Shown: positions 1-64,000 of the stretch, piece after piece
How the letters are laid out: each line of letters starts with the position of its first letter
Numbering within the stretch: position 1 is the stretch's first letter
NCBI RefSeq assembly: GCF_003344625.1
Contig: NZ_QPKJ02000006.1
Coordinates: forward strand, 434,001-498,000
Direction: 5' to 3'
Source of the DNA: Solirubrobacter deserti
Lineage (GTDB): Bacteria > Actinomycetota > Thermoleophilia > Solirubrobacterales > Solirubrobacteraceae
DNA: 64,000 bases
The notes under the pieces: generated by a model
What the model was told of the DNA's origin: nothing
The model's input: the letters and a program-made list of their open reading frames with translations, nothing else
Databases searched by the model: none
Program-made: the position numbers and the translations under genes

Positions 1-1790
1 CGCAGCTTGAGCTTGCGCGCCGTCTTCGCGTCCACCGTGAGCGTCAGGCGCGTGCGGCACTTCGGCTTGGTGCACGTGACGTCCACGGTCACGCCGCGGC
101 GCAGCAGCGTCTTGAGCTGCGGGCGCCGCGCCGAGACACGCAGCCACGGCGCGGGAATCCCGTCCAACACCGGCGGCTCGACGCGCGGAACCGGGACCGG
201 CGTGACCGACCGGCGCAGCGTGACCGAGTCGTCCCCGTCGTCGGTGACGCGCAGGCCGAAGCTCGCGGCCAGGTGGCCAGCGTCGTCCCATCCAAAGGAG
301 GGGCCGTCGTCGTATTCCCCGTCGCCGTCGGCATCCCACGCCGTGCCGAGGCAGCATCGGTCGCCGGCGTCCGCATCGCTGCCACCGCCACCGATCGCCG
401 TGCGCCGGTACGCCGCCTGGAGCGGGTTCGCGACGTCGCCGGTCTGCATCGTCGCGTCGGGCCCGAGGTTCCCCGGGACGAACGGCACCTGGGTCGTGCT
501 CACGGCCGTGCGGCCGCGGGCGTCCGTGGCGCGCAGCGCGAGGGTCGCCGGCCCGTCGAACCGCCGCCAGACCGAATAGGCGTTCGGCGGCGCGTCGTCG
601 AACGCTCCGTCGGCGTCCAGGTCGGCGGCCCAGTCGGCGCCCGTCGGCCCGCTGCCCGCGAACTGGAGCAAAGTGGCCGCGGACGGACGGGCCGGCGAGA
701 CGGCCATCCAGTGCGCCCGCGGCACGGCGATGTCGGCGGCGTCCCGCGCGGAGACGCTTGTGACCGGCTCGGCAGGAGCACCGTTCCGGCGCACGCGCAC
801 CTCGTAGGTGCCCGGGGTCAGGTACGTGAAGGTGATCTGCTCGCCCGTTCCGTCGTCGAACTCGCCGTCGCCGTCCGCGTCCCACTGGGCGTCGTACCGG
901 CCCGAGGACTTCAGCGTCACCGGCTTGCCGACTTCGACCACGCGCGAGCGGTCCTGCGGGAACCGGCTCGAGGTGCGCGTCGTCGCCGTGGCGCCGCTGT
1001 CATCGGTCACGCGGACACCAGAGAGGTCGACGTTCGGCACCCGCGCGTCGCGGCCGCGGTCGGTCTCGTAGGTGCCGTCACCGTCGAAGTCGTACTCGTA
1101 GCGGACGATCTCCCCGTCGGGATCGAGCGCCTCGAGACTCCACCCTCCGGGACCGCACAGGGCCTGATCGAGGTCCACGGTGGGAGCGAGGTTGCCGGCG
1201 TGCACGTCGAGCGTCGTCGTCGCGACCGCCGTGGCGCCTGCGTCGTCGGTGAACCGCGCGCGGATCACGCGCTCGCCGGCGGTCGCGAACATCGCCGTGC
1301 CGGTCGTTCCCGTGGTCTCGAACGTGCCGTCGCCGTCCAGGTCCAGCGCGGTCTGCACGGTGCGCCCGTCCGGGTCGCTCCCCGTGGCGGTGACCTTGAC
1401 CGGCGCCCCGGCGCGAGCCGAGTAGGGCGTGGCACTGACCGTGCCCGTCGGCGTGCCGTTCCAGCCGTGCACGGTGAACGTGCGGCTGTCGGTCAGCAGC
1501 CCCAGCGGTGTGACCGCCTGGGCGCGCACCGTTCGCTCACCGGCGGGGAACGTGGCGGTCACCCGCTTGCCGGTCGCGTCGTCGAACTCGCCGTCACCGT
1601 CCAGGTCCCAGGCGTAGCCGTCGGCGCCCGCCCCGCCGGTCAGCTCGACCTCGGACCCTGCGCGCGGGGAGGCGGGAGACATGCCGATGCTGATCGCGAC
1701 AGACTCCGGGACGACGCTGCACGCGGACGCGACTTCAGGCGCGAGCAACGCAGCGCCGAACACGCCGGTTGCGACCAATCGGGAGACCAT
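1..1790 (-). CDS. Secreted protein with repeated PKD-like, Asp-rich modules (3' end beyond window)
   Basis: The frame is open from an ATG at 1790 to the left window edge, so about 596 residues are visible and the C-terminus is missing. It starts with a short hydrophobic segment ending in an Ala-rich stretch with an early Cys, which fits a signal peptide. After that a motif of the form W/L-D-x-D-G-D-G-x-[FY]-[DE] recurs about six times, roughly every 80-100 residues, each inside a beta-rich module resembling PKD or Ig-like surface domains. The acidic loop looks like a calcium-binding DxDxDG loop. The last visible part (TLLRRGVTV..., then a C-x4-C pair) resembles the beta modules that end many secreted proteins of this lineage. 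The likely role is an extracellular or surface structural protein. No enzymatic domain is visible, and one could lie outside the window. Confidence 0.8.
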   Translation of the reverse strand, partial: MVSRLVATGVFGAALLAPEVASACSVVPESVAISIGMSPASPRAGSEVELTGGAGADGYAWDLDGDGEFDDATGKRVTATFPAGERTVRAQAVTPLGLLTDSRTFTVHGWNGTPTGTVSATPYSARAGAPVKVTATGSDPDGRTVQTALDLDGDGTFETTGTTGTAMFATAGERVIRARFTDDAGATAVATTTLDVHAGNLAPTVDLDQALCGPGGWSLEALDPDGEIVRYEYDFDGDGTYETDRGRDARVPNVDLSGVRVTDDSGATATTRTSSRFPQDRSRVVEVGKPVTLKSSGRYDAQWDADGDGEFDDGTGEQITFTYLTPGTYEVRVRRNGAPAEPVTSVSARDAADIAVPRAHWMAVSPARPSAATLLQFAGSGPTGADWAADLDADGAFDDAPPNAYSVWRRFDGPATLALRATDARGRTAVSTTQVPFVPGNLGPDATMQTGDVANPLQAAYRRTAIGGGGSDADAGDRCCLGTAWDADGDGEYDDGPSFGWDDAGHLAASFGLRVTDDGDDSVTLRRSVTPVPVPRVEPPVLDGIPAPWLRVSARRPQLKTLLRRGVTVDVTCTKPKCRTRLTLTVDAKTARKLKL

Positions 1791-1845
1791 GCCCGTAAAC
1801 GTAGCCACGGACGAACCCGCGACTACCCAAATCCTCGTCCACTGG

Positions 1846-3627
<1,782 letters not shown>

Positions 3628-3652
3628 CGGCCATCAGCCTACGATCCTCTGC

Positions 3653-5620
3653 ATGGAGGAGCTCGAGGAGGAGCAGGAGCACTTAGACCAGACGTGCGCC
3701 GCGTTCGACGCGGCGTTCGCCGCGCTGACCGGCCGCGGCGAGTATCGCGGCGACGACGAGTACGCCAACGAGGCGCTCGAAGCGATGCGGCGCGAGCGCA
3801 TCCGCGTGTACACGGAGGCGAGCGGACCGCTGTACTTCGGCCGCATCGACCGCGCCGAGGGCGGGACGCTGTACGTCGGCCGCCACGCGATCTGGAGCGC
3901 CGAGAACGACCTGCTCGCCGTCAACTGGCGCGCGCCCGCCGCGGAGCCGTTCTACACCGCCACCGAGCGCGACCCGCACGGCGTGCGCCGGCGCCGCCGG
4001 CTGGAGATCGAGGACCGGACGGTGCTCGGGTTCGTCGACGAGCCGCTCGACTCCGACTTCGAGGACCACCTCACCGAGGCGATCGTCGAGGACATCACGC
4101 GTCAGCGCGTCGGCGAGATGCGCCAGATCATCTCGACGATCACGCCCGACCAGTACGAGCTGATCGCGCGGGACGTGGACGGCGCGCTGGTGATCCAGGG
4201 CGGACCGGGCACGGGCAAGACCGCCGTCGGCCTGCACCGGGCCGCCTGGCTGCTGTACGCCAATCCCCAGCTCGGCCGCGAGGGCGTGCTCGTCGTCGGC
4301 CCGAACGAGACGTTCATCCGCTACGTCGAGCAGGTGTTGCCGGCGCTGGGCGAGAGCGCCGTCGAGCAGCGCGCGATCGGCTCGCTGGTCACCGAGCCGC
4401 ACGGCGAGACCGACGAGGCGCGCGAGCTGGCGACGCTGAAGGGCAGCGCCCGGATCGCGGTCGTCCTGCACCGGCTGCTGTGGGACCGGCTGCATTTCGA
4501 GGACATCGAGATCCCCGTCTCGCGGCGCGTCACGGCCACGGTGACCGCCGACGAGCAGCGCGAGCTCGTGGCGGCCGTCCGCGAGCGCACGTTCTCCTAC
4601 GAGGCCGGGCGCGAGCGCTTCCGCGAGCGCCTCGCGGGTACGCTGGCCTCGCGCATCCTCACGCGCGACTCGCTCGCGGGCAGCGAGGAGGCGGTCCGCA
4701 CCATCCGCAAGGCCAAGGAGTACAGCCGGGCGGTGACGAAGGCGTGGCCGAAGGAGACGCCCGAGGGCCTGGTCAAGAAACTGTTCACGAACCGTGCACG
4801 GCTGGAGCGCGTGGCCGGCGACCTGCTCGAGCCGGAGGAGATCGCGCTGCTGCTCAAGGCGAGCGCCGCGACCTCCAAGCACGACATGACGCCGACCGAC
4901 GTCGCGCTGCTCGACGAGGCGCACTGGCTGATCGACCCGGGCTTCCGCCGCTTCGGGCACGTGGTCGTGGACGAGGCCCAGAACCTCACGCCGATGGAGC
5001 TGCGCATGACCGTGCGGCGCGCCCGCGGCCAGTCGCTGACGATCCTCGGCGACCTCGCCCAGCGCACCGCCGACGCGGGCGTGTCGTCGTGGGAGCGCGT
5101 GCTGCGGGAAGCGGGCGTGGACAGCTTCGACGTCTCCGAGCTGGAGGTCAGCTATCGCGTCCCGAACGAGTTCCTGCGCATCGCGGGAACGCTGCTGCCG
5201 CCGGGCGCGCCCGCCCCGCGCGGCGTCCGCGACGCCCCGTTCCCGCCGCGCGCGGTCCACACCGACACGCTCGGCGCCGCCGCGGCGGACGAGGCTCGGC
5301 GGCTCGTCGAGGCCGTCAACGGCAGCGTCGGCGTCGTCGCACCGCTCGCGCACATGGACGAGGTGCGCGCGGCGCTGGGCGAGTTCGCCGACGCGACCCA
5401 CGCCGCGCTCGGCGCCGGCATCAACCTGCTCGACCTGCACGTCGCCAAGGGCCTCGAGTTCGATGCGATCGTCGTCGTCGAACCCGCAGCGATCCTGCGC
5501 GAACGCCCCGACGGCGGCGTCGGCGGCCTCTACACCGCGCTCACCCGCGCCACCCGGGCGCTCTCCGTGATCCACGCCGAGCCGCTCCCCGAGCCGATGC
5601 GCGACGCGTTCCCAACCTAA
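3653..5620 (+). CDS. helD: HelD-like superfamily 1 ATPase (RNA polymerase recycling motor)
   Basis: The 655-residue product starts at the ATG at 3653; the open frame extends further upstream but runs through the neighbouring ABC-F gene. The N-terminus is an acidic, charged helix pair (MEELEEEQEHLDQ) like the coiled coil HelD inserts into the RNA polymerase secondary channel. Walker A is GGPGTGKT at 183-190, followed by the HelD-typical A-V-x-L-H-R-A-A-W-L-L-Y. The DEAQ box is at 440-443. C-terminal UvrD-type motifs are present (H-V-A-K-G-L-E-F-D and Y-T-A-L-T-R-A). By family it should release stalled RNA polymerase from DNA using ATP. At 655 residues it is shorter than B. subtilis or mycobacterial HelD, as some actinobacterial forms are. 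Its stop codon lies inside a palindrome that probably terminates transcription. Confidence 0.85.
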   Translation: MEELEEEQEHLDQTCAAFDAAFAALTGRGEYRGDDEYANEALEAMRRERIRVYTEASGPLYFGRIDRAEGGTLYVGRHAIWSAENDLLAVNWRAPAAEPFYTATERDPHGVRRRRRLEIEDRTVLGFVDEPLDSDFEDHLTEAIVEDITRQRVGEMRQIISTITPDQYELIARDVDGALVIQGGPGTGKTAVGLHRAAWLLYANPQLGREGVLVVGPNETFIRYVEQVLPALGESAVEQRAIGSLVTEPHGETDEARELATLKGSARIAVVLHRLLWDRLHFEDIEIPVSRRVTATVTADEQRELVAAVRERTFSYEAGRERFRERLAGTLASRILTRDSLAGSEEAVRTIRKAKEYSRAVTKAWPKETPEGLVKKLFTNRARLERVAGDLLEPEEIALLLKASAATSKHDMTPTDVALLDEAHWLIDPGFRRFGHVVVDEAQNLTPMELRMTVRRARGQSLTILGDLAQRTADAGVSSWERVLREAGVDSFDVSELEVSYRVPNEFLRIAGTLLPPGAPAPRGVRDAPFPPRAVHTDTLGAAAADEARRLVEAVNGSVGVVAPLAHMDEVRAALGEFADATHAALGAGINLLDLHVAKGLEFDAIVVVEPAAILRERPDGGVGGLYTALTRATRALSVIHAEPLPEPMRDAFPT

Positions 5621-5642
5621 AGGGGTCAGACCCCTTCAGGTT
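5614..5642. repeat. REP-like palindrome 1 (GGGGTCAGACCCC core)
   Basis: The outer arms AACCT/AGGTT and inner arms AAGGGGTC/GACCCCTT surround a central A, giving 13 paired bases per arm with one A/C mismatch. It overlaps the TAA stop of the HelD-like gene and lies between two convergent genes. A second, degenerate copy begins about 40 bases further on. It can form a strong hairpin on either strand and so may act as a bidirectional terminator. The sharing of both core and outer arms between two copies suggests a dispersed repeat family. Confidence 0.6.
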
Positions 5643-5679
5643 TCGGGCCTCCCGCAGCAGCGTGTTCGAACCCTAAAGG

Positions 5680-5718
5680 AACCTAAGAGGGTCAGACCCG
5701 TTAATGTTTCTTTAGGTT
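5680..5718. repeat. REP-like palindrome 2 (degenerate copy)
   Basis: The outer arms AACCTAA (5680-5686) and TTAGGTT (5712-5718) enclose an inner GGGTC-A-GACCC core at 5689-5699. It is the same design as the palindrome at 5614-5642 but with a longer, asymmetric right side. It ends just before the stop codon of the convergent TetR gene (5721). Together the two copies form a tandem inverted-repeat block between convergent genes. Confidence 0.5.
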
Positions 5719-5720
5719 GG

Positions 5721-6209
5721 TCAGGCCGTCCAGATGCCGGAAGGCGGGCCGGCGTCTTCGACGGTCGGGAGCAGGCGGGCGACACGGGTGATGGGCGGGC
5801 CGCCGTGCAGCGCGGACCAGGTCGCGCCGAGCAGCGCGGCCGCGGTCGGCTCGTCCCCCAGGGCGGCGGTGAGGGCGATCGAGATCCGCCGCAGGGAGCG
5901 CTCGACGCGGCCGGACGCCAGCCGGGCGCTGACGAACAGCAGCCGCGCGCCCGGCTCGGACGCCACGTAGTCGTCGAGCGCGGCCGCGATCTGCGTGACG
6001 CCGCCCTCGAAGCGCTCGATCAGGCGCTCGACCTCGGCCTCGACCGCGAGCGCGAACAGCTCCTCCTTGTCGCCCCCGCGCGCGTAGAGCGTCGGTTTCG
6101 CCACGCCCGCGGCGGCCACGACACGGTCGATCGGCGTGCCGTGCAGGCCGTCGGCGGCGAAGGCCGCGGCGAGCGCGGCGGTGTCGATCGAGGCGCGCGG
6201 CCGGGGCAT
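5721..6209 (-). CDS. TetR family transcriptional regulator
   Basis: The 162-residue protein has an N-terminal TetR helix-turn-helix at about 8-50 (A-A-F-A-A-D-G-L-H-G-T-P-I-D-R-V-V-A-A-A-G-V-A-K-P-T-L-Y). The canonical V-x-K-x-T-L-Y recognition turn is present, followed by an all-helical ligand domain. It is a little shorter than most TetR proteins. It is transcribed away from the nitrate operon. A 28-base near-palindrome (6215-6242) lies immediately upstream of its ATG, so autorepression is likely, and control of the divergent nitrate transporter is possible. The ligand cannot be inferred. Confidence 0.85.
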   Translation of the reverse strand: MPRPRASIDTAALAAAFAADGLHGTPIDRVVAAAGVAKPTLYARGGDKEELFALAVEAEVERLIERFEGGVTQIAAALDDYVASEPGARLLFVSARLASGRVERSLRRISIALTAALGDEPTAAALLGATWSALHGGPPITRVARLLPTVEDAGPPSGIWTA

Positions 6210-6214
6210 TCCGC

Positions 6215-6242
6215 CGAATCCTAACCGCGCGGTTCAGATTCG
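6215..6242. promoter_or_regulatory. Probable TetR operator
   Basis: CGAATC-CT-AACCGCGCGGTT-CA-GATTCG is symmetric except for the two dinucleotides CT and CA. The central 12 bases are a perfect palindrome. It starts 5 bases upstream of the TetR ATG and lies in the only spacer between TetR and the divergent nitrate operon, the usual place and size for a TetR dimer-of-dimers site. Confidence 0.6.
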
Positions 6243-6271
6243 ACTCCGCGGAGACAAGTGCCGACCACATG

Positions 6272-6288
6272 TCCGACCGGCGGTCGGA
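6272..6288. promoter_or_regulatory. Palindrome in the leader of the nitrate operon
   Basis: TCCGACC-GGC-GGTCGGA is a perfect 7-base inverted repeat with a 3-base centre. It lies 34 bases upstream of the preferred start of the nitrate transporter gene. It could be a second operator or an RNA hairpin in the 5' leader. Its sequence differs from the TetR palindrome, so if it is a protein site the protein is probably another one. Confidence 0.3.
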
Positions 6289-6322
6289 TGGCCCGGCGCG
6301 GGGCTCGCCATACGGTCGAGTC

Positions 6323-7507
6323 ATGCACCTGAGGGAACTGAGAACCGCCGGTCACGCCCCCTCGCTGGCGGCCGCGCTCCTGCACTTCGACGTCAGCTTC
6401 ATGGCCTGGGTGCTGCTCGGCGCCCTCGGCGCCTACATCGGCGAGGACCTGGGCCTGTCGGCTTCAGCCAAGGGCCTGATGGTGGCCGTGCCGCTGCTGT
6501 CGGCCGCCGCCTTCCGGGTCGCGCTCGGCCTGCTCGGCGACCGCTACGGGCCGCGCCGCGTCGGCCTGTACTCGATGGGCTTCGTGGTGATCGCGCTGCT
6601 CGCCGGGTGGCAGCTCGCGACGAGCTACGCGACGGTGCTGGGCGTCGGCGTCCTGCTCGGCGTCGCCGGCGCGAGCTTCGCGATCGCGCTGCCGCTCGCC
6701 GGCCGCCACTACCCGCCGGAGCGTCAGGGCCTGGCGATGGGCATCGCCGGCGCCGGCAACTCGGGCACGGTGCTCACCACGCTGTTCGCGCCACGCCTGG
6801 CCGAGGCCTACGGCTGGCACGCCGTGTTCGGGCTCGCGCTGATCCCGGTGCTGCTCGTGTGGGGCGCGTTTGCCCTGCTGGCCAAGGAGCCGCCGGCGCC
6901 CGCCAGCCCGGTGAAGCCCCGCGACCTGCGCAACATCCTGCGCGAGCCGGACGCCTGGCGCCTGTGCGGCCTCTACGCGGTCACGTTCGGCACGTTCGTC
7001 GGCCTCGCGTCGTTCCTGCCGATCTTCTTCCGCGACCAGTACGGCATCAGCAAGGTCGACGCCGCGACGCTCGTCGCCGTCGGCGCCGCGCTCGGCTCGC
7101 TGCTGCGTCCGCTCGGCGGCTACCTCGCCGACCGCGCCGGCGGCACCACGGTGCTCACGGGCGTGTACGGGATCGGCGCCGCGCTGCTGCTGTTCACCAG
7201 CGCGCTCCCCGCGCTGGCCGCCACGGCGACCGCGTTCATCCTCGCGATGGGCACGTTCGGCATCGGCAACGGCGCTGTGTTCCAGCTCGTCGGCGTCCGG
7301 TACCGGGAACGGATCGGCGTGCTGACCGGGCTCGTGGGCGCGGCCGGAGGGCTCGGCGGGTTCTTCCTGCCGACGATCCTCGGCGTCGTCAAGGACGCGC
7401 TGGGCTCCTTCGGGCCGGGCCTCGGCGCGATCGCCGTCGCCGCGGCCGTCGCATTGATCACGACGATGCGCCCGAGCACCGTCGCGCTGGCGGGGGCACG
7501 GGCATGA
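6323..7507 (+). CDS. NarK/NasA-type MFS nitrate/nitrite transporter
   Basis: The 394-residue membrane protein has about 12 hydrophobic segments. It shows the MFS loop signature G-D-R-Y-G-P-R-R-V-G after TM2 and glycine-rich helices (G-I-A-G-A-G-N-S-G-T-V; F-G-I-G-N-G-A-V-F-Q-L-V) that match the nitrate signatures of NarK-family carriers. The ATG at 6323 is chosen over an ATG at 6269 because the extra 18 residues are polar and Gly/Arg-rich, and the hydrophobic part begins soon after M-H-L-R-E-L. As first gene of the nitrate assimilation operon it should import nitrate. Its TGA overlaps the ATG of nirB. Confidence 0.88.
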   Translation: MHLRELRTAGHAPSLAAALLHFDVSFMAWVLLGALGAYIGEDLGLSASAKGLMVAVPLLSAAAFRVALGLLGDRYGPRRVGLYSMGFVVIALLAGWQLATSYATVLGVGVLLGVAGASFAIALPLAGRHYPPERQGLAMGIAGAGNSGTVLTTLFAPRLAEAYGWHAVFGLALIPVLLVWGAFALLAKEPPAPASPVKPRDLRNILREPDAWRLCGLYAVTFGTFVGLASFLPIFFRDQYGISKVDAATLVAVGAALGSLLRPLGGYLADRAGGTTVLTGVYGIGAALLLFTSALPALAATATAFILAMGTFGIGNGAVFQLVGVRYRERIGVLTGLVGAAGGLGGFFLPTILGVVKDALGSFGPGLGAIAVAAAVALITTMRPSTVALAGARA

Positions 7508-9780
7508 GGGTCCTCGTCGTCGGCGGCGGCATCGCCGGACAGGCCGTGATCGAGGCGATCCGCGAGCGCGACCGCGACATCGAGCTCACGCTCGCGTGCG
7601 CCGAGCCGCGCCTCCCCTACGACCGCGTCGCGCTCTCCACCCTGCTCGCGAACGGCGCGGACGTCGACTCGCTCACCCTGCGCCCCGCGTCCTGGTACGA
7701 GGACAACGACGTCGAGGTGCTCCTGGACACCTGGGTGGACGAGCTCGACGGCTACGACCGCTACGTGCTGTGCACCGGCTCGGACGCGCTCGTCCCGCCG
7801 ATCCCCGGGGCCGAGCACGCGCACGTGTTCCGCGGGCCCGAGGACTGCGCGGCCATCACGGCGGCGGCCAAGGGCAAGGCCGTCGTGATCGGCGGCGGTC
7901 TGCTCGGCCTGGAGGCCGCGTACGGACTCGCCTCCCTCGGCTGCGAGACGACCGTCGTGCACCTGATGGACCGCCTGATGGAGCGCCAGCTCGACCAGGG
8001 CGCGGCGACCCTGCTCACGCCCGCGATGGAGCAGCTGGGCGTCAACGTGCTCTTGGAGCGCAACACGGAGGAGATCACGCCGGGCGGCGTGCGGCTCGCG
8101 GGCGGCGAGGAGCTGCCCGCCGACGTGGTCGTCATCTCGGTCGGCATCCGGCCGCAGGTGGAGCTCGCACGCCGCCTGGGGCTGAACGTGGAGCGCGGAA
8201 TCGTCGTGGACGACGCCATGGTGACCTCGGACCCACGCGTGCTCGCGGTCGGCGAGTGCGCGCAACACCGCGGCGTCGTCCACGGCATCGTCGCGCCGAT
8301 CCACGAGCAGGCCAAGGTCGCGGCGGACACGATCTGCGGCGTCGAGGCCGCCTACACCGGCTCCATCCCCACCGCGAAGCTCAAGGTGATGGGCGTCGAC
8401 CTGGTGTGCGCCGGCGCGCCCGACGGCAGCCGCGCGGTGGTCGTGGCGGACGACTCCACCTACCGCAAGCTGGTCGTGGACCCCGACGGCCGCACCGTCG
8501 GCACGATCCTGCTCGGCGACATCCGCGGCTCGGAGTTGCTGATGGACGCCGTCCGCACCGGCCGCGAGGCGGACGACCCGCTCGCGCTGCTCGCCGAGGC
8601 CAGCCAGGCCACGGCGGCCGACCTGCCCGACAGCGCCCGCGTGTGCAACTGCCACGGCGTGTGCAAGGGCGAGATCGTCGACGCCATCCGCACGCGCGGG
8701 CTCGGCTCCACGCTGGAAGTCGTCAACGTCACCCGCGCGGGCGCGGGCTGCGGCTCCTGCAAGCCCGTCGTCGCCGAGCTGCTCGCCAACGAGCGCGGCG
8801 GGGCGGCCGAGGAGGCGACGTTCCTGTGCCCGTGCCGGCGCCAGACGCGCGAGGAGCTCGCCGCGGTGGTCCGCGAACGCGGGATCGAGAGCGTGAGCGA
8901 GCTCTCCGCCGCCTGCGGCGCGGGCCGCGACTGCGGCGCGTGCAAGCCGGGCCTGGCCTACCTGATGTCGGAGATCAACGGCAACCGCCACCGCGAGGAG
9001 CGCCACGCGCGCTTCATCAACGACCGCGTGCACGCGAACATCCAGAACGACGGCACGTTCAGCGTCGTCCCGCGCATCCGCGGCGGCGTCACGACCGCCG
9101 CCGAGCTGCGCCGGATCGCCGACGTGGCCGAGAAGCACGAGGTGCCGCTGATCAAGATCACCGGCGGCCAGCGCATCGACCTGCTCGGCATCAAGAAGGA
9201 GCAGCTCCCCGCGATCTGGGAGGAGCTCGACATGCCGTCCGGGCACGCGTACGCGAAGGCGGTGCGGACGGTCAAGACGTGCGTCGGCACCGACTTCTGC
9301 CGCTTCGGGCTGGGCGACGCGATGGGCGTCGGGATCGAGCTCGAACGCGCGATGGAGGGTCTCTACACGCCGCACAAGGTCAAGGGCGCGGTCACCGGCT
9401 GCCCGCGCAACTGCGCCGAGGCGTACGTGAAGGACATCGGCGTCGTGGCGGTCGAAGGCGGCTGGGAGGTCTATGTGGGCGGCGCGGCCGGTGCGACCGT
9501 CCGTAAGGGTGACCTGCTCGCCACCGTCCCCACCTCCGACGAGGCGATCCGCGTCTCGCTCGCGTTCCTGCAGCACTACCGCGAGTCGGCGGAGTACCTG
9601 GAGCGCACCTACGCCTACATCGCGCGCGTCGGCATCGAGCCCGTGCGTGAGGCGGTGATGAGCGACATGGAGGGCCTGCTCGAGCGCTACCGGATCGCCA
9701 AGGCCGCCGCCGACCCCGACCCGTGGCGTGAGCGCCACAACCCCGTCCATCCCAAGCAGTTCGCGGAGCTCGACTCATGA
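7504..9780 (+). CDS. nirB: Assimilatory NAD(P)H nitrite reductase, large subunit
   Basis: The 758-residue enzyme reduces nitrite to ammonium with NAD(P)H in the cytoplasm. In order it has an FAD-binding Rossmann fold (GGGIAG at 7-12), an NAD-binding GGGLLGLE near 128, and a BFD-like [2Fe-2S] domain with C381, C383, C416 and C419. A second C-x-C...C-x2-C BFD-like domain follows at about 443-490. The sulfite/nitrite reductase half-domains then carry the siroheme/[4Fe-4S] ligands C593, C599, C633 and C637. It is shorter than E. coli NirB (847 residues). It starts at an ATG overlapping the transporter stop (ATGA), and its own stop overlaps nirD. Its FAD/NAD half is clearly paralogous to the C-terminal half of the nitrate reductase encoded two genes downstream. 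Confidence 0.93.
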   Translation: MRVLVVGGGIAGQAVIEAIRERDRDIELTLACAEPRLPYDRVALSTLLANGADVDSLTLRPASWYEDNDVEVLLDTWVDELDGYDRYVLCTGSDALVPPIPGAEHAHVFRGPEDCAAITAAAKGKAVVIGGGLLGLEAAYGLASLGCETTVVHLMDRLMERQLDQGAATLLTPAMEQLGVNVLLERNTEEITPGGVRLAGGEELPADVVVISVGIRPQVELARRLGLNVERGIVVDDAMVTSDPRVLAVGECAQHRGVVHGIVAPIHEQAKVAADTICGVEAAYTGSIPTAKLKVMGVDLVCAGAPDGSRAVVVADDSTYRKLVVDPDGRTVGTILLGDIRGSELLMDAVRTGREADDPLALLAEASQATAADLPDSARVCNCHGVCKGEIVDAIRTRGLGSTLEVVNVTRAGAGCGSCKPVVAELLANERGGAAEEATFLCPCRRQTREELAAVVRERGIESVSELSAACGAGRDCGACKPGLAYLMSEINGNRHREERHARFINDRVHANIQNDGTFSVVPRIRGGVTTAAELRRIADVAEKHEVPLIKITGGQRIDLLGIKKEQLPAIWEELDMPSGHAYAKAVRTVKTCVGTDFCRFGLGDAMGVGIELERAMEGLYTPHKVKGAVTGCPRNCAEAYVKDIGVVAVEGGWEVYVGGAAGATVRKGDLLATVPTSDEAIRVSLAFLQHYRESAEYLERTYAYIARVGIEPVREAVMSDMEGLLERYRIAKAAADPDPWRERHNPVHPKQFAELDS

Positions 9781-10094
9781 CCGCCGTCGCCTCGACCTGG
9801 ACGCGGGTGGGCCGCGTCGAAGACATCCCGCTGCTGGAGGGCCGCACGACCAGCGTCGAGGGGCGCCGGATCGCGGTCTTCCGGCTGCTCACCGGGTTCG
9901 CCGCGATCGACGCGCACTGCCCGCACGCGGCCGGACCGCTCGCCGACGGGATCGTCGCCGACTCGTGCGTCACGTGTCCGCTGCACGGGCGGCGGTTCGA
10001 CCTGGAGACGGGGCTGGCGCTCAACGGGGACGAGTCGGTGGCCGTGCACGAGGTCCGCGTCGAGGGCGACGAGCTCTGGGTCCGGCTCGCGTGA
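9777..10094 (+). CDS. nirD: Nitrite reductase small subunit, Rieske-type
   Basis: This 105-residue Rieske [2Fe-2S] protein has both cluster half-motifs, C-P-H and C-P-L-H-G-R, separated by about 17 residues. It partners NirB in assimilatory nitrite reductase. Some NirD proteins have lost the cluster ligands, but here all four are kept, so it probably binds a cluster. The ATG overlaps the nirB stop (ATGA). Its TGA overlaps a GTG start for the nitrate reductase, so translation of the three enzymes is coupled. Confidence 0.93.
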   Translation: MTAVASTWTRVGRVEDIPLLEGRTTSVEGRRIAVFRLLTGFAAIDAHCPHAAGPLADGIVADSCVTCPLHGRRFDLETGLALNGDESVAVHEVRVEGDELWVRLA

Positions 10095-13000
10095 AGACGA
10101 CGTGCCCGTACTGCGGGGTCGGGTGCGGCCTGGTCGCGGACGTGCGCGACGGCCGCCTCGTCGCCGTGCGCGGGGACACGGACCATCCGGTCAATCGCGG
10201 CGCGACCTGCCGCAAGCCGACCCGCCTGCCGGAGGCCGTCCACGCCCCCGACCGGGCCACGACGCCGCTGCGGCGGGCGTCGCTGGACGAGCGCTGGCGG
10301 CCCGCGTCCTGGCGGGCGGCGATCAGCGACGTCGCCAAGGCGCTGCAGCGCTACAAGCCGGACGAGATCGCGTTCTACATCTCGGGCCAGCTGCTCACCG
10401 AGGACTACTACGCGGTCAACAAGCTCGCCAAGGGCTTCCTGGGCACGAACAACCTCGACTCCAACTCGCGCCTGTGCATGTCGAGCGCGGTCGCCGGCTA
10501 CACGGGCGCGCTCGGCTCCGACGGCCCGCCGCCGTCGTACGCGGACGTCGAGGAGGCCGACGTGCTGTTCCTGCTCGGCTCCAACGCCGCCTCCTGCCAC
10601 CCGATCGTGTGGAACCGGATCCGCTCGCGCGGCGCGTTCCTGATCGTGGCCGACCCGCGCGTGACGCCGACGGCCGAGCACGCCGCGCTGCACCTGCCGG
10701 TGCGACCCGGCACGGACCTCCCGTTGCTGAACGCGATGCTGCACGTGCTCGAGCGCGACGGGCTGCTGGACAAGCGCTTCCTCGAGCGCCACACGCGCGG
10801 GGCCGAGGACGCGCTGACGGTCGCCGCCGACTGGTCGCCCGCGCGCGCCGCCGAGGTGTGCGGCGTGCCCGCCGAGGACATCGTCGAGGCCGCGCGGCGG
10901 TTCGGCGCGTCCAAGCGCTCGATGGCGCTGTGGTCGATGGGCGCCAACCAGTCCGCGGTGGGCACGCTCAAGAACCGCGCGCTGATCAACCTCTGCCTGG
11001 CCAGCGGCAACATCGGGCGGCCGGGCGCCGGGCCGTTCTCGCTCACCGGCCAGCCGAACGCGATGGGCGGGCGCGAGACGGGCGGCCTCTCCACGCTGCT
11101 GCCCGGCTACCGGAGCGTGAGCAACGCCGAGGACCGCGCGTGGATGGGGCGCTTCTGGAACTCGCCGGGAATCGCGCCCGAGCCGGGACTGGCCGCCACC
11201 GAGCTGGTGGAGGCGCTCGAGGACGGGCGCGTGAAGGTGCTGTGGATCGTCGCCACCAACCCGGTCGTCTCCCAGCCTGACGCCGGCCGCTTCGCCGCCG
11301 CGGTGCGCCGCGCCGAGCTCGTGATCTGCCAGGACGCCTACTTCCCGACCGAGACGGGCGCGCTCGCGCACATGATCCTGCCCGCCGCGCAATGGCCGGA
11401 GAAGGACGGGACGATGACCAACTCCGAGCGGCGCGTGTCGCTCGTCCAGCGCGCGCTGGACCCGCCCGGCGACGCGCTGCCGGACTGGGACATCTTCGCC
11501 CGCGTCGGCCGCGCGCTCGGCCACCGCGAGGCGTTCCCGTGGCGGACGGCCGCCGCCGTCCACGCCGAGTACGTGCAGACCACCGAGGGCCGCCTCTGCG
11601 ACCAGAGCGGCATCTCCCACACCCGGCTGCGGCGCGAGGGCCCGCTGCAGTGGCCGTGCCCGTCGCCGGACCATCCGGGCACCGAGCGGCTGTACACGTC
11701 GCGCCGCTTCGCCACCGAGGACGGCCGCGCCCGGCTCGCGCCGACGCCGCACACCGCGCCCGCCGATCCCGTCTCACCCGACTTCCCCCTGACGCTCACG
11801 ACCGGCCGCGTCGCCCAGCAGTGGCACACGATGACCCGCACGGGCAAGTCGCCGTCGCTGCTCAGCGCCGAGCCGCACCCGTTCGTCGAAGTGCACCCGG
11901 ATGACGCCGAAGGTCTGCCGGAGAAGGTGCGCGTACGCTCGCGCCGGGGCTCGGCCGTGCTGCGGCTGCGGGTCAGCGAGAAGGTGCCGCGGGGCGTCGT
12001 GTTCGCGCCCTTCCACTGGGGCGCGCTGCACCTGGAAGCGGGTGAGGGCGCGCTCAACAACGTGACCTCGCGCGCGATCGATCCGGTCTCCAAGCAGCCG
12101 GAGCTCAAGGCCTGCGCGGTGCGGCTGGAGCCCGTGCCGGTGGTGACGGCCGCGCCCGGCGGCCGCCACGTCGTGATCGTCGGTGCGGGGATGGCCGGCA
12201 ACGCCGTCGCCGAGGCCGTGCTGGCCCACGAGCCGAGCTGGCGCGTGACGCTGATCGGCCGCGAGGACGACGCGCCCTACAACCGCGTCCTGCTCTCCCA
12301 GGCGCTCGCGGGGGACATAGACGACGCGCGGCTCGCGCTGCGCCGCCCGGACAGCGTCGACCTGCGGCTCGGCGCCGGCGCGCGCTCCGTCGACACGCGC
12401 GGGCGGACGGTGGAGCTGAGCGACGGCAGCGTGCTCGCGTACGACGACCTCGTGCTCGCCACGGGCTCCGCGCCGTGGGTCCCGCCCGTCCCCGGCCTGC
12501 ACCGCGACGGCGTGTTCGCGTTCCGCTCGCTGGCGGACATGCGCGCGATCCGGGAGGCGGCGGGGACCGCCGAGCGCGCGGTGGTCGTCGGCGGCGGCCT
12601 GCTCGGGCTGGAAGCCGCGCGCGGCCTGCGCGAGCGCGGCGTCGAGGTCACGGTGGTCCATCTCGCCGACCGTCTGATGGAGCTCCAGCTCGACCCGCTC
12701 GCCGCGCGCCTGCTGGAGCGCCGCATCCGCGCGCTCGGCATCAACGTCCTGTGCGGCCAGCGCACGGAGGCGGTGACGGCGAGCGGTGTGTCGCTGGCCG
12801 ACGGCACCGACCTGCCGGCGGACCTGGTCGTGTTCGCCACCGGCATCCGGCCCGAGGTCGCCCTCGCCCGTGACGCCGGCCTGGAGATCGATCGCGGCGT
12901 GCTGGTCGACGACAACCTGCGGACGTCCGCCCCGGGCGTCTGGGCCGTGGGCGAGTGCGCCGAGCACCGCGGCACGGTCTACGGCCTGTGGGCGCCCGTG

Positions 13001-13504
13001 CTCGAGCAGGCGCGCGCGGCCGGCGCGGCCATCGCCGGCCGCCCGAACGCGTTCCACGGCGCCGTCCCCGCGACCACGCTGAAGGTCGCCGGCATCGACC
13101 TCTTCTGCGCCGGCGCGGCCGCGGAGCCGGACCCGCTGGCCGAGGAGGTGATCGTCCTCGACTCGCGCCGCGAGCGCTACCGCAAGCTCGTCCTGCGCGA
13201 CGGCGCCCTGGCCGGCGCGACCCTGCTCGGCGACGTCAGCGACGCCCGCCGCCTGCGCACGCTGATCGCCGCCGGCGAAGCGGTCCCGGAAGACCTGCTC
13301 GAGACGGGCGGCACCGCCGAGCCGAGCGAGGCCGATCACCTCGTCTGCTCCTGCCAGGTCGTGTCCCGCAGCGAGATCCTGGGCGCGATCCGGAAGCGCA
13401 AGCTCACGACCGTCGCGCAGGTCTCCGAGCACACCGGCGCCGCCACGGGCTGCGGCGGCTGCCGCCCGGACGTGGAGGCGTTGCTTGATACCGTCCGCGC
13501 ATGA
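10091..13504 (+). CDS. Assimilatory nitrate reductase fused to its FAD/NAD(P)H electron-transfer partner
   Basis: This 1137-residue single chain should convert nitrate to nitrite. The N-terminal [4Fe-4S] domain has ligands C5, C8, C12 and C40. The molybdopterin domain keeps C129 in a R-L-C-M-S-S context, matching the Mo-coordinating Cys of NapA/NasA enzymes. A dinucleotide-binding C-terminal Mo domain follows at about 550-685. At about 690 an FAD/NAD(P) oxidoreductase begins (G698, G700, G703), ending in a BFD-like [2Fe-2S] domain with C1086, C1088, C1121 and C1124. In Bacillus these halves are separate proteins, NasC (catalytic) and NasB (electron transfer). The GTG start at 10091 is set by the GTGA overlap with nirD and the position of the first Cys. 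The longer open frame upstream lies over nirD in another frame. Confidence 0.9.
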   Translation: MKTTCPYCGVGCGLVADVRDGRLVAVRGDTDHPVNRGATCRKPTRLPEAVHAPDRATTPLRRASLDERWRPASWRAAISDVAKALQRYKPDEIAFYISGQLLTEDYYAVNKLAKGFLGTNNLDSNSRLCMSSAVAGYTGALGSDGPPPSYADVEEADVLFLLGSNAASCHPIVWNRIRSRGAFLIVADPRVTPTAEHAALHLPVRPGTDLPLLNAMLHVLERDGLLDKRFLERHTRGAEDALTVAADWSPARAAEVCGVPAEDIVEAARRFGASKRSMALWSMGANQSAVGTLKNRALINLCLASGNIGRPGAGPFSLTGQPNAMGGRETGGLSTLLPGYRSVSNAEDRAWMGRFWNSPGIAPEPGLAATELVEALEDGRVKVLWIVATNPVVSQPDAGRFAAAVRRAELVICQDAYFPTETGALAHMILPAAQWPEKDGTMTNSERRVSLVQRALDPPGDALPDWDIFARVGRALGHREAFPWRTAAAVHAEYVQTTEGRLCDQSGISHTRLRREGPLQWPCPSPDHPGTERLYTSRRFATEDGRARLAPTPHTAPADPVSPDFPLTLTTGRVAQQWHTMTRTGKSPSLLSAEPHPFVEVHPDDAEGLPEKVRVRSRRGSAVLRLRVSEKVPRGVVFAPFHWGALHLEAGEGALNNVTSRAIDPVSKQPELKACAVRLEPVPVVTAAPGGRHVVIVGAGMAGNAVAEAVLAHEPSWRVTLIGREDDAPYNRVLLSQALAGDIDDARLALRRPDSVDLRLGAGARSVDTRGRTVELSDGSVLAYDDLVLATGSAPWVPPVPGLHRDGVFAFRSLADMRAIREAAGTAERAVVVGGGLLGLEAARGLRERGVEVTVVHLADRLMELQLDPLAARLLERRIRALGINVLCGQRTEAVTASGVSLADGTDLPADLVVFATGIRPEVALARDAGLEIDRGVLVDDNLRTSAPGVWAVGECAEHRGTVYGLWAPVLEQARAAGAAIAGRPNAFHGAVPATTLKVAGIDLFCAGAAAEPDPLAEEVIVLDSRRERYRKLVLRDGALAGATLLGDVSDARRLRTLIAAGEAVPEDLLETGGTAEPSEADHLVCSCQVVSRSEILGAIRKRKLTTVAQVSEHTGAATGCGGCRPDVEALLDTVRA

Positions 13505-14220
13505 CCCCCGGGGCCATGCGCTGGGCCGACACGATGCAGCCGGACCTGCAGGCCGCCGCGGCCTTCTACGGCGCCCTGATGGGCTGGGAGCTCAGCGCCG
13601 ACGGTGACTATCTGATCGCGCGGGTGGACGGGCGGCGGGTCGCCGGCATCGGCCAGGCCCCGCCCGGCGTGCCGGGCGCGTTCTGGTCCACCTACGTCGG
13701 CGTGGACGCGCTCGAGCCCGCGCTCGACCGGCTCGCCGCCGCCGGCGCTTCCGTGCTCGTCCGGCCGATGCAGATCAACCGCGAGGCCCGCGCGGCGGCC
13801 GTCGCCGACCCGGACGGCGTCCCGCTCGGCCTGTGGGAGTCCGCCACCGGCTTCGAGCTGACGCGTGAGCCCGGCGCGTGGGCGATGAGCGCGCTGCACT
13901 CCCCAGACCCCGAGCGCGCGACCCGCTTCTACGCCGACGCCTTCGGGTGGGAGGCCGAGCACACGCCGCCGCTCGTGCGCTGGCGGCTCGCCGGGGCGGA
14001 AGACGTCATCGCCGTCATGGCCCCGGTCCAGGACGGCGTGCCCCCGCACTGGGCCGTGAACTTCCGCGTCGAGGACGTGGACGCCGCCGTCGCGCGCGCA
14101 CCCGGGCTGGGCGGCACCGTCCTGCTCGGCCCGCTCGAGGCCGAAGGCCTGCGCAACGCGGTCATCGCCGACCCACAGGGCGCAGTGATCGCGATCAGCG
14201 CGGGTACTCGCCCTGGATGA
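13501..14220 (+). CDS. VOC family protein with two glyoxalase-like domains
   Basis: The 239-residue protein is built from two vicinal-oxygen-chelate repeats (about 7-120 and 125-235). Each has the A-x-x-F-Y-x-x-x-x-G-W opening and D-P-x-G-x-x-x-x-x-W or I ending typical of this fold. Similar two-domain proteins are usually annotated as glyoxalase or bleomycin-resistance-like, and the substrate is unknown. The ATG overlaps the nitrate reductase stop (ATGA), so it is co-translated with the nitrate genes. Whether it has a role in nitrate assimilation is an open inference. Confidence 0.85.
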   Translation: MTPGAMRWADTMQPDLQAAAAFYGALMGWELSADGDYLIARVDGRRVAGIGQAPPGVPGAFWSTYVGVDALEPALDRLAAAGASVLVRPMQINREARAAAVADPDGVPLGLWESATGFELTREPGAWAMSALHSPDPERATRFYADAFGWEAEHTPPLVRWRLAGAEDVIAVMAPVQDGVPPHWAVNFRVEDVDAAVARAPGLGGTVLLGPLEAEGLRNAVIADPQGAVIAISAGTRPG

Positions 14221-14516
14221 GGCTCCTGATCAGCGCCGTGGTCCTCGCCGCCGTGGTGGGCGCGGTCGTGCTCACGGGTGCCGAGACGCGAGAGCTCCAG
14301 GGCTTCTGCATCGACGGGCCGACCGGCGGCGACTGCGTCAGCGAGCGCGTCGTGGACTGGAGCGGGCCGCTGTGGGTGCCGATCATCATCGGCGCCTTCG
14401 TGGTCCTCGGCCTCGTGCTGTGGCTGGTGCGCCGCGCGACGCGCTGGCTGGTGTTCGCCATCGCCGCCGCCGGGATCGCCGTCGCGTTCGCGGTCATCGG
14501 CTCGGTCGCGCTCTGA
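14217..14516 (+). CDS. Small membrane protein, three predicted TM helices
   Basis: The 99-residue protein has hydrophobic helices at about 3-20, 53-71 and 76-97. Between the first two is a short outside loop containing two Cys (F-C-I-D-G and G-D-C-V), which could form a disulfide. It starts at an ATG overlapping the upstream stop (ATGA), making it the sixth and last gene of the nitrate transcription unit. The family is not recognised. The overlap and normal codon use support a real gene. Confidence 0.7.
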   Translation: MRLLISAVVLAAVVGAVVLTGAETRELQGFCIDGPTGGDCVSERVVDWSGPLWVPIIIGAFVVLGLVLWLVRRATRWLVFAIAAAGIAVAFAVIGSVAL

Positions 14517-14592
14517 GCTGCGCCCGCGTCTCCGCGTCCAGGTGCTCGGACGCGAAGCGCAGCGGGACGCACGTGCCTCGAGGTTCATCGCT

Positions 14593-15594
14593 TCAGAACA
14601 CGCCGCGATACTGCGAGCAGCCGACGCAGACGTCGGGCGGATCGCTGGAGGCGAGCGCCCGCCGGAACGCGCGGTACGGCTCGCCGTGCCAGATCTCTGC
14701 GAAGGACGCGTCGGACAGGCGCCCGAGGGTCGCGCGGTCTGAGCCCATGACCATGCAGCACGGCTGGACGGCACCGCGGTGGGTCACGTACGCGCCGTCC
14801 CACGGCCACGTGCACTGTCCGCCACCCGGGTCCGAGAGCTGCGGGAGCCGGAGCTTGAGCCCGGCCGCCTCCGCGCGCTCCGCGGCGGCGCCGAAGACCC
14901 TGCGCGCGCTCGCCGCGGTGGTCGCGTCCGCGAACAGCGCCTCGGACTCCGCGTACGACCGGATCCCCTCGTAGGAGCCGGCCGCGTCGGTGTCGGAGAA
15001 CACGTGCGAGAGGTTCTGCACCCACAGCTCGTCGACGCCGATGTCGGCCGCCAGCTCCACCAGGGCGCACAGCTCGCCGACGTTGCGGCGCATCGCCACG
15101 AACACGAGCACCACGCGCGGCGCCTCACGCTTCCCGCGCGCCGCGATCAACCCGCGCAGGTTGCGCACGACCTGCTCGAACTGGCCGGGTCGCGGAGCGA
15201 AGCCCGTGCCGTGGCGCACGTCCTCGTACGTCACGGCGCTGGCGCCGTCCAGTGACACGTGCACGTGCCCGGTGCCGGCTTCCACCAGCTCCTCGGCCAC
15301 CACGGACGTCAGCAGGACGCCGTTGGTGTTGAACCCGACGTGCACGCCGCGCCGCGCGGCGTGCCGGATCATGTCCCGCAGGTGTGGGGAGAGCAGCGGC
15401 TCCCCGAGCCCCTGCAGCGTGAGCCGGCGCAGGTCCGGCAACGCGTCGACGAGCGCGACGTAGTCCTCGAACGACAACGCGCCCGCACGTCTCGAGACGG
15501 CGGGCGCGTAGCGGACGAGGCACATCCGGCAGCGCAGGTTGCAGGCGCCGGTGACCTCGATCTGGAGATGCTGTGGTGGGGGCGGCGCCTCCAT
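14593..15594 (-). CDS. Radical SAM protein with SPASM-like C-terminal cysteines
   Basis: The 333-residue protein carries the radical SAM [4Fe-4S] motif C18-x3-C22-x2-C25. A GE-type motif (L-Q-G-L-G-E-P-L) and further barrel motifs (F-N-T-N-G, V-S-L-D-G) follow. The C-terminal part has a Cys-rich SPASM/Twitch-like tail (Q-C-T-W-P-W, P-C-C-M-V-M-G, D-V-C-V-G-C), suggesting an auxiliary cluster. Such enzymes often modify peptides or build cofactors. I see no precursor peptide next to it, and its substrate is unknown. It converges on the nitrate operon, and the secreted protease gene lies 23 bases upstream of its start. Confidence 0.85.
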   Translation of the reverse strand: MEAPPPPQHLQIEVTGACNLRCRMCLVRYAPAVSRRAGALSFEDYVALVDALPDLRRLTLQGLGEPLLSPHLRDMIRHAARRGVHVGFNTNGVLLTSVVAEELVEAGTGHVHVSLDGASAVTYEDVRHGTGFAPRPGQFEQVVRNLRGLIAARGKREAPRVVLVFVAMRRNVGELCALVELAADIGVDELWVQNLSHVFSDTDAAGSYEGIRSYAESEALFADATTAASARRVFGAAAERAEAAGLKLRLPQLSDPGGGQCTWPWDGAYVTHRGAVQPCCMVMGSDRATLGRLSDASFAEIWHGEPYRAFRRALASSDPPDVCVGCSQYRGVF

Positions 15595-15617
15595 GGCCCG
15601 CCCCTACCCAGATTCGC

Positions 15618-16832
15618 CTACCAGAGGGTCACGCCGTACTTGGAGCCGTAGTAGGGCAGCGAGTCGGCGATCGGGAAGTACCAGGAGACGTTCTTCTCGC
15701 CGAAGACGGACAGGCAGCGCTTCTTGCCGTCCTTGACGCGCATGCGGGCGCCGCTGGTCACGCCCTCGGCGCGGAACTTGCCGCCGATCCAGGAGAGGTT
15801 GGAGCCGCCGGAGTCACCGGGCTGGACGCAGGCGCTGTGGCGGGTCATGTTGAACACGGTGTCGCCGCTGCTGTAGGTGACGTCCTCGTCCTTGAGGGAG
15901 ATCGTGCCGCAGGTGAACTTGGTGTTGATGCCGGCCTTGCAGACGACCGTGCCGACGGGAGCGTCGGTCCAGCCGGAGAAGCTGTTGAACGCGCCGTTGG
16001 ACGGGTTGGAATCGAACCACGGGCCCTGGATCCAGTGGCCGGTGTTCTGGTTGCGGACGATCGCGTCGTCGAAGGTCGGGAACCAGCTCTCGAGCGTGGT
16101 GCCGAAGAAGACGCCGTCGTGGCCCCACACCAGCTGGCCGTCGTCGAGGCAGTGTCCCGCGGTCAGCATGTACTTGGCACCAGTGGAGGGGTTGCGCAGG
16201 TTGAACCCGGCCGAGCAGTTGTTGCTGTTGTAGCCGTCGCCGCCGTCCATGTAGTTGATCGTCGGCTCGGGCAGCGAGTCGATCGTCTCCACCGACACGG
16301 CGTCGCCGAACTTGGCGAGCGCCTCGCGCGCGGCGCCGGCCTGCTCACGCGTGGCGGTGATCTTCACCGTGTTGGAGATCGGGTCCAGCGCCAGCGCGGC
16401 GAAGGCGGACTGGCTCTTGACGATCTCGCGCTGCTCGCCGCCGACGTGCGGGTCGCCCCACAGCGTGTTCTTGATCTCGGTGAGCTCCTTGAGGCTGTGC
16501 TCGACCAGGCGCGGCTGCGCGCCGGCGTACTTGACGCGCTCGAGCAGGCCGCGATCGCTCACGTTGACGGTCAGTACGCCGCTCTTGATGTCGAAGTGCG
16601 ACCCAGCGAACCCGTCGCCGAGCTCCTTCTGCAGCTGCTGGTCGAGCGCGATCGCGCGCTCCTGCTGGGAGCCGAGCGTCTTGACCTGCTCGGCCGAGAG
16701 TCCCAGATCACGCGAGATCGCCGCCGACATGTCCTGGATCTCGGAGCGCTTCTCCTGGGCGAGCGCGGGAGCGGCGCTCGCGGCCAAGGTCGAGATCAGG
16801 ATGGTGGACGTCAGTGTCCCTTTGAAACGCAT
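15618..16832 (-). CDS. Secreted S1-family serine protease (streptogrisin/alpha-lytic-like)
   Basis: The 404-residue pre-proprotein has a signal peptide at 1-25 ending A-P-A-L-A-Q. A propeptide of about 165 residues with S1E-type features follows, then a chymotrypsin-fold domain from about 192. Catalytic residues are visible: His227 (T-A-G-H-C), Asp256 (D-D-A-I-V-R) and Ser341 (P-G-D-S-G-G-S). Paired Cys around 206/228 and 298/308 fit the disulfides of this family. It should be secreted and self-processed. The 84-base gap upstream separates it from the same-strand regulator gene. Confidence 0.9.
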   Translation of the reverse strand: MRFKGTLTSTILISTLAASAAPALAQEKRSEIQDMSAAISRDLGLSAEQVKTLGSQQERAIALDQQLQKELGDGFAGSHFDIKSGVLTVNVSDRGLLERVKYAGAQPRLVEHSLKELTEIKNTLWGDPHVGGEQREIVKSQSAFAALALDPISNTVKITATREQAGAAREALAKFGDAVSVETIDSLPEPTINYMDGGDGYNSNNCSAGFNLRNPSTGAKYMLTAGHCLDDGQLVWGHDGVFFGTTLESWFPTFDDAIVRNQNTGHWIQGPWFDSNPSNGAFNSFSGWTDAPVGTVVCKAGINTKFTCGTISLKDEDVTYSSGDTVFNMTRHSACVQPGDSGGSNLSWIGGKFRAEGVTSGARMRVKDGKKRCLSVFGEKNVSWYFPIADSLPYYGSKYGVTLW

Positions 16833-16916
16833 TGGGATGGTGCTCCGTTCGGTTGGGGAGGAACACCCACACAGAGCCCACCGTCCGGGCCCTGATACAT
16901 GCTGCGCGAGAAACTT

Positions 16917-17744
16917 CTACGGCGCGAACGTCTCGGTGCCGATCACGCCCAGCAGCGCGAGCTTCTCGGCGTCCTCGCTGCCCGGCGCGGCGGTGAACAC
17001 GACCAGCATCTCGGTCTGGTTCTCGGCCGTGAGGATCTGGCAGTCGAGCTCGATCAGCCCGACCTGCGGGTGCGCGATCCGTTTGCGGGTCGTCGCCGGC
17101 GCCCGGACCTCGTGCTCGCACCACAGCCGCGCGAACTCCTCGCTCTCGCGCAGCAGCGTCGCCACGAACGCCCGCGCCTCCTCGTCGCGGGCGTGCACGG
17201 CGCGCAGGCCGGCCACGTAGCGGCGCGAGTGCTCGTCGTGGTCCTCGGGCGGCCACAGCGCGCGCTCGGCCGGGTCGCCGGTGAACCAGCGGTAGAAGAC
17301 GCTCGCGCCGCCCACGTGCGCGCCCATCAGTGCCTCGGCGAGCGAGTTCTGGGCGAGCGTGACGCCGAGGTCGTTGACGATCTGCGCGGGCGTGTCGAGC
17401 CGGTCGAGCACGCGCAACAGCGCCGGGGTGACGTGCTCGCTGCGGGTGCCGCGCGGCGGCGGCGTGTGGCCGGCCAGCGCGAGCAGATGGTCGCGCTCGT
17501 CGAGCGTGAGCCGCAGCGCGCGGGCGATCGCGCCGACCATCGCCTCCGATGGCCGCGAACCGCGCCGCTGCTCGAGCCGCGTGTAGAAGTCGGTCGACAT
17601 GTGCGCCAGCGCGGCGACGTCCTCGCGCCGCAGCCCGCTCGTGCGCCGCCGCGGGCCCGGGCGCAGCCCGACGTCCTCGGGCTGCAGCGCCGCGCGCCGG
17701 CGGCGCAGGAAGTGGGCGAGCCCGTCGCGGTCCATGGCGGACAT
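16917..17744 (-). CDS. XRE family regulator with MmyB-like ligand domain
   Basis: The 275-residue protein has an N-terminal Cro/XRE helix-turn-helix (about 8-80). It includes the L-R-R-R-R-A-A-L-x-P-E-D-V-G opening and the T-S-G-L-R-R-E-D-V-A-x-L-A motif that is a hallmark of MmyB-type regulators. A PAS-like MmyB ligand-binding domain covers about 105-265. The ATG at 17744 is chosen over the long upstream extension, which overlaps the divergent SDR gene. An 11-base-arm palindrome at 17766-17790 lies just upstream. In this family the divergently transcribed oxidoreductase is usually the regulated target. Confidence 0.88.
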   Translation of the reverse strand: MSAMDRDGLAHFLRRRRAALQPEDVGLRPGPRRRTSGLRREDVAALAHMSTDFYTRLEQRRGSRPSEAMVGAIARALRLTLDERDHLLALAGHTPPPRGTRSEHVTPALLRVLDRLDTPAQIVNDLGVTLAQNSLAEALMGAHVGGASVFYRWFTGDPAERALWPPEDHDEHSRRYVAGLRAVHARDEEARAFVATLLRESEEFARLWCEHEVRAPATTRKRIAHPQVGLIELDCQILTAENQTEMLVVFTAAPGSEDAEKLALLGVIGTETFAP

Positions 17745-17765
17745 GATCGCGCCTGGCGTGCCCGT

Positions 17766-17790
17766 AGCCAGGGACAGGTTGTCCCTGGCT
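17766..17790. promoter_or_regulatory. Operator between MmyB-type regulator and SDR gene
   Basis: AGCCAGGGACA-GGT-TGTCCCTGGCT is a perfect inverted repeat with 11-base arms and a 3-base centre. It sits in the 93-base spacer between divergent starts at 17744 and 17838. Symmetry, size and position make it the likely binding site of the MmyB-type regulator, controlling both itself and the SDR gene. Confidence 0.65.
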
Positions 17791-17837
17791 GAACCGGTCT
17801 CTGGTGGCGGGCGGCGACGCGCCGCAGCATGCGGTCC

Positions 17838-18569
17838 ATGACCAAGCTCGCCCTGATCACCGGAGCCAACCGCGGCATCGGCCGCAGTACCGCCCTGCAC
17901 CTCGCCCGCGACGGCGTCGACGTCATCGCGACCTACCGCTCCCACGCGGACGAGGCGCGGGAGGTCGTGCGGGAGATTGAGGCGCTCGGCCGGCGCGCGG
18001 TCGCGGTGCCGCTCGACGTCTCCCGCCCGCACGGCTTCACGCTCGACACCACGCCGTTCGGCCGCGACGACTTCGACTTCCTCGTCAACAACGCCGGCTT
18101 CTCCCGCGGCGGCACGGTCGCCGACATCAGCGAGGAGGACGTCGACGCCCTGATCGACGTCCACTTCAAGGGCCCGCTGCTGCTGACCCAGGCGCTCCTC
18201 CCCCGGCTCGCCGACGGCGGCGCGATCGTCAACGTCTCCACGGGTCTGACCCGCTTCACCTCGCCGCAGCGCGCCGTCTACGGCGCGGTCAAGGGCGCCG
18301 TCGAGGTGCTCACGCGCTACCTGGCGGTTGAGCTCGGCCCGCGCGCGATCACCGCGAACGTGATCGCGCCCGGCCCGGTCGCCACCGACTTCTCCGATGG
18401 CCTGATCCGCGACACGCCGGAGATCGCCGCGCACATAGCGTCGCTCACCCCGCTCGGGCGGATCGCGACGGCGGACGACATCGGCGCCGCGATCGCGAAC
18501 CTCCTGCGTCCCGGCAACGGCTGGATCACCGGGCAGCGGATCGAGGTCTCCGGCGGGCTCCACGTCTGA
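17838..18569 (+). CDS. Short-chain dehydrogenase/reductase
   Basis: The 243-residue classical SDR has the cofactor motif T-G-x-x-x-G-I-G (TGANRGIG) near the N-terminus and N-N-A-G. The catalytic Ser lies in V-N-V-S-T-G, with Y-x3-K in Y-G-A-V-K. An Arg follows the first strand region (A-T-Y-R-S), suggesting NADP(H) preference. It is divergent from the MmyB-type regulator and shares its operator. The start at 17838 is preferred over 17829 because M-T-K-L-A-L-I-T-G is the usual SDR opening. The substrate is unknown. Confidence 0.9.
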   Translation: MTKLALITGANRGIGRSTALHLARDGVDVIATYRSHADEAREVVREIEALGRRAVAVPLDVSRPHGFTLDTTPFGRDDFDFLVNNAGFSRGGTVADISEEDVDALIDVHFKGPLLLTQALLPRLADGGAIVNVSTGLTRFTSPQRAVYGAVKGAVEVLTRYLAVELGPRAITANVIAPGPVATDFSDGLIRDTPEIAAHIASLTPLGRIATADDIGAAIANLLRPGNGWITGQRIEVSGGLHV

Positions 18570-21279
<2,710 letters not shown>

Positions 21280-21289
<10 letters not shown>

Positions 21290-21561
21290 TCGTGTTGACC
21301 TACACCCGGCCGGTCGAGGAAGTGGACGCGTTGATGCGCGAGCACATGGCGTGGCTGAACGCCGGCTACCGCGACGGGCACTTCGTCGTCAGCGGCCGCC
21401 AGGTCCCGCGGGTGGGCGGCGTGATCCTCGCGCGCGGCGAAGACCGGTCGGCGATCGAGGCGCTCGCGGCGGCCGACCCGTTCGTGCGCGAGGGCGTCGC
21501 GACGGTGCAGGTCATCCAGTTCCGCGCGTCCCAGAGCGCGGACGGCTTCGACTTCGAGTAG
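21280..21561 (+). CDS. YciI-like protein
   Basis: The 93-residue protein has the YciI ferredoxin-like fold pattern. It starts M-F-V-I-V-L-T-Y-T-R-P, with H-M-A-W-L-N-A-G-Y as the conserved His helix, G-R-Q-V-P-R-V-G-G-V-I-L and D-P-F-V-R-E-G-V-A. Related proteins are small dimers with a conserved His-Asp pair and mostly unknown function. The ATG overlaps the hydrolase end by 10 bases, so it is the last gene of the DAHP synthase unit. A strong GC hairpin follows at 21571-21596. Confidence 0.87.
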
Positions 21562-21570
21562 GCGAGTCGC

Positions 21571-21596
21571 GGGGGCGCCGCGGCGGCGGCGCCCCC
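21571..21596. terminator. GC-rich hairpin between convergent genes
   Basis: GGGGGCGCCG and CGGCGCCCCC form a perfect 10-base stem around a 6-base loop, 10 bases after the YciI stop codon. It lies between that gene and the convergent LAL regulator. There is no clear T-tract, as is common in very GC-rich actinobacteria. It could stop transcription from either side. Confidence 0.55.
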
Positions 21597-21664
21597 GACG
21601 GCGAAACTCATCCGTCACGCGCGACCGTACCGGTTCGCGAAGGCTGAGCGAAATGGTCTTTGGG

Positions 21665-24394
21665 CTAGGCCGCCGCCGCGAGCTCGGCGGCCAGGTCCGC
21701 GCGCGTGTTCACGCCGAGCTTGCGGTATCCCGCGGCCAGGTGCGTCTCGACCGTCTTGATCGACAGGAACAGCTCCTGCGCGATCACCCGGTTGCCCTTG
21801 CCGACCGCCGCCAGCTCGCAGATCTGCCGCTGCCGCGGCGTGAGCGCCGCGGTGCCCTCGGTGGCGGCCTGCCGCGGCCGCAGCCCGGTCGCGACCAGCT
21901 CCCGCCGCGCGCGCTGGGACAGCGGCACCGCACCGAGCGCGTCCGCCGCGGCCAGCGCGGGCCGGAGCGCCTCGCGCGCATCGACCCGCCGGCCGACGTA
22001 GGCCAGCGCCGCCCCGAGCTCGAGCCGCAGCCGCACCCCCTCGAGCCCGCCGGGCTGAACCGCGAGCCCGCGGCGGCACATCCCGATCCGCCGGGCCGCG
22101 TCCGGCTCGGCGAGCGCCCGGGCGTGCAGCGCCGCGGCGATCTGCGCGGGCGCGCCGAGCCGCTCCGCCTCGGCCACCGCGACGTCGGCGGCCCGCGCCG
22201 CCTCCGCGCGCCGCCCCAGGTGCGCGAGCGCGACCGCCCCGAGCACCCCGCCGCTGACGAGCGCGACCGCGCGCCCGAAGTCGCCCTCGGCGATCGCGAG
22301 CCGCGCCCGCGCCGCCGCGAGCTCGCGCGCGCCCCGGCCGCGCCCGGCGTTCGCGCCGCGCCACTCCGCGCCGCCCGCCGTCGCCGTCCCGCCCCACTCC
22401 GCGCCGCGCGCCGCCGCCGCCGCGCCGCGCCACTCCGTCGCTTCGCGCGCGCCCGCGCGGAGGACCGCGTGCGCCTCGCACACCGCGCCGCGTTCGGCCA
22501 GCGCGTGGACGAGCAGCGCCAGCGCGCCGCCGCGGAACGGCTCCGGGAACGCGAGCGCGGTGCGGGCGAGCCGCTCGGCCTCGATCAGGCGGCCCCGCCG
22601 CAGCGCGTGCTCGGCCGCGAGGCTCGTGGCCGCGGCGCGCATCCCGACGGTGGTCGCCGCGGCGCGCAGGGCCGTGATCGCCGGCTCCGCCGCGTCGTGC
22701 TCGCAGACGACGAGCACACGCGCGCACAGCTCGTACGCGCGGCGGCGGTCGGCCTCGGCCAGCAGGCGCGGGTCGGCGAGCGCCATGAGCGCCAGCCGCA
22801 CCGCGGCCGGGTCGCGCCGCCCGAGCGCGGCCCACGCGCGGTGCGCCAGCAGGACCACGTCCGTGCCGGACCGCCGGGCGAGCTGGCGCGCGTGCTCTTC
22901 ACGCTCGTCGATGAACGCGTCGAGCACGGCGTCGCAGTCGCCGGCGACCACGCCGAACGCCGCCAGCCGCCCGACGACGTCGACCGTGCGCACGCCGCAC
23001 TCGTCCGCCGCTGCCAGGAGCCAGCCGCGCGCCTCGGGCAGCCCGGCGTCGAACGCGGCCGTACCGAGGGCCGCGAGCAGTGCGCCCCGATCGTCGCCGG
23101 ATGCGCCCTCGTCCAGGGCGCGCCGGAGATACATGACCGCCTCGTCGGCGCCGGCCACGCCGCCGGACAGCTCGGCGCCCGCCGCAGGAGCGCTCGTCGA
23201 CGCGTCGCCGGCCCACGCCACGCCCGCGACGCCCGGCGTCCCCCCGTCACCGGCCCGCCCCACGCCCGCCACGCCCCGCGGCGTCCCCGTGCGGGCCTCG
23301 TGCGCGGCCGCCATCAGCCCGCGCGTCACGTCCGGGTCCGCCGCCGGAGCGCATTCGAGGAGATGGGCCGCGACGGTCCGGGCGCCGGCGCCCGCCTCCG
23401 TCAACGCGCGCGCGGCCGCGCGGTGCAGGCGCTCGCGCGTCGCGCGCGGGAGATCGGACGCGATCGACCTCGACACCAGCGGATGCACGAACCGGTTCTT
23501 CTCAGCGAGCCCGGCCGCCGCCAGGGCGTCGAAGGCGTGCGCGAGCTCGCGCACGCCCACCCCGGCGACGCGCGCGAGCACGTGCGGGGAGGCGGTGTCG
23601 CCGACGACGGCGGCCGCCTCGGCCACGCCCCGGTCGCGCGCGGACAGCTCAGCCAAGCGCCGGCGCACCGGCGCGCGCGAGACGCCGTCGCCCGAGGCCA
23701 GCTCGGTCAGCAGCCACGGGACGCCGCCGGAGGCGCGGTGCAGGTCGCGGCAGAGCGTTCCCGGCGCGTCCGCGAGGTGGCGCCGGACCAGGCGCGCGGC
23801 GCCCGCGGCCGACAGCGGCTCCAGCGCCCGCACGGCCGCCGCCCGGACGCCGCCGACCAGGCTCAGCAGGTCGCACGACCCGCGGGTGCCCACCAGGATC
23901 AACAGCGGAAGGTCCTCGACCCGCCGCGCGAGGTACGCCAGCACGGCGAGCGACTCACGGTCGGCCCACTGCGCGTCGTCGATCACGAGCGCCAGCGGCC
24001 CGAGGCCGGAGCACAGCCACAGCACGCTGTGCGCGAGCGGCAGCACGCCGGACGCGTCGCGCGGCGAGACGCCCTGCAGCAGCAACTCCCCGGCCACGGC
24101 GGCCGCACCCGTCGCGGCCTCCAAACGCTCGCGGGCCGGCGTCTCCAGCAACGCGCGCAGCACGCCGTAGGGCAGCTCGCGCTCCAGCGGACTGGGCGCG
24201 GCGCGCCGGACGAGCCATCCCGCAGCGCCGGCCATCGCGGCGCCCTGCTCGAGCAGCGTGGTCTTGCCGAGTCCGGCGGGCGCCTCGAACACGACGATCC
24301 CGCCGCCGCCGCGGACGGCGGAGCGCAGGGCGTCCAGTTCGAGGTGGCGCTCGATCAGACCCGGTGCAACGGTGGGAACATGTAGACGAGCCAT
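21665..24394 (-). CDS. LAL-type LuxR regulator (AAA ATPase plus C-terminal HTH)
   Basis: The 909-residue protein belongs to the large ATP-binding LuxR regulators. The N-terminal ATPase has Walker A A-P-A-G-L-G-K-T-T at 38-46 and Walker B L-V-I-D-D-A-Q-W-A-D near 140. A long helical Ala-rich repeat region follows. The last 60 residues carry a LuxR HTH (T-P-R-Q-R-Q-I-C-E-L-A, then S-I-K-T-V-E-T-H-L). Two low-complexity insertions interrupt the helical part, at about residues 365-411 (repeats of G-V-A-G-V plus A-G-D) and 650-690 (repeats of A-E-W-R/G-G). It is divergent from a GntR gene 63 bases away. The target and inducer are unknown. Confidence 0.88.
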   Translation of the reverse strand: MARLHVPTVAPGLIERHLELDALRSAVRGGGGIVVFEAPAGLGKTTLLEQGAAMAGAAGWLVRRAAPSPLERELPYGVLRALLETPARERLEAATGAAAVAGELLLQGVSPRDASGVLPLAHSVLWLCSGLGPLALVIDDAQWADRESLAVLAYLARRVEDLPLLILVGTRGSCDLLSLVGGVRAAAVRALEPLSAAGAARLVRRHLADAPGTLCRDLHRASGGVPWLLTELASGDGVSRAPVRRRLAELSARDRGVAEAAAVVGDTASPHVLARVAGVGVRELAHAFDALAAAGLAEKNRFVHPLVSRSIASDLPRATRERLHRAAARALTEAGAGARTVAAHLLECAPAADPDVTRGLMAAAHEARTGTPRGVAGVGRAGDGGTPGVAGVAWAGDASTSAPAAGAELSGGVAGADEAVMYLRRALDEGASGDDRGALLAALGTAAFDAGLPEARGWLLAAADECGVRTVDVVGRLAAFGVVAGDCDAVLDAFIDEREEHARQLARRSGTDVVLLAHRAWAALGRRDPAAVRLALMALADPRLLAEADRRRAYELCARVLVVCEHDAAEPAITALRAAATTVGMRAAATSLAAEHALRRGRLIEAERLARTALAFPEPFRGGALALLVHALAERGAVCEAHAVLRAGAREATEWRGAAAAARGAEWGGTATAGGAEWRGANAGRGRGARELAAARARLAIAEGDFGRAVALVSGGVLGAVALAHLGRRAEAARAADVAVAEAERLGAPAQIAAALHARALAEPDAARRIGMCRRGLAVQPGGLEGVRLRLELGAALAYVGRRVDAREALRPALAAADALGAVPLSQRARRELVATGLRPRQAATEGTAALTPRQRQICELAAVGKGNRVIAQELFLSIKTVETHLAAGYRKLGVNTRADLAAELAAAA
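22339..22445. repeat. Imperfect GC-rich tandem repeat inside the LAL regulator
   Basis: A degenerate unit containing CGCCACTCCG or CCCACTCCG followed by CGCCG runs recurs about four times. It encodes Ala/Gly/Arg with A-E-W-R-G or A-E-W-G-G on the minus strand. The repeat is in frame and has no similarity to LuxR-family conserved motifs. It resembles slippage-generated expansion in a linker. Confidence 0.5.
23165..23300. repeat. Second low-complexity insertion in the LAL regulator
   Basis: On the minus strand this stretch encodes Gly/Ala/Val-rich residues with a near-duplicate of the form G-V-A-G-V-[G/A]-[R/W]-A-G-D preceded by G-T-P. It lies between helical repeats of the protein and breaks their spacing. 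The DNA is a GC-rich imperfect direct repeat (cgcccgcgacgcc/cgcccgccacgcc). It keeps the frame. Confidence 0.45.
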
Positions 24395-24457
24395 GAGAAG
24401 TCGTCAGACGTTAGACTTTTACGGCTCCCCTCGGCTAGTGTGGCCACCTCCCCTCTT

Positions 24458-25123
24458 ATGACCGTCCGCCGGCTCTCACTCGTCGATCAAGTGCGCCGCG
24501 GGCTGCTGGACGACCTCGTCCTGGGCACCCTGTCGCCGGGCGACAAGCTCCCGAACGAGGACAAGCTCGGCGAGCGCTTCGGCGTGAGCCGCGCGACCGT
24601 CCGCGAGGCCGTGCTGGGCCTGCTGGAAGCCGGCTACCTCACGCGCCGCCACGGCTCGGGCACCTACGTCGCCGAGGCGCCGCGCAGCCGTCACCCGCTC
24701 GAGTCGATCGTCGACTACGCGGCCGCGATCGAGGCCGCGGGCCACACCGCGACCGTTCGCACGCTGAAGGAGACCGTCCGCGCAGCCACGCCGGAGGAGT
24801 TCGAGCACCTGCACGCGGACACGGTCACCGAGCTCGAACGCGTCCGGCTCGCCGACGGCCGCCCGGTCATCTACTCCCGCGACCGCCACCCCGCGAACAC
24901 CGCCAGCCCGACGCACCTGATCCGCCGCGCGTCCGCCCACCTGATGCCCACGCTCGCGGACGAGCACCTCGCCCAGCGCCTGGACATCGCCCCCGGCAGC
25001 CCGCTGCTCCAGGTCGACCAGATCGCCTACGACGCGCCCGGCCGCGCGGTGATGCTCTCACTGGAGTGGCACGTCGGCGACGCGTTCGAGCTGATCCTCA
25101 ACCGGCGGGCGTCCGCCGACTGA
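24458..25123 (+). CDS. GntR family regulator with UTRA domain
   Basis: The 221-residue protein has an N-terminal winged helix (about 5-70: L-S-P-G-D-K-L-P-N-E-D-K-L-G-E-R-F-G-V-S-R-A-T-V-R-E-A, then R-R-H-G-S-G-T-Y-V). A C-terminal UTRA-like ligand domain carries E-R-V-R-L-A-D-G-R-P-V-I-Y-S. The ATG at 24458 is preferred; a GTG six codons upstream is possible. It is divergent from the LAL regulator. Its 3' end overlaps a convergent membrane-protein gene by 26 bases. The effector is probably a small metabolite and is not identifiable here. Confidence 0.9.
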   Translation: MTVRRLSLVDQVRRGLLDDLVLGTLSPGDKLPNEDKLGERFGVSRATVREAVLGLLEAGYLTRRHGSGTYVAEAPRSRHPLESIVDYAAAIEAAGHTATVRTLKETVRAATPEEFEHLHADTVTELERVRLADGRPVIYSRDRHPANTASPTHLIRRASAHLMPTLADEHLAQRLDIAPGSPLLQVDQIAYDAPGRAVMLSLEWHVGDAFELILNRRASAD

Positions 25124-25451
25124 GCGCGACGCCGGTCGCGCCGTCCACGACCGTCAGGCCGAGGAGCGCGTACCCGGTCCAGCGCGCCTCGCGCGATCGG
25201 CGGCCCACCCCGAGAAAGTAGGCCGCCATCGCCAGGTTGAGCGCCGCGCGCCCGATCATCCACGGCCAGCGCGGCTCACCCCGCACGAGGCCCGGCGCCA
25301 ACGCCAGATCCGCCGCGCCGATCAGCCGCAGCGGCCCTTCCTGGCCGCGCAGCCCCAACCGGCGAGCCGCGAGCCCCGGAGCGGCGACGAGCGCCACACC
25401 GGTCGCAGTCGTGATGTAGCCGACCGAAGTGGGCATGTCCTCGAGCGCCAT
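25098..25451 (-). CDS. DUF4267-like small membrane protein
   Basis: The 117-residue protein has about four hydrophobic segments and Gly/Ala-rich turns. It opens with S-V-G-Y-I-T-T-A-T-G-V-A-L-V-A-A-P and has a R-x-I-G-A-A-D-L-A-L-A-P-G-L central stretch, the pattern of DUF4267-type proteins. The function of that family is unknown. It overlaps the 3' end of the convergent GntR gene by 26 bases. Confidence 0.7.
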   Translation of the reverse strand: MALEDMPTSVGYITTATGVALVAAPGLAARRLGLRGQEGPLRLIGAADLALAPGLVRGEPRWPWMIGRAALNLAMAAYFLGVGRRSREARWTGYALLGLTVVDGATGVALSRRTPAG

Positions 25452-25559
25452 GGCCCCTTCCTACCACAGGGTCGCCGCCCAAAGTCCAGGGTGGCGCCCT
25501 GATTGTCCGGGCGCCGCCGCCCGTCCACGCTGCCGCTTCCCCAACCTCGGAGAACACCC

Positions 25560-26003
25560 ATGAAGCGGATCATCGGACTGGCGCTCGCGGTGGCGGCCCT
25601 CGCGGCCGGCTGCGGCTCGACCGCCGACAAGAACGAATACGTCAACAGCGTCAACCAGGCCCAAGCCGCGCTGACGACGACGCTGACGAAGATCAACCCC
25701 GCGGGCAAGCCGAACCAGATCGCGGCCGAGCTCGACGAGGGCGGCGAGGCGATCGACACGGCGGTCAAGGACCTGCAGGCCATCACCCCGCCCGACGACG
25801 CCACCAAGCCCCATGGCCGGATCGTGAACGGCCTGTCGGCGCTCGCGTCCACGTTCCACGACGCGGCCGACGCCGCCCGCGCCAAGGACACGGCCAAGAT
25901 GGCGGAGCTGCTCAACGGCATCCAGACCTCCGCGGGCGCCAAGGAGCTCGAGACCGCGCAGCGGGAGCTGATGGCCAATGGCTACAAGTTCGAGGAGGCC
26001 TGA
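25560..26003 (+). CDS. Predicted lipoprotein, helical
   Basis: The 147-residue protein has a type II signal peptide with lipobox L-A-A-G-C, so the mature protein starts at Cys18. The remainder is charged and helical, rich in Ala, Lys and Gln, without Cys. The ATG at 25560 is chosen because the 19 upstream codons in the same frame are Arg/Pro-rich and not signal-like. It is probably anchored on the outer face of the membrane. No family is recognised. Confidence 0.8.
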   Translation: MKRIIGLALAVAALAAGCGSTADKNEYVNSVNQAQAALTTTLTKINPAGKPNQIAAELDEGGEAIDTAVKDLQAITPPDDATKPHGRIVNGLSALASTFHDAADAARAKDTAKMAELLNGIQTSAGAKELETAQRELMANGYKFEEA

Positions 26004-26086
26004 GCGCGGCACCGCGCCGACTTGACGAGAATCAAACAAAGCGCATGGAGGTTCTTGAGGAACCGGCCATAGCCTGAGTGTTGACC

Positions 26087-26665
26087 ATGCCCAGCACTTC
26101 GTCTAAGAATGGCCGGCCCTCTGGGGAGACCTCCGAGGCCCGCATCGCCAAGGCTCTCGCCCATCCCCTCCGCGCCCAGATCCTCCAGCGACTCGGCGAG
26201 CGCGTGTCCAGCCCCGGTGACCTCGCCGATGAGCTGGGCGCGCCGCTCGGCGTCGTCAGCTACCACGTCCGCATGCTGCGGGACTACAACTGCGTCGAGC
26301 TCGTCCGCACCGAGCCCGTCCGCGGCGCCCTGCAGCACTTCTACAAGGCCACCGCGCGCCCGAACCTCGACGACGCCACGTGGCGCACGCTGCCCTCGCA
26401 GCTGCGCGGGGAGCTTGCCGACGGCACGCTCACGGCGCTCGTCGAGGACCTGGCGGCCGCGGCCGACGCGGACCAGCTGACCGACCCCGAGGTCGTGCTC
26501 ACGCGCACCCCGCTCGAGCTCGACGAGCGCGCCTGGAAGAAGCTCAACAAGCTGCTCGCCAAGACGCAGGAGCAGGCGCTGGCCATCGCGGCCGAGAGCG
26601 CCAAACGCGGAACCGATGGCGCGTTCCAGACGGAGCTCGCGCTGCTGCACTTCAAGCGCGCGTAG
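26087..26665 (+). CDS. ArsR-like winged-helix transcriptional regulator
   Basis: The 192-residue protein has an N-terminal ArsR-type winged helix (about 18-95). It contains A-L-A-H-P-L-R-A-Q-I-L-Q-R-L, S-P-G-D-L-A-D-E-L, G-V-V-S-Y-H-V-R-M-L as recognition helix, and R-G-A-L-Q-H-F-Y-K as wing. A helical C-terminal domain of about 90 residues follows. There are no metal-binding Cys clusters, so it is probably not a metal sensor. A GTG at 26078 is an alternative start. An inverted repeat GGTTC-TTGAG-GAACC lies about 35 bases upstream and could be its operator. Confidence 0.85.
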   Translation: MPSTSSKNGRPSGETSEARIAKALAHPLRAQILQRLGERVSSPGDLADELGAPLGVVSYHVRMLRDYNCVELVRTEPVRGALQHFYKATARPNLDDATWRTLPSQLRGELADGTLTALVEDLAAAADADQLTDPEVVLTRTPLELDERAWKKLNKLLAKTQEQALAIAAESAKRGTDGAFQTELALLHFKRA

Positions 26666-26676
26666 ACGCACCGCAC

Positions 26677-26716
26677 CGGCCGGGCGCCCGCCGATGAATT
26701 CGGCGGCGTCCGGCCG
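26677..26716. terminator. GC-rich hairpin after the ArsR-like gene
   Basis: CGGCCGG-GCGCC-CGCCG pairs with CGGCGG-CGT-CCGGCCG through a near-complete stem around an AT-rich loop (ATGAATT). It starts 11 bases after the regulator's stop codon and ends 12 bases before the next ATG. It probably separates the two genes' transcripts. No T-tract is present. Confidence 0.45.
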
Positions 26717-26728
26717 TCAAAGCTCCGC

Positions 26729-27469
26729 ATGGACACCTTCGGAGCCAAGACCGACCCGGCGATCCTGCTCATCCACGGCGCCGGCAACAACCGCTTCGCG
26801 TGGCCGGACGAGTTCTGCACGCGGCTCGCGGACGGCGGACGGTTCGTGATCCGCTACGACTTCGCCGGCGCGAGCGTCGACGCGCTCGCCGAAGACGCGC
26901 TGCGCCGCTTCGACGACGCCCACGTCGTCGGGCTCTCGCTCGGCGGCCTCGTCGGCCTGCGGCTGGCGCTCGACCACCCCGAGCGAGTCCACTCGCTCAC
27001 GCTGCTCTCCACCACGCCCGGCGGCGACGGACTGCCCGACAGCGCCGACGGCCTGTTCGACGACTTGCCGGAGCCGCCCGACTGGTCCGATCGCGCCGCC
27101 GTGGTCGAGTTCCTCGTCGAGTCCGAGCGGCCGTTCTCGCCCCGCTTCGACGAGCCCGCCACGCGCGCGTACGCCGAGCGCGTCGCGGACGATCCCAGCT
27201 CGGTGCGCACGTTCATCGAGGCCCCGTTCGACTGGGGCGAGCCGATGCGGGCGCGCCTGGGCACGCTGCGCACCCCGACGCTCGTCATCCACGGCGCGCA
27301 GGACCCCGTCTTCCCGCTCGAGCACGGCGAGACGCTCGCGCGCGAGATCCCGGGCGCCGCGCTGCTCGTGCTGCCGGAGACCGGCCACGAGTACCCGCCG
27401 CGCCGGCACTGGGACACCGTCGTGTCCGCCATCCTCCGGCACACGAATGCGGATCGCGGTCTTCGGTGA
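26729..27469 (+). CDS. Alpha/beta hydrolase
   Basis: The 246-residue protein has the oxyanion loop I-H-G-A-G-N-N, nucleophile elbow G-L-S-L-G-G, acid in H-G-A-Q-D-P-V-F-P, and catalytic His in P-E-T-G-H-E-Y. The layout matches small esterase/haloalkane dehalogenase-like hydrolases. The substrate is unknown. The 3' end overlaps the start of the following phosphoesterase gene by 23 bases, so they form an operon. Confidence 0.88.
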   Translation: MDTFGAKTDPAILLIHGAGNNRFAWPDEFCTRLADGGRFVIRYDFAGASVDALAEDALRRFDDAHVVGLSLGGLVGLRLALDHPERVHSLTLLSTTPGGDGLPDSADGLFDDLPEPPDWSDRAAVVEFLVESERPFSPRFDEPATRAYAERVADDPSSVRTFIEAPFDWGEPMRARLGTLRTPTLVIHGAQDPVFPLEHGETLAREIPGAALLVLPETGHEYPPRRHWDTVVSAILRHTNADRGLR

Positions 27470-28166
27470 CGCCCACGCGCACGCCGAGGCGCTCGACGCG
27501 GTGATCGCCGCCGCCGAGCGCGCGGGCGTCGACGCGCTGTGGTCGCTCGGGGACATGATCGGCGGCGGGCCGGACCCGGCGTACGTCGTGCGGGTCACGC
27601 GCGAGCGCTGCCTCCTCGCGCTGATGGGCAACCACGACTACGCCGCGACCGGCTCGGTCGACCCGTCGCGGTTGGGCGGCGCGACGCGCTCGCTCGAGCT
27701 CGCCCGCGAGGCGCTCGGCGAAGACGACCTCGCCTGGATGCGCGGCCGCCGGCCCGCGGCGCGCCGCGCGGACGTGGAGTGCTGGCACGGCGGGCCGCGC
27801 AACCCGGTGTGGGAGTTCGTCGGCCCGTCCAACGCGGACGCGTGCCTGGCGCGGCAGAAGGCGTCGCTCGGGCTGGTCGCGCACACGCACGTCGCGGCCG
27901 CCTTCACGCCCGGGCGCCGGGTGAAGGTCCGCGTGGGCGAGCCGCTCGACCTGCGCGGCGGCAAATGGCTGCTGAACCCGGGCGCGGTGGGCGCGCGCGT
28001 GCCGCCTCGCCGCGGCTGGTTCGCCGCGCTGGACGCCGAGGCAGCCGACGGCGCGTTCTGGCTCGAGCTCGATCTGGCCGCGCAGCTCGCGACCTGGCGT
28101 CGCGCCCCGTACGATCCCCGGCCGGGCCGTCTACGCGCCCGTGCCCTCGGGATCGACGACCCATGA
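27447..28166 (+). CDS. Calcineurin-like metallophosphoesterase (YfcE/MJ0936 type)
   Basis: The 239-residue protein has the full metal-binding motif set: G-D-A-H-A-H at the N-terminus, L-G-D-M-I-G-G-G-P-D, G-N-H-D-Y, a later W-H-G-G-P, and A-H-T-H. N-P-G-A-V-G near the end is typical of YfcE-like phosphodiesterases. It probably hydrolyses phosphomonoesters or diesters in the cytoplasm. It is co-transcribed with the upstream hydrolase and followed by a strong hairpin. Confidence 0.9.
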   Translation: MRIAVFGDAHAHAEALDAVIAAAERAGVDALWSLGDMIGGGPDPAYVVRVTRERCLLALMGNHDYAATGSVDPSRLGGATRSLELAREALGEDDLAWMRGRRPAARRADVECWHGGPRNPVWEFVGPSNADACLARQKASLGLVAHTHVAAAFTPGRRVKVRVGEPLDLRGGKWLLNPGAVGARVPPRRGWFAALDAEAADGAFWLELDLAAQLATWRRAPYDPRPGRLRARALGIDDP

Positions 28167-28200
28167 CGCTTCCCTCACCCTACGGTCGCCCGTGAGGCAC

Positions 28201-28232
28201 CGGCGGACCCGCCCCGAGGGGCAGGTCCGCCG
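28201..28232. terminator. Strong bidirectional hairpin between convergent genes
   Basis: CGGCGGACCCGCCC pairs with GGGCAGGTCCGCCG (14-base stem with one C/T mismatch, 4-base loop). It lies in the 77-base gap between the phosphoesterase and the convergent LVIVD-repeat gene. Stem strength and position support termination in both directions despite the lack of a T-run. Confidence 0.65.
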
Positions 28233-28243
28233 TGCCCGAGTGG

Positions 28244-30349
28244 CTACGGCTGCGTCGTCGACAGGGTGAACGTCAGCGTCTTGCTGTACGTGCCCGTCCG
28301 CAGCGGATCGGTGTCCTTGACCGACTGCTTGAACTCGACCTCGATCATGTCGTTGGTCACCGGAGCGTTCCAGATGAACACGTTCTTCGGCGTGGTCAGG
28401 CTGAAGTACTCCGTGCCCGCGGCCCCGGACTTCCGAGCGCGGACCTGCAACGGCTGAGCCATCGTGAACGTGCCGTTGACCAGGTGCCCGGTGCTCGTGG
28501 ACGACGGATCCGACACGGTCAGCAGCGCGGAACCAGCGGTCGAGATGACCGTCGCCTGCGTACCGCCGAAGTAGTCCTGCGTAACACCAGGCTGGAACGC
28601 GCCGAGCCCCGGCGCGGCCCCCAGCGACAGCGACAGCGTCGCCGGCACGTTGCCCGTGACCGGCGCCTCGACCGGCGGGGCCTCCATGTAGACGGCGCTG
28701 ACCTGGCTCTGCGGGTTCGAGCGCACGAGCTTCTGCGTCGCCTCCGCGGAGCGGATGTCGGCGGCGGTCAGGCCACCGGCCGTCGGCGCGAGCTTGAACG
28801 TGTCCAGACCGCGCGAGATCTCGGTGCCGTAGATGGCGCCGTTGTACCAGTAGGTCGACCAGAAGCCGCCGTTGGACGGGTTGCCGTTGGCGTCGACCGG
28901 GCCGCGGTCGAAGTAGCCGATCTCCTTCGGCTTCGACAGGTCGGTCCAGTCGATCAGCGAGGCGCCGCCCTGGTACCAGGCCTGGATCATGATGTTCTTA
29001 CCGCGCACCGGCACGAGGTTGCCCACGTGCGAGACGCAGTTCTCGGCCGTCGTCTGCGCGACCGGCAGCTTGTAGTAGCTGCGGAACACGAGCTTCTTGT
29101 TGACGATCTCGTAGATGGCGTCGGCGCCCCAGCTCAGCTGGTCGGCCGCGCGGCAGCGGGCGTAGTTGCCGCCGCCCCACTCGTCCGTGAACAGGATGGC
29201 CTTGCCGTCATTGGAGAACGTCGCGCCGTGCCAGTAGGCGAACAGCGGGTCGGCCACGGCGTCGATGCGCTTCGGGTTGGCCGGGTCGGAGATGTCGATC
29301 AGGAGGCCGTTGCCCTCGCAGGCGCCGGCGGCCAGGCCGATCTCCTCGTAGACCGTGATGTCGTGGCAGGCGTCCGTGATCGGCGACGGCTGCCACTGGG
29401 CGCCGTGCAGATTCGGGCTCTGCATCGGCGGGGTCGGCGTGCAGGCCGGCGTGGCCGACGCGCACGGGTGCTGCGGCGTCTGCGGCGCGTTCTGCAGACC
29501 GTCGATGCGGCCCGTCGTCTCGTCGCGGAACAGGCGCGAGTGGTTCACGACCGCCGCGGCGGTCGGGTTGGCGAGCGGGACCTTGATGACCTCGATGCGC
29601 CAGAACGACGAGTTCGGGTTGTCGGCCATCGCGTTGTTGCACTCCAGGCCGGCGATCGCGGTCTGGTCGGTCGCCGAGGACGAGCTCGTGCCCGAGACGT
29701 AGATGTAGACGTTGTTCGGGTCGCTCTTCGGCGTCAGCAGCGTGTGCGTGTGCGAGCCGCGGCACGTCACGACGCCGCCGAGGTTCACCGGGTTGTTGAT
29801 GTCCGAGATGTCGAAAATGCGGACGCCGCGGAAGCGGTTCTGTGGGGTTGCCGGCGCCTGCTGCGTCGACGCGGTGCAGTCGCGCTTGGCGTTCTGGGAC
29901 TCCACGGACACGAACAGCAGGTTGCCGTGCACCGACACGTCGTTCTGGCTGCCCAGGCAGTAGACCTGCTTCACCAGCACGGGCGCGGCCGGGTTGGCGA
30001 TGTTGTAGATGTTGATGCCGCTGAAGTTGCCGACGAACGCGTAGTCGCCCTGGAAGGCGGCGTCCGAGTTGATGCCGTTGACGGCGGGCTGCCCGGACGG
30101 GTTCGTCGTGGGCAGCGGCGTGTTCTTCAGGTGCTCAAGTCCGAGCGCGGCCTTGCCGGCCGTGTCGCCCGCACCCGCCGCGAGACCGATCCGCGGATCG
30201 CCCGAGGTCAGCGGGTAGTTCGGCGCCGGCGCCTGGGCGGAAGCCGCAGCGGCCGGGATGCCCGCCAGGAGCGCCGCTCCCACGACGGCCCCCAGAAGCC
30301 GCCGGGACCGCCGGCGGTCGGGACGCTTCAGCGTCGCGTCATGCGACAT
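28244..30349 (-). CDS. Secreted LVIVD-repeat (beta-propeller-like) protein
   Basis: The 701-residue protein has an Arg-rich N-terminus and a hydrophobic segment ending A-S-A-Q (about 38), giving a Sec or weak Tat signal. Repeated V-x-I-F-D-I-S-D-x-x-N-P and L-L-I-D-I-S-D-P-A-N-P-K-R-I motifs at about 30-60 residue spacing are LVIVD repeats, expected to fold as a propeller. A C-terminal beta domain follows (about 590-701). Conserved His/Cys such as C-R-G-S-H-T-H could bind metal. The function is unknown; similar proteins are exported or surface-bound. It is divergent from the DUF305 lipoprotein. Confidence 0.8.
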   Translation of the reverse strand: MSHDATLKRPDRRRSRRLLGAVVGAALLAGIPAAAASAQAPAPNYPLTSGDPRIGLAAGAGDTAGKAALGLEHLKNTPLPTTNPSGQPAVNGINSDAAFQGDYAFVGNFSGINIYNIANPAAPVLVKQVYCLGSQNDVSVHGNLLFVSVESQNAKRDCTASTQQAPATPQNRFRGVRIFDISDINNPVNLGGVVTCRGSHTHTLLTPKSDPNNVYIYVSGTSSSSATDQTAIAGLECNNAMADNPNSSFWRIEVIKVPLANPTAAAVVNHSRLFRDETTGRIDGLQNAPQTPQHPCASATPACTPTPPMQSPNLHGAQWQPSPITDACHDITVYEEIGLAAGACEGNGLLIDISDPANPKRIDAVADPLFAYWHGATFSNDGKAILFTDEWGGGNYARCRAADQLSWGADAIYEIVNKKLVFRSYYKLPVAQTTAENCVSHVGNLVPVRGKNIMIQAWYQGGASLIDWTDLSKPKEIGYFDRGPVDANGNPSNGGFWSTYWYNGAIYGTEISRGLDTFKLAPTAGGLTAADIRSAEATQKLVRSNPQSQVSAVYMEAPPVEAPVTGNVPATLSLSLGAAPGLGAFQPGVTQDYFGGTQATVISTAGSALLTVSDPSSTSTGHLVNGTFTMAQPLQVRARKSGAAGTEYFSLTTPKNVFIWNAPVTNDMIEVEFKQSVKDTDPLRTGTYSKTLTFTLSTTQP

Positions 30350-30488
30350 AGGTTCGAAAACCCCCTCCAGTTGATCAAGGTGTGCCCCTCATGGCACGGG
30401 CCCTCAGGCTCGGAACGCTACCTTCACCGGCAGCTCATTGGCAACTGAAGTCGGTACAAAGGTGTTAATCGGACGGTACATTGGCGCC

Positions 30489-31139
30489 ATGAGGGTGCGA
30501 ACGTCAGGGCTGACGGTCTGCGTCGTGGCCGCCGTTCTGGCCGGCTGCGGCGGTTCCGGCGAAGAGGCGGGGGACCCGACGCCGACCCCCGAGGCGACGT
30601 CGTCCGTCCAGGCCGTGATCCCGGCCACCCCCGACGAACCGGAGCGGCCCGCGACGGCAGCCGACGCCCCGGAAGGTGGGATCCACGAGGCCGACGTCAA
30701 GTTCGCCCAGGACATGATCCATCACCACAACCAGGCGCTCGTGATGACGCGCTGGGTGCCGGATCGCACGTCCAGCCCGAGCGTCCGGCTGCTGGCGAAG
30801 CGGATGGAGGTCTCGCAGACGGACGAGGTCGCCTTCATCAAGAAGTGGCTCGAGAAGCACGGCAAGCCGGCGGGCGAGCACGCGCACGGCGCCGAGCGGA
30901 TGCCCGGGATGCTCAACGAGGAGCAGCTGGACGCGCTGCAGGACGCGCAGGGCAAGCGCTTCGACCAGCTGTTCCTGGCCTACATGACCCAGCACCACGA
31001 GGGCGCGATCCAGATGGTGCAGCAGCTGTGGGCCGACGGCGGCGGCAACGAGCCCGAGCTCAGCCAGTTCGCGATGCACGTGGACTCCGATCAGTCGATC
31101 GAGATCAAGCGCATGGCGCAGCTCGCGGCCGACCTCTGA
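30489..31139 (+). CDS. DUF305 lipoprotein
   Basis: The 216-residue protein has a lipobox V-L-A-G-C followed by a Pro/Thr-rich spacer (about 25-60). The DUF305 domain then shows two repeats: D-x-x-F-A-Q-D-M-I-H-H-H-N-Q-A-L near 75 and F-L-A-Y-M-T-Q-H-H-E-G-A-I-Q-M near 165. These paired His clusters (H-H-H and H-H) are the hallmark of DUF305 and suggest metal, possibly copper, binding outside the cell. The ATG at 30489 is chosen because the signal peptide starts there. Confidence 0.88.
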   Translation: MRVRTSGLTVCVVAAVLAGCGGSGEEAGDPTPTPEATSSVQAVIPATPDEPERPATAADAPEGGIHEADVKFAQDMIHHHNQALVMTRWVPDRTSSPSVRLLAKRMEVSQTDEVAFIKKWLEKHGKPAGEHAHGAERMPGMLNEEQLDALQDAQGKRFDQLFLAYMTQHHEGAIQMVQQLWADGGGNEPELSQFAMHVDSDQSIEIKRMAQLAADL

Positions 31140-31156
31140 TCGACTTTTCTTCAGCA

Positions 31157-31206
31157 GTTTGAGCAGGCGAGCCTCCGGGGTATGGCTCGCTGCGCCCTGC
31201 TCAAAC
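31157..31206. terminator. Long two-part hairpin between DUF305 and peptidase genes
   Basis: The outer stem GTTTGAGCAGG/CCTGCTCAAAC (11 bases, perfect) and inner stem CGAGCC/GGCTCG are separated by an unpaired CTGCGC on one side, with a 10-base loop. It starts 17 bases after the DUF305 stop and ends 19 bases before the next ATG. It may terminate the first gene or act as a leader structure for the second. A short CTTTTCTT run precedes it. Confidence 0.5.
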
Positions 31207-31225
31207 CTGTCCGCTGAAAGGCCCC

Positions 31226-32998
31226 ATGCCGTCACGCGTTGCGAAGATCGCCGTACTGGCCCTCGGGGCCCTGGCCCTTGCCCCGGCCACGGTCGCGTCC
31301 GCCCAGGAATGCCCGGAAGACGCCCAGTGCGCCAAGGTCACCGTCCCGCTCGACCACAAGGGCGGCACGCCCGGAACGCTCGACCTCGCCTACGCCAAGC
31401 TGCCCGCGACGGGTACGCGGGCGGGCACGCTCGTCCTGTTGAGCGGTGGGCCGGGACAGGCCGCTCTGCCGATCCTCAATGACTTCGCCGAGCTGCTGGA
31501 GCCGCTGCGCTCGACCTACGACATCGTCGCGGTCGACCAGCGCGGCACCGGCGGCTCCGGCGCCGTCGACTGCGAGATCGACAAGTCCGAGGACGTCGCC
31601 GCGTGCGCGACCCAGCTCGGCAACCGGCGCGCGTTCTGGAGCACGGCCGAGACCGCGCACGACCTCGAGAACCTGCGCACCGCGCTCGGCGTCGACAAGC
31701 TCACGCTGTTCGGCGTCTCCTACGGCACGCAGGTCGCGCAGGAGTACGTGCGCCGCTATCCGGCGCAGACCGCCGCGATCATCCTCGACTCGCCGACGCC
31801 TGTGGACGGGCTCGACGGCGTCGACGAGCTGCGCACGTTCGGCGCCCCGCGCGTGCTCAAGGAGGTCTGTTACCCGGGCATCTGCGCCGAGACCGTGACC
31901 GACGCGTCCGAGGCACTCGCCGCGGCCGTCGAGCGCCTGGGCGACGACACGCTGCGCGGTCCGCGCGTGACCCGCAGCGGGCGCGTGCGCACCGCGAGGG
32001 TCTCCCAGGTCGCGCTCTACAACCTGATCGCGCTGAGCGACACCAACCCGCTGCTGCGCGCCGGGCTTCCGGCCGCGATCGCCTCGCTCGCCGACGGCGA
32101 CGCCGCGCCGCTGATCCACCTCGTCGAGGTCACGGCCGGCGACGGCTCCTCCTCGAGCTCGGGCACCGCGATCTCGCGCCTGCTCGCGACCTCGTGCATG
32201 GAGGCGCGCCTGCCGTGGGCGCCGGACTCGGCCGTCGCGACCCGCACGGACGCGCTGAAGGCGTTCGTCGCCGCGCGCTCGGAGGCGTTCGCGCCGTTCG
32301 ACCCGGAGGTCGTGCTCGGCAACTCGCTCGCGGAGCTGTGCGCCCAATGGCCGCCGACGCCCAAGCCGGAGGGTGTCCCCTACGCGGGCCCGAACGTGCC
32401 GGTGCTGATCCTCGCCGGCCGGCAGGACCTGCGCACGCCGCTGGAGAGCGCGCGCCGTACGCAGGCGCAGTACCCGAACGCGCGCCTGGTCGCCGTCCGC
32501 TCGGCCGGGCACTCCGTCCTGAGCACCGACCTCACCGGTTGCGCGGCCACGAACACCGTCGCCTTCCTCACCGGCGAGGAGGTGCGCAACTGCTCGGACA
32601 TCAGCGCCCGTGACCGCGCCGCGCTGCCATCCGCGCCGTTCATCCCCGCGTCGATCTCCGACCTGCGCCCGACCGGCACGTCCGGCAGCGCCGGCCAGAC
32701 GTTCAGCGCCGTGCGGGTGACGTTGACCGGCATCGCGTTCGACACCGCGGGTGTCCCGTCCTCGCGGTCCTTCCGGCTGCCCGGCCTGCGTGCGGGCTAC
32801 ATCACCGGCAAGGGCTCGTCGCTGACGCTGCACGGCGTCGAGTGGGTGCACGGCGTGCGCGTCTCCGGCACGCTGCGCGGCTCCAACGGGACGCTGACCG
32901 TGAGCGGATCGCAGGCCGCCGCGGGCACGATCCGGTTCACGCGCACGAGCGCCACCGGCACGCTCGGCGGCCGGACGTTCACGGTGCGAGGGAGCTGA
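31226..32998 (+). CDS. Secreted alpha/beta hydrolase, TAP-like tripeptidyl aminopeptidase
   Basis: The 590-residue protein has a signal peptide at 1-26 (ends V-A-S-A-Q). The fold shows L-S-G-G-P-G-Q, D-Q-R-G-T-G-G-S-G, nucleophile S165 in G-V-S-Y-G-T-Q, acid in A-G-R-Q-D-L-R-T-P and His in S-A-G-H-S-V. A TAP-like C-terminal cap region is present. About 120 extra residues at the C-terminus are Gly/Ser/Thr-rich and beta-like. By family it should release N-terminal tri- or dipeptides outside the cell. It lies downstream of a strong hairpin. Confidence 0.88.
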   Translation: MPSRVAKIAVLALGALALAPATVASAQECPEDAQCAKVTVPLDHKGGTPGTLDLAYAKLPATGTRAGTLVLLSGGPGQAALPILNDFAELLEPLRSTYDIVAVDQRGTGGSGAVDCEIDKSEDVAACATQLGNRRAFWSTAETAHDLENLRTALGVDKLTLFGVSYGTQVAQEYVRRYPAQTAAIILDSPTPVDGLDGVDELRTFGAPRVLKEVCYPGICAETVTDASEALAAAVERLGDDTLRGPRVTRSGRVRTARVSQVALYNLIALSDTNPLLRAGLPAAIASLADGDAAPLIHLVEVTAGDGSSSSSGTAISRLLATSCMEARLPWAPDSAVATRTDALKAFVAARSEAFAPFDPEVVLGNSLAELCAQWPPTPKPEGVPYAGPNVPVLILAGRQDLRTPLESARRTQAQYPNARLVAVRSAGHSVLSTDLTGCAATNTVAFLTGEEVRNCSDISARDRAALPSAPFIPASISDLRPTGTSGSAGQTFSAVRVTLTGIAFDTAGVPSSRSFRLPGLRAGYITGKGSSLTLHGVEWVHGVRVSGTLRGSNGTLTVSGSQAAAGTIRFTRTSATGTLGGRTFTVRGS

Positions 32999-33788
32999 AC
33001 TCGGCGGGATCGAAGACCCGTGTGCGCGCCTGGTACTCGCGCCGGTAGCCCGGCCAGCTGGTGACGACGCGGCCGCTGGGGTCGCGGTCCCAGGAGTGGC
33101 ACGCCGTCCAGGCGGTGCCGTCGAAGCGCTGCTGGAGGTCGCGGTCCGAGCGGGCCGCGACCTCGTCGCCCACCTCGACCACGCCGTGCTCGAGCGCCTG
33201 CGCGACGTACGCGCCCTGCGCGTCGAGGAACACGAGGATCGAGCCGCCGCTGGTGTTCGTGTTCGGCCCGTACATCAGGTACAGGCTCGGGAAGCCGGGG
33301 ACCGTGATGCCTGGGTGCTACGGGCCGCCCGCCTACGCGTCCTGCAGCGCGCGACCGCGCGCGGTGATCCGCAGCGGCAGCACGAAGTCGGTCGCCTTGA
33401 AGCCGGTCGCGTAGATGATGCAGTCCACCGCGTAGCCGTTGACCGCGTCGCCGTCCACCACGACCGGGTCGGTGCGCGTGCGCTGGAAGATGAACAGCTC
33501 GGCGACCTCGCGCGATCTCAGCGTCGGCTCGAGCCTGTGCTTGGCGGCGAGCCGGCGGATGTAGGCGATGATCTCGTCGCGCGGCGAGCACAGGCGCGGC
33601 CAGTCGCGGCGCTGCTCGAACGAGAACGAGCACAGGTGGCTCGGGACGTCGCACGCGGCGCCCGGGTAGTCGTTGAGCAGCCACGTCCCGCCGACGTCGT
33701 GCGCGCGGTCGATCATTAGCACGTCATGGCGTGGCTTGAGCGCCAGCGCGGCCGCGATCCCGCCGAACCCCGCCCCGATGACCGCCAC
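32979..33788 (-). pseudogene. Remnant of a flavin-containing monooxygenase
   Basis: The minus-strand frame encodes recognisable pieces of a Baeyer-Villiger/flavin monooxygenase: V-A-V-I-G-A-G-F-G-G-I at the start, D-Y-P-G-A-A-C-D-V-P-S-H, I-I-Y-A-T-G-F-K-A-T-D-F, and L-Y-L-M-Y-G-P-N-T-N. Two in-frame TAG codons interrupt it (33333-33335 and 33318-33320). The total of about 270 codons is far below the usual 490-550. The middle is missing, including most of the NADP-binding part: residues around E-L-F-I-F-Q-R-T join distant family segments. No ATG is visible upstream; GTG at 33788 is the first candidate. It overlaps the upstream peptidase end by 20 bases. Confidence 0.8.
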
Positions 33789-33869
33789 CCGCGTATGCGG
33801 GATATCCGTACCAGGTTCTGCCTGGGCCGGGAGTAGGCTCGCCTCACCCTTCCACGGAGGTGCACGAGC

Positions 33870-35237
33870 ATGGCCGCGACGCTGCCGCACATCGATTCTG
33901 CGCGCGTGAAGGAGCTGATGGAGCGCGAGCGGGCTCGCCTGCACACCCGCACCGTCCGCTCCGGCGAGCTGTTCGCCCGCGCGGCCGCGGTGATGCCGCG
34001 CGGCGTGCCCTCGGGGTTCCAGGCGAGCGACCCGTGGCCGACCTATCTCTCGCACGGGTCCGGCGCCACGGTGTGGGATGTCGACGGCAACGAGTACGCG
34101 GACTTCCACAACGGGTTCGGCGTGATGTGCGTCGGGCACGCGAACCCGGTGATCGCCGCGGCCGTGTCCGAGCGGATGGCGCTCGGGACGCACTTCGCCG
34201 CGCCGACCGAGGGCTCGATCGTGGTCGCCGAGGAGCTGCGGCGGCGCTGGGGCCTTCCCGCCTGGCGCTTCACCAACTCCGGCACCGAGTCCACCATGGA
34301 CGCCGTCCACCTCGCGCGCGGGGCGACCGGGCGTGACGTCATGGTCAAGATCGAGGGCACCTATCACGGGCACCACGACGCCGTGATGGTGTCGGTCAAG
34401 CCGCCACCGGACCGCATGGGCCCGCGTTCGGCGCCCGTCCCCGTCCCCTATGGCGAGGGCTTCGCGCCCGGCACCGCGGAGGCGACGCGCGTGGTGCCGT
34501 TCAACGACGCGGACGCCCTGCGCGCCGTCCTCGACGAGCGCGTCGCGGGCGTGATCATGGAGCCCGCGATGATGAACGTGAACATCGTGCCGCCGGTCCC
34601 GGGCTATCTGGAGGCGGTGCGCGCGGCGTGCGACGAGGCCGGCGCCTTGCTGATCTTCGACGAGGTCAAGACCGGCGCGGCCGTCGCCGCGGGCGGCGCG
34701 ACCGAGCTCTACGGCGTCACGCCCGACGTCGTGTGCCTGGCCAAGGCGATGTGCGGCGGCCTCCCGGGCGGCGCCGTCGGCATGACCGCCGCGCTCGGCG
34801 AGCTGATCGCCGAGGGGCGCGTCAAGCAGCAGGGCACCTTCAACGGCAACCCGCTGACGATGGCCGCCGCCGAGGCGACCCTCCTGCGCGTGCTCACCGA
34901 CGACGCCTACCGCGCGTTGCACGCCGCCAACGAGCGGCTGATGGCCGAGTGCGACCGCGTGATCGAGACGTACGCGCTGCCGGCGCACACCGTCGGCATG
35001 GGCTCCAAGGGCTGCGTCGTCATGTCACCCGAGCCGGTGCTCGAGTACCGCGACTACCTGACGAAGATCCACCACGAACTCACCGACCTCGCCTGGCTGT
35101 TCCACATGAACCGCGGCGTGTTCATGACGCCCGGCCAGGACGAGGAGTGGACGCTGTCGGTGATGCACTCAGGCGCGGACCGGCAGCGCTACGTCGACGC
35201 GTTCGAGACCTTCGCGCGCGAGGTCACCGCGCGCTAG
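33870..35237 (+). CDS. Class III PLP aminotransferase, glutamate-1-semialdehyde aminomutase-like
   Basis: The 455-residue fold-type I PLP enzyme has N-S-G-T-E-S-T-M-D-A (phosphate site), Y-H-G-H-H-D, L-I-F-D-E-V-K-T-G, and the PLP Lys in C-L-A-K-A-M-C-G-G. It resembles HemL, but R-F-T-N-S-G and the S-x-K-P-P-P region differ from true HemL, so it is more likely a transaminase or aminomutase of another pathway. The ATG at 33870 is preceded by a GGAGGTG-like ribosome site. It is divergent from the decayed monooxygenase. Confidence 0.88.
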   Translation: MAATLPHIDSARVKELMERERARLHTRTVRSGELFARAAAVMPRGVPSGFQASDPWPTYLSHGSGATVWDVDGNEYADFHNGFGVMCVGHANPVIAAAVSERMALGTHFAAPTEGSIVVAEELRRRWGLPAWRFTNSGTESTMDAVHLARGATGRDVMVKIEGTYHGHHDAVMVSVKPPPDRMGPRSAPVPVPYGEGFAPGTAEATRVVPFNDADALRAVLDERVAGVIMEPAMMNVNIVPPVPGYLEAVRAACDEAGALLIFDEVKTGAAVAAGGATELYGVTPDVVCLAKAMCGGLPGGAVGMTAALGELIAEGRVKQQGTFNGNPLTMAAAEATLLRVLTDDAYRALHAANERLMAECDRVIETYALPAHTVGMGSKGCVVMSPEPVLEYRDYLTKIHHELTDLAWLFHMNRGVFMTPGQDEEWTLSVMHSGADRQRYVDAFETFAREVTAR

Positions 35238-35353
35238 CGGCCGCAGAGCAGCAGCGACAGCGCGACGAGCTCGCGCTGGCTGGACGCCGACGTCACGGCC
35301 GGGCGGGTCTTGGTGGGCTGTGGGGAGCTGGAGGTCATGGGAGTGGTGCCCAT
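35234..35353 (-). CDS. Possible 39-residue peptide, doubtful
   Basis: A 40-codon frame begins at ATG 35353 (second ATG at 35338) and ends in a TAG that overlaps the aminotransferase stop. The peptide is Ser/Thr/Pro-rich at the N-terminus and ends L-V-A-L-S-L-L-L-C-G-R, a hydrophobic tail with one Cys. No good ribosome-binding site is visible. It lies in a 165-base gap that otherwise holds nothing obvious. It could be a chance frame, a leader peptide or a small secreted peptide. Confidence 0.2.
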   Translation of the reverse strand: MGTTPMTSSSPQPTKTRPAVTSASSQRELVALSLLLCGR

Positions 35354-35402
35354 GGTTGCGCTCTGCGGCAGGTTCGTGGATCACCCTCGGGGCTGAACCG
35401 CC

Positions 35403-35603
35403 TCACACGCGCAGCAGGTTGCGCAGGTCGCGCGCGAGGTCGTCGAGATCGTCGGGGTCGCAGGCGTCGAGGTCGTCGTCGGCGACCGCCGCCATCGCGT
35501 CCGGATGGCGGCGTTCGAAGTCGGCGACCTTCTCGGGGTGCGAGAGCTCGAGCTCCTCGACGAGCTCGGCGAGGTCCATCTCGTCGCGGCGGTCGTTGAT
35601 CAT
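35403..35603 (-). CDS. Small acidic protein of unknown function
   Basis: The 66-residue protein is very rich in Asp and Glu (D-D-D-L-D-A-C-D-P-D-D-L-D-D-L near the end) with helical periodicity. The ATG at 35603 follows the upstream gene by 11 bases, so it is probably co-transcribed and translated with it. It could be an adaptor or an antitoxin-like partner, but no family motif is recognised. Confidence 0.5.
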   Translation of the reverse strand: MINDRRDEMDLAELVEELELSHPEKVADFERRHPDAMAAVADDDLDACDPDDLDDLARDLRNLLRV

Positions 35604-35614
35604 CGCGGCCGACT

Positions 35615-36019
35615 CTAGCCCGCGCGGGGGCGCGCGGTCGGCGGGCGCTCGCCGGACGTGTGCGGCGCGTCCCAGCGCGCGAACCACACGCCGCCCTCGC
35701 TGATGGCGAGAAACAGGTCCGCGTCCGCGCCGAGCTCGGTGAGCAGGTCGGCGCGGGCGCTCGCGTGGTTCTCGCTCGAAGCCACCTCGACGCCTACGCC
35801 GTCGCCCGGATAGACGTCGCTCGCGCTCAGCAGGAAGCGCGGCACTCCCTCCCACGCGAGCGCGACGTAGAACATCAGGCCCAGGCCCTCCTCCTCGACC
35901 GCCTCCCAGGTCCAGCCGTGCGCGTCCGCGAGCTCCTGTACCGTGCGGTCGATCACGGCGATGGCCCACGGGTCGCGCAGGAACGGCCCGAAGTCATGGT
36001 GCTGGGTGAGCCGGCTCAC
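35615..36019 (-). CDS. Conserved-looking hypothetical protein
   Basis: The 134-residue soluble protein has W-T-W-E-A-V-E-E-E-G-L-G-L-M-F-Y-V-A-L-A-W-E-G in its first half and F-L-A-I-S-E-G-G-V-W-F-A-R-W near the end. No signal peptide or membrane segment is present. The C-terminal 15 residues are Pro/Arg-rich. It lies between a VOC-like gene (9 bases upstream) and the small acidic gene, so the three may form one transcript. The function is unknown. Confidence 0.6.
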   Translation of the reverse strand: MSRLTQHHDFGPFLRDPWAIAVIDRTVQELADAHGWTWEAVEEEGLGLMFYVALAWEGVPRFLLSASDVYPGDGVGVEVASSENHASARADLLTELGADADLFLAISEGGVWFARWDAPHTSGERPPTARPRAG

Positions 36020-36028
36020 ACCGCTCAG

Positions 36029-36511
36029 CTAAGCGTGCACCGGCCCTGCGTGCGCCGCCTCCAGCGCGGCGATGTCGAGCTTGCGCATGCCGAACATCGC
36101 CTGCGCTGCGCGCGCGGCGGGCTCGCCGCCGCCGGTGAAGAAGCGGCTCATGTGGCGCGGCTTGATCTGCCAGGAGAGCCCGTAGCGGTCCTTGAGCCAC
36201 CCGCACGCGCCCTCCTCGCCGCCGTCGGTCAGGCGCTCCCAGTAGCGGTCGATCTCCTCCTGGTCGGAGCACTCGACCGCGAGCGAGATCGCCTCGTTGA
36301 AGGTGAACTGCGGCCCGCCGTTGATGGCGATGAAGCGCTGCCCGAGCAGCTCCAACTCGACGACCATCGGCGTGCCCGCCTTGTCGGTGCCCTCGGGGTA
36401 GTCCGCGCGGCTGACGATCCGCGCGTCCTCGAAGATCGAGCAGTAGAACTCCGCGGCCTCGACGGCCTGCGTGTCGAACCAGAGGCTGGTGGTGATGCGC
36501 TGTGCGTCCAT
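36029..36511 (-). CDS. PhnB-like VOC family protein
   Basis: The 160-residue protein matches the PhnB/3-demethylubiquinone-methyltransferase-like VOC type. It has I-T-T-S-L-W-F-D-T-Q-A-x-E-A-A-E-F-Y, F-x-A-I-N-G-G-P-Q-F-T-F-N-E-A-I-S, C-G-W-L-K-D-R-Y-G-L-S-W-Q-I and a closing M-F-G-M-R-K-L-D-I. Members are small cytoplasmic dimers of unclear catalytic role. It is followed on the same strand by two short hypothetical genes. Confidence 0.88.
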   Translation of the reverse strand: MDAQRITTSLWFDTQAVEAAEFYCSIFEDARIVSRADYPEGTDKAGTPMVVELELLGQRFIAINGGPQFTFNEAISLAVECSDQEEIDRYWERLTDGGEEGACGWLKDRYGLSWQIKPRHMSRFFTGGGEPAARAAQAMFGMRKLDIAALEAAHAGPVHA

Positions 36512-36540
36512 GCCAGTGAAACGTCACGCGCTGCAGGAAC

Positions 36541-37164
36541 TCATCGGTGCGCGCAGCCGAGGATGTACGACAGCCGCGGTTCCAGCGGCGCGGCGCGGAA
36601 CTCGAGCCGCTCGCAGCGCTCGATCGCGAATCCGGCGGCCGTGATCGCCGCCGCCGTGTCGCGCGCGAGGTGGCAGCCCGCGCCGACCTTCGGCCACAGC
36701 CCGGTGCGGTCCGCGAGCCCGAACAGCGCCCGCTTGGGCTGGGCGGGCGGGACCACGTGCTCGTAGAAGCGCAGCTGCCCGCCCGGGCGCACGACGCGCC
36801 GGACCTCCGCCAGCGCCCGCGCCTGGTCGGGGACGCTGCAGAGCACGAGGCTGACGACCGCCGCGTCCACCTCGCCGTCGGCCAGCGGCAGCTCGTCCGC
36901 GTACCCGTCGCGGACCCGCACGGGCACCGCGCGCTCGGCCTCCTCGGCGAGCGCCCGCAACGTCGGCTCGGGCTCGATCGCGACCACCTCGAGCACCTCC
37001 GGCGGGTAGTGCACGAAGTTGCGCCCGTTGCCGGCGCCGACCTCCACCACGCGACCGCTCAGCCCCGCGAGCAACCGCCGCCGGTGCCCGGCCGCCCCGC
37101 GCCGGTCCGCCCGCGCGGCCATCGCCGGATACACGCGCGCGAACCGTGGATGCTCCGCTCCCAC
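36541..37164 (-). CDS. Class I SAM-dependent methyltransferase
   Basis: The 207-residue protein has the SAM-binding motif V-V-E-V-G-A-G-N-G-R-N-F, the acidic motif II V-A-I-E-P-E-P, and the post-motif V-R-R-V-V-R-P-G-G-Q-L-R-F-Y-E-H typical of the UbiE/METTL7-like group. The substrate is unknown, though lipid or quinone methylation is common in this group. It is divergent from the purine permease gene with a 75-base spacer. Confidence 0.87.
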   Translation of the reverse strand: MGAEHPRFARVYPAMAARADRRGAAGHRRRLLAGLSGRVVEVGAGNGRNFVHYPPEVLEVVAIEPEPTLRALAEEAERAVPVRVRDGYADELPLADGEVDAAVVSLVLCSVPDQARALAEVRRVVRPGGQLRFYEHVVPPAQPKRALFGLADRTGLWPKVGAGCHLARDTAAAITAAGFAIERCERLEFRAAPLEPRLSYILGCAHR

Positions 37165-37239
37165 TCGACGTGTCTTCGCGTACGTTCCGACCGTCGGTCC
37201 CTCCCGCTACCGCCGGTGCTCGTTGTAGCGTCATCCGCG

Positions 37240-38616
37240 ATGTCCGCCCTCGAGCGTCATTTCCAGATTCGTGAGCGTGGATCGACCGTCCGCACCGAGG
37301 TCCTCGGCGGGGTCGTGACGTTCCTGACGATGGCCTACATCGTCGTCGTCAACCCCGCGATCCTGAGCGCCGCGGACATGCCCGTCGAGGCCGTCACGGT
37401 CGCCACGGCGCTGGGCGCGGCGGTGTTCACCCTGGCGATGGGGCTGGCGACCAACCTGCCGTTCGCGATCGCCGCGGGCCTCGGCATCAACGCCGTCGTC
37501 GCGTTCCAGATCGTCGGGGGCGAGGGCGTCCCCTGGCAGGTCGCGATGGCCTGCATCGTGATCGAGGGCGTGCTCGCGATCGTGCTGGTTCTCGCGGGTC
37601 TGCGGGAGGCGATCATGCGCGCGGTCCCGCACGAGATCAAGCTCTCGATCGGGGTCGGCATCGGTCTGTTCATCACGCTCGTCGGCCTGCGCGACGCCGG
37701 CATCACCGTCAACTCGCCCGCGACCGGCATCGAGCTGGGGGACATCACGGCCGGCCCGCCGCTGGTCGCGCTCGCCGGCCTGCTGACGATGATCGTGCTG
37801 GCGGCGCGCAACGTCAAAGGCTCGCTGTTGATCGGCATCGCGGTCTCGACCGTCGTCGGCCTCGTCTTCGGCGTGCTCGAGGGGCCGGACAGCATCGCGC
37901 GTCTCCCGCAGGGGGACGACTTCTCGACGATCGGCGACGCGCTGGCGCCCGACAACCTGCTCGACGCGCTCACCTGGGCCCTGGTCCCGCTCATCTTCGT
38001 GCTGTTCGTGACCGACTTCTTCGACACGATCGGGACGGCGGTCGCGGTCTCCAGTGCCGGCAACCTGCTGGACGAGAACGGTCAGCCGCCCCGGCTCAAG
38101 CGCCTGCTGCTCGTGGACTCGGTCGCGGCGGCGGGCGGCGGCGTACTCGGCACGTCCTCCAACACCACGTACGTGGAGTCCGGGGCGGGCGTCGCGGAGG
38201 GCGCGCGGACGGGCCTGGCGTCGGTCGTCACCGCCGGCTGCTTCCTGCTCACCATCTTCCTCGTGCCGCTGATCACCGTGGTCGCGCAGACCGTGCTGAT
38301 CGGCCCGGAGGGCGCGCAGCAGGAGACGCACCCGGCCGTCGCGCCCGCGTTGATCATGATCGGCTTCCTGATGATCCGGCTGGTGGCGGACATCGACTGG
38401 AGCCGCCCGGAGGCCGCGATCCCCGCCTTCTTCGTGATCGCCGGCGTGCCGCTGACGTTCTCGATCGCGGCGGGCATCGGCCTCGGCATCCTCAGCTACG
38501 TCCTCGTGATGGCGGGCACCGGCCGAGCGAGCCGGGTCCACCCGCTGATGTGGGCGCTCGTCCCGCTCTTCCTCGCGTTCTTCGCCTCCGACTGGCTGTC
38601 GGCCAACGTATTCTAA
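37240..38616 (+). CDS. AzgA-type guanine/hypoxanthine permease (NCS2)
   Basis: The 458-residue membrane protein has 12-14 hydrophobic segments. Family motifs are clear: T-F-L-T-M-A-Y-I-x-V-V-N-P at the N-terminus, G-x-N-A-V-V-A-F, D-F-F-D-T-I-G-T, and S-S-N-T-T-Y-V-E-S-G-A-G-V-A-E-G-A-R-T-G-L. These place it in the AzgA-like purine permease branch, probably a proton symporter for hypoxanthine or guanine (known for the family). The start at 37240 begins the canonical M-S-A-L-E-R-H-F. No purine genes are adjacent. Confidence 0.9.
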   Translation: MSALERHFQIRERGSTVRTEVLGGVVTFLTMAYIVVVNPAILSAADMPVEAVTVATALGAAVFTLAMGLATNLPFAIAAGLGINAVVAFQIVGGEGVPWQVAMACIVIEGVLAIVLVLAGLREAIMRAVPHEIKLSIGVGIGLFITLVGLRDAGITVNSPATGIELGDITAGPPLVALAGLLTMIVLAARNVKGSLLIGIAVSTVVGLVFGVLEGPDSIARLPQGDDFSTIGDALAPDNLLDALTWALVPLIFVLFVTDFFDTIGTAVAVSSAGNLLDENGQPPRLKRLLLVDSVAAAGGGVLGTSSNTTYVESGAGVAEGARTGLASVVTAGCFLLTIFLVPLITVVAQTVLIGPEGAQQETHPAVAPALIMIGFLMIRLVADIDWSRPEAAIPAFFVIAGVPLTFSIAAGIGLGILSYVLVMAGTGRASRVHPLMWALVPLFLAFFASDWLSANVF

Positions 38617-38674
38617 AGGGTCCGTCGGGCCCCGATGATTGCGTCGCGGGCGAGCGGCTGATAGAGACGAGCCC

Positions 38675-41600
38675 ATGGACGAGCTGGCGATCGGGGCGAC
38701 GTTCGCCGACCACGTGATCCGCGGCGTCGCGGGTCGCGGGGGCATGGGCATCGTCTACCGGGCGCTGCACGTCCCGCTCAAGCGCGAGGTGGCGCTCAAG
38801 GTCATCGCGCCGAGCGTCTCGGCCGATCCCGAGTTCCGCGCCCGCTTCCGGCACGAGTTCGAGGCCGCCGCGTCCGTCCAGCACCCGAACGTGGTCCCGA
38901 TCTACCACGCGGGCGAGGAGGACGGGCTGCTGTACGTGACCATGCGGTTCGTCGACGGCGTCGACCTCGCCCGCCTGGTGATGACCGAGACCCGGCTCGC
39001 TCCCACCCGCGCCGCGCTGATCGTCGGCCAGGTCGCGGCGGCGCTGGACGCCGCGCACGCGCGCGGTCTCGTCCACCGCGACGTCAAGCCGGCCAACGTC
39101 CTGGTCGAGGGCGAGCACGCGCTGCTCACCGACTTCGGCCTGATCAAGCACATCGAGGGCGCCGACACGCAGGTGACCAAGCCCGGGACCGTGATCGGCA
39201 CCTTCGACTACGCCGCGCCCGAGCAACTGGACGGCCGCCCGGTGGACGCGCGCACGGACGTGTACGCGCTCGGCTGCGTGCTCTTCCAGGCGCTCACGGG
39301 CCGCGTCCCGTTCCCGCGCGACTCGGTCGGCGCGACGCTCTTCGCCCACTTCAAGGACCCACCGCCGTCGGTGACCGCGCTCGTCCCGGAGGCGCCGCCC
39401 GCGCTCGACCAGGTGATCGCCGTCGCGATGGCGAAGGAGCCGGAAGCCCGCTACGCCAGCGCCGGTGACCTCGCCCGCGCCGCGCTCGCCGCCGTCGACC
39501 ACCCGTCGCTCGTGCGCACCCCGTCGAGCTGGTCGTGGCCCGCCCCGGCCGCGCCCAGTGCCGGCCTCCCGCTGCAGGGCGCGCTCGTGAGCGAGCTCGA
39601 GAGCGGGCGCTTCGTCGGCCGCGCCGGCGCGCTCGACCACCTGCGCGCCCGCTGGAACAGGGCCGCGGCCGGGGCGCGCCAGTTCGTGCTCGTCAGCGGC
39701 GATCCCGGGATCGGCAAGACGCGCCTGGCCGTCGAGTTCGCGCACGAGGCGCACGCCGCCGGCGCGACCATCCTCTACGGCCGCAACGACGCGGAGTCGC
39801 TCGTCCCGTACCAGCCGTTCGTCACCGCCGTCCAGCACTTCATGGCCCACCGCGCGACGCTCGAGTTCCCGCCCGAGCTCGGCCCGGAGCTGAGCGAGCT
39901 CGCGCGCCTGGTCCCCGCGCTGCGCCGCCATCTGCCCGAGCTGCGCGAACCCGCCGCCGAGGACGGCGAGACACGCCGCTACCGCCTGTTCGAGGCCGTC
40001 ACCCGCGTCCTGGCCCGAGCGGCGCGCGACGCGCCCACCGTCCTGATCCTCGACGACCTGCACTGGGCGGACACCTCCACGGCGCTGCTGCTCGGCCACC
40101 TGCTGCAGGACGTCGAGCCGACGCCGCTGCTGATCATCGGCACGATCCGCGCCGCGGGCGAGCACCGCGCGGACGAGCTGACGGCGCTGCTCGCGCGGCT
40201 GTACCGCGACCCGGGCTTCGAGCGCGTCGCGCTCACGGGCCTCGACGACGCCGAGACCGGCGAGCTCGTCGCGGCCGCCGACCGCCGCGCCAGCGGGTCG
40301 TTCATCGTCCGCCTCCATGAGGGCACGGAAGGCAACCCGTTCTTCATCAAGGAGACGCTGCGCAGCCTCGCCGACGAGCCCGAGCTGCGCGACGAGACCC
40401 TGCGGCTCGTCCCGGTGCCGGAGAGCGTGAAGGAGCTGATCGGCACGCGGCTCGCGCGCCTGTCGGAGACGACCACCGCCGTGCTCACGGCGGCGTCGGT
40501 CGTGGGTCGCGAGTTCCGGCTCGAGGTGCTGGAGACGCTGCTGGACGAACCGGTGGAGCGGCTGATCACCGCCCTCGAGGAAGCCGACGAGGCCGGGCTC
40601 GTGCGCGAGGTCCCGGACGACGCCGACCGCTTCGCGTTCACCCACGCGCTCGTGCGCGAGACGCTGTACGAGCGCCAGTCCGCGTCGCGGCGCGTGCGCA
40701 TGCACCACCGGATCGCGCAGGCGCTCGAGCAACTTGACCTCGCGACGCCCGCCGAGCTCGCGTACCACTACGTCGAGAGCCGCCACCTGGACCGCGAGGG
40801 CAAGGCCGTGGACTTCTCCGAGCGCGCGGCCGCCGCGGCCTCGGACGCGCTCGCCGACTTCGAGGCCAAGAACCACTACGTCGCCGCCCTCGAACGCCTC
40901 GGGCAAGGGGACGAGCCGCGGCGCGCCCGGCTGCTGATCGGCCTCGGCACGTCCGCCGCGCGCCTCTACGACCCGGAGGCCGACGACGCGTTCATGGAAG
41001 CGGCAGAGCTCGCGCAGCGCAACCACGAGCCGACGCTGCTGGCGGAGGCCGCGCTCGGCCGCTTCGGCAACTACGCGCACGCGGGCGCGGTCGACTATCC
41101 CGCCATCGAGCTGCTCGAACACGCGCTCGCCGCACTCGGCGACGAAGAGAGCCCGCTCACCGCCCGCCTGCTCACCCGGCTGGCCAACGCGCTGCACTTC
41201 ACGGGCCAGCAGGAGCGCGTCGCGGCGCTCACGGCCCGCGCGCTCGAGCTGGCCCGCGCCGGCGACGACCCGCTCGCGCTGCTGAACGCGCTCGAGAGCC
41301 GGCACACCGCGCTGCTGCTCACCGCCGAAGCCGAGGAGCGGCTGGAGATCGCGAACGCGTTCTCGGAGCTGGCGGTCCGCATCGACGAGCCGGAGCTCCT
41401 CGTGCTCGGCCTGCAGTGGCGCCTGTACGACTCGCTGGAGCTGTTCGACCTCGACGCCGCCCACGGCTGGTTGCTGACGCTGCGCGAGCTGGCGGACCGC
41501 CTCGGCCAGCCGATCTACCGCTACCGCGCGGCGCGCTGGAACGTGATCTGGGCGATGATCGAGGACCGGCTCGACGAGGTGCCGGACCTCATCGCCGTCG

Positions 41601-42166
41601 CGCACGAGCTCGGCGTCCGCGCCCGCCGTCCCGAGGTGGACGTCGAGTCCGCCGGCCAGCACGCCGGGCTCGCGTACCGCACCGGCACGCTCGGCGCGTT
41701 CGCCCCCGCGCTCGCCGCTCAGATCCAGAGCGACCCGCAGCTGGTCGTCAACCTGCCCGTGCTCGCGCTCGCGCACCTGCAGGCCGGCGAACGTGAGGCA
41801 GGCGCGGCGATCTTCGAGCGCTTCGCGGCCGACGACTTCGCCTCGATCCCGCGCGACATGCTGTGGATGGGCGCGATGGCCGTGCTCACGCACGTGTGCA
41901 CGATGCTCGGCGACAGCGCGCGCGCCCGCGTCCTCTACGAGCTCCTGCTCCCCTACCGTGACCGCAACCTGGTGATCGGGATCGTCGCGTGCTGGGGGTC
42001 GGTGGAGCGCTTCCTCGGGATGCTCGCGAGTGATCCCGCGGCCGCCGACGCGCACTTCGAGCGCGCGCTCGCGCGCAACGCCGCCATCCCGTCGATGCTG
42101 CGGATGACCAGGGCCGCCATCAGGGGCGACTCAGGGATGGCGGCCACACAGATAGGGGGCACCTAG
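38675..42166 (+). CDS. Ser/Thr protein kinase fused to a signalling ATPase
   Basis: The 1163-residue protein is a two-part fusion. The N-terminal Hanks-type kinase has a Gly loop near 20-25, K42 in A-L-K-V-I, H-R-D-V-K-P-A-N at 134-141 and D-F-G at 153-155; all catalytic residues are kept. From about 310 an AAA/STAND ATPase follows, with Walker A G-D-P-G-I-G-K-T at 342-349 and Walker B L-I-L-D-D-L-H-W-A-D near 460. A long helical TPR-like tail covers about 650-1163. No DNA-binding domain or membrane helix is seen. The design resembles PknK-type regulators without their HTH. The ATG at 38675 is preferred over an in-frame start 12 codons upstream. Confidence 0.9.
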   Translation: MDELAIGATFADHVIRGVAGRGGMGIVYRALHVPLKREVALKVIAPSVSADPEFRARFRHEFEAAASVQHPNVVPIYHAGEEDGLLYVTMRFVDGVDLARLVMTETRLAPTRAALIVGQVAAALDAAHARGLVHRDVKPANVLVEGEHALLTDFGLIKHIEGADTQVTKPGTVIGTFDYAAPEQLDGRPVDARTDVYALGCVLFQALTGRVPFPRDSVGATLFAHFKDPPPSVTALVPEAPPALDQVIAVAMAKEPEARYASAGDLARAALAAVDHPSLVRTPSSWSWPAPAAPSAGLPLQGALVSELESGRFVGRAGALDHLRARWNRAAAGARQFVLVSGDPGIGKTRLAVEFAHEAHAAGATILYGRNDAESLVPYQPFVTAVQHFMAHRATLEFPPELGPELSELARLVPALRRHLPELREPAAEDGETRRYRLFEAVTRVLARAARDAPTVLILDDLHWADTSTALLLGHLLQDVEPTPLLIIGTIRAAGEHRADELTALLARLYRDPGFERVALTGLDDAETGELVAAADRRASGSFIVRLHEGTEGNPFFIKETLRSLADEPELRDETLRLVPVPESVKELIGTRLARLSETTTAVLTAASVVGREFRLEVLETLLDEPVERLITALEEADEAGLVREVPDDADRFAFTHALVRETLYERQSASRRVRMHHRIAQALEQLDLATPAELAYHYVESRHLDREGKAVDFSERAAAAASDALADFEAKNHYVAALERLGQGDEPRRARLLIGLGTSAARLYDPEADDAFMEAAELAQRNHEPTLLAEAALGRFGNYAHAGAVDYPAIELLEHALAALGDEESPLTARLLTRLANALHFTGQQERVAALTARALELARAGDDPLALLNALESRHTALLLTAEAEERLEIANAFSELAVRIDEPELLVLGLQWRLYDSLELFDLDAAHGWLLTLRELADRLGQPIYRYRAARWNVIWAMIEDRLDEVPDLIAVAHELGVRARRPEVDVESAGQHAGLAYRTGTLGAFAPALAAQIQSDPQLVVNLPVLALAHLQAGEREAGAAIFERFAADDFASIPRDMLWMGAMAVLTHVCTMLGDSARARVLYELLLPYRDRNLVIGIVACWGSVERFLGMLASDPAAADAHFERALARNAAIPSMLRMTRAAIRGDSGMAATQIGGT

Positions 42167-42214
42167 GGTCATTCCCAATGGTGGGCGGGCCGCCGCGACG
42201 GCAAGCTGCACACC

Positions 42215-42445
42215 ATGGAAACCAAGAAGACCCTCACCCGCTCCTCCACCGACAAGCAGGTCGGCGGCGTGTGCGGCGGCCTCGCCCGCTACTTCGACAT
42301 CGATCCTGTCGTGACCCGCGTCGGCTTCATCGCCACGACGCTGTTCACCGGCGGGGCCGGCGCGCTCGCGTACCTCGCGATGCTCGTCGTCATGCCCTCC
42401 GACAAGAAGACCGTCGAGCACCACTATGACCCGCTGGCCGCTTAA
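42215..42445 (+). CDS. PspC domain protein
   Basis: The 76-residue protein has the PspC core L-T-R-S-S-x-D-K-x-V-G-G-V-C-G-G-L-A-R-Y-F-D-I-D-P-V-V-T-R and one or two hydrophobic helices (F-I-A-T-T-L-F-T-G-G-A-G-A-L-A-Y-L-A-M-L). It should be a membrane protein of envelope stress response, as known for PspC. It ends with a 4-base overlap with the convergent DUF2017 gene. Confidence 0.9.
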   Translation: METKKTLTRSSTDKQVGGVCGGLARYFDIDPVVTRVGFIATTLFTGGAGALAYLAMLVVMPSDKKTVEHHYDPLAA

Positions 42446-42918
42446 TCGGAAAGCTGCGCGTCGACGATTTCGTCGAGCAGGCCACCGAGATAGCCGTACA
42501 GGGCCACCGTGCGTGCGTTGGGATCGTTCGGGTCGAAGCTGAGGTCGTGATCGTCGTCGGTGATGTCGAGCATCGTCCCCAGCACGAGCCGCAGCGAGTT
42601 CACGGCCTGCATCCAGGCCGTGAGCTGGTCGATGTCGAGCAGCTCCGCGTCCACCGATGACTCGACGACCTCGATGCTCGCCAGCCGCCCGCTCTGCAGC
42701 TCCTCGCGCGTGAGCGAGCGGTACTCGTTCTCGAGCTCGGCGTCATCGGCGTAGGCGGACGGGTACAGCCGGCGCACCCGCGGGTCCTCGGGGCTGAGCG
42801 CGAGCAGCTCCCGCAGCTCGGACAGCAGCTGGCGGATCAGCGCGCGCTCCTGGTCGTCCATGCGCACGATGAAGCGGTTCTGGCGCCGGTCGATCCGGCG
42901 CCGCTGGCGGCCGAACAC
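42442..42918 (-). CDS. DUF2017 protein
   Basis: The 158-residue soluble acidic protein has R-F-I-V-R-M-D-D-Q-E-R-A-L-I-R-Q-L-L at the N-terminus and A-V-N-S-L-R-L-V-L-G-T-M-L-D-I in the middle, the pattern of DUF2017. It is nearly always next to clpS in actinobacteria (known association). Here it follows clpS with a 2-base gap. The GTG at 42918 is the likely start; the first internal ATG would cut off 19 residues including the conserved F-I-V-R. The role is unknown, perhaps as an adaptor in ClpS/ClpC proteolysis. Confidence 0.85.
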   Translation of the reverse strand: MFGRQRRRIDRRQNRFIVRMDDQERALIRQLLSELRELLALSPEDPRVRRLYPSAYADDAELENEYRSLTREELQSGRLASIEVVESSVDAELLDIDQLTAWMQAVNSLRLVLGTMLDITDDDHDLSFDPNDPNARTVALYGYLGGLLDEIVDAQLSD

Positions 42919-42920
42919 GC

Positions 42921-43208
42921 TCAGTCCTGCCGCATGGTCGCCCACAGGCCGTGCTCGTGCAGCCGGAACACGTCCAGCTCGGCCTTCTCGCGCGTCCCGC
43001 TGGAGACGACGGCGCGGCCCTTGTGGTGCACGTCGAGCATCAGCTCGGTCGCCTTCTCGCGCGAGTACCCGAACAGCTTCTGGAACACGAGCACCACATA
43101 GCTCATGAGGTTGATCGGGTCGTTCCAGACGATCACGATCCACGGGCGGTCGGCGACGGAATCGTCGTCGGTCTCCGGGAGCTTGACCTCTACGGGAGCG
43201 GCGGACAC
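42921..43208 (-). CDS. clpS: ATP-dependent Clp protease adaptor ClpS
   Basis: The 95-residue adaptor has the full ClpS core: [16 protein letters not shown] (N-degron pocket with N-D), [12 protein letters not shown], and V-H-H-K-G-R-A-V-V. It should deliver N-end-rule substrates to ClpAP/ClpCP. The N-terminal 20 residues are acidic and flexible, as usual. It lies directly upstream of the DUF2017 gene in one transcript. Confidence 0.93.
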
Positions 43209-43214
43209 TCCCCC

Positions 43215-44774
43215 TCAGGCTACCCGGCTCATCGCGTGCTCGGCGAGCGCGGTGATCGTGAGGCTCGGATTGACGCCGACATTGGCCGGGATGGCGGCGC
43301 CGTCGCACACGAGCAGGTTCTCGTAGCCGAACACCCGCAGGTCGGAGTCGACGACGCCGCTGGCGGGCGAGGCGCCGATCACCGCGCCGCCGAGGATGTG
43401 CGCCGTCGACGGGATGTTGGCCGCGGCCTCCATGATCGAGCTCTGCGCGATGCCGCCCGTGCGCTTGGCCAGCCACTCCGTGAACGCGTTCGCGACCGGG
43501 ATGAACGTGGGGTTCGGGCGCTCCGGGTCCTGCTCGGTGGTCAGCCGCACGCCGCGGCGCGTCTTGCGCGCCCGCAGCGCGATCGCGTTGTCGAGCGACT
43601 GCATGACCAGGACGATGATCGTGCGCCGCGACCAGCCGCGCGGGTTCATCGAGCGCGCGAGCCGGACCGGGTGCCGCGCCGCCGCCCCGACCAGCTTCAA
43701 CGGGCGGGTGAGGGTCGTGCCGTCGCCGGTCAGCAGCGTGAAGATGCCCGACATCGCGTCGCCGGCGTCGCCGTAGACGACGGTCTCGATGTGCGTGTGC
43801 GGGTCGGGGTAGATCGAGCCGGTGATCGCGACACGCCGGATCACGTCCTCGGACGTGTCCTTGGGCAGCGTCACGGCCAGGATCGCCTCCGAGTTCGTGC
43901 GCACGAGCTCCCCGAGCCGGTCGCTGATGCGCGGCAGCGAGCCGTGGAGCTTGCACGCGGCCAGCAGCCGGTTGGTGCCCAGCGCACCCGCGGCGACCAC
44001 GACACCCTTCGCCGTCTGGGTGCGGCGCTGCTTGCGCATCCACGCGCCGGAGCGCTCGCTCGTCACCGCGTACCCGCCGCCCGGCAGCGGCTTGATGTCG
44101 GTCACCGTGCGCTCGGGCATGATCCGCGCGCCGGCGCGCTCCGCGAACCACAGGTAGTTCTTGACCAGCGTGTTCTTGGCGCCGTGCGGACAGCCGACCA
44201 TGCAGCGCCCGCAGCGCATGCAGCCCGTGCGGTCCGGCCCTTCGCCGCCGAAGAACGGGTCCGGGACGGTCTTGCCGGGCGCGCCGAGGAACACGCCGAC
44301 GCGGGTCTTGGCGTACGTCTCCCCCACCCCGGTCGCTTCCGCGTACTCGCGCAGGTAGTCGTCGGCGGGGTCGTCCTCGTCGTAGGTCGTCACGCCGAGC
44401 ATCCGCTCCGCCTCGGCGTAGTGCGGCGCGAGCTCCACCTGCCAGTCGTTGAGCTCCGCCCACTGCGGGTCCTCATAGAAGCGGGCGGGCGCGCGGTAGA
44501 GCGTGTTCGCGTAGCCCAACGATCCGCCGCCGACCCCGGACCCGCTCGCAATCGCGACGTCCCGGAAGATCGTCATCCGGAAGATGCCTTTCAGGCCGAG
44601 CCGCGGCGCCCACCAGTAGCGCCGCAGATCCCAGGTGGACTTGGGCAACTCGTGGTCGGCGAAGCGCCGCCCGCACTCGAGCACCCCGACCCGATGGCCC
44701 TTCTGCGCCAGCCGCAGCGCGCTCACGCTGCCGCCGAAGCCAGAACCTATGACGAGCCAGTCGAAGTCGGTCAC
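43215..44774 (-). CDS. GMC-type FAD oxidoreductase with four-cysteine motif
   Basis: The 519-residue flavoprotein has the FAD Rossmann motif G-S-G-F-G-G-S at 10-16, G-S-G-V-G-G-G-S-L near 78, and a C-terminal V-x-P-S-L-T-I-T-A-L-A-E cap, fitting the cholesterol-oxidase/GMC group. A C-x2-C-x2-C-x3-C cluster at C185, C188, C191 and C195 (C-M-R-C-G-R-C-M-V-G-C-P) looks like a ferredoxin half-cluster and could bind [4Fe-4S]. Similar proteins in actinobacteria are annotated only as GMC oxidoreductases. Its ATG overlaps the coaA stop by 4 bases, so it is cotranslated with coaA. The substrate is unknown. Confidence 0.85.
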   Translation of the reverse strand: MTDFDWLVIGSGFGGSVSALRLAQKGHRVGVLECGRRFADHELPKSTWDLRRYWWAPRLGLKGIFRMTIFRDVAIASGSGVGGGSLGYANTLYRAPARFYEDPQWAELNDWQVELAPHYAEAERMLGVTTYDEDDPADDYLREYAEATGVGETYAKTRVGVFLGAPGKTVPDPFFGGEGPDRTGCMRCGRCMVGCPHGAKNTLVKNYLWFAERAGARIMPERTVTDIKPLPGGGYAVTSERSGAWMRKQRRTQTAKGVVVAAGALGTNRLLAACKLHGSLPRISDRLGELVRTNSEAILAVTLPKDTSEDVIRRVAITGSIYPDPHTHIETVVYGDAGDAMSGIFTLLTGDGTTLTRPLKLVGAAARHPVRLARSMNPRGWSRRTIIVLVMQSLDNAIALRARKTRRGVRLTTEQDPERPNPTFIPVANAFTEWLAKRTGGIAQSSIMEAAANIPSTAHILGGAVIGASPASGVVDSDLRVFGYENLLVCDGAAIPANVGVNPSLTITALAEHAMSRVA

Positions 44775-45697
44775 GCGCGCCGGAGCAGGATACGCGACAC
44801 GAAGTGGTCCCCGCCCTTTTCGAGGATGAGGTCCGCGCGCGGGCGCGTGGGCTTGATGTTTTCGCGCAGGTTTGGGCGGTTGGTGCGCTCCCAGATGCCC
44901 GACGCGACCTCCACCGCCTCCTCGTCGGACAGCCGTGCGTAGCGGTGGAAGTAGGACTCGGGGTTCTGGAAGGCGCCGTTGCGCAGGGCGAGGAAGCGGT
45001 TCAGGTACCAGCGCTGGACGTCGGTCTCGAGCGCGTCCAGGTAGAGCGCGAAGTCCGCGAAGTCGGACACGTAGACCCGGCCCGAGCCGCGCTGGAGGAC
45101 GTTCACGCCCTCGAGCACGACGACGTCGGAGCGGTCGACGATCTGCGTCTCGCCCTCGACGATGTCGTAGGACAGGTGCGAGTAGACGGGCGCGTGGACC
45201 TCGTCCACCCCGCTCTTGAGGTCGGCCACGAAGCGCAGCAGCGCGCGCCGGTCATAGCTCTCCGGGAAGCCCTTGCGGGCGAGGATCCCCTTCTCGATCA
45301 GGGCCGCGTTGGGCAGCAGGAAGCCGTCCGTGGTCACGAGCTGCACGCGCCACTCGGGTCGCAGCAGCTGCAGCAGGCGGACGATCACGCGCGCGGCGGT
45401 CGACTTGCCGACGGCGACGCTCCCGCCGAGCGCGATCAGGTACGGCACGGCGTGCGATGGGTCGCCCAGGAACGAGCCCTGCGCCGCGCTGAGTTGCCGC
45501 GCCGCGTCGATGCGCAGCTCCAGCAGCCGCGCGAGCGGCACGTAGACGTCGCTGACCTCGGCCAGCTTGACGGGCTCGCCGAGGCCCGAGAGGTCGGCGA
45601 GCTCGTCGTAGGCGAGCGGCGGCGCGGGCGCGCCCAGCTCGCTCCAGCGCGAGCGCTCGACCGCCACGAACGGCGACGCGGCGCCGAGCTTCAGCAA
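44771..45697 (-). CDS. coaA: Type I pantothenate kinase
   Basis: The 308-residue enzyme phosphorylates pantothenate in the first step of coenzyme A synthesis. The P-loop is G-G-S-V-A-V-G-K-S-T near 92-101. Family motifs include V-T-T-D-G-F-L, R-K-G-F-P-E-S-Y-D, Y-S-H-L-x-Y-D-I-V and L-E-G-V-N-V-L-Q. The length matches E. coli CoaA (316). It overlaps the upstream YbdD-like gene by 7 bases and the downstream GMC gene by 4. Confidence 0.94.
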   Translation of the reverse strand: MLKLGAASPFVAVERSRWSELGAPAPPLAYDELADLSGLGEPVKLAEVSDVYVPLARLLELRIDAARQLSAAQGSFLGDPSHAVPYLIALGGSVAVGKSTAARVIVRLLQLLRPEWRVQLVTTDGFLLPNAALIEKGILARKGFPESYDRRALLRFVADLKSGVDEVHAPVYSHLSYDIVEGETQIVDRSDVVVLEGVNVLQRGSGRVYVSDFADFALYLDALETDVQRWYLNRFLALRNGAFQNPESYFHRYARLSDEEAVEVASGIWERTNRPNLRENIKPTRPRADLILEKGGDHFVSRILLRRA

Positions 45698-45879
45698 CAG
45701 CGAGCCTGCGGCCGGGCCTCGCGCTCGTCCTGGCGCCAGCGCTCGAACGCGCGCCGCGTCATCACCGGCTCGTCCGGGTGCTCGCGCCGGCGGTGCTCGA
45801 CGTAGCGGTCGTAGGCGCTCTCACCTGCCACCTCGCGCAGGTACCAGCGCACGCCGCTGACCACTTCCCGGACGGTCAT
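45691..45879 (-). CDS. YbdD/YjiX family protein, CstA partner
   Basis: The 62-residue protein has Y-D-R-Y-V-E-H-R-R-R-E-H-P-D-E-P-V-M-T-R-R-x-F and ends in A-R-C-C, the family hallmark. E. coli YbdD accompanies CstA and is thought to support peptide/pyruvate uptake. Here it starts at an ATG overlapping the cstA stop by 4 bases. Its end overlaps coaA by 7 bases. It is well conserved despite its size. Confidence 0.9.
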   Translation of the reverse strand: MTVREVVSGVRWYLREVAGESAYDRYVEHRRREHPDEPVMTRRAFERWRQDEREARPQARCC

Positions 45880-47972
45880 GCGACGGCCTCGCGCTTGCGG
45901 TCGAACAGCCCGTCGGGCGCGTCCAGCGTGGACTCCTCCGCGGAAACCTCGGTGGTGGGCAGCAGCTCGCGCGACCGGATGGCCTTGATGCACATGCGGG
46001 TGGCGTCGAGGATGACCACGATGATCAGGACGGCGAACAGGGCGGCGAGGATGCCGTCCACGGTCGAGTTTGTCACGACCTTGTTCATGTCGTCCATGGT
46101 CTTGGCCGGCGCGAGCACCTCGCCGTTCGCGATCGCGTCCTGGAAGCGGTCGCGCTGGGCGAAGAAGCCGAGCGTCGGATCGCCGCTGAAGACCTTCTGA
46201 TAGCTGGCGGTGAGCGTGACCGTCGCGTCCCAGGCGAGCGGGATGCCGGTCACCCACGCCCACTTGAGCTTGCCGTGCTTGATCAGCAGCACCGTGCAGA
46301 CCGTGAGCGCGACGGCCGCGAGCAGCTGGTTCGCGATGCCGAACAGCGGGAACAGCTGGTTGATGCCGCCGAGCGGGTCGGTCACGCCCGCGTACAGGAA
46401 GTAGCCCCACGCGCCGACGATGATCGCGCTGCAGAGCCACACGCCCGGCTTCCACGACACCTCGCGGAACGGCTTGTAGACGTTGCCGAGCGTGTCCTGG
46501 AGCATGAAGCGCCCGACCCGCGTGCCCGCGTCCACCGTCGTGAGGATGAACAGGGCCTCGAACATGATCGCGAAGTGGTACCAGAACGCTCTGAGGCCCT
46601 CACCGGTCGCGCCGGCGAAGATCTCCGACATGCCGATGGCCAGGGTGGGCGCGCCGCCCGTGCGGCTCACCAGGCTCTCCTCCTCGACCGCGGTGGCCGC
46701 GGACTGCAGCGCCTCCGGCGAGATGGTGAAGCCGAGCCCGTTCACGAACTGCGACGCCGACTCGACGCTCCCGCCCGTCGCGCCCGCGGGCGAGTTCATG
46801 GCGAAGTAGAGGCCTGGGTCGATGATCGACGCGGCGATGATCGCCATCACCGCGACGAAGGACTCCATCAGCATCGCGCCGTAGCCGATGAAGCGGACCT
46901 GCGTCTCCTTCTCGATCAGCTTGGGCGTGGTGCCGGAGGCGATCAGGCTGTGGAAGCCCGAGAGCGCGCCGCACGCGATCGTGATGAACACGAACGGGAA
47001 CAGCGAGCCGGCGAAGACCGGGCCCTTGCCGGTGGACGCGAACTCGCTCACCGCGTCGTTCTGCATCACCGGCAACGTCACGACGATGCCGATCGCCAGC
47101 AGGACGATCGTGCCGATCTTCATGAACGTGGACAGGTAGTCGCGCGGGGCGAGCAGCATCCAGACGGGCAGGACACTGGCCACGAAGCCGTACGCGATCA
47201 GGCAGAAGACGAGCGTCTCGGCCTCGAGCGTGAACGTGTCCGCGAGGCTCGAGTCCTGCACCCAGCCGCCGGCCGCGATCGCGATCAGCAGCAGCGTCAC
47301 GCCGATCGCCGTCGTCTCCAGCACCCGCCCGGGCCGCAGCACGCGCAGGTAGAAGCCCATGAAGAACGCGATCGGGATCGTCATCGCGATGCTGAACGTG
47401 CCCCACGGCGAGTCCGCGAGCGCGTTCACCACGACCAGCGCGAGGACCGCGAGCAGGATGACCATGATCGCCAGCACGGCGATCAGCGCGGCGGCGCCGC
47501 CGACCGGGCCGATCTCGTCGCGCGCCATCTGCCCGAGGCTCTTGCCGTCGCGGCGCATGGAGAAGAACAGGACGACCATGTCCTGGACCGCGCCGGCGAA
47601 GATGACGCCGACGATGATCCAGATCGTGCCCGGCAGGTAGCCCATCTGGGCGGCGAGCACGGGGCCGACGAGCGGGCCGGCGCCCGCGATGGCCGCGAAG
47701 TGGTGGCCGAACAGGACGCGCCGGTCGGTCGGCTGGTAGTCGCGGTCGTTGTTGAGGCGCTCGGCGGGCGTGGCGCGCCGCGCATCCGCGCCGAGGACCT
47801 TGTACTGGATGAAGCGCGCGTAGAAGCGGTACGCGATCGCGTAGGAGCCGACCGCCGCGGCGATCAGCCAGGCAGCGCTGATCGCCTCGTCGCGCATGAG
47901 CGCGATGACGCCCCAGGCGACGGCGCCGACAATGGCGACGGCCGACCAGATCGCAATCGACTTGGCCCTCAC
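45876..47972 (-). CDS. cstA: Carbon starvation protein A (pyruvate/peptide transporter)
   Basis: The 698-residue protein has about 16-18 membrane helices. Family motifs are clear: H-H-F-A-A-I-A-G-A-G-P-L-V-G-P-V-L-A, M-R-R-D-G-K-S-L-G, F-H-S-L-I-A-S-G-T-T-P-K-L-I, and T-R-V-G-R-F-M-L-Q-D. The length matches E. coli CstA/BtsT (701/716). It should take up pyruvate or peptides under carbon limitation (known for the family). It is the first gene of a cstA-ybdD-coaA-GMC transcript joined by overlaps. Confidence 0.94.
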   Translation of the reverse strand: MRAKSIAIWSAVAIVGAVAWGVIALMRDEAISAAWLIAAAVGSYAIAYRFYARFIQYKVLGADARRATPAERLNNDRDYQPTDRRVLFGHHFAAIAGAGPLVGPVLAAQMGYLPGTIWIIVGVIFAGAVQDMVVLFFSMRRDGKSLGQMARDEIGPVGGAAALIAVLAIMVILLAVLALVVVNALADSPWGTFSIAMTIPIAFFMGFYLRVLRPGRVLETTAIGVTLLLIAIAAGGWVQDSSLADTFTLEAETLVFCLIAYGFVASVLPVWMLLAPRDYLSTFMKIGTIVLLAIGIVVTLPVMQNDAVSEFASTGKGPVFAGSLFPFVFITIACGALSGFHSLIASGTTPKLIEKETQVRFIGYGAMLMESFVAVMAIIAASIIDPGLYFAMNSPAGATGGSVESASQFVNGLGFTISPEALQSAATAVEEESLVSRTGGAPTLAIGMSEIFAGATGEGLRAFWYHFAIMFEALFILTTVDAGTRVGRFMLQDTLGNVYKPFREVSWKPGVWLCSAIIVGAWGYFLYAGVTDPLGGINQLFPLFGIANQLLAAVALTVCTVLLIKHGKLKWAWVTGIPLAWDATVTLTASYQKVFSGDPTLGFFAQRDRFQDAIANGEVLAPAKTMDDMNKVVTNSTVDGILAALFAVLIIVVILDATRMCIKAIRSRELLPTTEVSAEESTLDAPDGLFDRKREAVA

Positions 47973-48020
47973 GGTGTCTCCTCCCGTCCGCTAGCGGGGA
48001 ATCCCTCCCCGCGCGCGGGC

Positions 48021-48332
48021 TCACGTAAACAGGCGCAAGCCCGCTGCCGCGGCGGCCGCGACGAGGACCACGGCGAACATCGGGGCCTTGAGGAGGATCG
48101 CGACGATCGCGGCGACCAGGCCGGCGGCGCGCGCGTCGACCGTCAGGCCGCCGCCTTCGGCCCCGAGTGTTTCGAAGACGAGCAGGCCGGCGAGCAGCGC
48201 CGGGGCCAGCAGCGCGGTGACGTTGAGCGCGCGCGGTGGCAGCTCGCGGTCGCCGAGGACGAGCGTCCCGGACGCCTTCGCGGCGAACGTGCCGACCGTG
48301 AGGACGGCGACGGTGATCCAGACGGCGGTCAT
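48021..48332 (-). CDS. azlD: AzlD family branched-chain amino acid transport subunit
   Basis: The 103-residue protein has four hydrophobic segments. The AzlD features W-I-T-V-A-V-L-T-V-G-T-F-A-A-K-A-S-G and the R-A-L-N-V-T-A-L-L-A-P-A-L-L-A-G-L-L region are present. It forms an exporter with AzlC for branched-chain amino acids (known for the family). Its ATG overlaps the azlC stop by 4 bases. Confidence 0.9.
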   Translation of the reverse strand: MTAVWITVAVLTVGTFAAKASGTLVLGDRELPPRALNVTALLAPALLAGLLVFETLGAEGGGLTVDARAAGLVAAIVAILLKAPMFAVVLVAAAAAAGLRLFT

Positions 48333-49000
48333 CGCGCGGCGGCCGGCGTTCGCTTGAGGCCGATCAGCGCGGCGAAGGCCGCGACCAGTACGGGCACGCC
48401 CGGCGGCGTGAACGGCAGCAGCGCGAGCGCGATCAGCGCGCCGCCGACCGCCGCGACCACGCGCGTGCGGTCCTTGAGCTCCTCGAACAGCAGGTAGGCG
48501 AAGAACGCGGGGAACATCGCGTCCAGCCCGAGCGCCTGCGGGTCGCCGAGGAACGAGCCGCCGAGCACGCCGATCACCGTCCCGCCCACCCAGGCCGCGC
48601 CCTGCGGCAGCGTCGACCCGATGAGCTTGAGGCGATCGAATGTGCCATCGCCGCGGCTCGCGAGCGCGAAGGAGGAATCGACGATCGCGATCGACTCAAT
48701 CGAGCGCTGGACCGGCCCGCCCTTGAGGAACGGCCCGATCGCGAGCCCCATCGGCAGCCAGCGCGCGTTGAGCAGCATGCCCGCCGCGATCGCCGCGAAC
48801 GCGCCGCCGCCCGCCGTGAGGACGGTCAGCGCCGCGAACTGCGCCGCGCCCGAGAAGACCGTGATCGACATCACCACCGGCGCGACCGAGCCCATCACGG
48901 GTTCCGCCAGGACACCGAAGGAGATGCCGATGGCGAGGGTCGGAAGGACGAGCGGCAGCCCGGCCCTGAGGCCCGCGCGGATGTCGCTGTCTTGATGCAT
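48329..49000 (-). CDS. azlC: AzlC family branched-chain amino acid exporter
   Basis: The 223-residue membrane protein has R-A-G-L-P-L-V-L-P-T-L-A-I-G-I-S-F-G, F-S-G-A-A-Q-F-A-A and L-L-N-A-R-W-L-P-M-G-L-A, typical of AzlC. It pairs with AzlD. The start at 49000 is preferred; an upstream extension in the same frame overlaps the divergent regulator. The short 31-base spacer to that regulator holds a shared promoter/operator, so the regulator probably controls azlCD. Confidence 0.92.
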   Translation of the reverse strand: MHQDSDIRAGLRAGLPLVLPTLAIGISFGVLAEPVMGSVAPVVMSITVFSGAAQFAALTVLTAGGGAFAAIAAGMLLNARWLPMGLAIGPFLKGGPVQRSIESIAIVDSSFALASRGDGTFDRLKLIGSTLPQGAAWVGGTVIGVLGGSFLGDPQALGLDAMFPAFFAYLLFEELKDRTRVVAAVGGALIALALLPFTPPGVPVLVAAFAALIGLKRTPAAAR

Positions 49001-49016
49001 CGCGGGCACCTTACCG

Positions 49017-49036
49017 TATACTGGCACCACAGTGGT
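49017..49036. promoter_or_regulatory. Shared promoter/operator between azlC and CGNR regulator
   Basis: TATACT at 49017-49022 is a good -10 for the plus-strand gene. It places transcription start at about 49029-49032, which coincides with the GTG start codon, so the transcript is probably leaderless. TTGATG at 48992-48997 is a possible -35, but with a long 19-base spacer. ACCAC-A-GTGGT (49026-49036) is an inverted repeat that overlaps the start codon. A repressor bound here would block both directions. Confidence 0.45.
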
Positions 49037-49631
49037 AATACCCACGCCTGAGACGATCAAGCTCCAGGGCGGTTCCCTGTCCCTCGACTTCGCCAACTCG
49101 GCGGACTGGACGGCGGCCGAGGAACTCATCGAGGCCCAGGACGTCCTGCTTGAGCCGGACTCGCTGGAGCGCTGGGGCGCACGCATGGGCGTCGCCGGCC
49201 GGCCGGGCGGCCCGGAGGAGCTGGAGCTGGCGCGCGGCCTGCGGCACGCGCTGCACTCGATCTTCTCCGCTTTGGCCCGCGACGAAGCGCCCGATCAGTA
49301 CTCGCTCGCGCGGCTGCGGTTCGCGTACGCGCAGGCGGTCGCCGCGGGGACGCTCGTGCGCCAGCCGGACGGAGGCTTCGGGCTCGAGTGGTCGAGCGAG
49401 GAGACGCGGCGCGTACGGTTCGCGGTCGCCGCGGACGCGGTCGCGCTGCTCGCCGATCCCGCCCGCATCGCGCGGCTGCACCGCTGCCCGGGCCGCGACT
49501 GCGGCTGGGTCTTCCTCGACACCAGCGGCCGGCGCCGCTGGTGCTCCATGCAGACGTGCGGCTCGCGCGAGAAGATGCGCCGGATGTACGCGCGCAAGCG
49601 CGCCGCCGCCTCAGCCGCCGAGGACGCGTAG
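49032..49631 (+). CDS. CGNR zinc finger / ABATE domain regulator
   Basis: The 199-residue protein has an N-terminal ABATE (stress-induced) domain opening G-G-S-L-S-L-D-F-A-N-S. A C-terminal CGNR zinc finger follows, with C-P-G-R-D-C-G-W-V-F-L-D-T-S and R-R-W-C-S-M-Q-T-C-G-S-R-E-K; the final C-G-S-R replaces C-G-N-R. The GTG start is chosen because the domain begins right after it. Such proteins are DNA-binding regulators, often next to transporters. Here it is divergent from azlCD across 31 bases. Its 3' end overlaps the convergent peptidase gene by 21 bases. Confidence 0.88.
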   Translation: MVIPTPETIKLQGGSLSLDFANSADWTAAEELIEAQDVLLEPDSLERWGARMGVAGRPGGPEELELARGLRHALHSIFSALARDEAPDQYSLARLRFAYAQAVAAGTLVRQPDGGFGLEWSSEETRRVRFAVAADAVALLADPARIARLHRCPGRDCGWVFLDTSGRRRWCSMQTCGSREKMRRMYARKRAAASAAEDA

Positions 49632-50687
49632 CTCCAGCGGGTACGGCGACAGGTTCTCCGGCCCGACGAGGATGTCGTCCTCGAGCCGGATGCCGCCGCG
49701 TTGCGAGTCGTAGATGCCAGGCTCGACCGTGAAGATCATGCCTTCGCGCAGGGGCGTGTCGCTGCTCGCGACGAGGAACGGCGGCTCGTGGATCTCGGTG
49801 CCGATCGCGTGGCCGGCGCCGTGCAGGCAGGCCCCGAGGTCGGGGTGGGCCTCGATGATCCGCCGCTGGGCCGCGTCCACGTCCTTGGCCGTGTTGCCGA
49901 GCTTCGTGGCCGCGACCGCGTCGTCGTAGGCCTGCTTGACGACGTCCCAGGCCCGTTGGGCCCAGTCGGACGGCGTCCCGGCGTGGGCGCAGCGCGTCAT
50001 GTCGCCCCAGTAGCCGTTGAACTGGGCGGAGATGTCGGCCACGACGACGTCGCCGGGCTGGAGCGTGCGAGGGCCGGGCGAGCCGTGCGGGTCACCGGCG
50101 TGGGCGCCGAAGAGGATGTGCGGCTCGGGGTGGCTGCCGCCGCGGCGGGCGAGCGCGTACGCGGCCTTGGCGTTTACGTCCGCTTCGCTGTCGCCGACCT
50201 TCAGATCCGCCCACAGCTCCTCATAGACGGCGATGATCTGCGTGCAGGCGTACTTGACCGCGGCGATCTCCTCCGCGTCCTTGGCCGCGCGCAGCTCCAT
50301 GATCAGGTCGCTGGCGGGGACGAGCTCGTAGCCGGCGTCCGTGAGGGCCTTCGCGCGGGCGAAGTTGAGGTGGTCCTCCTCCACGCCGATGCGCTTCGCG
50401 CCGTCGAGCGTGTCGTAGAGCGTCGAGAGGCCGTTGCCCTTGGCGGCGTCGTAGAGCGACTTCTCGAGCGCGGTCGGTGCCTGGCCGACGCTGTCGCGGT
50501 CCAGGGACGGTGCGATCAGCGCGCCTTCGCCGCCGCGGCGGACGGCGACGCCGAAGAAGCGCTCGAGCTGCAGACCCCAGAAGCCGGTCAGGTACGCGAT
50601 CGACGCGTCTTTGGTGGCGAGGACCGCATCCAGTCCAGCGTCCGTTAGCAATCCGTCCAGAGCGGAGACTCTCGCAGCGTGCGACAT
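49611..50687 (-). CDS. M24 family Xaa-Pro peptidase
   Basis: The 358-residue protein has an N-terminal creatinase-like domain (about 1-130) and a pita-bread catalytic domain. Metal ligands are visible in order: D and D in V-V-A-D-I-S-A-Q-F...G-D-M-T-R, H in H-G-A-G-H-A-I-G, E in V-E-P-G-I-Y and E in R-L-E-D-D. It should cleave Xaa-Pro dipeptides in the cytoplasm. The ATG at 50687 is preferred over the upstream extension. It overlaps the divergent gene's start by 9 bases. Confidence 0.92.
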   Translation of the reverse strand: MSHAARVSALDGLLTDAGLDAVLATKDASIAYLTGFWGLQLERFFGVAVRRGGEGALIAPSLDRDSVGQAPTALEKSLYDAAKGNGLSTLYDTLDGAKRIGVEEDHLNFARAKALTDAGYELVPASDLIMELRAAKDAEEIAAVKYACTQIIAVYEELWADLKVGDSEADVNAKAAYALARRGGSHPEPHILFGAHAGDPHGSPGPRTLQPGDVVVADISAQFNGYWGDMTRCAHAGTPSDWAQRAWDVVKQAYDDAVAATKLGNTAKDVDAAQRRIIEAHPDLGACLHGAGHAIGTEIHEPPFLVASSDTPLREGMIFTVEPGIYDSQRGGIRLEDDILVGPENLSPYPLELRVLGG

Positions 50688-51602
50688 CACCCGGGACCCT
50701 ATCTCGCCGCCCTCGTGTTCTTCGGCCTGGCCGAAGCCGCCGAGGCCCGCAAGGTCAAGATCCGCCAGCAGGGGGCGCCGGAGGTCACGCTCACGGTGCC
50801 GGCGGGCTGGAAGGTCCAAGAACGGCGGACGGCGACCGTGCTGACCCGCTCGGGCCGGCGGATCGTCCTCTATCAGTGCCCGCTCACCCGCCACACGGGG
50901 GTCACGGTCAACATGGCCGGGCGGCGCGCGCGAGCTGGGTACGTGCCGATCCGCGGAGGGTCCTGCCTCGGGATCACGGGCGGTTCGCTGCGGTTCGCCC
51001 GGAGCCTGCGGCCCGTGCTCGGCGAAGGCGGGCGGACGCCGCGGTCCGACATGGCCGCCGAGCAGCTCGCCCGTGCGGCGCGCGAGCGGACGCTGGCCCA
51101 GCCGCGCATGGTGGGCACCGCGACGGCCGTGCCGTTCGGCATCGACGCGCCGATCGAGTCCGCGTTCGCCTACGACGGCGGTTACGCGTACCAGTCCGTG
51201 CGCTTCCGCGGCCTCTCGTACCAGTCCGTGCTCGACTCAGACGCCGGATACGTGCGTCACCCTGGTCAGACCTGCTGGGACGGCGGATACGACCCCGACG
51301 AGGACGACGCGCTCGAACCGCGCCTCGAGCTCGAGGACTGGGACGCGCCGCCGTCCACCAAGACGTCCTGGCATGTCTCCTACAAGCCGATCATCACGCT
51401 CCCGGACCGTTCGCGGCTCGTGCGCTGGACGGGGTTCGTCGCCGACGGCGAGGCGGTGATCGGCGCGGACGGCCTGCTGCAGCGCGTCCGCATCGTCGAT
51501 CACCACCAGGCGCGTGGCCGGACGTCGTGGCGGACCGTCGAGGTCGTCTTCACCGGCTTTCCGGCGACGATCGCGCGGGTCGCACCGCAGCCCTCGTGCT
51601 AG
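50679..51602 (+). CDS. Secreted-looking hypothetical protein
   Basis: The 307-residue protein starts at GTG 50679 and has a hydrophobic N-terminal stretch (Y-L-A-A-L-V-F-F-G-L-A-E-A-A-E-A-R) that could act as a signal peptide. The rest is beta-rich with three Cys and repeated Tyr-rich stretches (D-G-G-Y-A-Y-Q-S-V, G-L-S-Y-Q-S-V). No known domain is seen. Its start overlaps the divergent peptidase start by 9 bases, which is unusual and leaves little room for promoters. A later start is possible but would remove the signal-like part. Confidence 0.6.
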   Translation: MRHHPGPYLAALVFFGLAEAAEARKVKIRQQGAPEVTLTVPAGWKVQERRTATVLTRSGRRIVLYQCPLTRHTGVTVNMAGRRARAGYVPIRGGSCLGITGGSLRFARSLRPVLGEGGRTPRSDMAAEQLARAARERTLAQPRMVGTATAVPFGIDAPIESAFAYDGGYAYQSVRFRGLSYQSVLDSDAGYVRHPGQTCWDGGYDPDEDDALEPRLELEDWDAPPSTKTSWHVSYKPIITLPDRSRLVRWTGFVADGEAVIGADGLLQRVRIVDHHQARGRTSWRTVEVVFTGFPATIARVAPQPSC

Positions 51603-52879
51603 CGGACCTTCAGCGCTGACGTCGTCGTCACACCGTTGAACGTCAACTTGAGGGTGAGACTCCTGACGTTCTGGCGCACCTTGCCGAGCTTCACCGTCAC
51701 CGTTCCGGCCTGCTTGGCCATGGCTTTGCCGCTCGCGAGCGTCTTGCCCTTGGCGACGGCCGCGAGCTCCACCTTGCCGGCGCCCGGCACCGTGACCTTG
51801 ATGGCGAGTCCCTTGCGGAGCGCCTTCTTGGTCGTCTTGGCCAGCGCGAGCGTCGCCTTGGCCGGCGCGGTGGCGACCGGCGCGGGCTGGGTGGGCGCGG
51901 GCGTCGGCGGGGCCGGCGTGGTGACCGGCGGCGTGTAGGCGGCCGCGGGCGGGTCGGCGGGCCCCCAGTCGGGCTCGGTGCCGGTGGGCGTCAGCAGCAC
52001 GTCATGGGGCGCGGCGCAGTCCATCGGCGCGAACTTCGTGAAGCGCGTGACCTCGATGCCCTTGCTCGACCCCCACGCGAACCCGGCGCCGTCCGGCGCC
52101 CACGTCGGGTCGTGGTACTTGCGGTCCGGCTGCGTCATCTCGCACGCGTACTCGGGGTGGGCGGGCGGGAGCTCGGTCTTGACGTCGCCCTTGACGGCGA
52201 AGAACTTGATCTTGAGGTTCTCCCCGTAGTCGGAGGTGACGGCGAGCTTGGTGCCGTCGCGGGTGACTTCGCCGTCGCCCATGTCCCCGTTCGGGACCAT
52301 CCAGGGCTTGCTGTTGTAGTCGCCGGCGTCGAGGTCGTCGATCGCCACCTGGCGCCCGAAGCCGCCGAACACCAGCGTGCGCGTGTTCGTCACCCATTCG
52401 GGGTTGGAGACGCTGTGCTGGTTGCCGTAGACGCTGTGCGGCGTGGCCGTGGTGACGTTGGCGTCCGTGTAGAAGACGGAGCGCTGGACGCCGCCGCAGC
52501 CGGCGCCGGGCGGGCACGAGTGGCCGAGGTAGGCGTAAGCGATCTTCGTGCCGTCGGGCGAGAAGGACAACTGCACCGGGTTGGGCGCGAAGGTCCCGCC
52601 GTTGCCGGACTTCGCGGGCGGCGTGGTGATCGTGTGCAGCGGACGTCCGTCACGCGCCATCACCTGGATCGGCCCGGTCCCCTGGACCGCGGCGATCGTC
52701 CCGTTGTCGGCCTGCGTGGGCGAGTGCCAGCTCCCGCCGGTCGTCAGCTGGACCTTGTGCGAGCCGTCGGGAGCGGCGGACCACACGTTGCCCTGGTCGA
52801 CGTAGACGATCGAGTCGGCGTTCGCCGCGGCCGGCGCGAGCGCCAGCAGGCCGGCGGCGAGGATCAGGCGTGAGAGCAT
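51599..52879 (-). CDS. Secreted TolB-like beta-propeller protein
   Basis: The 426-residue protein has a signal peptide at 1-21 (A-A-A-N-A-D). WD40/TolB-like repeats follow (L-S-F-S-P-D-G-T-K-I-A-Y-A-Y, D-P-T-W-A-P-D-G-A-G-F-A-W). A Pro/Ala/Thr-rich linker covers about 305-335. The C-terminal Lys/Ala-rich beta module (about 340-426) has the same style as the end of the truncated protein at the left edge. It is probably extracytoplasmic. The function is unknown. Its stop overlaps the convergent hypothetical gene by 4 bases. Confidence 0.8.
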   Translation of the reverse strand: MLSRLILAAGLLALAPAAANADSIVYVDQGNVWSAAPDGSHKVQLTTGGSWHSPTQADNGTIAAVQGTGPIQVMARDGRPLHTITTPPAKSGNGGTFAPNPVQLSFSPDGTKIAYAYLGHSCPPGAGCGGVQRSVFYTDANVTTATPHSVYGNQHSVSNPEWVTNTRTLVFGGFGRQVAIDDLDAGDYNSKPWMVPNGDMGDGEVTRDGTKLAVTSDYGENLKIKFFAVKGDVKTELPPAHPEYACEMTQPDRKYHDPTWAPDGAGFAWGSSKGIEVTRFTKFAPMDCAAPHDVLLTPTGTEPDWGPADPPAAAYTPPVTTPAPPTPAPTQPAPVATAPAKATLALAKTTKKALRKGLAIKVTVPGAGKVELAAVAKGKTLASGKAMAKQAGTVTVKLGKVRQNVRSLTLKLTFNGVTTTSALKVR

Positions 52880-52928
52880 GACCGGGAATTTCGCTACCCC
52901 CGGTTGCCAAAAGGTTGCCCGCGCCTTG

Positions 52929-54140
52929 TCAGCTCAGCACCTGGGCCTCGTAGCCCTCCTCCTGCAGCCGGCTGAGCACCTCCTGCGCGTGGTCGCGCCC
53001 GCGCGTCTCGAGCACCAGCTCGACGGCGGTCTCGCGCACGTGCAGGCCGAGGCCTTCGCGCACGTGGGACACGTCGACGATGTTCGCGCCCGTGCCCGCG
53101 ACGGCGGCGAGCAGCGTGGCGAGGCCGCCGGGCCGGTCGGGTATGCGGGTGAGCGCGACCAGGCGCCGCCCGGCCTCCGTCTCGTGGCGGCGGGCGATCG
53201 CGGCCAGCAGGCCCGCGTCCACGTTCCCGCCCGAGAGCACCGCGACGGTCGTACCCTCGACCGTCTCCGCCTGGCCGCCGAGCAGCGCCGCGACGCCCAC
53301 CGCTCCCGCGCCTTCGACGACGAGCTTGCAGCGTTCCAGCAGCAGCGCCATCGCCTCGGCGGTCGCCTCCTCACTGACGACCACGAGGTCGTCGAGGTGC
53401 GTGCGCAGGATCTCGAGCGGGATGCCGCCGGGGCGCTTGACCGCGATGCCGTCGGCGATCGTCAGCGCGGTCTTGGCCTCCACCGGCGTCCCGGCCTGCA
53501 TCGACTCGGGGTACGGCGCGCAGGCCGCGGCCTGGACGCCGATGATCTTCACGCCGGGCTTGGCGGCCTTGATCGCGAGCGCAGAGCCGGCGCACAGGCC
53601 GCCACCGCCGACCGGGATCACCACCTGGGCGAGGTCCGGCACGTCTTCGAGCAGCTCGAGCCCGAGCGAGCCCTGGCCGGCGACGATCGCCGGGTCGTCG
53701 AACGGGTGCACGAACGCCAACCCGCCGGTCTCGGCCCGTTCCAGCGCCGCGACGATGCACTCGTCCACGCTCTTGCCGCCCTCGTGCACGATCGCGCCGT
53801 AGCGGCGGGCGGCCTCGACCTTGGCCATCGGGGCGTCGTGCGGGACGAACACCTCGCACCGGACGTTGCGGGCCGCCGCCCCGGCCGCGAGCGCCTGCGC
53901 GTGGTTGCCGGCGGACGCGGCCACGACGCCGTTCGCGCAGCCCGGCGCGCCGAGCGCTTCGAGCTTGGCGGCCACGCCGCGGACCTTGAACGAGCCGGTC
54001 CGCTGGAGATTCTCGGCCTTCAGCGCCACCGTGCCGCCCGTGCGCTCGGAGAAGGTGCGGGTGGACAGCATCGGTGTGCGGCGCGCGACGGTCTGAACCG
54101 CCGCGCGTGCGGCTTCGACGTCGCGCGCGGTGACGGTCAC
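52929..54140 (-). CDS. ilvA: Threonine ammonia-lyase with ACT domain
   Basis: The 403-residue PLP enzyme converts threonine to 2-oxobutanoate and ammonia. Motifs: L-K-A-E-N-L-Q-R-T-G-S-F-K-V-R-G with the PLP Lys, A-S-A-G-N-H-A-Q, V-P-V-G-G-G-G-L, and an ACT domain from about 325 to the end for amino acid feedback. Length and single short ACT fit the catabolic/biosynthetic TdcB-IlvA short form. The GTG at 54140 overlaps the ridA stop (GTGA). The long open frame upstream on this strand is spurious and covers other genes. Confidence 0.92.
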   Translation of the reverse strand: MTVTARDVEAARAAVQTVARRTPMLSTRTFSERTGGTVALKAENLQRTGSFKVRGVAAKLEALGAPGCANGVVAASAGNHAQALAAGAAARNVRCEVFVPHDAPMAKVEAARRYGAIVHEGGKSVDECIVAALERAETGGLAFVHPFDDPAIVAGQGSLGLELLEDVPDLAQVVIPVGGGGLCAGSALAIKAAKPGVKIIGVQAAACAPYPESMQAGTPVEAKTALTIADGIAVKRPGGIPLEILRTHLDDLVVVSEEATAEAMALLLERCKLVVEGAGAVGVAALLGGQAETVEGTTVAVLSGGNVDAGLLAAIARRHETEAGRRLVALTRIPDRPGGLATLLAAVAGTGANIVDVSHVREGLGLHVRETAVELVLETRGRDHAQEVLSRLQEEGYEAQVLS

Positions 54141-54523
54141 AGCGCGATGATGGCGTCCATCTCGACCTCGGCGCCCATCGGGAGGGCGGCGACGCCGATG
54201 GTGGTGCGCGCGGGCGGGTCGGCGGGGAAGTAGGTCGCGTACGCCTCGTTCATCTCGGCGAACACGCTGATGTCGGTCACGTAGACGGCGACCCGCACGG
54301 CGTTCTCGAGCTTCGCGCCCGCGGCCTCGGCGATGATCGTGAGGTTGTCCAGGCAGCGCTTGGCCTTCTCGGCGGGCGAGCCGTCGATCAGCTGGCCCGT
54401 CTCCGGGTCCAGATGGACCTGTCCGCTGATGAACAGATGGCCGTTCGACTTCACGGCGTGCGAGTAGGGTCCGGCAGCCGGCGGGCCCGGGTTCGCCGTC
54501 ACGGTTTCGCGAGAATGGCTCAT
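54137..54523 (-). CDS. ridA: RidA family enamine/imine deaminase
   Basis: The 128-residue protein has the RidA pattern G-P-Y-S-H-A-V, F-I-S-G-Q-V, E-N-A-V-R-V-A-V-Y-V-T-D, and P-A-R-T-T-I-G-V with the catalytic Arg. RidA hydrolyses the reactive enamines that threonine dehydratase releases (known). Here its stop overlaps the ilvA start (GTGA), so the producer and scavenger are made together. It is divergent from the YyaL-like gene across 19 bases. Confidence 0.93.
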   Translation of the reverse strand: MSHSRETVTANPGPPAAGPYSHAVKSNGHLFISGQVHLDPETGQLIDGSPAEKAKRCLDNLTIIAEAAGAKLENAVRVAVYVTDISVFAEMNEAYATYFPADPPARTTIGVAALPMGAEVEMDAIIAL

Positions 54524-54542
54524 GTGAAGGACCGTATCTGAG

Positions 54543-56501
<1,959 letters not shown>

Positions 56502-56640
56502 CGCGTAGATCCGGCACAGCGCCCGCGGTGATGCTTCGTGGAGTTCCAGGATCACCCGCTCGCCCGCCAGGACGACGCGCCACCGGACCAGACGATCGCG
56601 AGAATCCAAGCCGCGGGCGCGCGCCGTAGAGGTCCCTGAC

Positions 56641-57852
56641 ATGCTGACGCTCCCCGCGGGTCGCCGCTCCAAGTACGTCGTCCTCTTCCTCGCGATCGTC
56701 TGCTTCGGTGGCTTGGCGTCGTTCGCCGGCAAGTTCGAGGGCATCCAGAAGAACGAGTCGTCGTCCTTTTTGCCGGGGGACGCGGAATCCGTGCGTACGC
56801 TCGAGGCGCTCGAGCGGCTACCAGGAGGGGAGCTCGCTCCGGCCGTGGTCGTCTTCGAGCGTCGCGGCGGCCTGACCGAGGCCGACCGGCAGCGCATCGC
56901 GGACACGCGGACGCGGCTCAACCAGGACCGGCGCGAGCTCGTGCTGGAGGCGCAGGAGCCCGTGTTCAGCGAGAACGGGGAGGCGGCGCTGATCGTCCAG
57001 CCCGTCCAGCCGGGCGGCGGTGTGGCCGACAAGTTCGAGAACGCCGTCCAGTCCGTCCGCGACCGCGCGGGCACCGCGCAGGACGGGCTCGAGGTCAAGG
57101 TCACGGGCGCGGCGGGTTACAGCCTCGACGCGATCAAGGTCTTCGGCGGCGTCAACGGCCCGCTGCTGTTCGCGGCCGCGGGCATCGTCCTGATCCTGCT
57201 GATCGCCATCTACCGCTCGCCGATCTTCTGGGCGATCCCGTTCTTCAGCGTGCTGCTCGCCGAAGGGGCGTCGCGCGGCGCGGGCTACGTCCTCGGCGAG
57301 GCGGGCCTGACCATCAACGGCCAGACGGGCGGCATCCTGCCCGTGCTGGTGTTCGGCGCGGGCACGGACTACGCGCTGCTGCTGGTCTCGCGCTATCGCG
57401 AGGAGCTGCGCCGGCACGAGGACAAGCACGAGGCGGTGGCGATCGCGATGAGGAGCGCCGGGCCGGCGATAATCGCCTCGGGCGGCACCGTCATCGCCGC
57501 GCTGCTGTGCCTCTCGCTCGCCGAGGTCAACTCCACCGCGGGCCTCGGGCCGGTCGGCGCGGTCGGCGTCGTGCTGGCGATGCTGTCGATGCTCACCATC
57601 CTTCCCGCGCTGCTCGCGATCGCGGGCCGCAACGCGTTCTGGTCGCCGTTCGACACCATCCCGCACCCCGGCCAGGGGGGCGTGGACGAGACGCACGGGT
57701 TCTGGCGCGGGATCGGCAACCGCGTCGCCTCGCGGCCGCGGGCGGTGTGGATCACGGGCACGATCGTCCTGCTCGTCATGGCGGCGAACGCGCTCGCGCT
57801 GGACCCGACGCAGACGCAGGACAACAGTTCCGCGGCGAGGTGGACAGCGTGA
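56641..57852 (+). CDS. MMPL/RND transporter, N-terminal half (frame break at end)
   Basis: This 403-residue part has TM1 (V-V-L-F-L-A-I-V-C-F-G-G-L), an extracytoplasmic porter domain (about 35-165), the TM2-6 bundle with G-A-G-T-D-Y-A-L-L-L-V-S-R-Y, and TM7 near 375-395. A normal MMPL protein would continue into a second porter domain. Here the frame changes after D-P-T-Q-T-Q-D-N-S and ends 7 residues later in a TGA at 57850-57852. The second half continues in another frame without a gap. It is a split gene, a mutation or a sequence error. The substrate is probably a lipid or drug. Confidence 0.75.
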   Translation: MLTLPAGRRSKYVVLFLAIVCFGGLASFAGKFEGIQKNESSSFLPGDAESVRTLEALERLPGGELAPAVVVFERRGGLTEADRQRIADTRTRLNQDRRELVLEAQEPVFSENGEAALIVQPVQPGGGVADKFENAVQSVRDRAGTAQDGLEVKVTGAAGYSLDAIKVFGGVNGPLLFAAAGIVLILLIAIYRSPIFWAIPFFSVLLAEGASRGAGYVLGEAGLTINGQTGGILPVLVFGAGTDYALLLVSRYREELRRHEDKHEAVAIAMRSAGPAIIASGGTVIAALLCLSLAEVNSTAGLGPVGAVGVVLAMLSMLTILPALLAIAGRNAFWSPFDTIPHPGQGGVDETHGFWRGIGNRVASRPRAVWITGTIVLLVMAANALALDPTQTQDNSSAARWTA

Positions 57853-58703
57853 CGGGCCAGGAGATCCTCGCGCGCAACTTCGCGGCGGGCGCGTCCGCGC
57901 CGACGGACATCGTCGTGCCCGACCGCGCGAACGTCGAGCGCGTCACGCAGGCCGCGAGCGAGTTCGGGCAGGTGCGCCCGGGTCCGTCCGGCGAGGCCGG
58001 GACCGTGCTCAGCGTGACGCTCGCGGACGCGCCGTTCTCCAACGCGGCGCTGGACACGGTCCCGCGCCTGCGGCAGGCCGTCGGCGAGGCGGGCCTCGTG
58101 GGCGGGCCCTCCGCGCAGGAATACGACCTGCGCGAGGCGGCGAACCGCGACAACCGGCTCATCCTGCCGCTCACGCTCATCGTCGTGTTCGCGATCCTGG
58201 TCCTGCTGTTGCGCGCGATGGTCGCGCCGCTGCTGCTGATCGCGTCCGTGATCGTCTCGTTCGCGGCCGCTCTGGGGGTCGGCGTGTTCGTGTCCGACTA
58301 CATCTTCGGCTTCACGGGCGTGACGCCGACGCTGCCGCTGCTTGCGTTCGTGTTCCTCGTCGCTCTCGGCATCGACTACAACATCTTCTTGATGGCCCGG
58401 GTACGCGAGGAGGCCCTCAAACACGGTACGCGCGAGGGCACGCTGCGCGGGCTGGCCGTGACCGGCGCGGTCATCACGGGCGCGGGCATCGTGCTCGCCG
58501 GGACCTTCGGCGCGCTGGCCGTGCTCCCGCTCGTGATCCTCACGCAGATCGGCTTCATCGTCGCCTTCGGCGTGCTGCTCGACACCTTCCTCGTGCGGTC
58601 GGTGATCGTCCCGGCGGCCGTGATCGACATGGGCCGCCGGGTCTGGTGGCCTTCGCGGCTAGCTAAAGAATCGAGAGATACCGCTCGAGTTCCCACGGAG
58701 TGA
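57849..58703 (+). CDS. MMPL/RND transporter, C-terminal half
   Basis: The 284-residue part starts at a GTG whose sequence overlaps the stop of the first half (GTGA). Homology continues upstream in this frame to about 57830 (F-R-G-E-V-D-S-V-T-G-Q), so the true break is near there. It holds the second porter domain and TM8-12 with A-L-G-I-D-Y-N-I-F-L-M-A-R-V-R-E-E, the conserved D-Y motif of RND pumps. It overlaps the convergent glnA end by 41 bases. If both parts are made, they could assemble as two chains. Confidence 0.7.
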   Translation: MTGQEILARNFAAGASAPTDIVVPDRANVERVTQAASEFGQVRPGPSGEAGTVLSVTLADAPFSNAALDTVPRLRQAVGEAGLVGGPSAQEYDLREAANRDNRLILPLTLIVVFAILVLLLRAMVAPLLLIASVIVSFAAALGVGVFVSDYIFGFTGVTPTLPLLAFVFLVALGIDYNIFLMARVREEALKHGTREGTLRGLAVTGAVITGAGIVLAGTFGALAVLPLVILTQIGFIVAFGVLLDTFLVRSVIVPAAVIDMGRRVWWPSRLAKESRDTARVPTE

Positions 58704-60003
58704 CCTGGACGCGATAGTCCTCCCACTCCTGGCGCTTGATCTCAATGTAGCGGTTGAAGATGTGCTCGCCGAGCGTGCGCAGCACGAGCTCGGACTCGGC
58801 GGTGACCTCGATCGCCTCGCCCAGCGTCTCCGGCAGCTGCTCGATGCCGAGCCGGCGGCGCTCGTCGGGGCTCAGGTGATAGAGGTTCTTCTCCATCGGC
58901 TCCGGCAGCTCGTAGCCGCGCTCGATCCCCTCGAGGCCCGCCTGCAGAAGCACCGCGAACGTCAGGTATGGGTTGCACGCGGGGTCTGGCGCGCGCAGCT
59001 CCATCCGGGTCGCGTTCTCCTTGCCGGGGTGGTAGAGCGGGACGCGCACGAGCGCGCTGCGGTTGCGGCGTGACCACGCGACGTAGACCGGCGCCTCGTA
59101 GCCCGGCACCAGGCGCTTGTAGGAGTTCACCCACTGGGCGAAGATGCTGCAGATCTCGCGCGCGTGGCGGAGCTGACCGGCGATGAACGCCTTGCCGATG
59201 TCGCTCAGGAAGTACTTGTCGTCCGCGTCGTAGAAGGCGTTGCGGCCGTCCTTGAACAGGGACTGGTGGGTGTGCATGCCCGAGCCGTTCTGGCCGAACA
59301 GCGGCTTGGGCATGAACGTCGCGTGCCAGCCGTACTTGAGCGCGTACTCCTTGACCGTGATGCGGTAGGTCATGCAGTCGTCGGCCATCTTGAGCGCGCT
59401 GCTGTAGCGCATGTCGATCTCGTGCTGGGACGGGCCGACCTCATGATGGGAGTACTCGACGTCGATGCCGAGGCGCTCGAGCGCGAGGACCGTGTCGCGG
59501 CGGACGTCCGAGCCGGCGTCCAGCGTCGTGAGGTCGAAGTAGCCGCCCTCGTCGAGCACCTCGGTGCCCTTGTTGTCCTTGAACAGGTAGTACTCGAGCT
59601 CCGGGCCGATGTTGAAGACATCGAAGCCCATGTCCTTCGCGCGCTGCTCGGCGCGGCGCAGCACGTGGCGCGGGTCGCCCTCGTACGGGCGGCCCTCCGG
59701 CGTCTTGACGTCGGCGAACATGCGCGCGACACCGGCCCCGTCCTCCGGCCGCCACGGCAGCACGTTGAACGTCGTCGGGTCGGGCATCGCGATCATGTCC
59801 GACTCCTCGATGGCGTTGAAGCCGGTGATCGAGGAGCCGTCGAAGCCCATGCCGCCCTCAAAGGCGTCGTCGAGCTGCTCGGCGGAGATCGAGAAGGACT
59901 TGAGCTGCCCGAGGATGTCGGTGAACCACAGGCGGATGAAGCGGATCGAGTTGTCCGCGACGAGCGCCTTGACGTCTTCGGGGGTTTGGGGGCGGTCAGA
60001 CAT
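58663..60003 (-). CDS. glnA: Glutamine synthetase type I (alpha subfamily)
   Basis: The 446-residue enzyme makes glutamine from glutamate, ammonium and ATP. Motifs: F-D-G-S-S-I-T-G-F, E-L-E-Y-Y-L-F (metal), H-H-E-V-G-P-S-Q-H-E-I-D, N-G-S-G-M-H-T-H-Q-S-L and R-M-E-L-R-A-P-D-P. Length (444 is typical of Bacillus) and the closing F-N-R-Y-I-E-I-K-R-Q-E-W-E place it in the GSI-alpha group. The adenylylation Tyr context of GSI-beta (N-L-Y-D-L-P) appears here as N-L-Y-H-L-S, so control is probably by feedback inhibition. It would assimilate the ammonium made by the nitrate genes. Confidence 0.94.
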   Translation of the reverse strand: MSDRPQTPEDVKALVADNSIRFIRLWFTDILGQLKSFSISAEQLDDAFEGGMGFDGSSITGFNAIEESDMIAMPDPTTFNVLPWRPEDGAGVARMFADVKTPEGRPYEGDPRHVLRRAEQRAKDMGFDVFNIGPELEYYLFKDNKGTEVLDEGGYFDLTTLDAGSDVRRDTVLALERLGIDVEYSHHEVGPSQHEIDMRYSSALKMADDCMTYRITVKEYALKYGWHATFMPKPLFGQNGSGMHTHQSLFKDGRNAFYDADDKYFLSDIGKAFIAGQLRHAREICSIFAQWVNSYKRLVPGYEAPVYVAWSRRNRSALVRVPLYHPGKENATRMELRAPDPACNPYLTFAVLLQAGLEGIERGYELPEPMEKNLYHLSPDERRRLGIEQLPETLGEAIEVTAESELVLRTLGEHIFNRYIEIKRQEWEDYRVQVTPWELERYLSIL

Positions 60004-60059
60004 GGCCGCGTGGAGGCTAGTGGACCGGGCGGCGTGCTGGGGTGGACGCGCGGTCGGAC

Positions 60060-60416
60060 TCAGTCCAACCAGCGGTCGGCCCAGGTCTTGAGCTCCGCCA
60101 TCGCGGGCGCGAGCTCACGGCCCTTCGCCGTGAGCTCGTACGAGACCCTGGTCGGCGTGCCGTCGCTCACGTGGCGCTCGACGATCCCGCGGGACTCGAG
60201 CTCCTTCATGCGCTCCGACAGCAGGCGATCGGACAGGTCCGGCACCGCGTGCGCGATCTCGGTGAACCGCATCCGTCCACCGTGCAGCAGGACATAGAGG
60301 ATCGCGCCCGTCCACCGCTTGCCCACCAGCTCCACGGCCTCGTGGTACCGCGGGCAGCAGTGCGCGCACTCGGCGCTGGCGCTCGGTGCCTCGGTTGTCG
60401 TGGACCCGGACTTCAT
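60060..60416 (-). CDS. HxlR family winged-helix regulator
   Basis: The 118-residue protein has the HxlR core: V-G-K-R-W-T-G-A-I-L-Y-V-L-L-x-G-x-x-R-F-x-E-I, L-S-E-R-M-K-E-L-E-S-R-G-I-V-E-R and Y-E-L-T-A-K-G-R-E-L. Near the N-terminus it has C-A-H-C-C-P-R-Y-H, a Cys cluster close to the position of the redox Cys in YodB/HypR-type members. This suggests an oxidant or electrophile sensor. It follows the AhpD-like gene by 5 bases and precedes glnA. Confidence 0.9.
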   Translation of the reverse strand: MKSGSTTTEAPSASAECAHCCPRYHEAVELVGKRWTGAILYVLLHGGRMRFTEIAHAVPDLSDRLLSERMKELESRGIVERHVSDGTPTRVSYELTAKGRELAPAMAELKTWADRWLD

Positions 60417-60421
60417 AGGCG

Positions 60422-60985
60422 TTACGCGGCGCGCAGCACCCGCGTCTCTTCGACGGAGCCGTCGACCGGGACGTCCCCGGCGACGTTGACCATAGCGGTG
60501 AAGGATTCCATCGACAGCACCGCGATCGCTTCCAGCAGCTGCGCGTCGCTCCATCCCGCCTCGCGCGCTTCCTCGTGCAGGTGCTGCGGGAACTCGCCGT
60601 CGATCAGCAGCGGGCGCAGATAGCGCAGCAGCGCCGCCTCGCGGGCGTCCGCCGAGTCCCAGCGCTTCGCCCGAGCGACCTCGTCGATGCCCAGGCCCGC
60701 CTGCCGGCCCGTGCGCGTATGAAGCTGGAGCCCGGGCTTGGAGCCGTAGTACTCGGCCACCGCCAGGCCGATCCGCTCCGCCGAGTGCTTCGGCAGCTCG
60801 CCGTGCCGCAGCTCCGCGCGGGAGCGCGTGTACGCGCGCAGCGCCGCCGGAGCGTTGGCGAGCACGCCGAGGAAGTTCGGAAGTTGCCCTGCTGCCGACG
60901 ACGCACCCTTGAGGATCGGAAGCGAACCTTCGGGCGCTGTCAGATCGTCGTGGATAGGGAACCGGCTCATCTCTGTCTTGGGCAT
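60422..60985 (-). CDS. Carboxymuconolactone decarboxylase/AhpD-like protein lacking catalytic cysteines
   Basis: The 187-residue helical protein has the family pattern L-P-N-F-L-G-V-L-A-N-A-P-A-A-L-R-A-Y and E-R-I-G-L-A-V-A-E. At the place where AhpD proteins have C-x2-C-x3-H (redox Cys pair), it reads G-S-K-P-G-L-Q-L-H-T, so both Cys are replaced (Ser and Gly) while the His is kept. A peroxidase role is therefore unlikely; a non-redox role is possible. The ATG at 60985 is preferred. It is the first gene of the pair with the HxlR regulator. Confidence 0.85.
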   Translation of the reverse strand: MPKTEMSRFPIHDDLTAPEGSLPILKGASSAAGQLPNFLGVLANAPAALRAYTRSRAELRHGELPKHSAERIGLAVAEYYGSKPGLQLHTRTGRQAGLGIDEVARAKRWDSADAREAALLRYLRPLLIDGEFPQHLHEEAREAGWSDAQLLEAIAVLSMESFTAMVNVAGDVPVDGSVEETRVLRAA

Positions 60986-61013
60986 TGCCACCACCGTGGG
61001 GGAGCTAGGGGGG

Positions 61014-61028
61014 CTTACGACAGATAAG
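61014..61028. promoter_or_regulatory. Possible HxlR operator
   Basis: CTTA-CGACAGA-TAAG is a small dyad (4-base arms, 7-base centre) upstream of the AhpD-like gene start at 60985, in one of the few AT-richer stretches. Size and place fit a winged-helix dimer site. The evidence is weak. Confidence 0.25.
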
Positions 61029-61179
61029 GGTATTTGCGGACGGCGCACCCCGCAAGGCAGGCGCTCATCATTGGAAAAGGAAATGACGCCGGATGGCACG
61101 GCGGCAACCGTCCGGTCGTCGTCCGCAGTGGCGATCAAGCTGCGGCCGGACAGTGTGCACCCGGCCGGCACGCGCCGGA

Positions 61180-61899
61180 TCACTGCCCGGTGGTCAGCAC
61201 CGCGATCAGCACGAGCAGGAACCCGAGCGCGACCGCGTACGCCGCGATCCGGTCCGGCCGGTGGCCGATCCGCTCCACCGCGGTCCGCGGCGCCCGCTGC
61301 GTCCGCGGCGCGGGCAGCCGGTCAGGGTGCCCGCTGATCTTGATCGTCCGGCGCTCGCGCACCTCGCCGCCCGCAGCGACGTACTCCTTGGTGTCCCTCG
61401 CCAGCTCCCCGTCGAGCATCAGCTCGTCGTACGCGCGCGGGTCATGGCCCGCGTCGTCGTAGTCCTGCGCGTGCGTGTCCGCCGCCGTGCCCGGGCCCGC
61501 GTCGCGCGAGAGCACGATCGTCCGGGTCTCGCCGGGGACCATCGGCGCCGTGTCGTCGTCGAGGTCCGCGCCCCAGGACATCATGGCCCGCGCGGCCGCG
61601 CGCGGGTCCAGCGCGCCCGTCTCGCCGGAACGCGCCGAGCGCTCGGTGCGAGCGGACACGGCGCCGCGCACCGGCGGCTCGCCCTGCTCGATCACGGCGA
61701 CGCTCGCGTCGGTCTCGTCGCGACGCAGCACGATGTCGTGGTGCTCGGCGCGCCGTTCGAAGCGCGCGACGCGGCTCGGCATGCGGTCGAAGATGTCCTC
61801 GTTGACGCCCCAGTCGGCCGCAGCACGACGGCGCCGTCGCGGCTCGTCGCTTTCGTGGTCGTACAAAGCCCGCGTATGAGCTTCTGATTCAGGGGCCAT
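61180..61899 (-). CDS. Charged, tail-anchored membrane protein under a cyclic di-AMP riboswitch
   Basis: The 239-residue protein is highly charged for its first 210 residues (Arg-rich near 20-28, acidic patches near 110-115 and 145-165) and has no Cys. It ends in one hydrophobic helix (about 217-236, A-A-Y-A-V-A-L-G-F-L-L-V-L-I-A-V-L) followed by T-T-G-Q, so it is anchored by its C-terminus with the bulk in the cytoplasm. The ATG at 61899 follows a strong purine-rich ribosome site (GAGGAAGAGGACGAG), which abuts the 3' strand of a cyclic di-AMP riboswitch. No known domain is recognised. The riboswitch suggests a role in osmotic or cell wall homeostasis. Confidence 0.8.
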   Translation of the reverse strand: MAPESEAHTRALYDHESDEPRRRRRAAADWGVNEDIFDRMPSRVARFERRAEHHDIVLRRDETDASVAVIEQGEPPVRGAVSARTERSARSGETGALDPRAAARAMMSWGADLDDDTAPMVPGETRTIVLSRDAGPGTAADTHAQDYDDAGHDPRAYDELMLDGELARDTKEYVAAGGEVRERRTIKISGHPDRLPAPRTQRAPRTAVERIGHRPDRIAAYAVALGFLLVLIAVLTTGQ

Positions 61900-61914
61900 C
61901 GACTCGTCCTCTTC

Positions 61915-62050
61915 CTCGGCTTACGGGGTTAGCTGACGGGCTCGCGCCAGAAGAGCGGCGCTACGAGGCTTGACCGACCATCGATTCGCCCCACCTGCAG
62001 TGGGTCCCCCGCTTCCCGCTTCCAACGGGAATTCAGCGGATGCGATTCGA
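61915..62050 (-). ncRNA. Cyclic di-AMP riboswitch (ydaO/yuaA type)
   Basis: On the minus strand the leader contains the conserved blocks of this riboswitch class in order: TCGCATCCGCTGAAT, GCGGGGGACCCA, GGTGGGGCGAATC, a CGTAGCGCC segment, then GAGCCCGTCAGCTAACC and CCGTAAGC. Spacing and order match the class; the last block is especially diagnostic. The 3' strand ends about 16 bases before the ATG at 61899, next to the ribosome site. Control could be by terminator choice or access to the ribosome site. Boundaries are approximate. Confidence 0.85.
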
Positions 62051-62095
62051 GATCGTACCAGCGCCGAAAGCGCCTGCACGCTTGTGCTTTTTACA

Positions 62096-62605
62096 TCAAC
62101 CGCCGGACGGAGTCTCGGCGCCCACGGACTTTGCGACAAATTTCGCGACGTCCTCGGCGTCCTTCCCCGTGAACAGCTGAGCGGGCATCTGCCCGTTTCC
62201 CTGCGAGCGGCCCTTGAGGATCGCGTCCAGCGTAAGCGCCTCATTCGGGCGCATCTCGTCGAGGTTCGGACCCACCTTCGCGACCGCGTTCGCGGCCTTC
62301 AGGGTGTGGCACATGCTGCACCGCGTGCCGAACAGCTCGTGCCCGCGCTTCTCGTCCTCCGTGAGACCGGACACCTGAGCCGACGGAATGTCGTCCCGGT
62401 TGACCTCCTCGCTGATCACCCACGCCGGCACGGCCGCGCCGAGCACGAGCAGCGCCACGAAGAACAGGAACGTCGCGAACCGGCGGCTGCCCCGCGTCTG
62501 CGAGTGCATCAGGCCGGCAAGACCGCCACGACCGCGACTCATCGCGATCACCAGCGTGATCAGGCCGAGCGCTACGAAGACCAGGACGAAAAAGAGGGTG
62601 CCCAC
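62096..62605 (-). CDS. Membrane-anchored monoheme cytochrome c
   Basis: The 169-residue protein has two N-terminal hydrophobic helices (about 3-20 and 45-65). A heme c motif C-S-M-C-H lies near residue 96 and a possible axial Met in G-Q-M-P-A-Q-L-F. A single heme c domain follows the second helix, so it faces outside. The GTG at 62605 is chosen because the hydrophobic part begins there; the open frame further upstream is not conserved-looking. It could shuttle electrons to a terminal oxidase, but no oxidase genes are adjacent. Confidence 0.85.
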   Translation of the reverse strand: MGTLFFVLVFVALGLITLVIAMSRGRGGLAGLMHSQTRGSRRFATFLFFVALLVLGAAVPAWVISEEVNRDDIPSAQVSGLTEDEKRGHELFGTRCSMCHTLKAANAVAKVGPNLDEMRPNEALTLDAILKGRSQGNGQMPAQLFTGKDAEDVAKFVAKSVGAETPSGG

Positions 62606-62779
62606 GGGCGTGCAATGTACCCGCTCGGCCGAACGGCTAGCGGCCTCCTCCCCTCCGACGGCTCCCATCTGACCACCAGACGCGCGAAATCCGGCGCCGC
62701 GCCGCGCCATCCATCACCGGCGAGACCACGGCACCGAAACAACTGTCGACGCGGCCCTGATGACGCGCTGCGGGCGCCC

Positions 62780-64000
62780 TCATCGGCGCCTCCCTGACGC
62801 GAAGCTCTGAATCGGCGGCGAGACCTGGCGGAACTCGCCGAGCGTCGACGCCGCCTCGCGCCCGCCCTGCGCGCCCTCGCCGCGCCCCGTCGCCGCCGCC
62901 TGCACGCGCCGCTCCGCGAGTTCGACCACGTCCGCCTTCACGTCGTCCGGAGTCACCAGCGCCCGCACCGCCTTGACGAACAGGTTGATCCCTCCCCCCG
63001 CCTGCGGCAGCTTCTCCAAGCGCCCCTGACACAGCAGCAACGGCTCCGACCGCACCGTCAGCCGGTTCGCCTCGTAGAGATCCGGCGGGACGATGAGGTT
63101 GATCGTCCCGAACTCATCCTCGAGCAACAGGAACACGATCCCCTTCGCCGTCCCCGGCCGCTGCCGCGCAACCACCAGCCCGCCCAACCGCACCGGTGTG
63201 TCGTGCGGAATCCGCTGCAGATCCGCGATCGACACCGTGTTCGGCGGCAACGACGGCCGCAACAGCTTCATCGGATGCGGCCCGAGCGTCAGCCCCGTCG
63301 TCGCGTAGTCGCCGATCATCGACTCCCACGGCGTGAGCGGCCGCAGATCCGGCGCCTGCGGAACATCGAGCGGCAGGGACAGCTGCGTCCCCTCCACCAC
63401 CCGCTCCCCGGGCGCCGCCACGCCCAGCTGCCACAGCGCGGTCCGCCGCGCATGCTCGGACGACCCACCCGTGAGCGAGTCGCACGCCCCCGCCCACGCC
63501 AGCTTGTCCAGCGACGGCCGCCCCGCCCCCGCCCGCGACGCCAGATCCGCCAACGAGGTGAACCGCCCGCCCTCCTCACGCGCGGCCACGAGCGCCTTGA
63601 CCTCCTCCTCCCGCACCCCCGACACGAACCCGAGCCCGAGCCGCACGATCCCCGTGGGGACGGCGCCCGCCTCGCCGCCCCCGCGGTGCGGGCCTCCCAT
63701 GCCCGCCGCGCCGCCCCCGCGGTGCGAGCCTCCCATGCCCGCCTCGCCGCCCCCGCGGTGCGGGCCTCCCATGCCCGCCTCGCCACCCCCGCGGTGCGGG
63801 CCACCCATGCCCGCCTCGCCACCCCCGCGGTGCGGGCCACCCACGCCCGCCTCGCCACCCCCGCGGTGCGGGCCACCCACGCCCGCCTCGCCGCCCCCGC
63901 GGTGCGGGCCACCCACGCCCGCCTCGCCGCCCCCGCGGTGCGGGCCACCCACGCCCGCCGTCCCGCCCCCGCGGTGCGGGCCTCCCACGCCCGCCGTGTC
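62780..64000 (-). CDS. dnaE2: Error-prone DNA polymerase III alpha-type, C-terminal part (5' end beyond window)
   Basis: The frame is open to the right edge; about 407 residues are visible. The part after the repeats matches DnaE2/ImuC C-termini: V-R-L-G-L-G-F-V-S-G-V, L-A-W-A-G-A-C-D-S-L, T-G-L-T-L-G-P-H-P-M-K-L-L-R, and the OB-fold V-A-R-Q-R-P-G-T-A-K-G-I-V-F-L-L-L-E-D-E. DnaE2 does mutagenic translesion synthesis with ImuA/ImuB (known). At least nine 12-residue repeats ([V/M]-G-G-P-H-R-G-G-G-E-A-G) lie in frame just before V-R-L-G-L. ImuA/ImuB genes are not in this window. Confidence 0.85.
   Translation of the reverse strand, partial: DTAGVGGPHRGGGTAGVGGPHRGGGEAGVGGPHRGGGEAGVGGPHRGGGEAGVGGPHRGGGEAGMGGPHRGGGEAGMGGPHRGGGEAGMGGSHRGGGAAGMGGPHRGGGEAGAVPTGIVRLGLGFVSGVREEEVKALVAAREEGGRFTSLADLASRAGAGRPSLDKLAWAGACDSLTGGSSEHARRTALWQLGVAAPGERVVEGTQLSLPLDVPQAPDLRPLTPWESMIGDYATTGLTLGPHPMKLLRPSLPPNTVSIADLQRIPHDTPVRLGGLVVARQRPGTAKGIVFLLLEDEFGTINLIVPPDLYEANRLTVRSEPLLLCQGRLEKLPQAGGGINLFVKAVRALVTPDDVKADVVELAERRVQAAATGRGEGAQGGREAASTLGEFRQVSPPIQSFASGRRR
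63665..64000. repeat. 36-bp in-frame tandem repeat (9 full units) in dnaE2
   Basis: Nine 36-base units run from 63665 to 63988, and a further partial unit reaches the window edge. Unit spacing is exact. Units differ by a few substitutions (for example CCTCCCAT versus CCACCCAC), giving Val or Met at the first residue. Each contains CCCGC-GGT-GCGGG, a small hairpin with an internal CCGCGG. There are no unique spacers, so it is not CRISPR. The array may be longer to the right. Confidence 0.92.

Follow-up and report, generated by a model that had tools for sequence, protein, structure and literature searches.

The window analysed here, a 64,000-nucleotide stretch of Solirubrobacter deserti DNA, carries on its minus strand a cyclic di-AMP (c-di-AMP) riboswitch that ends 4 bases ahead of the ATG of a 239-residue protein, and this protein looks like the anchor of an RlpA-like cell wall enzyme whose cutting part is missing. 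The aptamer's own pseudoknot falls on the predicted Shine-Dalgarno (SD) sequence of the gene, through which the switch most likely blocks translation. The case is one of a known riboswitch class with a previously proposed mechanism, located on a gene family that was not found described in the searched literature. The features, numbered from the first letter of the window, are as follows.

62096-62710, minus strand: c-type cytochrome gene, upstream context (PF13442 above cut-off)
62052-62057, minus strand: TACGAT, a -10-like promoter hexamer immediately ahead of the riboswitch (TANNNT count in the leaders of relatives)
61904-62048, minus strand: c-di-AMP riboswitch aptamer, RF00379 (cmscan 77.7 bits, gathering threshold 38)
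61950-61955, minus strand: pseudoknot hairpin-loop strand CUCUUC (complementary to 61909-61914, with compensating changes in relatives)
61907-61917, minus strand: predicted SD region including the 3' pseudoknot strand GAAGAG at 61909-61914 (RNAduplex)
61180-61899, minus strand: ORF of 239 aa with ATG start, enzyme-less membrane-anchored protein (ORF listing, homologs, dN/dS)
61771-61836, minus strand: conserved cytosolic N-terminal motif, residues 22-43, RRRRAAADWGVNEDIFDRMPSR (homolog alignment)
61510-61527, minus strand: motif copy 1, TRTIVL, residues 125-130 (seen in the alignment consensus A4)
61330-61353, minus strand: motif copy 2, RRTIKISG, residues 183-190 (homolog alignment)
61189-61257, minus strand: C-terminal membrane helix, residues 215-237 (hydropathy; AlphaFold2 helix, block pLDDT 91-96)
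58663-60003, minus strand: glutamine synthetase gene glnA, downstream context, probably with its own promoter (PF00120, 444 bits)

The riboswitch in the window

When the whole window was scanned with cmscan at the gathering threshold, RF00379 was the sole Rfam family found, with an E-value of 2.4e-16 and an untruncated match covering model positions 1-134 of 134. The E-value, together with the recurrence of the switch upstream of homologs, argues against a chance match. An earlier note on this DNA had assigned the leader to the ydaO/yuaA class of c-di-AMP riboswitches and proposed covariance scoring as a check; the score lies above the family threshold and bears out the assignment. The position given there, 61915-62050 on the minus strand, is right to within about a dozen bases, the Rfam match being 61904-62048. 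The placement of the leader beside the ribosome site of the gene agrees with the predicted SD duplex at -18 to -8 of the ATG, and the direct overlap of this site with the aptamer pseudoknot is a point absent from the earlier note. The host genome encodes a single diadenylate cyclase domain (PF02457, 97.7 bits), a match by which the bacterium is predicted to make c-di-AMP.

Conservation of the switch and its gene

Conservation was assessed in two overlapping samples of 29 and 120 loci. In the first, drawn from 61 genomes including that of the window, homologs of the protein were found in 30, and RF00379 scored above threshold in 25 of the 29 other loci. For the second, a profile of the protein (A1) matched 121 of 201 genomes of the order, from which 120 loci besides that of the window were retrieved and scanned with a covariance model built from 30 leaders; the switch lies upstream on the same strand in 92 of these homologous loci from other genomes. 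Since RF00379 is present in every one of the 201 genomes of the order, it is the position of the switch, not its presence, that counts as evidence. These counts answer the concern, raised beforehand, that homologs might never be preceded by this RNA, and the conserved position supports the proposal of a new member of the c-di-AMP regulon.

Six of the 28 loci that lack the switch have less than 600 nt of contig upstream; among the 114 loci with at least 600 nt upstream, 22 show no switch at E-values up to 1, the sole exception being two fragmentary 10-bit matches in one locus. A Solirubrobacter genome outside the 120, G005, has kept the protein beside a damaged switch of 26 bits (L010, 2528-2656). 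These 22 loci and the damaged copy indicate that control by the switch is dispensable in places. The G005 copy amounts to a natural knock-out of control.

Members of the order are little-studied bacteria of soil and freshwater, and the family is conserved across it. Sampling at class level gave matches to the protein in 20 of 149 genomes; 19 of these belong to the order, and outside it, where no clear ortholog was found, the single match was a weak one to the protein profile (G300, E 2.9e-4). Queries with the enzyme gave matches outside the order with a best E-value of 1.9e-18, as sequence matches alone. ORFs were called by a motif-based rule, which yielded none in 20 of the 120 loci, and these were excluded from the motif and length counts. 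By this rule an open frame is present in 85 enzyme-less loci, and the switch-linked enzyme-less forms range from 70 to 308 aa in length. In locus L149 (G032), searched solely in the frame as read, the switch-side start codon is not in the same frame as the membrane helix, the gene being either broken or misassembled.

Promoter, pseudoknot and ribosome site

In 87 of 93 leaders a TANNNT element begins between -22 and -2 relative to the switch, compared with 15 of 827 background windows, so the RNA probably begins at the aptamer. In the window, the loop strand CUCUUC and the tail strand GAAGAG form the loop-tail pseudoknot of RF00379 with 6 pairs. RNAduplex, run with an assumed anti-SD tail, places the SD at -18 to -8 of the ATG with -8.8 kcal/mol, and 6 nt of this duplex are shared with the pseudoknot. 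Among the 66 leaders with a called start, window included, 60 have a pseudoknot strand that shares at least 3 nt with the predicted SD, an overlap by which the switch element appears able to hide the ribosome site. The pairing itself was analysed in 90 of 97 leaders, 7 having been dropped for want of the exact anchor CAGCTAAC, and 83 of the 90 have at least five perfect loop-tail pairs. Under randomizations that leave the relatedness of the leaders in place, the mean of a leader's own loop-tail pairing, 6.18, exceeded all 1000 swaps (maximum 6.07), and for the 18 distinct leaders with a loop other than CUCUUUC the own pairing averaged 4.72 against 3.92 in shuffles, none of 5000 of which reached it. 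Three leaders (L096, L182 and L183) have no fitting pseudoknot, and in L177 a pairing was found, but outside the predicted SD. Plain minimum-energy folding of the leader did not outperform shuffled sequences (z 0.13), and in that fold the SD region is paired as well. In 71 of the 77 leaders with a called start, the start codon lies -3 to +14 nt from the end of the aptamer model, which leaves little room for a terminator.

The RNA has the same full-length covariance match as the RF00379 ydaO/yuaA class and a loop-tail pseudoknot like that of the crystallised ydaO RNA (PMC5393176). It differs from the class in that its 3' pseudoknot strand is itself the SD and the gene starts at once, with no separate expression platform. 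For the c-di-AMP switch of Corynebacterium glutamicum nlpC, PMC9960051 reports translational action and suggests that a CTCC-GGAG pseudoknot engages the ribosome site; the pseudoknot lock is therefore not new in kind. Both switches are actinobacterial and have no room for a terminator, and the present one differs in showing compensating changes between loop and SD over many genomes and in controlling a gene that is not an enzyme gene. By analogy with these two studies (PMC5393176 and PMC9960051), c-di-AMP would turn expression off. The switch thus offers a compact natural case of an aptamer's pseudoknot serving as a ribosome-site lock, with many natural variants. Literature searches found no paper joining Solirubrobacter with c-di-AMP and none joining Thermoleophilia with riboswitches; for c-di-AMP, riboswitch and RlpA together, they returned one paper, on essential genes of Clostridioides difficile.

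The 239-residue protein

The protein contains 36% D/E/K/R/H and no cysteine. Its single hydrophobic stretch reaches a 19-residue Kyte-Doolittle maximum of 2.63 from residue 218, the best value elsewhere being 0.42, and AlphaFold2, supplied with 42 homologs, gives helix 215-237 as the sole confident long element, with pLDDT below 70 for 208 of the 239 residues. Apart from this C-terminal helix, the protein is modelled as mostly disordered. No Pfam family reached its cut-off (best SutA-RBD, 13.5 bits against 29.3), no NCBIfam family was found at E 0.1, and a sequence search of solved structures returned nothing significant, with E-values of 0.7 and 0.87 only; identity with a known domain was rejected on the Pfam and NCBIfam results. 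PF03330 (DPBB) and PF01471 are absent from the protein in the Pfam scan, the chain stopping at the helix, and because no RlpA-like (DPBB) domain occurs anywhere in the 64-kb window either, the protein is not classed as RlpA. The tail-anchored build with one C-terminal helix and the lack of an enzyme domain, both read from the sequence in the earlier note, are thus confirmed by hydropathy, modelling and domain search. Its suggestion of a stand-alone new family has to be given up, as the protein resembles the anchoring portion of a wall enzyme.

Close homologs include proteins of Solirubrobacter taibaiensis, S. pauli and S. phytolaccae. Across 42 of them, there is almost no variation in the N-terminal motif, in the second copy of RT(V/I)x(I/L) or in the helix; residues 22, 28-32, 34, 35, 37-41 and 43 do not vary at all, nor do T185, I188 and G190, which are at least 90% conserved in a wider set of 26. 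In six comparisons among four Solirubrobacter genomes, dN/dS estimated by a simple counting method is 0.23-0.50 for the whole protein, and 0.09-0.43, 0.28-0.88 and 0.09-0.59 for residues 1-52, 53-160 and 161-239, respectively, values that point to purifying selection on the ORF. FHA domains recognise phosphothreonine with a hydrophobic residue at +3. This spacing is present in T185 and I188, both invariant in the 42 homologs, and the broader motif is found in 64 of 85 enzyme-less ORFs; a role of the motif as an FHA-binding phosphothreonine scaffold is speculative.

Enzyme-bearing relatives and the origin of the anchor

Of the 120 loci, 16 encode an RlpA-like (DPBB) domain, 12 of them in genus g13 and the others in g9, g6, g17 and g35; none was found in the remaining 104. 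The ORF continues for 164-252 residues beyond the helix in 15 of the 16, L157 having been missed by the ORF rule, and the 7 that were scanned with Pfam all contain PG_binding_1 (PF01471) and DPBB_1 (PF03330) above cut-off. Among the loci counted as enzyme-less, L176 (G149) is probably enzyme-bearing, as its contig ends inside the outer part and residues 1-138 match the enzyme-bearing G050 protein. The idea that the enzyme had merely split off nearby was rejected, no RlpA-like domain being present in the retrieved stretches of the 104 enzyme-less loci. With the enzyme-bearing versions, RlpA-like (DPBB) transglycosylases of the same order, the gene shares an anchor module, that is, the same switch, a PDR-type signal-anchor helix and a similar neighbourhood with glnA downstream. 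It differs from those RlpA-like enzymes that have a peptidoglycan-binding domain in having neither PF03330 nor PF01471; the window protein retains only the cytosolic tail and the helix. Solirubrobacter has a further RlpA-like gene (G000:C1, about 37% identity to the G050 protein), which is not among the RF00379 sites of its genome.

A sister family, f3, was sampled through 20 loci picked by similarity to the G050 enzyme, one of which, L210, is an f2 gene without a switch. The switch is present in 19 of the 20, and the ORFs, where complete, look like a signal peptide, a repeat and a DPBB domain, as in a secreted RlpA-like enzyme. In this sample 15 of 20 loci have glnA downstream in the same orientation, and the cytochrome gene was not found in any of the 20. 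In further f3 genomes, RF00379 was seen just upstream of small RlpA-like genes (L219, L220, L233 and L235), which suggests that RlpA-like proteins are regularly targeted by the c-di-AMP switch in the order.

A glnA tree was built from 117 rows, comprising the window and 116 of the 127 loci with a glnA match, the 11 with a matched stretch below 330 residues being left out. On this tree the enzyme state changes at least 8 times, and 4 of the changes are forced by well-supported branches. Genus g35 looks like the clearest case of enzyme loss: G050 and G123 have the enzyme part, and G135 has a 73-aa stub under the same switch, apparently after a recent loss. Repeated loss of the enzyme part is likely. 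The ectodomain trees are weakly resolved; the f1 forms group together with the switch-less, secreted f2 gene L210 among them (92/80), and the enzyme-bearing f1 domains of g13, g9, g6 and g17 fall on one side of a weak branch (65/69), away from 13 paralogs (98/98). Because these trees place L210 with the f1 forms, late fusion of the enzyme part may also account for the pattern. The motif RTVxIxG occurs in 64 of 85 enzyme-less against 2 of 15 enzyme-bearing ORFs. Part of the tail may accordingly be younger than the anchor, and the distribution may mean that a role was acquired when the enzyme was lost or afterwards.

Other switches in the genome and the probable link to the cell wall

The genome has 5 RF00379 matches. 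Of the four besides the window's, those at L001, L004 and L005 precede ORFs with Pfam matches to PG_binding_1, to Transglycosylas and PG_binding_1, and to Peptidase_M23 and PG_binding_1, respectively; the ORF behind the L003 switch has no Pfam match, and by eye we presume it to be NlpC/P60-like. As three of the four other switch-controlled genes encode wall-related Pfam domains, the window's gene is the odd one out. The wall half of the wall or turgor regulator envisaged at the outset gains support from these three genes and from the RlpA-like versions of the gene itself; the turgor half does not, and nothing in the analysis speaks for a link to potassium or turgor transport. The actinobacterial c-di-AMP regulon accordingly gains a non-enzyme family, apparently derived from, or belonging with, a wall enzyme. 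Should the stub prove functional, it would have been worthwhile to keep the cytosolic side of a wall-enzyme gene without its enzyme, and the link between c-di-AMP and the wall machinery would become directly testable.

Proposed mechanism and alternative explanations

In the preferred explanation, the gene's own promoter would yield an mRNA that starts at the c-di-AMP aptamer. With c-di-AMP bound, the pseudoknot of loop CUCUUC with GAAGAG would hold the SD and keep translation of the ORF off; when c-di-AMP is scarce, the pseudoknot would open and the ORF would be translated. The product would be the anchor half, cytosolic tail and signal-anchor helix, of a gene whose extracellular part in relatives, a peptidoglycan-binding domain with an RlpA-like lytic transglycosylase, is gone in the window. 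At low c-di-AMP, the retained tail with its short motifs would sit at the membrane's inner face and serve wall work as scaffold or regulator; the enzyme-less form is accordingly taken, as an interpretation, to be a membrane-tethered regulator or scaffold. Taken as a whole, from promoter through pseudoknot lock to enzyme-less anchor, this explanation is considered moderately probable. A more specific form, in which the enzyme was lost repeatedly, the switch, tail and helix are held by selection, the tail is a signalling scaffold and c-di-AMP sets its amount at the membrane, is tentative and on the doubtful side; phosphorylation at RT(V/I)x(I/L) and binding by an FHA-type partner would be a speculative example.

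The evolutionary direction may be the reverse, with an older anchor protein to which the RlpA-like part was fused later in some lineages, so that Solirubrobacter never had an enzyme anchor. All f2 and f4 loci in the 120-locus set lack the enzyme part, the free-standing f2 enzyme groups with the f1 ectodomains and RTVxIxG belongs chiefly to enzyme-less forms, all as such a fusion would predict; yet in the sister family f3 the corresponding position is occupied by switch, RlpA-like protein and glnA, the f1 enzyme domains of four genera share one side of a branch, albeit a weak one, and G135 resembles a recent loss, which together make late fusion rather unlikely. Decay of the ORF into a functionless remnant, with the switch alone persisting, would fit the missing enzyme part, the disorder in the model and the wide range of lengths, but it is at odds with the dN/dS values, the near-invariant motifs, the open frames in 85 enzyme-less loci and the retention of the gene in three families of the order, and has a slim chance of being correct.

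Two further alternatives concern the action of the switch. Control by transcription attenuation or termination has precedents, since PMC9960051 describes terminated transcripts in vitro with c-di-AMP for Streptomyces coelicolor rpfA and a Bacillus subtilis c-di-AMP switch that terminates transcription; the short distance from aptamer to start codon and a pseudoknot that itself covers the SD speak against it here, and it is judged unlikely. The switch could instead serve mainly the genes downstream as far as glnA, the small ORF being a leader reading frame, as 112 of 120 loci have glnA downstream in the same orientation, in some about 10-120 nt from the ORF. Against this, 68 of 110 loci have TANNNT between -22 and -8 relative to the start of glnA, compared with 16 of 1100 in the background, none of these 68 genes has an SD-like sequence, and the window's own glnA has TAGCCT at -16; glnA therefore seems to have its own promoter and is probably leaderless, for which reason it is not assigned to the switch, and the purifying selection indicated for the small ORF points the same way. 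A glnA operon under the switch was rated low after this promoter count, and a switch serving chiefly glnA is very improbable. Hiding of the ribosome site upstream of the anchor gene remains the preferred reading of the switch.

Neighbouring genes

The cytochrome gene precedes the switch-linked gene in the same orientation in 104 of 120 loci, and an HxlR gene is a neighbour in 73 of 120. Across the order, glnA mostly looks leaderless, with TANNNT 12-16 nt ahead of its start codon. Farther upstream in the window, at 63664-63995 on the minus strand, a 36-bp tandem repeat of 9.2 copies with 95% match lies in frame inside the ORF at 62780-63988, the remainder of which has helix-hairpin-helix and OB-fold matches resembling the C-terminal end of the DNA polymerase III alpha subunit.
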